DNA of 33,875 nucleotides from Lachnospira multipara LB2003. Its GTDB lineage: Bacteria > Bacillota > Clostridia > Lachnospirales > Lachnospiraceae. The stretch covers positions 473,473-507,347 of the forward strand of contig NZ_KL370871.1 of the NCBI RefSeq assembly GCF_000702205.1. Reading direction: 5' to 3'. The number at the start of each line of letters is the position of its first letter. Within the stretch, counting starts at the first letter, position 1. A program made the position numbers and the translations under genes. Positions 1-33,875 of this stretch are shown here, one piece after another. The notes under the pieces were generated by a model. The model was not told the DNA's origin, searched no databases, and saw only the letters and a program-made list of their open reading frames with translations.

Positions 1-310
1 CTTTTCCTGTTTTTTTCTGTAAGTGGTCTGTTCTACTTTTCTTTTGAATTTCTTTCCCTACGGTAATTTTCCTCCTTTCCCATGCTTCTTCCGTAATTAC
101 CTAAATAGTTATACCTAATCCGCATCTCCAAACCCAACTATAATTTCCCCGCTAGATTTCCCTGCTAGATTTCCAGAAGCTAATATAACTATTTCCTCAT
201 GTTTCTATTAAATTGTCTTATTAATGGAAATTAATAACCGAATGGTTATTATAAATGACTTCATTCTGAATATACACAATTAGATTTCATTTGTAAAGCA
301 CTGTATGACA
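1..310. other. Gene-free left edge with palindrome over a promoter-like site
   Basis: No convincing gene is seen here. The clearest element is a perfect palindrome at 232-251 (AATAACC, 4-nt loop, GGTTATT, plus one flanking pair). It overlaps a minus-strand TATAAT at 253-248, so a repressor bound there would block transcription leftward out of the window. A GGAGG lies near 80 on the minus strand, but no ATG follows at a sensible distance. The only minus-strand ORF seen is about 31 codons, starting near 128, and is not claimed as a gene. Confidence 0.3.
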
Positions 311-357
311 AAAGGGGCTGTGAAAAATTGAGATAATCATTTTTTCACAGCCCCTTT
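311..357 (-). terminator. Rho-independent terminator of the GNAT gene
   Basis: A perfect 17-bp inverted repeat (311-327 with 341-357) is built around GGGGCTGTG and CACAGCCCC, with a 13-nt loop. Read on the minus strand it follows the acetyltransferase stop by about 60 nt and ends in CCCCTTTT. Confidence 0.85.
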
Positions 358-420
358 CCAATCTGTATTTCTTTGATTCTTATTTAACTACTCTTAGTTT
401 ATCTTAGCTTATCTTAGTTT

Positions 421-984
421 CTATGATTGTATTTCATTGATTTCTATCAAGCGCATCTTTATAAACTTACAAATAACACGGCCCAAATAATCATCTGCTA
501 ATTGTCTGAAGTTATCAGTTCCAACTTCCCTTTTAGTTCCCATTACAGAATAAACCATGTTTACTTCTCTTAATTTATATGGTAAATCTATTAGACCACA
601 ATTTTCATAGAATTCATGACGTTTGATTCTTTGTAACTTATTATCGCAGTCTTCCTTCCAATCTTCTAAAGCTAAGAATAATTTCTTATTCTTATATTTA
701 TCCATGATTAAGGACAAGGCTCTGCTTCCATAGCCCTTGCCTCTCATTTCTTTACTAATTGCGAAATAGAACAAATACGCCAATTTAGAATTACCAATAA
801 CATATGCCATACCAATAAAATGTCCATTTTCTTCAATATTCCAGCACTCGCCACGTAGACCTTTAGCTCTTTGCTTTATAAAGAAGAAAGGCGCTCTCTC
901 ACATTTGGGAAATGCCTCGATATATAAGCTCTTTATCATGTCAAAATCTTTCTTCGTAGTCGTCCTTCTTAATTCCATACTCAT
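421..984 (-). CDS. GNAT family N-acetyltransferase
   Basis: A 187-residue single-domain protein of the Gcn5-related N-acetyltransferase fold, which transfers an acetyl group from acetyl-CoA to an amine. The acetyl-CoA pyrophosphate-binding motif A is visible as RGKGYGSRAL at residues 81-90, preceded by the usual hydrophobic strand (YLFYFAIS). The substrate cannot be predicted. The start at 984 has AGAAGGA five bases upstream; an alternative ATG lies two codons in. It follows Fbp by 73 bp on the same strand with no terminator between, so the two may be co-transcribed, and a strong terminator follows it. The family call is firm; the function is unknown. Confidence 0.8.
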   Translation of the reverse strand: MSMELRRTTTKKDFDMIKSLYIEAFPKCERAPFFFIKQRAKGLRGECWNIEENGHFIGMAYVIGNSKLAYLFYFAISKEMRGKGYGSRALSLIMDKYKNKKLFLALEDWKEDCDNKLQRIKRHEFYENCGLIDLPYKLREVNMVYSVMGTKREVGTDNFRQLADDYLGRVICKFIKMRLIEINEIQS

Positions 985-1057
985 CTATTCCTTCTTTTCC
1001 GGTTCTTCCTTCTTCCTATTTCTTCATGATCCTTTCTTCTATACTATTTCTCCCTAG

Positions 1058-3016
1058 TTACTCCTTCTCGGCTAATTCACCTATTCTATAGGCGTGAAGA
1101 AGTTCTTCTAGTTGTCTAATATTTTCTTTAACTTCTTTTCCTATGTCTGTGTCAGCAACTGTTTTACGTCGATCCACATGCTGCACAAGCACTGTTTCAG
1201 AATGAATATCACTTCCTGTTTCTACAGCCTTTTCTACAGATTCAAAAGGCTCATGGGCTGCAAGTAAAAATCCATATGAATTATATGTTAGTGTATAGCC
1301 TGCAATTCCAGTCTTAGGTTGATAAGCTTTAGAAAATCCACCATCAATAACTATTAAACGACCACCGCATCTAACCGGAAGTTCTCCCTTTCTTGCCTCA
1401 ACAGGAACATGGCCATTGATTATACGACTTTCTGGGGAATCAAGACCGAATTCCTTTAGAATCATTGTTACTGTTTCATCCTTATCATACCATGTATAAT
1501 ATGGATTCTTAATTTCTACATGTGTATTTTTATCTTCTATAAAATATCGCTCGAATGTTGCCATTTTATCCTTACCAAAAACAGGAGAATTCTTGTGACA
1601 CCATGTATACCAATGCATGTCCATTCCTAGCTGCTTTTCTTCAGGATCAATGCTATAGTAGCCCTTTCTTAGCAGCTTTTCAAGCTCATCGTAGAGAGCC
1701 TTTCCCTTAAATTTATGTCCACAAAGTTCAACTTCTAATAACTCGCCCTTGTTATTTAAAGGCACACATCCATGAAATAAGAGGTTATTATTATAAACCT
1801 TATAAAGACTACCCTTGCGATACAAAAAGCGAACATGTTCCTGCAATTTCTCACAATTAATAAATGCAGCCTTTAATTTCTCCATAAGTTCTGCCTCTCG
1901 AGGCGAAAGCTCATAAGGATTCTTAGGATCAATTGTTGGAAAATTATTATCAAGAAGCTTATAATCATTTCCATTAATTCTAATTGTGCCATATTTATGG
2001 TTAATCTTATCAAGTAAAAGTCTATCATCCATTAAAAATTCCGGATGTTTCTTTATCATCTGACCTTCAAGTTTAAATTGAATAATTGCAATAGCTTTAT
2101 GCATTTTTCGGTCCATCTGTGCATTGGATAAGTCATACTCACCTTCACGATAGTGCAATCTAAAACATTCGCAAGGATCATCCTTATAAGTATCAATTGC
2201 AAATTTAAAAAGAGGTAGTAAATTAATTCCATAACCATCTTCTAAAATAGCTAAGTTGCCATATCTAGCTGAAAATCTAAGGACAGTTGCTATGCATGTT
2301 AACTCTCCTGTTGCAGCACCCATCCACACAATGTCATGATTACCCCATTGAATATCCACGCTGTGATAGTTCATAAGTGTATCCATGCATATATGTGGAC
2401 CAGGACCCCTATCATATATATCTCCAACAATATGAAGATGATCAATAACAAAACGACTAATGGTTTTAGATAAAGCAATAATTAAATCCGGTGCCTTACC
2501 AAGACGAATTACGGTATGAATTATTTCATTATAATAGGCCTCCTGATCTCCTAGGTCTCTACGTCCTGTTATAAGTTCTTCAATTACATATGCAAAATTC
2601 TTAGGAAGCGCCTTTCTCACTTTAGATCTAGTATATTTGCTTGCGGAAGCCTTACATACTCTAATAAGTCTATTAATCATTACAATATACCAGTCATCAA
2701 GTGAACCTGATGTAGTCTGCTTCTTTATCATTCGGATTCGCTCTTCTGGATAATAGATTAAAGTTGCTAATTCCTTCTTCTCTCTTTCAGATAAAATATT
2801 TCCAAATTCATCATCGATTTTACGTTTAACCGCTCCAGAACCATTTTTTAAAACATGAGCAAACTGTTCATGTTCTCCATGAATATCAGATAAAAAATGC
2901 TCCGTTCCCTTAGGTAAACTTAAAATAGACTGTAAATTAATAATCTCTGTTGCAGTAGTTGCCACATTAGTAAACTGTTTTGATAGTATCTTAAGATACT
3001 GATTATCTTTATTCAT
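1058..3016 (-). CDS. fbp: Fructose-1,6-bisphosphatase class III
   Basis: Hydrolyses fructose 1,6-bisphosphate to fructose 6-phosphate, the gluconeogenic bypass of phosphofructokinase, in the cytoplasm. At 652 residues it is close to the long class III enzymes of Firmicutes and quite unlike class I or II. Metallophosphoesterase motifs are present: GDIYDRGPGPH (two metal-binding Asp region) and GNHDIVWMGAA, with a further His region GHVPVEARKG near the C-terminus. The start is placed at 3016 because GAGGAGGA lies 7-8 bases upstream; an in-frame ATG at 3043 would put that site inside the gene. A GNAT gene follows at 73 bp. No regulatory hairpin is obvious in the 100 bp upstream. Confidence 0.95.
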   Translation of the reverse strand: MNKDNQYLKILSKQFTNVATTATEIINLQSILSLPKGTEHFLSDIHGEHEQFAHVLKNGSGAVKRKIDDEFGNILSEREKKELATLIYYPEERIRMIKKQTTSGSLDDWYIVMINRLIRVCKASASKYTRSKVRKALPKNFAYVIEELITGRRDLGDQEAYYNEIIHTVIRLGKAPDLIIALSKTISRFVIDHLHIVGDIYDRGPGPHICMDTLMNYHSVDIQWGNHDIVWMGAATGELTCIATVLRFSARYGNLAILEDGYGINLLPLFKFAIDTYKDDPCECFRLHYREGEYDLSNAQMDRKMHKAIAIIQFKLEGQMIKKHPEFLMDDRLLLDKINHKYGTIRINGNDYKLLDNNFPTIDPKNPYELSPREAELMEKLKAAFINCEKLQEHVRFLYRKGSLYKVYNNNLLFHGCVPLNNKGELLEVELCGHKFKGKALYDELEKLLRKGYYSIDPEEKQLGMDMHWYTWCHKNSPVFGKDKMATFERYFIEDKNTHVEIKNPYYTWYDKDETVTMILKEFGLDSPESRIINGHVPVEARKGELPVRCGGRLIVIDGGFSKAYQPKTGIAGYTLTYNSYGFLLAAHEPFESVEKAVETGSDIHSETVLVQHVDRRKTVADTDIGKEVKENIRQLEELLHAYRIGELAEKE

Positions 3017-3118
3017 TACGCTCTCCTCCTCAAAGCCTAACAAAAACCCCTCAATACATTTTTATAAAAGTGTATGAATGTAGTTTAACACATAATTGAA
3101 AAAAAACTACCTAAATAA

Positions 3119-3160
3119 TAAAATCCCTCTCCACTAGGAATCCAGTAGAGAGGGATTTTA
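3119..3160 (-). terminator. Terminator of the symporter-glycosidase operon
   Basis: A 13-bp perfect stem (3119-3131 with 3148-3160, core AATCCCTCTC) begins immediately after the glycosidase TAG stop on the minus strand and ends in a short T-rich tail (ATTTTA). Confidence 0.8.
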
Positions 3161-5365
3161 CTAATACTCAACTTCTATTTTATTTAATTCGCTGTTAAAT
3201 AGGTTAATATCCAAATTTTCAGGTTTTGCCCTATTTATTACACTTTGCAATGCAAGACCTAGAGGAAAATCTTCATTTGATAAAATCATTTCTAAAATAT
3301 CTGGAATATACTTCTTTAGTATCTCGTAAGTAGCCTTATTCTCAATTAGGTCATTAACTGTATCTTTAATAGAATAAAAACCTTCCTTAGTTAAATCGTC
3401 ATCCTTTAAAAACCAGTTCTTTACGCTAGTTCCAGCAGTTTCAGTCTCAAGCCTATAAGATTTATCTTCTTCCTTAACCTTAACAAAACTTGCGCTGTCA
3501 CTACAATCTCCGCTTATAACAGTGATATCATTAACCCGGCTTTCTAGTCTTATATTTTCAAAAATAATTGTTGCATTTCCATTGTTACTTGCCTCAATGC
3601 ACTCCCTTCCATTAAGTAAGAGAGTGGCAGTCTCACAATTAGTGAATACTTTTATATCAATAGTATCCTCTAATCTATTTACAAATCTTTTAGAACAAAT
3701 ATGAACAAATTTCTCCTTGCTCCACTTAGCTTTATAATAATAGAATGCATCTTTTTTTATTTTTCTATCTGCAGTTACAAGGCCCTTTCCATTAACTTTA
3801 TCTAGGCCACCTTCTTGTCTTATGGCACTTGAAAAATCAAACATATTCCAAACATAACTGCCCCATAAATATGGCTTAGTCTCAAATATCTTATAAACAG
3901 TTTCATGATATAGAGCCTGATATTCCTCTGAATAATCCTTAACTTGCGGATTATTTGAATGAAGCCCAATATTACAGTCTACCCCATATTCACTCATACC
4001 AATAGCTAGATTTGGCCTAGCCTCATGGAACTTATCAAGGTATTTACTATAATCCTGCATTTTCCCATAATACCAACCAAAATATACGTTGTAGCCTATC
4101 ATATCTGTTGTCTCATTAAGCTTACTTTTAAATTTAACAGTGTAGAGATTAGCTGCACTAACTAGTCTTTGACTATCAAGACTCTTAACTAATTCCTTGG
4201 ATTTTATTAGGTCTTCATACATATATGGAGCATCTCTAAACATACCTATTTCATTTTGGATACCCCAGCAGTAAATACTAGGATGATGAATATTTTGTAG
4301 GATTAATTCCTTTAGTTGTTCCCTAGCATTATCAAGTAATTCTTCATTCTGTGTCATTTTAAGCATAGGAATTTCAGCCCATATTAAGTATCCCTTCTTA
4401 TCAGCGCATTCATATGTAAAGCTACTATGCTGATAATGGGACAATCTAATAGAATTAGCTCCTATCTCATCAATTAAAGAAAAATCATTTAAAATGTCAT
4501 CATTTACGACTGCGCTATATTTTTCTCCCACATCCTGATGCTTAGAAACTCCGTTAATTCTAATGTGCTCATTATTTAAAAATAAGCCATTATTAGAATC
4601 AATCTCTACACATCTAAAGCCAGTTTTTGTAATTTTTTCATCAACTAATTCACCAGCTGAATAAAGTCTAGTAATTACAGTATATAAATATGGATTTTTC
4701 TTACCATTCCACAATATAGGATTCTTTATTTGTGCCTGAATGTGTTCTCTTATCTCACAGACGTAACTATAAATAATTGTTCCGTCTGCTGCCTTTATAA
4801 TTGTCTCTAGTCTATCATCCTGCTTTGTCTTGGTGTGCAGTTCAATATCCACTAGACCGTAATCCTCTTTAAGACTCGTTCTAACAATCACCCCATCTGT
4901 TCCATAATAACAAGGATCAAAATATGAGTCATGCTCTGTGTAAAGAATATTAACATCTCTATATAGTCCGCCAAAAATCGTAAAATCTCCAACTAAGGGA
5001 GAGATTGTTTCATCAAGTGCATTTGTTACATAAATGCTTACTTCGACCTCTTTTTTATCCTTATAAATTTCCTCTGGAATTTGGCATCTAAAGGCACTAT
5101 ATCCACCTTTATGCTCTGTTAACAAAACATTATCCACATAAACATAAGCATGTTGGTCTGCTGCCTCAACGTCAATAAATACATTTTTCCAATTGTCATT
5201 TATTAACAATTTTTTTGAATATTTTGCCATACCCCTGTAGTAATCGTCATTGCTATACCATGTATGCGGTAAGTTCACAATTTCAGATTTTTCAAGGCTT
5301 GTATCCATTGACATACTATTAACTTTTGTAAACTCCCAACCATTATTAAATGATAATTTATTCAT
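3161..5365 (-). CDS. Glycoside hydrolase family 2 protein (beta-galactosidase/beta-glucuronidase type)
   Basis: A 734-residue retaining glycosidase of family GH2. The N-terminal jelly-roll sugar-binding domain shows the hallmark NLPHTWY (about residue 31), followed by an immunoglobulin-like domain and the TIM barrel. The acid/base Glu is in WGIQNE (about E372) and the nucleophile in GMSEYG (about E459). The stretch GKGLVTADRKIKKDAF near residue 560 is typical of GH2 beta-galactosidases. It includes an Asn-x-Lys, so beta-glucuronidase is not excluded. A helical C-terminal extension follows the barrel. There is no signal peptide, so the enzyme should be cytoplasmic and act on imported glycosides. 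The start overlaps the upstream symporter gene by 8 bp, which implies translational coupling. Substrate unresolved. Confidence 0.88.
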   Translation of the reverse strand: MNKLSFNNGWEFTKVNSMSMDTSLEKSEIVNLPHTWYSNDDYYRGMAKYSKKLLINDNWKNVFIDVEAADQHAYVYVDNVLLTEHKGGYSAFRCQIPEEIYKDKKEVEVSIYVTNALDETISPLVGDFTIFGGLYRDVNILYTEHDSYFDPCYYGTDGVIVRTSLKEDYGLVDIELHTKTKQDDRLETIIKAADGTIIYSYVCEIREHIQAQIKNPILWNGKKNPYLYTVITRLYSAGELVDEKITKTGFRCVEIDSNNGLFLNNEHIRINGVSKHQDVGEKYSAVVNDDILNDFSLIDEIGANSIRLSHYQHSSFTYECADKKGYLIWAEIPMLKMTQNEELLDNAREQLKELILQNIHHPSIYCWGIQNEIGMFRDAPYMYEDLIKSKELVKSLDSQRLVSAANLYTVKFKSKLNETTDMIGYNVYFGWYYGKMQDYSKYLDKFHEARPNLAIGMSEYGVDCNIGLHSNNPQVKDYSEEYQALYHETVYKIFETKPYLWGSYVWNMFDFSSAIRQEGGLDKVNGKGLVTADRKIKKDAFYYYKAKWSKEKFVHICSKRFVNRLEDTIDIKVFTNCETATLLLNGRECIEASNNGNATIIFENIRLESRVNDITVISGDCSDSASFVKVKEEDKSYRLETETAGTSVKNWFLKDDDLTKEGFYSIKDTVNDLIENKATYEILKKYIPDILEMILSNEDFPLGLALQSVINRAKPENLDINLFNSELNKIEVEY

Positions 5366-6875
5366 TTAATTTCCTCATTTCATAAATTGTTTCTTTAACT
5401 TCCTTCATCTTCTCAGGTGTAAGCTCGTAGAATTTCATTGCTATAATATTAAAAATTGCACCAACAAGCTCTAATCCATAATTAAAAATAAGAGCAATTG
5501 CAAGTAAGCTTGTGCTATAGCTTGTATTAAGGTCTGGGAATGCATGCTTAAAGCCAATTATTGCAAATCCAATGCCTACAAAAGTTGGGCCAAAAGATGA
5601 AATTAACTTATCCATAAATGAAAATAATGTTGCAATCATACCAGCCTTATATTTTCCTGAACGAGCAGCTTCATAATCGTTAACATCTGCAATCATAGGA
5701 TTAACTATTGAACTTGTAATCATTTGGAATCCGCCACCAATTACAGTTACAATAAATAAGCATATTGTAAATGCACTAAAGCCGTTAAACGCCTGACCAT
5801 AACCATTAACATAACCTGGTAAACAAAGTGTCTTAGGGTCCATAAAAATCCAAATTAAAATAGCAACTGTGTCAAGAAAAATCACTCCCCAAGAACCAAT
5901 TTGCATAGCCTTCTTTAAACCAAGCTTAGTACCAATGGCTCCGATTCCAAATGTCATCATTACAAGCCCAACAATAGTTGTGTATAGTGTCCAACCGCCT
6001 GAAAGCTTATAGTTGGCAACTACTATTCCATAAAGGACAAGTGTAATTGCACTTGTCTTACAAGTATTAGAAAACTGATCTGTAGCTCTTGCTACGATCA
6101 TCATTTGTAGCGGTCTGTTGTGCTTTAGAATATCTAGATAATCTCTAAATTTTACCTTTGAAGCCTTATTGTTCTTAATTACAGAGAACTCTGGAATATC
6201 CTTTGGCATAATACAAATATAAGAAATCACAATACCGATTGTTGCTATAATTGCCACAATTCCCCAATATTCATGGAAAAATAAAGCACTTCTAATTGAG
6301 CCATACTTAACAGCTAATGCAGCAGTAACCATCTGCATTACAGCTCTCATAACTCTAACAAAAATTGTACCTGTGATTGATAAAATGTTTCTTTGTGCAG
6401 GATCATTTGTTAAGCAAACATATCCCACATGATTTGATACATTTAAAAATGTATATCCAATATAATAAATCGCTGTAAAAAATATGAAAAATACAGGTCT
6501 AATAGGACCAGCTGGCAATCTATCTGTAACATTAAACATTAGAAAACTATTAAATAACAAAAGAGATCCACCCATAATTAAACAAAGTCTAGTTTTTCCA
6601 ATGTACTTATTTCCCTTAAACTTATCAACAAAAAAACCTACAATTGGATCAGTTATACCATCCCAAAGACGTGTTATTGTTGAAAAACTAGAAGCCAAAA
6701 TAACAGCCATACCTACATAGCCATTAAGATAGAAGGACATAATCATTGTTAATCCCATATAAAGATTACCTGCCATATTAGCACCGGAGAATCCTATTAT
6801 TCTCCAAAGAGGTGCAAAATGTATTCCCCCTTCTTTCATGTATTTTTGGCTTTTGCCCAAGTTATTAGTTTCCAT
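5358..6875 (-). CDS. GPH/MelB-type sugar-cation symporter
   Basis: A 505-residue polytopic membrane protein of the glycoside-pentoside-hexuronide:cation symporter family (major facilitator superfamily). About 12 hydrophobic segments are visible. Early motifs TRLWDGITDPIVGFFVDKFK fit the MelB/GusB/XylP signature in which an Asp near the first loop serves cation coupling. The start at 6875 is chosen for GGGAGG five bases upstream; an in-frame ATG at 6920 lacks one. It overlaps the GH2 gene by 8 bp, so it most likely imports the glycoside that enzyme cleaves. The divergent AraC-type gene is the likely regulator. The transported sugar cannot be read from sequence. Confidence 0.88.
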   Translation of the reverse strand: METNNLGKSQKYMKEGGIHFAPLWRIIGFSGANMAGNLYMGLTMIMSFYLNGYVGMAVILASSFSTITRLWDGITDPIVGFFVDKFKGNKYIGKTRLCLIMGGSLLLFNSFLMFNVTDRLPAGPIRPVFFIFFTAIYYIGYTFLNVSNHVGYVCLTNDPAQRNILSITGTIFVRVMRAVMQMVTAALAVKYGSIRSALFFHEYWGIVAIIATIGIVISYICIMPKDIPEFSVIKNNKASKVKFRDYLDILKHNRPLQMMIVARATDQFSNTCKTSAITLVLYGIVVANYKLSGGWTLYTTIVGLVMMTFGIGAIGTKLGLKKAMQIGSWGVIFLDTVAILIWIFMDPKTLCLPGYVNGYGQAFNGFSAFTICLFIVTVIGGGFQMITSSIVNPMIADVNDYEAARSGKYKAGMIATLFSFMDKLISSFGPTFVGIGFAIIGFKHAFPDLNTSYSTSLLAIALIFNYGLELVGAIFNIIAMKFYELTPEKMKEVKETIYEMRKLNE

Positions 6876-7010
6876 AAAAACCTCCCAATTCAATGAATTT
6901 TTATGGTAATAAGATAACATTTATTGTAAAATAGTTATAGAACAAAGTTATTCATATTAGTAGAATATTTTTGTTTTTATTCCACAATATAATATATAAA
7001 GGATTATACT

Positions 7011-8213
7011 ATGAAAAACGAACTTACTGACAACAATTTACAACTCATAAGAGAACTCTATAATATTGGATTTTATAGGATTAACACCAAAGAAGAAGCC
7101 GCAAGATTTGGCAAAAAAAATATGATACATAGAGTGCAATTGATTTTTAGTGCTGATGCTATCATGACTATGAAAGACAACATGGATGCCAATACAATCT
7201 ATGTATTAACTGATGTTTTTAACATTTCAATGCTTGTTTTTCTTCTTGATGATGAACTATATATTTTAGGGCCTTTCACACCACTTATTCATACAAAGCA
7301 AGACGCATTAAGAGTGTTAGAACAAAATAACATAAAGGATCTAAATGTGAATATTTATCTACGTTACAGAAATCTATTTCCAACGATTTCAGAAGATATG
7401 GCAGTCCATATAGCTACATCTTTCCTTAAAACTAATGATTCCGAATACTCAGGTCGTAGAATTAAGAAGCCTAGCTTTTTTGAAGACGAAAGCCAGCTCT
7501 TATTTTATGAAGAAGATAGAGAGAACTTTGTTAATCTTCTACAACTTCGATATGACAATGAAAAAAGCTTCTTTAACTGCGTAACTAAGGGTGATAGCGA
7601 GGCTGCCCTTAACTACTTATCTAAGATGCAGCAGGATGTAAGCTATATAAAAAGAATTGGTTCCACATTAGAAAATGAAAGAATAGGCTGCGCAATTACT
7701 AGAACAACCCTAAGAATTGCAGCCCTTAAAGCTGGTTTACCAGTATATGTTATAGATAAGATTTCATCTAAAAATACTAAACTTACACTTGAAGAAACAG
7801 ATATTGAAAAAATTCTTGATTACAAGAAAGAAATGGTGAAGGAATTCTGCGAAGCTATTATGCAGCTTAATACTAACAAACATAGCGCTGTTATTAATAA
7901 CGCAATTTACTATCTTGAGAACTACTACCAGGATGATATTACACTTGATTTATTAACAGATAAGATGTCTATTTCCAAGAGCTATCTTCTAACTCTGTTT
8001 AGAAAAGAATTAAACATAACTCCTGGAAAATATCTAAGAAAAGTAAGAGTTACTAAAGCTTGTCAACTTCTAGAAAGCAGTCAAAAAAGCATTCAGCAAA
8101 TCAGCGAATCTGTTGGTATAGCTGACAGTAACTACTTTGTTAAGCTCTTTAAAAAAGAAATGGATATGACACCAAGTCAATATCGTAAAAAACATAATTC
8201 TACTGTAGGCTAA
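7011..8213 (+). CDS. AraC family transcriptional regulator
   Basis: A 400-residue regulator with two AraC-type helix-turn-helix motifs in the last 100 residues (first around ITLDLLTDKMSISKSYL, second around IQQISESVGIADSNYFVKLF, then the conserved TPSQYRK). The N-terminal 280 residues are a sensing domain I do not recognise by name; it is not an evident cupin. AAGGA lies 9 bases before the ATG, and a TATAAT at 6988-6993 may be its -10. It is divergent from the symporter-glycosidase operon across a 135-bp AT-rich gap, the usual place for a local activator responding to that operon's sugar. Confidence 0.88.
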   Translation: MKNELTDNNLQLIRELYNIGFYRINTKEEAARFGKKNMIHRVQLIFSADAIMTMKDNMDANTIYVLTDVFNISMLVFLLDDELYILGPFTPLIHTKQDALRVLEQNNIKDLNVNIYLRYRNLFPTISEDMAVHIATSFLKTNDSEYSGRRIKKPSFFEDESQLLFYEEDRENFVNLLQLRYDNEKSFFNCVTKGDSEAALNYLSKMQQDVSYIKRIGSTLENERIGCAITRTTLRIAALKAGLPVYVIDKISSKNTKLTLEETDIEKILDYKKEMVKEFCEAIMQLNTNKHSAVINNAIYYLENYYQDDITLDLLTDKMSISKSYLLTLFRKELNITPGKYLRKVRVTKACQLLESSQKSIQQISESVGIADSNYFVKLFKKEMDMTPSQYRKKHNSTVG

Positions 8214-8246
8214 AATAAGAATTTCTTATCACTAATCGTAAAAAAT

Positions 8247-8289
8247 TACCGATGTTTAAGTTGCACTTTATCTAACCTAAACATCGGTA
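8247..8289. terminator. Bidirectional terminator between araC-type gene and mntP
   Basis: A 12-bp perfect inverted repeat (TACCGATGTTTA at 8247-8258, complement at 8278-8289) lies between converging genes. On the minus strand it is followed by AATTTTTT, serving mntP. On the plus strand the tail (TTATCTT) is weaker. Confidence 0.75.
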
Positions 8290-8324
8290 TTATCTTCATC
8301 ATTTGTTTCTAATTCACCATCATT

Positions 8325-8921
8325 TTATAGGGCTCCCACAAAGACCTTTATTCCTATAAATACTAAAATTAATCCCCCTAAGATAGTTGCCTTATTAGAT
8401 AGTTTTTCGCCAAATTTTTTACCTGAAATAAGTCCAAAAATACATATTACAAATGTTACTATGGCTATTATAATTGATGATAAGAAAGCCTCTAAAAAAT
8501 CGTATCCAGATATAGTAAATCCTACAGATAAGGCATCAATAGATGTTGCTATTCCCTGAATGATTAAGGTCATTTTTCCAAGACAGACCATCTCGCTTGC
8601 TTTATCAGAAGCTTCACTTGAACCTGTAAGAGAATCCTTTATTCCTTCTATAAGCATCTTACCTCCGATGTACAAAAGAAGTACGAGAGCAATCCAAGGA
8701 ATTAATTTTTGAAATTCCTTGAAAGTTTCCGCTATTGTATGAACGCAAGTCCATCCAATTATTGGCATTATAAACTGAAATAAAGCAAATGTTGCAGCTA
8801 TTCCAAAGCTTTTTCTTCTCCTCATATGAGGCTCATTAAGGCCATTAACAATGGACACTGAGAACGCATCCATCGCTAAACCAGCTCCTAGTAACACACT
8901 ATCAAAAATTAGACTCAACAT
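8325..8921 (-). CDS. mntP: Manganese efflux pump MntP
   Basis: A 198-residue inner-membrane protein with six predicted helices arranged as an internal duplication, matching the MntP (former YebN/DUF204) family that exports excess Mn2+. Each half carries the family's acidic motif: AMDAFSVSI at residues 16-24 and SIDALSVGF in the second half, whose Asp residues are needed for Mn export in characterised members. TTTAGGAGGAATT places the start at 8921. The leader upstream is GC-rich and hairpin-forming (see the 8976-9012 entry), unlike the rest of the window. I could not identify the yybP-ykoY Mn riboswitch, so the regulatory mechanism is open. Confidence 0.92.
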   Translation of the reverse strand: MLSLIFDSVLLGAGLAMDAFSVSIVNGLNEPHMRRRKSFGIAATFALFQFIMPIIGWTCVHTIAETFKEFQKLIPWIALVLLLYIGGKMLIEGIKDSLTGSSEASDKASEMVCLGKMTLIIQGIATSIDALSVGFTISGYDFLEAFLSSIIIAIVTFVICIFGLISGKKFGEKLSNKATILGGLILVFIGIKVFVGAL

Positions 8922-8975
8922 AATTCCTCCTAAACTATCAATTAAGCAAGCATCTATTAGCTGCTAGTCGTGTTC

Positions 8976-9012
8976 GGGATTTTAACCCGTTAGAGCGCGC
9001 CCATGGCGCGCA
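8976..9012 (-). repeat. GC-rich paired hairpins upstream of mntP
   Basis: On the minus strand a perfect 7-bp palindrome (GCGCGCC, loop ATG, GGCGCGC) is followed a few bases on by CGGG, a 7-nt loop TTAAAAT, and CCCG. The second resembles a tRNA T-arm, but no acceptor, anticodon or D arm accompanies it. The base composition contrasts strongly with the surrounding AT-rich DNA. It sits between the SGNH-gene terminator and the mntP ribosome binding site, so it may be a leader structure or a small palindromic repeat. Confidence 0.5.
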
Positions 9013-9023
9013 AACACAAAAAA

Positions 9024-9046
9024 CCGGATGCATGTGCTGCATCCGG
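9024..9046 (-). terminator. Terminator of the metY-SGNH operon
   Basis: A 9-bp perfect stem (CCGGATGCA and TGCATCCGG) with a 5-nt loop, followed on the minus strand by TTTTTTGTGTTT. It lies about 55 bp past the SGNH hydrolase stop. Confidence 0.88.
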
Positions 9047-9101
9047 ATAAGTTCATGGTGTAATCAGTATACATTTCAAGCTTTTTGTTTGTCAACACGA
9101 A

Positions 9102-9743
9102 CTAAATTATGAAATTCATTTCTAGGAATTTTTGATAAACTATTCTTGCTAGGTTTTTATGTCCCTCCTCATTTAAATGCTCTTCATCTCTTGCATCAGG
9201 ATTTGCATAATCTGAAGCTGCCAAAAATTGTATTCCTCTAGTTTGGGCGATTTTTTTATATACATTTTTTAATTTTTTACTTTCTTCTATAGAACTTTTG
9301 TTAAATTCTGGATCTTTATCCTCCCTCCACACATCATCTCCTAAATAGATTGGCGATATTAATAATATCTTGTCTCTAATTACATATTTTTCTATTTCAT
9401 CAAGGCAAGCCTCTATTCCTGTTCCAATTTTATCAGCGTTAGCCTTATATGCCCATTTACAGTCATTAGTTCCAAGCATAATAACTGCTCCGTCAATTGG
9501 CCAGGCTTTTTTTAAAACTGATGGCAATGAATCCACACCTTTTCTACCTTTACGGTACTTATCTTCAAAAATAGTAGTTCTTCCACATAGTCCATCATCT
9601 ATTATTTTTAAATCATTACATTTTTGCTGAAGAATTCCTGTCCACCTAATATCCTTGGAATATCTCCTTGGCTTTGCCTCTTTATAAGAACCTGGAACCA
9701 ATCCCCAGGTGTTTGAATCTCCAAAAATAAGAATTGATTCCAT
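9102..9743 (-). CDS. SGNH/GDSL-family hydrolase
   Basis: A 213-residue esterase-fold protein. Block I is IFGDSNTWG at the N-terminus (nucleophile Ser), block III is GTNDCKW (Asn of the oxyanion hole) and block V is DEEHLN near the C-terminus (catalytic Asp and His), so all SGNH residues are present. It most resembles small cytoplasmic arylesterase/acyl-esterases; no signal peptide is seen. The start is placed at 9743 because AAGGAGGA lies just upstream, and this leaves a 13-bp gap after metY. The in-frame ATG at 9776 would overlap that gene and lacks such a site. Likely co-transcribed with metY; whether it has a related metabolic role is unknown. Confidence 0.85.
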   Translation of the reverse strand: MESILIFGDSNTWGLVPGSYKEAKPRRYSKDIRWTGILQQKCNDLKIIDDGLCGRTTIFEDKYRKGRKGVDSLPSVLKKAWPIDGAVIMLGTNDCKWAYKANADKIGTGIEACLDEIEKYVIRDKILLISPIYLGDDVWREDKDPEFNKSSIEESKKLKNVYKKIAQTRGIQFLAASDYANPDARDEEHLNEEGHKNLARIVYQKFLEMNFII

Positions 9744-9756
9744 AATGTCCTCCTTG

Positions 9757-11037
9757 CTAAACTGCTGCAAATCCATTTTCCAAATCAGCTATAATATCAT
9801 CAATATGCTCTGTTCCAATTGATAGTCTAATAGTATTCTCCTTAATTCCCTGATCTAATAATTCCTCCTTAGATAACTGGGAATGAGTTGTTGTTGCAGG
9901 ATGAATAACCAAGCTTTTCACATCTGCCACATTAGCAAGCAGAGAAAAAATCTTAAGATTATCAATAAATCTCCATGCTTCTTCCTTGCCACCCTTTATT
10001 TCAAATGTAAAAATTGATGCTCCTCCATTAGGGAAATATCTATTATAAAGTTCATGGTCAGGATGGACACTTAAAGATGGATGATTTACCTTTAAAACCT
10101 TTGGGTGATTCTTTAGATAATCCACAACTTTCTTAGTATTTTCCACATGTCTATCAAGACGTAAAGAAAGTGTTTCTACTCCCTGTAATAACAAAAATGC
10201 ATTAAATGGACTAATTGTTGCACCTGTATCCCTAAGTAAAATAGCTCTAACATAAGTTACAAATGCTGCTGGTCCTGCTGCATCTGCAAAAGATATTCCA
10301 TGATAACTTGGATTTGCTTCTGCAATATTAGGATATTTTCCACTTGCCTTCCAATCAAACTTTCCTGACTCAGCTATTACACCGCCAAGAGTTGTTCCAT
10401 GGCCTCCAATAAATTTTGTTGCTGAATGTACTACTATGTCTGCACCATGCTCTATTGGTCTAAGCAAATATGGTGTTCCAAATGTATTATCTACAACTAC
10501 TGGAATTCCATGTTCATGAGCTATCTTAGAAATTGCATCTATATCCGGAATATCACTATTAGGATTTCCAAGGGACTCTAGATAAATTGCTCTTGTATTG
10601 TCCTTAATTGCTGACTGCACCTCATCTAAATTATGGGCATCTACAAATGTTGTTGTTATTCCAAACTGTGGCAATGTATGGGCTAGTAAATTATAGCTTC
10701 CTCCATAAATTGTCTTTTGAGCTACTATATGACCTCCTCCTGCTGCAAGTGCTTGTATTGTGTAGCTTATTGCTGCGCTACCAGATGCTAAGGCAAGAGC
10801 CGCACTAGCTCCCTCTAATGCTGCTATTCTTTTTTCAAAAACATCCTGTGTTGAATTTGTTAATCTTCCATAAATATTTCCTGCATCTGCAAGTCCAAAT
10901 CTATCAGCAGCATGTTGGCTGTTATTAAAAACATAAGATGTTGTCTGATATATTGGTACTGCTCTTGAATTAGTTACTGGATCTGCCTCTTCCTGACCTA
11001 CATGTAATTGTAATGTTTCAAATTTATAATTGCTCAT
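9757..11037 (-). CDS. metY: O-acetylhomoserine sulfhydrylase (PLP-dependent)
   Basis: A 426-residue Cys/Met-metabolism PLP enzyme. It most likely combines O-acetylhomoserine with sulfide to give homocysteine, the direct sulfhydrylation route to methionine. The PLP lysine lies in HSATKFIGGHGTTLGG. The N-terminal TLQLHVGQ and PIYQTTSYVF and the length above 420 residues fit MetY rather than the roughly 380-residue cystathionine gamma-synthase/lyase branch. The start at 11037 is preferred because GGGAG lies 7 bases upstream; the ATG at 11043 is too close to it. The 140-bp leader has two palindromes (GTTAG-N7-CTAAC and ATAAG-N5-CTTAT) that could be operators; no SAM riboswitch was recognised. Confidence 0.9.
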   Translation of the reverse strand: MSNYKFETLQLHVGQEEADPVTNSRAVPIYQTTSYVFNNSQHAADRFGLADAGNIYGRLTNSTQDVFEKRIAALEGASAALALASGSAAISYTIQALAAGGGHIVAQKTIYGGSYNLLAHTLPQFGITTTFVDAHNLDEVQSAIKDNTRAIYLESLGNPNSDIPDIDAISKIAHEHGIPVVVDNTFGTPYLLRPIEHGADIVVHSATKFIGGHGTTLGGVIAESGKFDWKASGKYPNIAEANPSYHGISFADAAGPAAFVTYVRAILLRDTGATISPFNAFLLLQGVETLSLRLDRHVENTKKVVDYLKNHPKVLKVNHPSLSVHPDHELYNRYFPNGGASIFTFEIKGGKEEAWRFIDNLKIFSLLANVADVKSLVIHPATTTHSQLSKEELLDQGIKENTIRLSIGTEHIDDIIADLENGFAAV

Positions 11038-11081
11038 AATCATTCTCCCTTCTCTTATCTAACTTATAAAGTAATTGTTTT

Positions 11082-11157
11082 GTTAGATTTATCCTAACAT
11101 TCAAGGAAGGGTTTGAAAAATTCTTATATTTTATCATAAGTGATAAGAAATACTTAT
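11082..11157 (-). promoter_or_regulatory. Two operator-like palindromes upstream of metY
   Basis: GTTAG-N7-CTAAC spans 11082-11098 and ATAAG-N5-CTTAT spans 11143-11157, within the metY leader. The second, read on the minus strand, is nearly identical over 20 bases to a site at 8214-8233. Spacing and symmetry suit a dimeric regulator, for example a LysR-type one, but no regulator gene is adjacent. Confidence 0.35.
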
Positions 11158-11184
11158 TGCGGCTATTAAGCTATCGTCTTAAAA

Positions 11185-12606
11185 TCAATCTTTTTCGCTT
11201 GTAAATTCTCTTTCATAGATCATGTCACACAAATTCTTCATGGCGTTCTTAGTATCCAACATATACTCTGCCCTTTTTAATGCAATTTCTCTAGCCTTAT
11301 TATACTCATCTTTATCTGTTGTAAGAATTTTTATTCTATCTAACATTTCATCATAATCCTTACATAAGAATTCAGGAGCAATATTATATGCTACATCACC
11401 ATAATCTATGGCAAGAGCCACTAGTCCTTGTGCCATAGCTTCAACCACTGATGTTCCTCCGCCTCTCCTATAAGGATTAATATATAAATCACAAGCTCTC
11501 ATAATTCCAGTTACATCATCTTGAATACCAAGATATCTAACATACTTAAAAAGGTCTGGTCTTTCTTTTTTTACATCTTCATAATTATCCCAAAATCCTA
11601 AAAATACTATATAGTGTTTATCTGATGCAAATTTTTCTAAAAAGTCTAAAAATTCTTTATTAACATCTAAGGATAATCTTGCTCCTACAACTACAGATAC
11701 AAATACATCTTCTGCTATATCTAAATCTGACTTTTTATATATATTTTTCGCTTCTTTAATACTAAAGGTAAATGGCAAGGGGAAAAATCTATCATAATCA
11801 ACTCCTACATATTTTAATAGTTCCTTTTCCTCTGTAGTATAATCTCTATTTCTTGTGTGATATGAACATATACAAGGAGTTATAAGGCTTGGCCCCATGG
11901 AAATAAAAACTACTGGAATTAGATCATCTATGCAATTTGCTAGTAAACTAGAATTACCAATTTCCATTACAAATGCAGGTTTTAACTCAGCTATAGTTTT
12001 ATATAAAACTCTTACTACTTCAATGCTTGGCATATTGGGCTCACATTGAACATAAGGAATCACATGTCCTTTCCATTCAATACTTGTTTTTTCTAAATTA
12101 TCCTCACGATAAGTTGCTAAAAAGAGATTTTTTAATGGAATACTTCCTACCATCGTCATTAATTCTGCTGTATTAACTATAATTACTGTTTTGCCAAGAT
12201 CTTGTAAACAAGCAGCCCTATCAAGAGCTGATTTTGTTGGGCCATGTCCCGTTGCAATAAGCTGGGATGTTATAATGACAACTAAATCCTTATTTCTCTT
12301 AGAAAATGCAATTCTTTTTTCTGGCTTATCAAATACATTTTCTTCATAAAAAGCTTCTTTAAATTTCATATCTATTTCTTTTAATAAATCCCAATTATAT
12401 TTCATAACCAATGGAATACTATATTCCTTAGTAACAAATGACCATCTTGACAGCTGATTCCATAAAAAAAGTTTGTTTTCCCAACTAAGGAATTGTGTTT
12501 TTGTAATTTCATCATAGAATCTGCATAGTCTATCTAGATCTACGTGCTCACTAAAAAATACTGACTCATTATAGATATAATCTAACATCTCATCATTATT
12601 AATCAT
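11185..12606 (-). CDS. Glycosyltransferase, family 1/GT4-like
   Basis: A 473-residue protein whose C-terminal half has the GT-B nucleotide-sugar-binding features of family 1/4 glycosyltransferases. A Rossmann strand with VSVVVGARLS, the turn LGIQDDV, and the donor-binding GGGTSVVEAMAQG (Glu of the E-x7-E motif) are visible. The N-terminal half contains TGHGPTKSALDRA, resembling the acceptor-domain glycine loop. Sugar and acceptor are unknown; a cell-surface polysaccharide or protein glycan is plausible. The start is set at 12606 behind GGGGGGA. The in-frame ATG at 12633 lies in DNA duplicated from the surface-protein gene and has no ribosome binding site. No second glycan gene is adjacent. 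Confidence 0.78.
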   Translation of the reverse strand: MINNDEMLDYIYNESVFFSEHVDLDRLCRFYDEITKTQFLSWENKLFLWNQLSRWSFVTKEYSIPLVMKYNWDLLKEIDMKFKEAFYEENVFDKPEKRIAFSKRNKDLVVIITSQLIATGHGPTKSALDRAACLQDLGKTVIIVNTAELMTMVGSIPLKNLFLATYREDNLEKTSIEWKGHVIPYVQCEPNMPSIEVVRVLYKTIAELKPAFVMEIGNSSLLANCIDDLIPVVFISMGPSLITPCICSYHTRNRDYTTEEKELLKYVGVDYDRFFPLPFTFSIKEAKNIYKKSDLDIAEDVFVSVVVGARLSLDVNKEFLDFLEKFASDKHYIVFLGFWDNYEDVKKERPDLFKYVRYLGIQDDVTGIMRACDLYINPYRRGGGTSVVEAMAQGLVALAIDYGDVAYNIAPEFLCKDYDEMLDRIKILTTDKDEYNKAREIALKRAEYMLDTKNAMKNLCDMIYEREFTSEKD

Positions 12607-12633
12607 ATAAATCCCCCCAAATGTTTTAGTCAT

Positions 12634-12780
12634 TTACTTTTTTCTTCTTTGAAAGCTCCAAAATCCAAGTCCGCCAAGAGAAGCTAGAAGAAGCAAATAC
12701 CATACTCTGATATCATATGGATCCCCGGTCTTTGGTGAAGTAGACTGTGTGCTATTGCTACTATTCAACGAACCACTATA
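12634..12780 (-). pseudogene. Decayed 3' fragment of a sortase-anchored surface protein
   Basis: Read on the minus strand, 48 codons encode a Ser/Thr-rich linker, SPKTGDPYDIRVW, a hydrophobic span and RRKK before a TAA: a complete LPXTG-like sorting signal without any protein in front of it. The DNA from about 12625 to 12779 aligns with 27838-27990, the 3' end of the large surface-protein gene, with roughly 13 differences and one single-base indel over 150 bp by eye. That indel shifts the final codons, so the stop comes early. There is no start codon or ribosome binding site. Oddly, it is in frame with the DUF1622 gene and directly after its TAG. This is a duplication remnant, not a functioning gene. 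Confidence 0.85.
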
Positions 12781-13125
12781 CTAGTTTTTTGGCTCCTCTA
12801 ATTCCTTCTTCTCATTCTTAATTTCCCAATGTATTAAAAATGTAAGAGCGGCTCTTAAAAGTATAATTGCGCCGAGTATTCCAAGTTCTGCCCATTCACG
12901 AACCACAACCGTTCTTAAAACCTCGCCACCTAACTTAAATTCTAGAGCTAGAGCAATTCCTTGAGCTAAAATTAACCTTATACTATCATCCTTCTTTAGC
13001 CAATAAATAAAGCTTTTAATAGCCGTGTAAACCAGAATACATATGCCAAAAAGCTCTAATAAAAGAGTTGAAAACTCTACTATGTATCTAAGAATAATCT
13101 CTGCCTGCTGATAAATCGTCTCCAT
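12781..13125 (-). CDS. DUF1622 family membrane protein
   Basis: A 114-residue integral membrane protein with three predicted helices (about residues 15-37, 50-62 and 80-98). The conserved segment LEFKLGGEVLRT followed by the third helix ending in LTFLIHWEI is the signature of the DUF1622 family, whose function is unknown. GGAGG lies 7 bases before the ATG. The gene ends in TAG, immediately followed in frame by the decayed sorting-signal fragment. Because the family normally ends near the HWEIKNE segment, the gene itself looks intact. A possible minus-strand promoter (TTGCAT, 17 bp, TAGAAT) lies at 13189-13161. Confidence 0.82.
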   Translation of the reverse strand: METIYQQAEIILRYIVEFSTLLLELFGICILVYTAIKSFIYWLKKDDSIRLILAQGIALALEFKLGGEVLRTVVVREWAELGILGAIILLRAALTFLIHWEIKNEKKELEEPKN

Positions 13126-13221
13126 AAATTATCCTCCACGAACTTATTTCATATATTTATATTCTAAAATAACTATAGTAAAAATGCAATTATTTGCCTC
13201 ATAATATAACTGTTAAAAAAA

Positions 13222-13244
13222 GGCGATAGCCTTAAGCTATCGCC
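13222..13244 (-). terminator. Terminator downstream of the ABC exporter pseudogene
   Basis: A 9-bp stem (GGCGATAGC and GCTATCGCC, loop CTTAA) is followed on the minus strand by a run of eight T. It is flanked by a further pair, TAACTGT at about 13208 and ACAGTTA at about 13249, that could extend the hairpin. Confidence 0.85.
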
Positions 13245-13290
13245 ATGACAGTTATAACTTTAAAGTTAGCATGTAAAATTTATAGAAACC

Positions 13291-14370
13291 TTAAGCCAAC
13301 CTCCAATTAGAAGTCTGTAGCTGAACTTCTCTCATATGAGCAAACATGCTATCTTTTCTAGATAACAATTCCTTTGGAGATGCATTTTCTAATACACGTC
13401 CATCCTTTAAAACAACGATTCTATCTGCAGCCTCAACAGTACGCATTCTATGAGCAATAATTATTACTGTCTTATTCTTAATTAAGCTAGATAAAGCCTC
13501 CTGAATTAATGTTTCATTCTCCACATCTAGAGAAGCTGTGGCCTCATCTAATAAAATAATAGGAGCATCCTTTAAAAAAGCTCTAGCTATGGAGATTCTC
13601 TGTCTTTCACCTCCAGAAAGGTAAGTTCCCTTCTCTCCAATCACAGTATTTATACCCTTTGGTAACTTATTAATAATATCCATACACTGGGCTCTTCTAA
13701 GGGCTTCTCTCTTGGCATTAGCATATCTGTAACTGACATCCTTAAAACTAATGCTACAATCCTTAGGCATTTCTTGCTTGCCCTCATTATCAAGAGATTC
13801 CGTATTTAAAATCTTATCCACTCTTTCAATAGCATCCACTAAAGTCATCTCCTGCTCCCCAGAATAAACTAACTTTGTCATAGCAACTGTCAAAAGAGGA
13901 GTGATAATTATGTAATACATCATGTTTAGCACAAGTTCTTGGCTTACTCCCTTAGTTGAAAAAATGTATGCTGCCACAACTAAAGCTACGAAAACAGAGT
14001 TAATAGCAGTCATATATTTAACCATAGGCATTGTCATACTTTTGGTATAAGTAATAGCCCAATCTGTGTAATCATCAATAGCCTTACTAAATCTCTTAAA
14101 GCTAAAAACAGTCTGGCCAAAGGTCTTAACTACTGGAATTTCTCGAACATACTCCACTCCCTCATTAGATATAAGAGGCAGTGTTAAGATATGTTTCATT
14201 AGTTTCTCTCTCATTGTTGCTTGTATATGAAAAGCTGCAATATGAGTACACATTAGAGCTAAAATATACATAAACATTGAACCTAACATAATTGCCACTG
14301 CCATCCAGCCTATCTTTGGTATTTTGTCTAAATTTTCTCCAGATAAGGCGATTTTTAAAATGCGCCAAAT
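13291..14370 (-). pseudogene. ABC exporter (permease-ATPase) pseudogene with internal deletions
   Basis: The reading frame is open from 14370 but has no start; the first ATG is at 14304, giving 337 residues against about 580 expected for a fused ABC exporter. Two in-frame losses are visible against the family pattern. Near 14172, HILTLPL jumps directly to EGVEYVREIPVVKTF, removing transmembrane segments. Near 13713, the start of the ATPase domain (FKDVSYRYANAK) runs straight into RRAQCMDIINKLPKG, removing Walker A and the Q-loop. The signature LSGGERQR, Walker B IILLDEATASLD and His switch IIAHRM remain. Without Walker A it cannot bind ATP normally, so it is almost certainly non-functional as a transporter. 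The terminator is intact. Confidence 0.85.
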
Positions 14371-14486
14371 CTATAACAGTATTTAGATGTAAAATTCCCC
14401 ATCTAATTACATGTTAGTCATAACTAACCAAAAAGTAAAGAGTTTTATCAAATCTTGACCTATTCTCCGACTGAGTTAAAAAATCA

Positions 14487-14516
14487 TTGACACAATCAAA
14501 TTCTATATCGTATACT
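14487..14516 (+). promoter_or_regulatory. Sigma-A-type promoter upstream of two terminator hairpins
   Basis: TTGACA at 14487-14492 and TATACT at 14511-14516 are separated by 18 bp. A transcript starting near 14523 would run straight into the hairpin at 14532-14566. Confidence 0.6.
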
Positions 14517-14531
14517 TTCCTTAACAAACAA

Positions 14532-14566
14532 AGGCGTTTCGATTCAATATCGAAGCGCCTTTTTTG
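14532..14566 (+). terminator. First leader terminator/attenuator hairpin
   Basis: A 12-bp stem with one G-U pair (AGGCGTTTCGAT and ATCGAAGCGCCT, 5-nt loop) is followed by seven T. It begins only about 10 nt after the predicted start of transcription, so it would end a very short RNA unless bypassed. Confidence 0.75.
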
Positions 14567-14603
14567 TTATCAAATTTCATATTTTATTTAATAAAGACGA
14601 AGG

Positions 14604-14636
14604 AGTCCAGACCAAGATAGAGGTCTGGGCTTTTTT
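14604..14636 (+). terminator. Second leader terminator/attenuator hairpin
   Basis: A 10-bp stem with one G-U pair (AGTCCAGACC and GGTCTGGGCT) is followed by six T. It ends about 23 bp before the ATP-grasp start codon. It has the same design as the hairpin 70 bp upstream but unrelated stem sequence. Confidence 0.7.
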
Positions 14637-14658
14637 GTTTAAGGATAGGAGGAATGGT

Positions 14659-15969
14659 ATGGAGAGATTGTTAAATCACAAGAGCCAGATTAATAATCAG
14701 ATGGCAAGATATGGTGTTAAGTTTGGCATTTATAAGGACGGGGAGTTTTTGGAACGCCTTTTTCCATTTGATCCTATTCCAAGAAAAATAACAGCCCCAG
14801 ACTACGAAAAACTTGAAAAGGGGCTAATTCAGAGAGTGACAGCGCTAAATGCATTTCTTAATGACATTTACAATAATAAGAAAATTCTAGTGGACAAAAT
14901 TATACCAGAGGAGTTTGTCTATAGGTCGCCAGGTTATTTATCGGCATGCGAGAATTTCTCACCAGAAAAGAAGATTCACAGTCATATTTCAGGTATTGAC
15001 TTAGTTTTAGGAAAAGATGGAAAATGGTACATCCTAGAGGACAACCTTCGAATTCCCTCAGGAGCCTCATATCCCCTAATTGCTAGGAGCCTTTGTAGAA
15101 AATGTTCACCAGATACTTTCAGAAACAACGAAGTGGTGGATAACAGAAATTATGGACAGCTTTTAAAGGAGACTTTTGATAACGTAAATAAAGGCGGAAT
15201 TAACGTTATTTACACACCAGGAAGGTTTAATGCAGCTTATTTTGAGCATTCCTTTTTGGCAGAAAAGTCGGGAGCAGTGTTGGCTGAATTTGATGATTTG
15301 TTTGTGGAAAATAATATGCTTTACTACAAATCTAGCAAAGGCCCTGTAAGGGTTGGCGCCATTTATAGAAGAATAAGTGATGAGTTTTTAGACCCACTTA
15401 CTTTTAGAAGTGATTCCTTAATTGGAATTCCGGGAATTATGATGTCCTACAGGGCAGGAAATGTGGCTATTTTAAATGCACCAGGCAATGGAGTTGCCGA
15501 TGATAAGGGAATTTATTACTTCGTGCCAAAGATGATTAAATATTATCTTGATGAGGAGCCAATTCTTGATAACGCTCCTACTTATTTGCCATTTTACAAG
15601 GAGGACTTAAATTACACATTGGAAAATTTTGACAAACTTGTAATTAAAGATGTAGCAGAAGCTGGAGGCTACGGCGTTGTATTTGCAAGAGAATTAACTA
15701 AGGCAAGAAAAGAAGAATTTATTGAAAAAATAAAGAAGGAACCTAGAAGATTTATAGCTCAGGAAGTTATAGATTTCGAGGATTTGCCTATTGTAGAAGG
15801 TGGCGAAACTGTGGATAGAAAGGCGGATTTAAGAGCATTCGTCTTAGCAGGCAGAAAGACAAAGCTTTGGCCTAGCGGTTTGACTAGATTTTCAAGAAAC
15901 CCAGACAGCTTCGTGGTTAACTCATCTCAAGGAGGAGGTTTTAAGGATACATGGATTATGTCTCATTAA
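14659..15969 (+). CDS. Circularly permuted ATP-grasp protein (amidoligase-like)
   Basis: A 436-residue protein of the circularly permuted ATP-grasp family (DUF404/DUF407 group), a little shorter than the usual 470-490. Family motifs in order: LEDNLRIPSGASY (130s), TPGRFNAAYFEH (about 186-197), GNGVADDKGIYYFVPKMI (about 277-294), the nucleotide-binding LVIKDVAEAGGYG (about 327-339), KADLRAFVL (about 388-396) and the C-terminal SSQGGGFKDTW. ATP-grasp enzymes join a carboxylate to an amine through an acyl phosphate; this clade is predicted, not proven, to form peptide-like bonds. The start at 14659 follows AGGAGG; a TTG at 14635 is also in frame but lies in the hairpin's T-run. It overlaps the next gene by 19 bp. 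Confidence 0.88.
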   Translation: MERLLNHKSQINNQMARYGVKFGIYKDGEFLERLFPFDPIPRKITAPDYEKLEKGLIQRVTALNAFLNDIYNNKKILVDKIIPEEFVYRSPGYLSACENFSPEKKIHSHISGIDLVLGKDGKWYILEDNLRIPSGASYPLIARSLCRKCSPDTFRNNEVVDNRNYGQLLKETFDNVNKGGINVIYTPGRFNAAYFEHSFLAEKSGAVLAEFDDLFVENNMLYYKSSKGPVRVGAIYRRISDEFLDPLTFRSDSLIGIPGIMMSYRAGNVAILNAPGNGVADDKGIYYFVPKMIKYYLDEEPILDNAPTYLPFYKEDLNYTLENFDKLVIKDVAEAGGYGVVFARELTKARKEEFIEKIKKEPRRFIAQEVIDFEDLPIVEGGETVDRKADLRAFVLAGRKTKLWPSGLTRFSRNPDSFVVNSSQGGGFKDTWIMSH

Positions 15970-16625
15970 CTAAAACTAATAGATTATATTGGCTTGGGCG
16001 TTATTGCGAGCGCGTCTTATCCACAACTCAGTACATGATGTATTGGTATGACAGCATGATTGATGGAGCGGCCATCGATTATAAGGACTACTGCGAGAAA
16101 ATGGGTATCCCAGCAGACTATGAGAGCCCAGAAGCTTTCATACAGGAATACATCTTTGATAAGGAGAATGCATTTTCCTTAAGACATGCAGCAGAGGAGA
16201 TGCTAGCTAACGGCATGGTTTTAAGAGAAACCATAAGTTCAAAAACCCTGGCCTACATTCAGATGGCTGTAAATGCTCTGGAGCTTGGAAAGACTGACAG
16301 CGCACCGGGTGTGGAGCTCCAATGGGTTGTGGATGATGTTATGGCTTTTAGAGGAAGCTGTGATGATTTTATTGAAGAGGAATTTGTAAGAAACATTATT
16401 AAAACAGGCATTAGCATTGAGAGGTTAAGCCTTTATCTACGTCTTGGTTATAATTTGGAAAATGTAGCAAAAGAGCTGAAGAAAATGCTAAACAGGCTGC
16501 ATAAATCCGGCCTTCAGACTAATGCTATGTCCCTTGGACGAATTTATTTATATGGTAATGAAAATCAGCTAAATATTTCAGATGAGGATTTGTTAAAAGC
16601 AGTTGAAAACCTTGTAGTTTTGTAG
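15951..16625 (+). CDS. Alpha-E domain protein (DUF403)
   Basis: A 224-residue largely helical protein opening with the alpha-E signature SLTKTNRLYWLGRYCERV and containing the conserved DDVMAFRGSCDDFIEEE region. Alpha-E proteins are almost always encoded beside a circularly permuted ATP-grasp gene, as here, and are presumed to be partners in the same peptide-forming or transferring reaction; no activity is established. Full-length relatives are often near 310 residues, so this is a short version. The start overlaps the ATP-grasp gene by 19 bp, with AAGGA immediately upstream and AGGAGG 12 bp back, which points to coupled translation. Confidence 0.87.
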   Translation: MDYVSLTKTNRLYWLGRYCERVLSTTQYMMYWYDSMIDGAAIDYKDYCEKMGIPADYESPEAFIQEYIFDKENAFSLRHAAEEMLANGMVLRETISSKTLAYIQMAVNALELGKTDSAPGVELQWVVDDVMAFRGSCDDFIEEEFVRNIIKTGISIERLSLYLRLGYNLENVAKELKKMLNRLHKSGLQTNAMSLGRIYLYGNENQLNISDEDLLKAVENLVVL

Positions 16626-16637
16626 GGAGGGATGTTT

Positions 16638-17429
16638 ATGACAACATTAAGATTTAGCTATCAAACAAAGGTGGAATTTTCAGGGGATGTGACTAATCAT
16701 GCTTTTTTACTGAGAGCATTTCCGATTGAAGAAAAAGGACAAAAAGTGCTGGATTTAATGCACACAAATTCCCCTATTGTAACTGGGGGACAGTATTTAA
16801 AGGATGGTTTTGGCAATACAGTTTATACAGGAAGGATTGATGGAGGCCATGATTCCTTGACTTATAAGGTTATAGGAACTGTGATTCGAGACGATTCTAA
16901 AAAGTCTTTTGAAAAACCTTTACCTTCTTATCGTTATCCCTCGGAGCTTACTAAGGCTAGTCCGGAGATAATAAATTTTCATAAAAATTTAAATCTACCT
17001 TCAAATCATTATGAAGCTGCAAAGATTATTTCAAAGGCAGTTTATGATTATATGATTTACGAAACAGGCACAACATGTATCTTTACTACAGCTGCTGATA
17101 GCTTTAAGGGAAGAAAGGGAGTTTGTCAGGATTATGCACATTTAATGCTTACTCTTTGTAGACTTTCAAAGATTCCTGCAAGGTATGTGTGTGGAATTAC
17201 AATTGGTGAGGGTGAGACACATGCTTGGGTAGAAATTTGGAATGAGGGTTATTGGTATGGCTTTGATCCAACTAGAAACTGTTTTGTAGATGAGGGCTAC
17301 ATAAAATTTTGCATAGGCAGGGATTATAATGATTGCCCAATTCAAAGGGGCATCTTTAATGGTGATGTGCTTCAAAGACAGTCGGTCTATATGGAGGTGA
17401 CAAAATTAAAGGAAGCTTTGCTTGCCTAA
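16638..17429 (+). CDS. Transglutaminase-like cysteine peptidase-fold protein
   Basis: A 263-residue protein with a transglutaminase-like core. The catalytic triad is complete: Cys163 in KGVCQDYAH, His195 in ETHAWVEIW and Asp210 in GFDPTRN. The N-terminal 110 residues match the beta-rich domain usual in this group. Such proteins cleave or transfer peptide bonds and regularly accompany the ATP-grasp/alpha-E pair, so it probably trims, releases or transfers that pair's product. There is no signal peptide, so it should act in the cytoplasm. The start at 16638 is preferred because GGGAGGG is 6 bases upstream; the ATG at 16632 directly abuts it. Confidence 0.87.
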   Translation: MTTLRFSYQTKVEFSGDVTNHAFLLRAFPIEEKGQKVLDLMHTNSPIVTGGQYLKDGFGNTVYTGRIDGGHDSLTYKVIGTVIRDDSKKSFEKPLPSYRYPSELTKASPEIINFHKNLNLPSNHYEAAKIISKAVYDYMIYETGTTCIFTTAADSFKGRKGVCQDYAHLMLTLCRLSKIPARYVCGITIGEGETHAWVEIWNEGYWYGFDPTRNCFVDEGYIKFCIGRDYNDCPIQRGIFNGDVLQRQSVYMEVTKLKEALLA

Positions 17430-17444
17430 AAAGGGAGTTTATAG

Positions 17445-18374
17445 ATGATTAGTAACGTAGTTAGTTTAGGATTGCCAGTAGGTGAAAAATTAGCAATCCC
17501 AAGGAATCGAATTAAGGGAGAGGCTAAAGATAATGGAAAGAGGATATGTATTGTAACAGGAACCCACGGAGATGAATTAGAGGGGCAATATGTCAGTTTT
17601 ATGCTTAATAAGATTTTAGAAAAAAATAAATCTAAACTTCACGGCATTGTTGACATTTACCCCGCTAATAATCCTCTGGGAATCAGCACAATTTATAGAG
17701 GTTTACCAGGTTATGATTTAGATATGAACAGGATGTTTCCGGGAAGCTCCCATTCTTCAGGCTTTGATTATATGGTAAAAAAGATTTATGAAGATATTTG
17801 TGGAGCGGATCTATGTATAGACATCCACGCTAGTAACATTTTCTTAAGGGAAATTCCTCAGATTAGAATAAATGAAAATTCGGTTAAGACCTTGCTACCT
17901 CTTGCAAGACATATGAATATGGACTTTGTTTGGGTTCATCAGGCAGCAACAGTTTTAGAGAGCACCCTAGCCTACAGTCTGAATGAGGCAGGCACTCCAA
18001 CTCTTGTTGTAGAGATGGGGGTAGGCATGAGAATTACTAAGGATTATGGTGATCAGCTAATTGATGGCATTATGGCAACTATGAAAAAAATGGACATGTG
18101 GGATGGTGATGAGGCACCTATAAAACCACCAATAGTTAGTACTGACGGGCATGTTGGATTTATAAACGCCAATGAATCTGGTCTTTTTATTGCTTACATT
18201 AATCACGGTAGAAGGGTTAGAAAAGGCGAAATCATAGGGGCTGTTGTGGATTCCCTTGATGGGACTATAAAAGAGGAACTTAAAAGCCCGGTAAGCGGTT
18301 TGGTCTTTACTTTAAGGGAATATCCAATCGTTTACAACGGTTCCCTAATTGCAAGAGTACTAGGAGGTTTGTAA
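17445..18374 (+). CDS. AstE/AspA-family zinc deacylase or peptidase
   Basis: A 309-residue member of the succinylglutamate desuccinylase/aspartoacylase family (M14-like fold), which removes acyl groups from amino acids or cuts small amide bonds. All key residues are present: zinc ligands His41 and Glu44 in GTHGDE, His128 in CIDIHAS, substrate-binding Asn95-Arg96 in DMNRMFPG, and the probable general base Glu190 in LVVEMG. The C-terminal 80 residues form the usual beta domain. AGGGAG lies 7 bases before the ATG. It sits 15 bp after the transglutaminase-like gene in the same operon, so its likely substrate is the product or precursor of the ATP-grasp pathway. Exact substrate unknown. Confidence 0.85.
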   Translation: MISNVVSLGLPVGEKLAIPRNRIKGEAKDNGKRICIVTGTHGDELEGQYVSFMLNKILEKNKSKLHGIVDIYPANNPLGISTIYRGLPGYDLDMNRMFPGSSHSSGFDYMVKKIYEDICGADLCIDIHASNIFLREIPQIRINENSVKTLLPLARHMNMDFVWVHQAATVLESTLAYSLNEAGTPTLVVEMGVGMRITKDYGDQLIDGIMATMKKMDMWDGDEAPIKPPIVSTDGHVGFINANESGLFIAYINHGRRVRKGEIIGAVVDSLDGTIKEELKSPVSGLVFTLREYPIVYNGSLIARVLGGL

Positions 18375-18378
18375 AAAA

Positions 18379-19314
18379 ATGACACAAGAAACATTATTTG
18401 AGGTAAACGCCATGCCCTACAGGCAGGCAATTCCAGTTTATGGTTATAGATTTGGTAGTAACAAAAAGACCCTAGCCATTATGGGCGCCATGCGAGGTGA
18501 CGAGTTTCAGCAAATGTATATTTGCGCAAAGCTTGTTAAGACTCTTACAAAAATCGAGGCCGAAGGGAATCTAAATAAGGACTACGGAATCTTAGTAATC
18601 CCTTCTGCTAGCCAGTTTTCCATGAATGTGGGCAAACGTTTTTGGCCCGTGGATAACACAGATATTAATAGAATGTTTCCAGGCTATGATAAGGGCGAGA
18701 CTACACAGCGCCTTGCGGACAGCATTTTTAGGGAACTAAAAGGCTATCAGTATGGAATTCAGCTGGCTAGCTTTTACATTGCCGGGGAGTTTTTACCCCA
18801 TGTGCGCCTTATGAATACAGGCTACACAAACCCTGATGATGGCTATCTTTTTGGCCTACCTTATCTAGTTTTAAGAAAGCCAAAGCCTTACGACACCACC
18901 ACACTTAACTATAATTGGCAGGTTTTTGAAACAGATGCCTTTTCGGTTTACACCAAGGCCACTGAGCGTCTGGATGAGGAAAATGCAAACATTGCCCTAG
19001 AGGCCATCTTAAGATTTATGGCTAAAAAAGGCTTTATAGATTACGAAGGTGAGTTTGGCACAAAGACAAGTTTTGTTGAAGAATATGACATGCTTACAAT
19101 TCAAACAAAGGCAGCAGGTCTTTTTATACCTATTGCAAAAGCTGGAGATCTAGTTCTTGAAAATGAAGAAATAGCAGAAATCCTAAGTCCCTATACTGCA
19201 GAAAAACTAGAAGTCATAAAAGCTAAGAAAAAAGGAAGAGTCTTTTTTGTAAGACATGCGGAAGCTATTATGGAACATGATTTGATCTTTAGGATTATTC
19301 CGGAGGAAGTGTAG
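18379..19314 (+). CDS. AstE/AspA-family paralogue with lost zinc ligands
   Basis: A 311-residue paralogue of the preceding gene, 4 bp after it, with the same fold pattern (DINRMFPG, PHVRL, C-terminal beta domain). The active site is altered: the first zinc His is replaced by Arg39 (GAMRGDE instead of GTHGDE), and the second by Ala130 (GIQLASF against CIDIHAS). The Glu of the first motif, the Asn-Arg pair at 97-98 and a Glu at 184 remain. It is therefore probably a pseudoenzyme acting as a partner, regulator or substrate-holding subunit of the intact paralogue; a shifted metal site is less likely. The frame is clean, with no sign of decay. AGGAGG lies 11 bp upstream. Confidence 0.82.
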   Translation: MTQETLFEVNAMPYRQAIPVYGYRFGSNKKTLAIMGAMRGDEFQQMYICAKLVKTLTKIEAEGNLNKDYGILVIPSASQFSMNVGKRFWPVDNTDINRMFPGYDKGETTQRLADSIFRELKGYQYGIQLASFYIAGEFLPHVRLMNTGYTNPDDGYLFGLPYLVLRKPKPYDTTTLNYNWQVFETDAFSVYTKATERLDEENANIALEAILRFMAKKGFIDYEGEFGTKTSFVEEYDMLTIQTKAAGLFIPIAKAGDLVLENEEIAEILSPYTAEKLEVIKAKKKGRVFFVRHAEAIMEHDLIFRIIPEEV

Positions 19315-19317
19315 GGA

Positions 19318-19542
19318 TTATCTTTTTGGACTATAGAATTGTCTTGATTTTAAGCGTCTAGCTTCTTCAACTGTTGCTGAATTAAACATGTCTCTTAATT
19401 CAGCAGCTAATTGTTCGGAAGATTCTGCTAAAAGTACCTGATTTAGCAAAGCTTCCATGAGCTTTCCAAAAGCTTCATCTTTAGTTTCTGAGAAAAGTCC
19501 TACAAAAAAATCATAATCTAATGTAAAATATAATTGAGCCAT
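19318..19542 (-). pseudogene. IS256-type transposase remnant
   Basis: 74 codons. The first 50 or so (MAQLYFTLDYDFF through NQVLLAESSEQLAAE) match the N-terminus of IS256/Mutator-family transposases. The frame then jumps to ELRDMFNSATVEEARRL, which resembles an internal segment of the same family, before a short unrelated-looking end. The DDE catalytic region is absent; a full protein is about 400 residues. This is an internally deleted, inactive copy. Its stop lies 3 bp from the converging AstE-type gene. AAGGA precedes the ATG; an in-frame ATG at 19551 is also possible. Confidence 0.65.
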
Positions 19543-19633
19543 AGTGTTCATCCTTTCAATTATGTTTTGTGTGGTAACTTAATTTTAACTGAAAGATGAG
19601 CTCTTGGCTCTTTTTATTTTTTGAATTTACACC
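19318..19633 (-). mobile_element. Remnant of an IS256-family insertion sequence
   Basis: The transposase fragment plus about 90 bp upstream. On the minus strand the upstream edge begins TGGTGTAAATTCAAAAAA (ending near 19633), which looks like an IS256-type terminal inverted repeat. The opposite terminal repeat is not visible past the transposase end, so the element is truncated as well as internally deleted. Boundaries are approximate. Confidence 0.45.
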
Positions 19634-19661
19634 ATTATATGGGCTTTATCTTGGCAAGCTT

Positions 19662-20498
19662 CTAGGCGCCTAAATATTTGCTAATAACTGCTTTTATTTC
19701 ATTGCTAGCTAATGGAGTTGAACCTGTCTCTTCAGTGATAATCACATTTTCTCCAATAAATAAGCCTTCCTGCAACATTAATTTTAGTCTATTAACTGCG
19801 TGTTTTGCATATTCCTTATCATCCATCATTCCCCTATGTTCCCAATAAATTACCCTTCTCTTCTTTACATCAAGAATTGTAAAATCTGGATAAATAGTCA
19901 TTCCATTCTTAAGATGTAAAGGACATTCATATTTATATGGCACCCCAAAATCTAATAAAGCATTCGCTATATTAAGCTCTGACTTGGATCTAACCCTTTC
20001 CTTTCTCCTAGTCTCAAAATACGGAACATAATCCGAAATAGCTTTACCTTTATACGGGATACTTAGCCACTTATTAGCAAAATCCTCATCTGACATATCA
20101 ATTGCTTTTATATAATTTTTAACTTCTATGGGATTATTAGAATAAGCATTTTGAATCTTGCTTATAGAATTCTCTGATTTGACAAGAAATTTCTTTAAAC
20201 TATTAATTTCTATATTAACTAATTTAGTGATTTTTTCATCATACGCTTTTTGTAAATATCGTCCAATAGTTGATTTATCCGCCTTTGAAATATATTTTCC
20301 AGTCGTTTCTTTAGTATGCGTTCGTAGATAAAACTGAACTCCCTTTTTTGTTTTACTTATATGAATCTTTCCTGGCGGTGCCTTTTCAAGCTCTTTTTCT
20401 TTCATGGACTTAATTTGAAGCAATTCAGTATATCGCTTTTTAGCTTCAAAATACAGGCTTGTGTAGCTTGTTATCATATTTTGCTTTTGATTCCTCAT
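19662..20498 (-). CDS. Uncharacterised protein, possible PD-(D/E)XK-type nuclease fold
   Basis: 278 residues. I do not recognise a named family. The first 60 residues are charged and coiled-coil-like. The C-terminal 110 residues read like a restriction-endonuclease fold: a Glu-bearing helix (RSKSELNIANALLDFG), then YPDFTI, then about ten residues later VIYWEHRGM, an arrangement of E, PD and E(x)K-like positions with the Lys apparently replaced. No membrane segment or signal peptide. The start at 20498 has AAGGAG upstream, and a 17-bp unit containing that site is perfectly duplicated (20502-20518 and 20519-20535). The gene stands alone behind an unusual leader of 62-bp tandem repeats and a good promoter. 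The nuclease suggestion is weak to moderate. Confidence 0.6.
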   Translation of the reverse strand: MRNQKQNMITSYTSLYFEAKKRYTELLQIKSMKEKELEKAPPGKIHISKTKKGVQFYLRTHTKETTGKYISKADKSTIGRYLQKAYDEKITKLVNIEINSLKKFLVKSENSISKIQNAYSNNPIEVKNYIKAIDMSDEDFANKWLSIPYKGKAISDYVPYFETRRKERVRSKSELNIANALLDFGVPYKYECPLHLKNGMTIYPDFTILDVKKRRVIYWEHRGMMDDKEYAKHAVNRLKLMLQEGLFIGENVIITEETGSTPLASNEIKAVISKYLGA

Positions 20499-20538
20499 AT
20501 TTTCTCCTTTCTCTTATGTTCTCCTTTCTCTTATGTCC

Positions 20539-20760
20539 GGACAGCAATTTTTCTTGTTCCTTGATTTCTGCTGTGCTTTTCCTTCCTTCTTTCTCTGTCT
20601 GGACAGCAATTCCTCTTGTTTTTTTATTTCTGCTGTGCTTCACCTCTCTTTTATTCCTGTTTGTACAACAATTTGGGGGTTTTCTTGATTTCTGCTGTGC
20701 TTTTCTTTCCTTCTTTCTCTCTTTGGACAGCAAAATTCTAGATTTTTTAAGATTTGTGGT
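20539..20760 (-). repeat. 62-bp tandem repeats in a transcribed leader
   Basis: Three units of exactly 62 bp start at 20539, 20601 and 20663 (each opens with a variant of GGACAGCAA on the plus strand). A degenerate fourth begins at 20725. Each full unit contains ACAGCA or a variant and, about 28 bp on, TGCTGT, so each could form a weak hairpin. Because 62 is not a multiple of three, open frames crossing the array do not give protein repeats and are taken as chance. The array lies between a minus-strand promoter and the gene at 19662-20498, so it should be in that gene's 5' untranslated RNA. Confidence 0.8.
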
Positions 20761-20795
20761 TTCTTAAAGAACGTAACATTAACCACACACCTACA

Positions 20796-20824
20796 TTATT
20801 ACCCAATATACACCTAATTGTCAA
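20796..20824 (-). promoter_or_regulatory. Promoter driving the repeat leader and the 278-aa gene
   Basis: On the minus strand, TTGACA (20824-20819), a 17-bp spacer and TAATAA (20801-20796). Transcription would begin near 20789 and cross the 62-bp repeats, giving a 5' leader of about 290 nt before the start codon at 20498. Confidence 0.65.
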
Positions 20825-20849
20825 TTATCTCCATCATATACTACTTCCA

Positions 20850-21860
20850 TCATCTATTATCCCCTTCATTACTACTTCCATCATCTATTATATCCAACAT
20901 AATATCTGCGAATTGAGGGTCAAATTGAGTACCTTTGCCTTTTTTAATTTCTTCGCGCACCTTCTCTTGTGGGAGGGCATTTCTGTAGCTGCGGTTACTT
21001 GTCATTGCATCATAAGCATCGGCTACTGCTATAATTCTTGCTACTTCTGGAATATCTCCGCCTGATATTCCTTCAGGATATCCCTTACCATCATATCTTT
21101 CATGATGGAATTTTGCACCGAGAGAAAGCTCTGGCATTTCCTTGATATTGCTTAGAATTTTGTAGCCTATGGCAGGATGCTTTTTTATGCAGGCAAATTC
21201 TTCATCATTGAGTCTTCCTGGCTTGTTTATTACTTCATCTGGCACACCTATTTTGCCAACATCATGAAGGAGGCCCAACATAAAGATTTTCTCCTGCTGT
21301 TTTTCATCATAACCATAACGCCTTGCGATTTCCTTAGAATATGCTGCCACCCTTCCTGAATGACCCTTTGTATAATTATCCTTAGCATCAATTGCATCTG
21401 CAAGGCATTCAACCACATGTAAAAATAAACTCTCATTTTCTCTAGTCTTCTCAGCTACCATGCTCCAAAGATTATTTGTAAGTTTTACAAGTTCAATGGC
21501 ATGCTTCACCCTAAGAACTAACACGCTTGGAACAAATGGTTTTCTAATAAAATCCATAGCACCAAGTAGCAAGCCTTGTGTCTCTATTTCCTCATCTTCC
21601 TCAGCAGTCAAAAAGATTACAGGTGTGTCAGCCCAAGAAATTTGACTTCTTTTTAGCTCCTTTATTACATCAAAGCCGCTCATTTCCGGCATATTTATAT
21701 CCATTAAAATTAAATCCGGAGCCAAATGATCTTGCATGTATTCTAATAATGCTTTTCCAGATTTCAAAGCAACAGCCTTAAATCCAGCATCAGTCAAGGT
21801 TTTCCAAGCTTTTTTTAAAATTATAGAATCATCATCAACAACGATTATTTGAGAAATCAT
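20850..21860 (-). CDS. Response regulator with HD-GYP domain (c-di-GMP phosphodiesterase type)
   Basis: 336 residues. The N-terminal receiver (1-125) has the acidic pocket DDD at 9-11, phospho-acceptor Asp54 in LILMDINMP and the switch Lys in RKPF. The HD-GYP domain (about 150-325) has GHSGRV, His198-Asp199 in LLHDVGKIG, HHERYDGKGYP at 251-261 and ADAYDAMTSNRSYR. It should hydrolyse cyclic-di-GMP, controlled by phosphorylation. GGGGG lies 7 bases before the ATG. A perfect 22-bp direct repeat (20839-20860 and 20870-20891, 31 bp apart) spans the 3' end, and the stop lies in the downstream copy, so the last few residues are products of a duplication. It is divergent from the HPt gene. Confidence 0.92.
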   Translation of the reverse strand: MISQIIVVDDDSIILKKAWKTLTDAGFKAVALKSGKALLEYMQDHLAPDLILMDINMPEMSGFDVIKELKRSQISWADTPVIFLTAEEDEEIETQGLLLGAMDFIRKPFVPSVLVLRVKHAIELVKLTNNLWSMVAEKTRENESLFLHVVECLADAIDAKDNYTKGHSGRVAAYSKEIARRYGYDEKQQEKIFMLGLLHDVGKIGVPDEVINKPGRLNDEEFACIKKHPAIGYKILSNIKEMPELSLGAKFHHERYDGKGYPEGISGGDIPEVARIIAVADAYDAMTSNRSYRNALPQEKVREEIKKGKGTQFDPQFADIMLDIIDDGSSNEGDNR

Positions 21861-21934
21861 AAGCTTACCCCCTCTCTAATTCTTTTCAATATGATATACT
21901 TAAAAAAAGCGTAATTTCCATGGAGGAATTTTCT

Positions 21935-22540
21935 ATGAATAATATAGGCAAAGAAATTAATATTCCAGGTATTGATACAAATAAAGCTATTGCAACTTCA
22001 GGTTCTAAGGAGCTTTTCTTAGAGCTTCTTGGTGATGTTTACAAACTTATAGATGAAAAAAGCAAGCAAACAGAAGATTTTCTTGCAAATGCTAATCTCA
22101 AGGATTTCACAATTACAGTTCATTCTCTTAAGACCATCTGCCGCATGATTGGTGCAACTGCCCTTAGCGAGGATTTCTTAACTCTTGAAAAACTAGGAAA
22201 AAATGAGCAACTAAAACAAATTAAAGAAATTGCCCCTGGCATTATAGAGTCTTTTCGCGCTTTAAAACCTTATCTTGAACCTTTTGCTCTAACAAAAGAA
22301 ACAGCCAAAAAGGAATTTAACAAAGACTCAATCCTTTCCCTATTGGATAATCTAGTTTACGCCCTTAATGACTTTAATCTTGCCGATGCGGAAGAACTTA
22401 CTAAGCAAGTTCTAAGCTACAACTGCAGCCAAGAAATCAGCAGTAAATTTGAAAACTTGTCAAATCTAGTTTCAAATCTTGACTACGATGAGGCCATCTC
22501 CCTAGTACAAGATCTTAGAGAAATTATCAAGCCTTATTAG
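21935..22540 (+). CDS. Histidine phosphotransfer (HPt) protein
   Basis: 201 residues. The N-terminal half is a four-helix HPt domain with the phospho-accepting His63 in TVHSLKTICRMIGA, the family's HxLK...G pattern. The C-terminal 95 residues are a second helical segment with no second phospho-His, possibly a dimerisation or binding extension. HPt proteins shuttle phosphate from the receiver of a hybrid kinase to a separate response regulator. It lies 74 bp from the divergent HD-GYP regulator and converges with the operon of the hybrid kinase, both plausible partners. The start at 21935 follows GGAGGA by 7 bases; an in-frame ATG at 21920 would overlap that site. Confidence 0.82.
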   Translation: MNNIGKEINIPGIDTNKAIATSGSKELFLELLGDVYKLIDEKSKQTEDFLANANLKDFTITVHSLKTICRMIGATALSEDFLTLEKLGKNEQLKQIKEIAPGIIESFRALKPYLEPFALTKETAKKEFNKDSILSLLDNLVYALNDFNLADAEELTKQVLSYNCSQEISSKFENLSNLVSNLDYDEAISLVQDLREIIKPY

Positions 22541-22617
22541 CAATGCAACTTTTCTAACAGCTTCTTTTTATACCTTTCTTATATTTCAATGCCTTTTATA
22601 CTTCACAACACAAGCTA

Positions 22618-23922
22618 TCACTTTACAGCTATGCTTCCGTATTTTTCTACTGCTTCATCTACTGTCATAGTATTATTTATGACTGCGTAGGCTGCTGCCC
22701 TAAACTGCTTTACTGTTGTATCAAAAATTTCCGTGTCTCTAAAACTAATGGTTCGATTATCTGGGAAGCCCGAAAGAGAAGCGTACACCTCATCAAGGGA
22801 ATAATCTTTAGTAGGCGTAATCAACCTTTTTTCTTGGGCCATAAGTCCAAGCTCTTTCTGACTTGTTAAAAATCGTATAAATTCATTTGTCATATCAATA
22901 TTTGCACTATTTTTATTTACACAAAACAGAATAGAAATTGAATCCATGTAGTAACCACCATCATCCCCTGAAGGTGCTATGTAAAAATCATATTTAAATG
23001 GATTGTTTGAAAATGCTTCTGACTTGCTTTCACGCTTTTTTGTGCCTGAGACCACATCTCCTGAGCACAACATCATAGGAACATCGCCCTCAAAAAATCG
23101 CATAATTACTGCATCGTAGTCATTTTCTATTTCTCTACTACACTTATTTATATCTATACATTCTGAATCCACGAACTCCTTTAATCTTGTAAGAGAATTT
23201 CTCATTGTTTCACCAGCTAAAGGATCAAGGTTATTTAGGGCATCTTCAACGCTTCTATCATCCTTTACAGTCTTAGCAAACATAGGATAAGCAAAGGTGT
23301 AGCCTATTCCTGGAGTTGTCATGGTATTGGCACCCATAACTGGAGATTCATATCCTGCTGCCTTTAACTTTTTACTTACGTCTAATAATTCCCCGTAGGT
23401 CTCTGGCACTTTTAACCCTTCTTTTTCAAAAATATCCATATTTACTAGCATGCCATAGGATGTGGCAAAAATTGGTAATGTCAAGATTTGACCATCCTCC
23501 ATCTCCCAACTAACCCCTTCTCTTATGCAATCAAGATCTATATCTAATTTTTCATCAGAGAGATCTTTGGCATTATTAAATAAATCTGCAAATTGTTCAT
23601 TTCCATACATCCATGGTTGTACCACATAAATATCAGGAGGCTCTTGGCCTGCCAATGCCGGACCTATTGTATTTCTGTAATCGTCAAGGTAAGTATATCC
23701 AATTTCCCCATTTGGATAATAAGAATAGAATCTTTCAAACTCACTTTCTAAAGATTCAAAATTAGCATATGTTCCCACAACAGAAATCTTATAATTTATA
23801 TTAGCGTCATACTTAGGCCTAAATTCTTTACTTTCACTATTACTCTTTTTACAGCTAGGGACAGAAACTAGCAAAATTGCTGCAAAAACCACACTAACGA
23901 TTCTCTTAACAGTTCTCCCCAT
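22618..23922 (-). CDS. Extracellular solute-binding lipoprotein (sugar ABC type)
   Basis: 434 residues. A lipoprotein signal peptide ends at a lipobox-like VPSC (Cys about residue 27), so it should be anchored on the outer face of the membrane. The rest follows the family 1 solute-binding fold of carbohydrate ABC transporters (QEPPDIYVVQPWMYG, DLDCIREGVSWEMEDGQ, a C-terminal EAVEKYG). No permease or ATPase gene is nearby. It instead follows the hybrid histidine kinase gene by 58 bp on the same strand. It may therefore present ligand to that kinase's extracellular domain rather than feed a transporter. AAAGGAG precedes the ATG. Ligand unknown. Confidence 0.85.
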   Translation of the reverse strand: MGRTVKRIVSVVFAAILLVSVPSCKKSNSESKEFRPKYDANINYKISVVGTYANFESLESEFERFYSYYPNGEIGYTYLDDYRNTIGPALAGQEPPDIYVVQPWMYGNEQFADLFNNAKDLSDEKLDIDLDCIREGVSWEMEDGQILTLPIFATSYGMLVNMDIFEKEGLKVPETYGELLDVSKKLKAAGYESPVMGANTMTTPGIGYTFAYPMFAKTVKDDRSVEDALNNLDPLAGETMRNSLTRLKEFVDSECIDINKCSREIENDYDAVIMRFFEGDVPMMLCSGDVVSGTKKRESKSEAFSNNPFKYDFYIAPSGDDGGYYMDSISILFCVNKNSANIDMTNEFIRFLTSQKELGLMAQEKRLITPTKDYSLDEVYASLSGFPDNRTISFRDTEIFDTTVKQFRAAAYAVINNTMTVDEAVEKYGSIAVK

Positions 23923-23980
23923 ACGCTCTCCTTTCTAGCAAAACTAATAGAAACCCCATAAGAAATTCCTATAAAAATTC

Positions 23981-26464
23981 CTATAAAAATTCCTTTATCA
24001 GATCAATAAGTTCATCCTTATCCATTTCTTTAAAATCTCGAGATAGTAATTTAACGTCATCAAAGCTTTCTTCCAGCCTCATTTCTTTATCCACAAGTAT
24101 TAAAGAAACCTCATGATTTTCTAAATATTTAATAGCCTGTTCCTCAGATTTAACAAGCACAATATTTCCTGTATCTTCTAGCCACTCTTTGATTTTTCTC
24201 AAAACCCCAAGATCTTTATTAATTACTAAAATATTTTGTGGAGCAGTAAAACTCTCAGTCCTTTTATCTTCATTATTAAGCACTACTAAATCAGTTGATA
24301 AATAATTTAAAATCATATTTTCAAGCTTAACTGTATCTATAGGTTTGGTAAGATAATCATCAAAACCTGCCTCTATGTATTTTTCACGCATTCCAGAAAT
24401 TGCATTAGCCGTAAGACAAATCACTGGTGTATTCTCATTAGCCGTGTCCTTTAATGTTCTCATTTCCTTAATGGTTTCAATTCCATCTTTACCTGGCATC
24501 ATATGATCTAGAAAAATAATATCGTAATGTTTTGTCTTAAACTTACTTATGCAGGCATCTCCACCATCTGCAGTATCAATTTGAATTTTTGTTTCTCTAA
24601 GCAAGCTAATTAAAACCTTAAGATTTATCTCTGTATCATCAACAATAAGAATTTTCGCTTTTGGAGCCTCAAACTTGGCTTTATACGCCTTTTGTTCACT
24701 TCTAAACTGCTTAAAGGCCTCATCATAATCCCCTATCGCTTCCCAATCAACAACTTTCTGCCTTAATTCAAAGGAAAAAACAGAACCAACTCCATATTCA
24801 CTTTCTACATAAATCTTACTTCCCATCATATTAAGAAAACTCTGTGCAATTGCCATTCCAAGTCCAGTTCCCTCAACATCTCGATTTTTCTTCTCTTCAA
24901 TTCGCTCAAAGGCAATAAAGAGCTTGTCCAAATCTTCTTTTTTTATACCTACTCCTGTATCCTTAATTTCCACATGTAAACTTACTTCATCTTGTCTTTT
25001 ATCAGATTTAGTACTTGTAATAGTAAATGTTATGCCTCCTTCTTTTGTGTACTTCACGGCATTTGATAAAATATTAGTAATAATCTGCTTTATTCTTATT
25101 TCATCGCCAATTAACACCTTTGGAATATTTCTATCCACATTTAATTCAAAGAAAAGCCCTTTTTCCTCGGCCTTACACGTAACCATATTAACCAAATCAT
25201 TTAGTAACGAAACGAAATTATAACTTTCCAACACAAGTTCCATCTTGCCAGCTTCGATTTTTGAAAAATCTAATATGTCCTTAATAATAGCAAGTAAGGT
25301 GGTACCTGCCATTTTTATATTGTTGGCATATGTCAAAATTTCTTCATCATGACTATTTCTAAGAATCATCTCGTTCATGCCAATAATGGCATTCATAGGT
25401 GTTCTAATATCATGGGACATAGTTGATAAAAACTGTGATTTAGCCTCATTTGCCTGATTTGCAGCTATAGCTGCCACTTCAAGTTTGCGATTAAAAGCAC
25501 GAAGCACTAATAAATTAAAGTGGAGCAAAATCATAAGTCCCACGCTTGTCATTCCAAGTAAAAGCCAATCTACAGACCTGTTATCTGTTAATTCCTTAGC
25601 AGGAATATAGGCAATCAAATACCAAGAATCTAAGCTTGTTAAAGGTGTATATGCAATAACACAATCCTCACTTTTTGAATTACGAATATGCATAGAAGCT
25701 ATATCCGTGTGAATACTTTCCACAACCTTATTAAACTCCTTATTAGACATAGGATTATAGGATTTAAAATACTCGTAAAAATTGCTATTTTTTAGAGATT
25801 TTCCATGAATCATATAATTTCCGTCCCAATCAATAATAGATATTTCCACCTTTTCATATTCGCCCTTTAAAAAAACGAGCTTTTGCTCTAAACGGCTTAC
25901 TGGCACAACTCTAATAATAAGACCATCTCTAATTACACCTTTTTCCTCATCAAGAATCTTAACATTATTTAAAAATGCAATGGATTGCACACCATTTAAT
26001 GGATTTGTATATGCTCTTGTTAGGTTAACTTTACCATCCAAATTCTTAATATCAAAATTATCAAAAATTGATATATGAGAATAATCCACTTGATAATTAT
26101 TTGAATTTGTTGTACTAGGCGATGTAGATATACCAAGCAAAGATCCATCATCAATATATATTAAATGTCCAGATATTTCAGAGGATATTTTAACTTTTCT
26201 AATATAAGAAACCGCTTCCTCTATAGTCATTGGATTTCCTGCATCTGCTAAACTATTAATATAGTTCGACCAAATATCGCACAAATGCTGCTCATCCTCT
26301 AAATAATTATCAATAATTTGTTCTGTGGTTATAGTCATTTTCTCAAAAGACGCAACTAAAGCACGGTTTGACTCTAAGGCTCTATCATTGGCATATTTCA
26401 CAATAATAAAAAGAATCAAACCTACTATCAATATATTAGTGATAATAATATATCTCCTCTTCAA
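23981..26464 (-). CDS. Hybrid sensor histidine kinase with Cache-like sensor and two receivers
   Basis: About 827 residues from a TTG at 26464 (AGGGGA five bases upstream). A TTG at 26500 (12 residues longer) is possible, and the numbering here uses it. Order: membrane helix (18-36), extracellular Cache-like region (about 40-305), second helix (312-334), HisKA with His363 in MSHDIRTPMNA, ATPase domain with Asn480 (NILSNAVKYT), DTGVGI and GTGLGMAIAQ, receiver 1 (about 615-735) with Asp665 and Lys719, then receiver 2 (about 755-839). Receiver 2 lacks the acidic pair (VINKD instead of V-D-D), keeps an Asp in LILVDKEM, and stops without the final Lys region, so it looks like a pseudo-receiver. 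The solute-binding lipoprotein is the next gene. Confidence 0.9.
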   Translation of the reverse strand: MKRRYIIITNILIVGLILFIIVKYANDRALESNRALVASFEKMTITTEQIIDNYLEDEQHLCDIWSNYINSLADAGNPMTIEEAVSYIRKVKISSEISGHLIYIDDGSLLGISTSPSTTNSNNYQVDYSHISIFDNFDIKNLDGKVNLTRAYTNPLNGVQSIAFLNNVKILDEEKGVIRDGLIIRVVPVSRLEQKLVFLKGEYEKVEISIIDWDGNYMIHGKSLKNSNFYEYFKSYNPMSNKEFNKVVESIHTDIASMHIRNSKSEDCVIAYTPLTSLDSWYLIAYIPAKELTDNRSVDWLLLGMTSVGLMILLHFNLLVLRAFNRKLEVAAIAANQANEAKSQFLSTMSHDIRTPMNAIIGMNEMILRNSHDEEILTYANNIKMAGTTLLAIIKDILDFSKIEAGKMELVLESYNFVSLLNDLVNMVTCKAEEKGLFFELNVDRNIPKVLIGDEIRIKQIITNILSNAVKYTKEGGITFTITSTKSDKRQDEVSLHVEIKDTGVGIKKEDLDKLFIAFERIEEKKNRDVEGTGLGMAIAQSFLNMMGSKIYVESEYGVGSVFSFELRQKVVDWEAIGDYDEAFKQFRSEQKAYKAKFEAPKAKILIVDDTEINLKVLISLLRETKIQIDTADGGDACISKFKTKHYDIIFLDHMMPGKDGIETIKEMRTLKDTANENTPVICLTANAISGMREKYIEAGFDDYLTKPIDTVKLENMILNYLSTDLVVLNNEDKRTESFTAPQNILVINKDLGVLRKIKEWLEDTGNIVLVKSEEQAIKYLENHEVSLILVDKEMRLEESFDDVKLLSRDFKEMDKDELIDLIKEFL

Positions 26465-26512
26465 ACTGTATCCCCTATTCAACCTATTTTTTACGATCAA
26501 AATTATATTTAA

Positions 26513-26541
26513 ATTATACTATAAACACAAAAAATTGTCTT
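26513..26541 (-). promoter_or_regulatory. Probable promoter of the kinase-lipoprotein operon
   Basis: On the minus strand, AAGACA (26541-26536), 17 bp, TATAAT (26518-26513). This puts the start of transcription near 26506, so a TTG start at 26464 would have a leader of ordinary length, while one at 26500 would be nearly leaderless. Confidence 0.45.
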
Positions 26542-26642
26542 ATACTATATTGTAATTGTATAGAAAAAATATTAACATTTGTATTTTTCTTACAAAGTGG
26601 TATCCTTATTAGATAGTGACAGATTGAAAAGGAGTGAATAAA

Positions 26643-27722
26643 ATGAAACAAAATCGTATTGACCGTATTTTTATGGCCTTAAAGGAAATGAATGTACAAC
26701 AAATGTTAATTGTAGATCCTATGTCTATATATTATCTTACTGGTATCTATCAGGAACCCTTTGAACGTTTCTATGGATTATTGCTTAGAGAAGATGGAAA
26801 GAATGTCTTTTTCTTAAATAAATTATTTAATGCTCCTGGGGAGCTTGGAGTTGAAAAAGTTTGGTATTCAGATACCGACGATGTGGCTGATGTTATAATG
26901 CCATATATTAATCCTGACTGGACTTTAGGTGTTGATAAGGATATTCGCGCAAGATTCCTTCTCCCACTTATGGAACGTAATGCAGCTAAGGGCTTTGTTA
27001 ATTCATCAATTGCTGTTGATACTACTCGTGGTATTAAAGACGAAGAAGAACAGGAAAAAATGCGTGTTGCAAGTCATATTAACGACCTAGCAATTGCTAA
27101 ATTTAAAGAACTTGTTCACGATGGTGTAACTGAAAAGGAAGTTGCTGATCAGACTCTTAAGATTTATCAGAACCTTGGAGCAGATGGTTTCTCCTTTGAA
27201 CCATTAGTTGCCTTTGGTAAAAATGCAGCAGATCCACACCATTCACCAGATAATACAGTAATTAAGTCTGGTGATTGCGTACTCTTTGATGTTGGATGCA
27301 TTAAGGATGGATACTGTTCTGATATGACAAGAACATTTTTCTATAAGGAAGTATCCGATAAGGACAGATTTATCTATAATACTACTCGTGCTGCTAATGA
27401 AGCTGCTATCGCTAAGATTAAGCCAGGCATTAAGTTAAAGGAACTTGATAAGACTGCAAGAGATCTTATTTCAAATGAAGGCTATGGCGAGAACTTCACT
27501 CACAGACTTGGTCATTTCATCGGCCTATCAGAGCATGAATTTGGCGATGTTTCATCAACTAATGAGACAGAAGCTAAGGCAGGTATGATTTTCTCAATTG
27601 AACCTGGTATTTATGTCACAGATGAAGTGGGTGTTCGTGTAGAAGACCTTGTACTTGTAACTCCTGATGGTGTTGAAGTACTTAATAGCTATCCTAAGGA
27701 ATTAGAGATTATTGGTAGATAA
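26643..27722 (+). CDS. M24 family Xaa-Pro peptidase
   Basis: A 359-residue cytoplasmic metallopeptidase of the Xaa-Pro dipeptidase/aminopeptidase P type, which removes or splits residues before proline. The N-terminal creatinase-like domain (1-130) precedes the pita-bread catalytic domain. Metal ligands are visible: Asp in LFDVGCIKDG, Asp in CSDMTRTFF, His in HRLGHFIGLSEHE, Glu in SIEPGIYV and Glu in GVRVEDLV. The start at 26643 follows AAAGGAG by 8 bases; a GTG at 26634 is in frame but overlaps that site. It stands alone, ended by a strong terminator. Dipeptidase versus aminopeptidase cannot be settled by eye. Confidence 0.9.
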   Translation: MKQNRIDRIFMALKEMNVQQMLIVDPMSIYYLTGIYQEPFERFYGLLLREDGKNVFFLNKLFNAPGELGVEKVWYSDTDDVADVIMPYINPDWTLGVDKDIRARFLLPLMERNAAKGFVNSSIAVDTTRGIKDEEEQEKMRVASHINDLAIAKFKELVHDGVTEKEVADQTLKIYQNLGADGFSFEPLVAFGKNAADPHHSPDNTVIKSGDCVLFDVGCIKDGYCSDMTRTFFYKEVSDKDRFIYNTTRAANEAAIAKIKPGIKLKELDKTARDLISNEGYGENFTHRLGHFIGLSEHEFGDVSSTNETEAKAGMIFSIEPGIYVTDEVGVRVEDLVLVTPDGVEVLNSYPKELEIIGR

Positions 27723-27750
27723 GTCTTAGTACTTAGATTAAAAAAACAGG

Positions 27751-27781
27751 CCCTAACACAGTTTTAATAACTGTGCTAGGG
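27751..27781. terminator. Bidirectional terminator between M24 peptidase and surface protein
   Basis: A 13-bp stem with one mismatch (CCCTAACACAGTT and AACTGTGCTAGGG, 5-nt loop). Minus-strand transcripts from the surface-protein gene end in CCTGTTTTTTT; plus-strand ones in TCTCTTTATTA. Confidence 0.85.
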
Positions 27782-27838
27782 TCTCTTTATTATTAACTAG
27801 TTTCTCATATCATGCCGATGAAGTTTTACCATTGTTTT

Positions 27839-30232
27839 TTAGTCATTTACTTTTTTCTTCTTTGAACCCCCCAAAAATCCAAGTCCGCCAATAGAAGCTA
27901 GAAGAAGCAGATACCATACTCTGATATCATTTGGGTCTCCGGTCTCTGGTGCAGTAGACTGTGTGCTATTGCTACTATCCGACGAACCACTATCTGAAGT
28001 TGTGCTGCTATCGCTTAATGAAGCCTGATCTTTGTAAGCTAGGGCATATGTTGAAAACTTATCTGTTTCAAATGTGAATACATGTGTGTTTTCATCATAA
28101 GTGCCTGTGATATCTGTAGCCTCGCCTTCATGTACACGGATGATTTCAAAGGTTCTGCCACTCTTCCTCAAGCTTTCAGGAATAACTATACTTGCTTGTA
28201 CTTTACCATTGGTCTCAGTAACTTTTGTTGCATCGTTACCTCCGACTTTCTTAAACAAATTAATATCAAAATAAAGTCCAACAGTAAAATCACCAGAAGT
28301 ATCCTGAATTAAGGTCTTATCTGTCTCTTGTACAGAATCACTCATATCCTGAATATCAAGCCACACATTAACACCCTGAGCCACTTCTTCTGGTGTGAGT
28401 GCTAAAAGTGTAGTCAAGTTATCATTGTTTTCAATCTTTGCTCCAAAAGGATTGCTTTCTGATGTTACTGCATCTGTATCTGTAATATCGTTTACAGCAC
28501 CTGCTGTGGTAGCAACATCCGCATATGGAACCTTTGTACTAGTGTCCGTACTATCTAATGAACCTCCGGAAGAATTATCATTCTGATTAGTTATAGGAGT
28601 GCCTTTTTTCTTTATAATTGTATAATTTGAGAATTTATCTGATGAAAATGTAAGTCTTCCCATAGTAGAATTATATATAGCATCTAATTCCTCAAGAGTT
28701 CCATTGTGGTTTCTTACAATACTATAAGTCTCTCCTTCAGACAGATTGTTTGGTACACTTAAGGAAAATGAAGCTGCACTCGAAAGATCTGTCATATTGT
28801 TAGTCCAATAATTACTTGCATTTGAAAAATAATCTCCGCTACCACCTTTACTAATAACATTGGTCATAGTGATATCGACAGTTTCAACAGCACTTACAAA
28901 ATCATCGCTGTCATTACCCATGGCTGTCTGAATAGTGTCATCGTCAGGATTGCTTTTCCCTCCTGTTACGCCGACTGCCACATTACCAGTGTTGAGAGCT
29001 GCATCTGTTCCGCTTACGCTAAGCCCTGACACACTACTGCTTCCACTGACTTTTACCTGGGGATTTGTTTTGCTAAAAGCACCTGCAAGGTGGAAATTTC
29101 CATTCATTGTCACAGTAAAAGTACTTTGGCTTGCTTGTGCTACAAGCGTCTGGCCATTCAAACTGGCACTTGTAAGCTGATATCCCGCTTTAGGGACAAA
29201 CTTTAATGTAACCACATCTCCTTTTTTACATTGAATATAGCCTCCATTATTTTTATCGACTACAAGGTCAACCTTACTGCCGCCTCTTGTAGCACCAACA
29301 TATTCAACAGTTCCTGTACTTGCATCAATGTAAGCATCAGACCAACCACCAGTTCTTTCCTTTGGATCGTAGGTCCAAAGAATCGTCACATCATCACTTT
29401 GTTCTCCTTTGGTAACAGAAATATTATAGGCTCCGTTTTTCTTAGAAACCTCCCGTGAGGCTATTCCTTCCCCATTTATTGCACAATCGTTTCCGTCTAT
29501 TGAGGCGCTTGCAATTTTGAAACCACCAAATTCTGGAGAAATAGTAATAGTGTATTTGTCAGCCTCATTTACAGTTACTGTGCCTTTATTGTCTTGAATA
29601 TTTAATCTTTGAGTTTCTGTTCCGTCGAATACCGAAATCTCTGCTATTATATCAACATCACCTGATAGAGTAAAACTGAGCGTAATTCTTTCCTGTGAAC
29701 CACCTCCTTGACTAGGGTCTCCAGGACCTGGACCAGGATTTTCACCACCTTGATTGTTTGATATAACTTTAATATATATGTTTAAAGTATTCGTTTCATT
29801 TATATCCAATGGCAATGAGCCCGTTATCCCACCAATATCATTAACTTTGTTGCCGCTAATAGTAATACTGCTACTATTAAAATCTACCAAGTTGCCATCT
29901 GTTTCAACTTTAAGTTTAACCGACTTGGTACCTTTTGGAATGTCTCCATTATAAGTTCCAGTTTCAGGGCTAATAGTAACTGGCTGTTCTCCAAGCTCGT
30001 TACCGGTTCCACCACCATTATCGAAAAACCTGATTTCCAGACTGAGGTTATTTGAATTAACTGCTAAATCCGCTTCGAGTGTAGCACTATAAGTTCCGGT
30101 TCCAGTTCCGGTTCCGCTTTCGCTTTCGCCTTCGCCTTCTGCATACGTCGTTAAACTGGTTACCGGCATTAATCCAAGCACCAACACAAGACTAAGCATG
30201 ATGCCAAATAGTCGTTTCATCTTAATCTTCAT
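27839..30232 (-). CDS. Sortase-anchored surface protein
   Basis: 797 residues. A signal peptide covers 1-31 (positively charged start, long hydrophobic core, cleavage after TTYA). A low-complexity stretch of Glu-Gly, Ser-Glu and Gly-Thr repeats encoded by hexanucleotides follows. The body is beta-rich, with several bacterial-repeat or immunoglobulin-like units (ASASIDG, KAGYQLTSASLNG, NGNFHLAGAFSK) and two related segments ending in YNSTMGRLTFSSDKFSNY and TYDENTHVFTFETDKFSTY. A Ser/Thr linker leads to the sorting signal APETGDPND (about 761-769), a hydrophobic span and a Lys-rich tail. It should be attached to peptidoglycan by a sortase. AAGGAG lies about 12 bases before the ATG. The long leader holds an unusual control region. 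Its 3' end is duplicated at 12.6 kb. Confidence 0.85.
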   Translation of the reverse strand: MKIKMKRLFGIMLSLVLVLGLMPVTSLTTYAEGEGESESGTGTGTGTYSATLEADLAVNSNNLSLEIRFFDNGGGTGNELGEQPVTISPETGTYNGDIPKGTKSVKLKVETDGNLVDFNSSSITISGNKVNDIGGITGSLPLDINETNTLNIYIKVISNNQGGENPGPGPGDPSQGGGSQERITLSFTLSGDVDIIAEISVFDGTETQRLNIQDNKGTVTVNEADKYTITISPEFGGFKIASASIDGNDCAINGEGIASREVSKKNGAYNISVTKGEQSDDVTILWTYDPKERTGGWSDAYIDASTGTVEYVGATRGGSKVDLVVDKNNGGYIQCKKGDVVTLKFVPKAGYQLTSASLNGQTLVAQASQSTFTVTMNGNFHLAGAFSKTNPQVKVSGSSSVSGLSVSGTDAALNTGNVAVGVTGGKSNPDDDTIQTAMGNDSDDFVSAVETVDITMTNVISKGGSGDYFSNASNYWTNNMTDLSSAASFSLSVPNNLSEGETYSIVRNHNGTLEELDAIYNSTMGRLTFSSDKFSNYTIIKKKGTPITNQNDNSSGGSLDSTDTSTKVPYADVATTAGAVNDITDTDAVTSESNPFGAKIENNDNLTTLLALTPEEVAQGVNVWLDIQDMSDSVQETDKTLIQDTSGDFTVGLYFDINLFKKVGGNDATKVTETNGKVQASIVIPESLRKSGRTFEIIRVHEGEATDITGTYDENTHVFTFETDKFSTYALAYKDQASLSDSSTTSDSGSSDSSNSTQSTAPETGDPNDIRVWYLLLLASIGGLGFLGGSKKKKVND

Positions 30233-30302
30233 AAGTTCCTATCTCCTTTATATCTTTATTTACAGCTGTTATGGTCGCTGCATCACCTTTAAAACACAAA
30301 AA

Positions 30303-30347
30303 GCCGCCGAACTTAACAGGGCATATTTGCCCCATCAAATCCGACGG
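30303..30347 (-). terminator. Attenuator-like hairpin in the surface-protein leader
   Basis: On the minus strand an outer stem CCGTCGGA/TTCGGCGG (8 pairs including wobbles) encloses an inner GGGCA/TGCCC hairpin, and TTTTTGTGTTTT follows. It lies about 70 bp before the structural gene start, so it would stop the transcript unless prevented. The stop codon of the leader ORF lies inside the hairpin. Confidence 0.65.
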
Positions 30348-30451
30348 TTATCCATCATCATCATATTCTGTTTTATCCCAAAAAAGGCCGCAACTAACCC
30401 CTGCTCTGCTCTGCTCTGCTCTGCTCTGCAAGATTGTAACATTCTTCGCAT
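30335..30451 (-). CDS. Putative 38-aa leader ORF with pentanucleotide repeat
   Basis: An ATG at 30451 is preceded by AAAGGGGAG with a 9-nt gap, a proper ribosome binding site. It opens MRRMLQSC, runs through a repeated RAEQS-type segment, and ends MMMMDNRRI before TGA. The repeated part is encoded by about six copies of a 5-base unit (AGAGC on this strand, 30401-30429), so gain or loss of one unit shifts the frame. The ORF ends inside the left part of the attenuator hairpin. It is upstream of, and in the same register as, the surface-protein gene but separated from it by stops. Whether it is translated is unproven; a regulatory rather than structural role is more likely. Confidence 0.4.
   Translation of the reverse strand: MRRMLQSCRAEQSRAEQGLVAAFFGIKQNMMMMDNRRI
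30401..30429. repeat. Pentanucleotide tandem repeat (CTGCT)n
   Basis: About 5.8 uninterrupted copies of CTGCT on the plus strand, within the transcribed leader of the surface-protein gene. Such tracts change length by slipped-strand replication, a common basis for phase variation of surface components. Confidence 0.9.
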
Positions 30452-30557
30452 GACTGCCAACTCCCCTTTCATTTAACCTTAACAAAGTGTATATCGGCTA
30501 CTCTTACAATAAGCTTTAGTTTTTCACACAGACCTTTAGTCTTTTTGTATTTATTAT

Positions 30558-30586
30558 ATTGTATCAGAATACACAGTTTTTTATAA
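30558..30586 (-). promoter_or_regulatory. Likely promoter of the surface-protein transcript
   Basis: On the minus strand an extended -10 (TGA then TACAAT, 30563-30558) lies 17 bp from TTATAA (30586-30581). Transcription would start near 30551 and give a leader of about 320 nt containing the short ORF, repeat tract and attenuator. Confidence 0.5.
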
Positions 30587-30599
30587 GAGTTTTTTCACA

Positions 30600-30870
30600 A
30601 TTTGGCGATTATGTTTTATCTTTCAAGTCATACGCTTTAATACTTGTTACCAAAATGTTGACAAGTACAAAGGCTACCTCTACGTTCCGGTCGACACTAA
30701 ACAAGCGTCCCCCGAACGCTTAACGCCATGTCATGGGCACTTTCCTTACACAGGAGTATTGGTTCGTTGGAGCACTGAACTTAATACAATTTAACCTTAC
30801 TTCCCCTGAGGTGTTCAAAAGAGGTTCATTTGAACCCCCTAGAGAAATGTCACTCGCAAGCATAAAAGAT
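30600..30870. other. Gene-free stretch with coding-like but start-less frame
   Basis: No gene with a start codon is seen between the surface-protein promoter and the SHOCT-gene terminator. The DNA from about 30650 to 30770 is richer in GC than its surroundings. Plus-strand frame codons from 30658 to about 30791 read without stop (YKGYLYVPVDTKQASPERL, then TPCHGHFPYTG). No ATG or ribosome binding site precedes this. A short palindrome (GGTTCA-TT-TGAACC) lies near 30825. It may be a gene or element remnant. Confidence 0.3.
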
Positions 30871-30901
30871 GGCAGGCAGTCTCGTTATAAGACTACCTGC
30901 C
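30871..30901 (-). terminator. Terminator of the SHOCT-protein gene
   Basis: An 11-bp stem with one mismatch (GGCAGGCAGTC and GACTACCTGCC, 9-nt loop), starting about 7 bp after the minus-strand stop at 30908, with a modest T tail (ATCTTTTATG). Confidence 0.7.
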
Positions 30902-30907
30902 TGTTGA

Positions 30908-31879
30908 TTAACTATTCAATATTTCTTGTTTTTTCATTTCAAATTCTTCTTGGGTCAAAACACCTTCATCAAGCAAACTTTTAACCTGTTGCAATAATTC
31001 CATTTGTTCTTTAACAGACATTTTGGGTGTGTTAATGTTTGGTTGTTTTTGTTCACCTAGTGCCCTTTTCTTTGCATCAATCATTGCCTTTTGCTGATTA
31101 ACCCTATTCTGAAATATAGAATTTTTTTGTTCTTGAATTTCTTGCTTTTTTCTTTTTTCTTCTAATTCTTCTAATTCTTTCCGTTCAGCATATGTCATCT
31201 TGGGTTTTAATCCAAACTCCTCTCTAAATTCATTTCCCATTTCTGTAAATTCATCCTGTATATCTCGAACTCCAATATCATCCAAGAACTCATCCATCAT
31301 ACCTGATAAAATGCCTTTTTTCTTCTGTTTCCCCATTGCCTTTGTGACCGCTTTTGTTACACCTGTTGCTGTAAAATCACCCGACTTTATCAAGTTCTTT
31401 GCTACCATACCAGCAATTTCTTTTTCCGAACCTCCTGCAGTAGGCATCTCATCTTGAGCTTTTGATCTGAGTTCCAAAATTCTATCAGTATCTTTCGCTT
31501 CAATAACAATACTCTGATAGTAATTGAAATCATAGTATTCTGCATCAGGACCCATTTGATCATTTATTGCCATAATTAGAACCTTTAATTCATTTTCATT
31601 TCCAGACTGCAAAGCAAAATCCTCCACTTTGCCGCCTATATATAATTCCAACTGTTTTTCTCCATTGGATGCTTCACCTTGAATTGCTTGATTTATGATA
31701 GAATAATCATAACGTTCAATTCCCTTAAAATTATTTAGCATTCCATACTTTTCTAAAATAACACTCTGATTTGTTATTGTTAAGACATGTGTATATGCTC
31801 CCCAAAATCCATGACGTACACGCGATACTTTATAAACTATCTTTTCTCCTGAGTTTAATGCATATTTTTGCTTTGCCAT
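30908..31879 (-). CDS. SHOCT domain protein with PH-like N-terminus
   Basis: 323 residues. The N-terminal 110 residues resemble the small bacterial PH-like domain (alternating strands beginning GEKIVYKVSRVRHG, with LTITNQSVILEKYG). The middle is charged and coiled-coil-like (about 230-280), with a Gly/Lys-rich segment before it. The last 32 residues are a SHOCT domain (LLQQVKSLLDEGVLTQEEFE), a short helical hairpin common at protein C-termini and thought to aid oligomerisation or membrane targeting. No catalytic residues are recognised. The start at 31879 follows GGAGG by 9 bases; an ATG at 31906 would place that site inside the gene. Function unknown. Confidence 0.75.
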   Translation of the reverse strand: MAKQKYALNSGEKIVYKVSRVRHGFWGAYTHVLTITNQSVILEKYGMLNNFKGIERYDYSIINQAIQGEASNGEKQLELYIGGKVEDFALQSGNENELKVLIMAINDQMGPDAEYYDFNYYQSIVIEAKDTDRILELRSKAQDEMPTAGGSEKEIAGMVAKNLIKSGDFTATGVTKAVTKAMGKQKKKGILSGMMDEFLDDIGVRDIQDEFTEMGNEFREEFGLKPKMTYAERKELEELEEKRKKQEIQEQKNSIFQNRVNQQKAMIDAKKRALGEQKQPNINTPKMSVKEQMELLQQVKSLLDEGVLTQEEFEMKKQEILNS

Positions 31880-31920
31880 ATATATGTACCTCCATAATAA
31901 TATCAAGCTGTTTAGCCTAT

Positions 31921-31929
31921 ATTATACCA
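31921..31929 (-). promoter_or_regulatory. Extended -10 promoter of the SHOCT-protein gene
   Basis: TGGTATAAT on the minus strand is a perfect extended -10 (TGn plus TATAAT) 42 bp before the start codon. No clear -35 accompanies it, as is usual for extended -10 promoters. Confidence 0.5.
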
Positions 31930-32013
31930 TGTAAATTTTGCGAATAATTATGTTAACTATTATACCTTATATTGGCAGATTGGCGTATCCATTTTGTCAT
32001 ATTTCTGCAATAT

Positions 32014-32064
32014 AAAAAGTCAAACCCGTCAAACTCGATGGTTACTGACGAATCTGACCTTTTT
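32014..32064 (-). terminator. Large hairpin downstream of the small membrane protein gene
   Basis: Imperfect stem of about 18 bp between AAAAAGTCAAACCCGTCA (32014-32031) and its near complement ending at 32064, with one bulge and two mismatches. It is followed on the minus strand by TTTTTATATT. It lies about 150 bp past the stop at 32211; the stretch between holds no gene I can support. Confidence 0.55.
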
Positions 32065-32210
32065 AAACCAAATTCCTGACCTCAGGAAACTGGTCAAGAA
32101 TACTGCGTCCTGAGTTTTCACAACCATAGTCTGGCTCTATTATTTTCTTTACAATATACTTCAAAATTGGAAACTTCTACTCTTTATCTACACTAATCCA
32201 GTATTTGTAT

Positions 32211-32603
32211 TTATTCCTCTATTGTTTTATCTCCATAAAATTGCATTAGCATTAGAATCAAGGTACTTCCTGAAAGGATTCCATCCATAATACCTGCTGG
32301 TAATAAAAACATCATTAATATAAGAGTAATGAAAGAAATAATTAGAGACAAGGCCAACCCCCACATTCGATTTTTAAGTAGACCTATTGCTCCTATTAAT
32401 CGAATGACTCCATATATTGCCCCCATAACCATCATCATATAAAGATTATCTTGAAAATATGGAAGCTTAAATTCAAAATACTGGCCAATATCAAACCTAT
32501 CAGTTCCTAACAATAAAGCTATTATCATACAAAGAACTCCACCAAGTTCCATAAAGCCACCATGTATTATCATTATAGCTGCAGCTACCTTATACTTTTT
32601 CAT
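32211..32603 (-). CDS. Small integral membrane protein of unknown function
   Basis: 130 residues with four predicted membrane helices (about 8-32, 55-75, 80-95 and 98-122) and very little soluble sequence. The helix pairs contain GAIYGVIRLIGAIGLLKNRMWG, a pattern seen in several DUF families of small four-helix proteins, none of which I can name with confidence. GGGAGG with an 8-nt gap sets the start at 32603; an in-frame ATG at 32636 lacks a site. The 64-aa gene lies 113 bp upstream on the same strand. No function can be assigned. Confidence 0.65.
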   Translation of the reverse strand: MKKYKVAAAIMIIHGGFMELGGVLCMIIALLLGTDRFDIGQYFEFKLPYFQDNLYMMMVMGAIYGVIRLIGAIGLLKNRMWGLALSLIISFITLILMMFLLPAGIMDGILSGSTLILMLMQFYGDKTIEE

Positions 32604-32716
32604 ATAGTATTTTCCTCCCAATTCATTTATGCTCATCTACATACTGTGAAAAATCTGGAATTTTTGACCAATATTTAATTCCCCAAATAGGCACTTGCTC
32701 CTCTTCAATCAATTTC

Positions 32717-32911
32717 CTACCAGGTCTTCTTTCCTGTTTTTGCAAGGATTAAGGCATCATCATAGGAACAACCATGTTCTCTTGCATACATATATAGAGC
32801 CTTATCCAAGTACGGATACTTTCTCGGATCCACAAATCCACGATTTGCCTCCAACCATGCGCGATGATAAAATCCCTGTAACTTTTCTTCATCTACATCA
32901 AATAATCCCAT
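32717..32911 (-). CDS. Small uncharacterised protein (64 aa)
   Basis: A 64-residue soluble acidic-to-neutral protein starting MGLFDVDEEKL and ending AKTGKKTW, with an aromatic middle (YPYLDKALYMYAREHG). It is not recognised. It has a good ribosome binding site (AAGGAGG, 9 bases before the ATG), which is the main evidence that it is real; a GTG at 32920 is also in frame but overlaps that site. It lies 108 bp after the alpha/beta hydrolase gene on the same strand with no strong terminator between. Confidence 0.55.
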   Translation of the reverse strand: MGLFDVDEEKLQGFYHRAWLEANRGFVDPRKYPYLDKALYMYAREHGCSYDDALILAKTGKKTW

Positions 32912-33019
32912 AATATTCACCCTCCTTAATAGAAATCTCCATCAATCCTTCGCTCAACGCAAAGAACCATTGATTTTACAATACATCTTCTAATGTAATA
33001 CTACTCTCTGTTTTCTTAA

Positions 33020-33835
33020 CTATAATTTCTTGACCAGTTCCTCAATCAGCCGATTTACAATTTCTGGTGCATCGGTATTAGAATTATGCCCCGCATCTTT
33101 TATCCATTCTATCGGAATTCCGGTATTCTTATGCCACGCCTTATTATATCGGATACAAGAGCCGGCATGATCTTTTTCTCCGCAAATTAAAATAGAAGGG
33201 CACTTAATCTCATATGGCAAATTGGCCTCCATTGCTTCCGCCAATATCCGATAGCCATGACCTGCTATTTTTGCATATCTCTCCTGATCACCATTATAGG
33301 TCATCATCATATTATGCATTATTTTTCTTCCATAGCTCGACCTAGCAACACCATTCGTTCCCAGCTTCAAAAGAGACTTCCAAGGATAGTGTCGATACAC
33401 CGGCTCCATTCGCTTCAATAGCCAAATTTCTGCGGCCGTCACGTACCTACGCTGTAAAGGTGCCGAATCCACAGAAACAAAACCCTTTAACTTTTCAGGA
33501 TAAAGCTGTGCATACGCCTGTCCAACGTAACCGCCCATAGACTGACCAATAATTATAGGATGGTCAAATCCCTCTTTTACCAGAATTTCGTCTAGCCATC
33601 TTGCTTTATCCATCAAATTAAAATCAAAGCGAAATGGCCAAGAAGCAGCATGCCCAGGTGCATCCCATACAAAAACCGGATACTTACTTTCAAAATATTC
33701 AATTTGCTTTTCAAACAATCTGTGATCTGCGGTAAGTCCAGGTAAAAAGACTAACTGCAACTCACTATTTATTGACTCTTTATTTATCCAATAATGTATA
33801 TTGCCACATGGAGTAGCATATATTTGTTCTGTCAT
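33020..33835 (-). CDS. Alpha/beta hydrolase
   Basis: A 271-residue alpha/beta-hydrolase-fold enzyme. The nucleophile elbow is GQSMGG (Ser about residue 100), preceded by the oxyanion strand LVFLPGLTADHRLFE and WDAPGHAAS. The acid is in ILICGEKDHAGS (Asp) and the catalytic His is in DAGHNSNTDAP near the C-terminus, so the triad is complete. No signal peptide; a cytoplasmic esterase or C-C hydrolase is likely, with unknown substrate. GGAGGGG lies just before the ATG at 33835. What lies upstream is cut off 40 bp later by the window edge. Confidence 0.87.
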   Translation of the reverse strand: MTEQIYATPCGNIHYWINKESINSELQLVFLPGLTADHRLFEKQIEYFESKYPVFVWDAPGHAASWPFRFDFNLMDKARWLDEILVKEGFDHPIIIGQSMGGYVGQAYAQLYPEKLKGFVSVDSAPLQRRYVTAAEIWLLKRMEPVYRHYPWKSLLKLGTNGVARSSYGRKIMHNMMMTYNGDQERYAKIAGHGYRILAEAMEANLPYEIKCPSILICGEKDHAGSCIRYNKAWHKNTGIPIEWIKDAGHNSNTDAPEIVNRLIEELVKKL

Positions 33836-33875
33836 AATTCCCCTCCAGAATATTATATTAAAAATCCAAACTCCT

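Follow-up and report, generated by a model that had tools for sequence, protein, structure and literature searches.

A compact five-gene operon behind a two-terminator leader

ORF calling in the window, the whole 33,875-nt stretch of DNA that we analysed, placed five plus-strand genes at the coordinates given by an earlier sequence-only reading of this DNA. The tight packing, the overlap, the gene order, the motifs and the Pfam families all agreed with that reading. The genes and the features around them are listed below.

14476..19351, plus strand: whole transferred unit, leader and five genes (identity to genome G002, sharp ends)
14487..14516, plus strand: sigma-70-type promoter TTGACA-N18-TATACT (by eye; -10 region kept in L075-L077)
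14525..14564, plus strand: leader element 1, intrinsic terminator (model R1, 44.8 bits, the window being part of the model; covariation)
14526-14539, plus strand: mini-hairpin of element 1, AAAC-AAAGGC-GTTT, candidate ANTAR-type site (rule-based; overlaps the terminator)
14595..14637, plus strand: leader element 2, second terminator (fold -20.4 kcal/mol; conserved in L075-L077)
14595-14608, plus strand: mini-hairpin of element 2, AGAC-GAAGGA-GTCC (fits the rule with G accepted as the first loop base)
14647..14652, plus strand: ribosome-binding site AGGAGG (by eye)
14659..15969, plus strand: W1, circularly permuted (CP) ATP-grasp ligase (PF14403, E 4.5e-134; PDB 3n6x, E 7.8e-112)
15951..16625, plus strand: W2, short alpha-E protein, 224 aa (PF04168, E 1e-16)
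16632 or 16638..17429, plus strand: W3, transglutaminase-like (TG) protein (PF01841, E 1.2e-18; PF08379, E 1.1e-7; PDB 3isr, E 3.4e-16)
17445..18374, plus strand: W4, AstE1, intact zinc amidohydrolase/carboxypeptidase-fold protein (PF24827, E 4.1e-20)
18379..19314, plus strand: W5, AstE2, conserved pseudoenzyme paralogue (PF24827, E 3.2e-10)

The ATP-grasp and alpha-E genes overlap by 19 bp, which is also the median among 62 blocks with five full-length genes, and gaps of 15 and 4 bp separate TG from AstE1 and AstE1 from AstE2. The only PDB relative of W1 is a putative glutathionylspermidine synthase (3n6x). Its Pfam matches are confined to PF14403 and PF04174, a family that differs from that of CphA. 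No relative of the alpha-E protein was found in the PDB search.

When the window was aligned with the full-length copies from 80 related loci, eight chosen positions of the ATP-grasp protein were kept in 66/66 sequences. The alpha-E residues W14, G16, R17 and R21 were present in 68/68 and the TG triad Cys165-His197-Asp212, already described as intact, in 67/67. The predicted active-site residues are thus intact in the ATP-grasp, TG and AstE1 proteins.

The block is conserved, linked and transferred as one unit

The 80 loci were collected with the degenerate AstE gene (AstE2) as bait. Five genes in the same order were found in 66 of them, and nine more were cut by contig ends. Of the 36 ATP-grasp genomes in the window's order, 34 had the AstE pair next to the ligase (32 on one contig, two across contig breaks), which bears out the proposal that a single operon links the pair to the ATP-grasp/alpha-E/TG trio. 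AstE1 adjoins AstE2 in 50/50 copies from 48 genomes, and their adjacency is not confined to this genome. A compact five-gene set is common to gut and rumen bacteria. Clustering the neighbours at the 80 loci revealed no sixth conserved operon member: no neighbour family occurred in more than 12 loci, with the ORF calling missing genes in GC-rich ones, and the commonest were ABC ATPases (12), asparagine synthase (7), Peptidase_C26 (5) and FUSC/HAD proteins (5). In three genomes, the leader is separated from the block by an amino-acid ABC transporter (Pfam check in L279 only).

The leader and the five genes form a 4,876-bp stretch that is 98.67% identical to G002, another Lachnospira genome, which is L. 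multipara ATCC 19207. Nothing else in the window resembles the two G002 stretches that were compared, L026 (19 kb) and L075 (12.9 kb), and the flanks of the unit are unrelated between the two genomes. A housekeeping stretch of 11.7 kb is 79.8% identical. Since 98.7% identity between unrelated flanks stands against about 80% in the housekeeping stretch, this sequence comparison identifies the leader and five genes as a recently transferred cassette. A search for terminal repeats at its ends gave just 6-9 base matches.

The trio and the AstE pair could still be two functionally separate modules that are co-transcribed merely because both serve nitrogen metabolism. Fourteen of 48 genomes have the pair but not the trio, two of 36 the trio but not the pair (G329, and G281, whose contig ends there), and AstE pairs stand beside purL in four genera. 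However, this account has to meet the 34/36 linkage and the transfer as a single unit. Moreover, the five genes show correlated pairwise distances (r 0.72-0.86, with 0/500 permutations as high for each pair; species relatedness uncorrected), and a divergent version in G684 and G705 also has the trio and AstE genes linked. We consider separate modules unlikely. The correlated distances and joint transfer also run against the unrelated histories that the sequence-only reading had named as evidence against itself.

AstE2 is a conserved partner that has lost its active site

AstE1 has the HxxE motif, the second His, the catalytic Glu and the Arg of AstE/AspA zinc hydrolases, and His41, Glu44, Arg96, His128 and Glu190 were present in 75/75 sequences (window and full-length locus copies). 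At the positions of His41, Glu44 and Arg96, AstE2 has Arg, Glu and Arg, each in 80/80. The second zinc His is never His (Ala in 56/80, Thr in 18/80, others in 6/80), and the catalytic Glu is replaced by Tyr in 77/80 and Phe in 3/80. The fold family (PF24827) is retained although the zinc site is gone. The earlier label of a degenerate paralogue holds for the active site, where zinc His and catalytic Glu are lost in 80/80, but not for the protein, whose conservation equals that of AstE1 (60% mean column identity in each set of 33 sequences). Neither protein reached the NCBIfam equivalog cut-off (37 and 35 bits for AstE1 and AstE2 against 403).

We also considered AstE2 as a decaying pseudogene, and this was ruled out by the AstE1-level conservation and the 50/50 pairing. 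The dN/dS of AstE2 between the window and L075 was 0.47, with very few changes, and is uninformative. Since AstE2 is found in the identical set of 48/392 genomes as AstE1 and always next to it, the predicted pseudoenzyme is a conserved partner and not debris. It is quite likely that AstE1 and AstE2 form a heteromer. A second AstE1/AstE2 pair, unmentioned in the earlier reading, lies elsewhere in the window's own genome (L025).

The second AstE protein of G684 and G705 keeps both zinc His residues, and Leu replaces the catalytic Glu. It is possibly an intermediate between the active and inactive forms; the tree, in which long branches meet, did not settle its orthology to AstE2.

AstE1 resembles the AstE/AspA family (PF24827; DoeB, cyanophycin dipeptide hydrolase) in fold, zinc ligands and catalytic Glu, and differs in being strictly paired with an inactive paralogue. 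The Glu to Tyr replacement of AstE2 is also seen in the M14 pseudopeptidases AEBP1, CPXM2 and CPD-III (PMC11266112). These are vertebrate or insect extracellular proteins and are not known to be paired with a neighbouring active paralogue in an operon. The mitochondrial processing peptidase is reported to combine an active zinc subunit with a paralogue that has no zinc ligands (PMC11266112); it belongs to family M16 and the likeness is an analogy only. With AstE1 and AstE2, a bacterial M14-like family would have a strict pairing of an active with an inactive enzyme.

The leader resembles ANTAR-controlled leaders of nitrogen genes

The two-terminator leader (14525-14637) was absent from the sequence-only reading. 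Element 1 follows the hexaloop rule (A1, G4, overlap with an intrinsic terminator), while element 2 has G first in its loop and no match to model R1. The terminator helix showed covariation, with 69 cells changed on both sides and 0/500 shuffles reaching this. The mini-hairpin was 89% paired, compared with at most 49% when slid, and shuffles matched two of the five measures (93/500 and 144/500). A rule-based mini-hairpin was found in 42/64 leaders against a shuffled mean of 2.39 and maximum of 7, the rule having been framed after sight of the same 64 leaders. The strict form was missing from 22/64, or from 15/64 with G allowed first. The A5 set comprises 30 of 48 extracted leader pieces, clean hairpins picked by eye. 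Outside model R1, 10 of the 32 block loci searched had a match no more than 200 bases upstream of the ATP-grasp gene.

Published ANTAR antitermination leaders likewise place an A1/G4 hexaloop over an intrinsic terminator before nitrogen genes (Ramesh 2012, PMC3369931). The block leaders differ from the classical form by a single hairpin per terminator, near the presumed RNA start and often in tandem. No classical P1 hairpin was identified in leaders inspected by eye, where there is little room before the terminator and tandem elements stand instead. No Rfam family passed its gathering threshold in the window or, at 11 other loci, ahead of the ATP-grasp gene, and all matches of a laxer scan stayed under the family thresholds. 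As predicted from the leader, the alternative hexaloop hairpin would disrupt the tandem terminators.

The genome search with R1 gave at least about 150 places in 21 genomes, among the matches listed. We followed 70 (30 returned loci and 40 fetched), chosen mainly by E-value with palindromic reverse matches skipped; six came from the window's own genome. Nine had no ORF behind them, five were the block itself, one was a repeated amtB, and the remaining 55 were scanned. The following gene encoded glutamine synthetase in 12 cases, AmtB in 10, a Na:alanine symporter in three, glutamate synthase in two, and asparagine synthase and ornithine cyclodeaminase in one each. Many glutamine synthetase and amtB genes of block-bearing genomes have this element in front of them. 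Many R1 matches precede genes without an evident nitrogen role, one of them a phage portal gene. The window's own genome has a match before amtB(P-II)-gltB, although it lies 172 bases before amtB and may be the terminator of the preceding enolase gene. Its GSIII match is weak (E 0.09), and its second AstE pair (L025) has none. An ANTAR gene (PF03861) directly follows glutamine synthetase I in 4/4 other genomes scanned.

The five-gene operon is very likely under nitrogen control. Since the block seems to be turned on jointly with genes for nitrogen uptake, we suggest that this enzyme family helps to salvage nitrogen.

The AstE pair takes the place of Anbu

ATP-grasp/alpha-E/transglutaminase systems were reportedly predicted in 2009 by Iyer. 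Searches of an open-access library gave no paper with the five-gene form, which may have been mentioned in Iyer 2009. The first three gene families stand in the same order in the Anbu operon, which consists of CP-ATP-grasp, alpha-E, transglutaminase-like and Anbu genes (PMC5666114, PMC6376114). PMC6376114 treats the role of this operon as unproven and reports that an ATP-grasp relative freed phosphate from ATP. In contrast, our block has the AstE1/AstE2 pair where Anbu would be, and its alpha-E protein is short (224 aa vs 307 aa in L169). Across 34 genomes from the window's order there was no PF00227 match over the cut-off (one weak partial match, G346). Seven other genomes had one match each, of 184-206 aa, away from the ATP-grasp gene.

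The trio is reported as NtrC-dependent in B. cenocepacia (PMC5491218), and the P. putida operon PP_2685-2688 as induced under nitrogen limitation (PMC7801951, PMC3325844), in line with the control we infer. Since the block has a predicted ANTAR-type leader while its proteobacterial relatives are reported to be under NtrC, two unrelated regulators point at one role.

A proposed role in nitrogen salvage by ligation and hydrolysis

We lean towards a nitrogen-regulon operon that moves horizontally and whose enzymes make an amide or isopeptide conjugate and hydrolyse it for nitrogen salvage. Ligation plus hydrolysis is its likely chemistry; as to its role, we prefer scavenging only tentatively over storage or protein tagging. 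Salvage would be needed when ammonium and glutamine run short. Under nitrogen shortage an ANTAR protein would sit on the mini-hairpins, the terminators would stay unformed and the operon would be read. The CP-ATP-grasp enzyme, probably with its alpha-E partner, would join a carboxylate to an amine, and the TG-like thiol enzyme may cleave or transfer the amide. The AstE1/AstE2 heteromer would then release an amino acid with a free carboxylate, AstE1 being catalytic and AstE2 recognising the substrate via its retained Arg98. By analogy, the module may resemble the RimK/RimB ligase-peptidase pair or ligation-assisted amine salvage, as in the glutamylputrescine pathway and glutathionylspermidine synthetase/amidase. 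Ligation and hydrolysis in one pathway, as first proposed for this locus, fit the findings.

The ATP-grasp enzyme could also attach amino acids to the end of a protein or peptide, with TG and AstE1/AstE2 removing them and the target being tuned to the nitrogen state. The three folds match a known writer/eraser set, that of tubulin, with TTL (ATP-grasp), CCP (M14) and vasohibin (TG-like). The ATP-grasp of RimK and Rlo is not known to be of the permuted type. RimK/RimB acting on RpsF is a parallel, and the RimK/RimB and Rlo systems share with the block a ligase opposed by a peptidase, although theirs is of an unrelated aspartic type (PMC12239564). The hydrolase is also retained without the ligase in 14/48 genomes. 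However, no target gene co-travels with the block and fold analogy is all that this account draws on, and we think it unlikely. Low but appreciable is the probability of a nitrogen-state-controlled writer/eraser of amino-acid additions, with a ligase, a thiol eraser and a zinc eraser of active and permanently inactive subunits, for which a bare cassette of 4.9 kb is the vehicle of spread among gut bacteria. If this is true, the independent wiring by ANTAR in Firmicutes and by NtrC in Proteobacteria would make nitrogen scavenging the general function of ATP-grasp/alpha-E/transglutaminase systems.

The sequence-only reading had favoured biosynthesis of a small peptide-like metabolite, ligated by ATP-grasp and alpha-E, transferred or released by TG, trimmed by AstE, and exported or used as a signal. 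A compact, transferred cassette holding ligase and hydrolases in one operon would suit this, and FUSC_2/HAD-type membrane proteins, possible exporters, adjoin 5/80 blocks. This product found no backing, since none of the neighbouring gene families is found at more than 12/80 blocks and the control element is common to central nitrogen genes; we regard it as rather unlikely. A reversible cyanophycin-like store, with the ligase making a polymer or dipeptide that the AstE pair releases, is very unlikely even though AstE/AspA-family cyanophycin dipeptide hydrolases are reported (PMC10206079), since a store is expected to be made in nitrogen excess, yet the leader is shared with assimilation genes, and W1 (PF14403/PF04174, related in the PDB only to the putative glutathionylspermidine synthase) is not the CphA-type synthetase expected beside an AstE-type hydrolase.

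For the favoured salvage reading, it matters that in gut Firmicutes the predicted RNA attenuator of the block also precedes genes for glutamine synthetase as well as amtB and gltB.

A conserved five-gene block that includes an adjacent AstE pair

The sequence-only reading had described five plus-strand genes, and ORF and Pfam analysis found them as described. They encode a CP-ATP-grasp, an alpha-E and a transglutaminase-like (TG) protein, here called the trio, followed by AstE1, an intact zinc amidohydrolase-fold protein, and AstE2, a paralogue with its zinc site lost.

G000:C2:473473-507347, the window, within the 2.58-Mb genome
window 13291-14304 (-), ABC transporter ORF, apparently 5'-truncated, directly upstream of the block

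We searched genome contigs with a profile of AstE2 (alignment A1). Counts from the best 80 loci among the matches listed are biased by the AstE2 bait, and the order-wide genome count is less so. An AstE1 match, partial in some, lay immediately upstream of AstE2 at all 80. All five genes were present in order at 66 of them, which takes in a few loci with the ATP-grasp gene cut at a contig end and two with a split gene. Contig ends interrupted the block at 9/80, the trio was transcribed divergently at L126, TG was not detected at locus L104, and at L110, L136 and L143 the pair occurred by itself or together with a remnant. By record titles, the best 80 loci belong to Lachnospiraceae, Oscillospiraceae, Selenomonadaceae and Acidaminococcaceae, with MAG labels, as given, of Treponema, Desulfovibrionaceae and Bacteroidales. 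In 62 blocks with all five genes full-length, the median overlap was 19 bp for ATP-grasp/alpha-E and 4 bp for AstE1/AstE2.

The window's order is Lachnospirales. AstE2 was found in 48 of 392 genomes drawn from it and AstE1 in the identical 48; by coordinates, all 50 copies are adjacent (gap <=197 bp). Full or near-full-length ATP-grasp relatives occurred in 36/392, and in 32 of these 36 the pair lay ~6 kb or less away on the same contig, with 2 further split by contig ends. A phylum sample gave ATP-grasp in 8/299 genomes and an AstE2-like gene nearby in 5 of the 8, own genome included. Among 22 Lachnospira genomes, some incomplete, 3 have the block and 19 some AstE2 relative.

Apparent transfer and loss

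The closest named relative at the window's locus, among the matches listed, was L. multipara ATCC 19207 (G002). Within the 19 kb compared, the two are similar only over 14476-19351 (4,876 bp, 98.67% identical), against 79.8% identity over an 11.7 kb housekeeping stretch. The block has 38.5% GC vs 34.4% in the remaining window. In the AstE tree its genes cluster with a Lachnospiraceae MAG and with Selenomonas and Veillonellaceae blocks; L135, another Lachnospira block, is placed elsewhere. Therefore, the leader and five genes, nothing more, seem to have moved recently as a single unit. No transposase or clear terminal repeat was seen at the block.

Trio-less pairs are nested among block pairs in the tree, which suggests repeated trio loss with the pair retained whole. 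In all 10 Lachnospira genomes compared for it, own genome included, the non-block pair is preceded by a FapA-size gene, and a 1250-aa PurL-size gene lies downstream in 8/10 (family names by Pfam in L030, by gene size elsewhere). The own genome's second pair, in this same setting, is at G000:C2:13559-15426 (L025:9542-11427) and was without the nitrogen leader. Other Lachnospira carry remnants, leader plus gene fragments or an AstE2 fragment, at L028:9277-10004 (G015) and L029:9717-9968 (G008); these are recent block losses. At L191:5287-10458 (G356), an AstE pair comes after two leader elements, an amino-acid ABC transporter and a TG fragment. This is a decaying block that still lies behind the leader.

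AstE2 as a probable inactive partner

At all 80 best loci listed, AstE2 has Arg for the first zinc His of AstE1, lacks the second and keeps Glu44 and Arg96. The catalytic Glu is Tyr in 77/80 and Phe in 3/80; Tyr at this position is likewise reported from animal M14 pseudopeptidases (PMC11266112). In a divergent block of two genomes from another class (G684, G705), the second AstE keeps both zinc His and has Leu for Glu, which suggests a stepwise loss of the active site, and the tree leaves its orthology to AstE2 unproven. Since AstE2 is strictly co-retained with AstE1, also in genomes that lack the trio, the pair is best explained as a putative heteromer.

The leader and its regulon

Many blocks have a promoter followed directly by a terminator hairpin upstream of the ATP-grasp gene, with a conserved, GCAAAGGCG-like 5' strand. 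Covariation was seen for the terminator helix in 30 chosen leaders and, on 3/5 measures, for a short, mutually exclusive helix enclosing the hexaloop ANNGNN. Its 3' strand is part of the terminator 5' strand, the same strand-sharing arrangement as in ANTAR antiterminators, whose hexaloop helix overlaps the terminator strand (PMC3369931). A rule drawn up after inspecting these same leaders found the short helix in 42/64 vs a shuffled mean of 2.39 (maximum 7, 100 shuffles). The window leader has two elements in tandem.

A model built solely on block leaders matched just before the ATP-grasp gene at 10/32 block loci outside the model. It was then applied to 21 block genomes. Among the 55 non-block next genes scanned, glutamine synthetases account in raw counts for 12 and ammonium transporters for 10, followed by 3 Na:alanine symporters and 2 glutamate synthases. 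The remainder include asparagine synthase, ornithine cyclodeaminase and genes for amino-acid ABC transport, and others have no evident nitrogen role. A genome of comparable size typically has a handful of such nitrogen genes. In the own genome, the model matched the block, a P-II-fused amtB then gltB and, weakly (E 0.09), a type III glutamine synthetase. In 4/4 other genomes scanned, an ANTAR-domain gene came next after glutamine synthetase I.

An amino-acid ABC transporter sits between leader and block in three genomes (G387, G379, G166; Pfam in L279 only). In G182 and G389 the block lies among nitrogen genes, in G182 beside a Peptidase_C26 and an arginine-deiminase-like gene. Two annotated plasmid operons, from Hymenobacter and Kozakia (L181, L182), instead place a putative zinc-binding metallopeptidase close to ATP-grasp and alpha-E. 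Other neighbours were also seen:

L282:15258-16259, L284:13387-14373, L285:17838-18824, ~330-aa RelA/SpoT-domain protein beside blocks (domain scan L282; others by eye)
L279:6294-7619, L115:6936-8213, L287:2606-3895, FUSC_2/HAD-hydrolase fusion adjoining blocks, a possible exporter (L287 by eye)
L177:7646-8503, NADAR-domain gene between TG and AstE1 (G196)

A likely role in nitrogen metabolism

Published studies report NtrC-dependent DUF404/407, DUF403 and transglutaminase genes in Burkholderia cenocepacia H111 (PMC5491218) and, in nitrogen-limited P. putida, 11-37-fold induction of PP_2686-2688 and 1.1-4.8-fold of the Anbu gene PP_2685 (PMC7801951). By operon order, PP_2687 and PP_2688 would be alpha-E and ATP-grasp. 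Two further sources give 6.6-11.1-fold induction of PP2685-2687 (PMC3325844) and an association of these domains with urea metabolism in marine metagenomes (PMC3597751). With one gene set under two unrelated regulators, NtrC and a presumed ANTAR protein, a nitrogen role is likely. The sequences themselves show the parts, their linkage, transfer, leader covariation and shared regulon. An ANTAR protein would antiterminate the leader, the block would carry out amide ligation, TG and AstE1/AstE2 would carry out hydrolysis, and the whole may serve scavenging.
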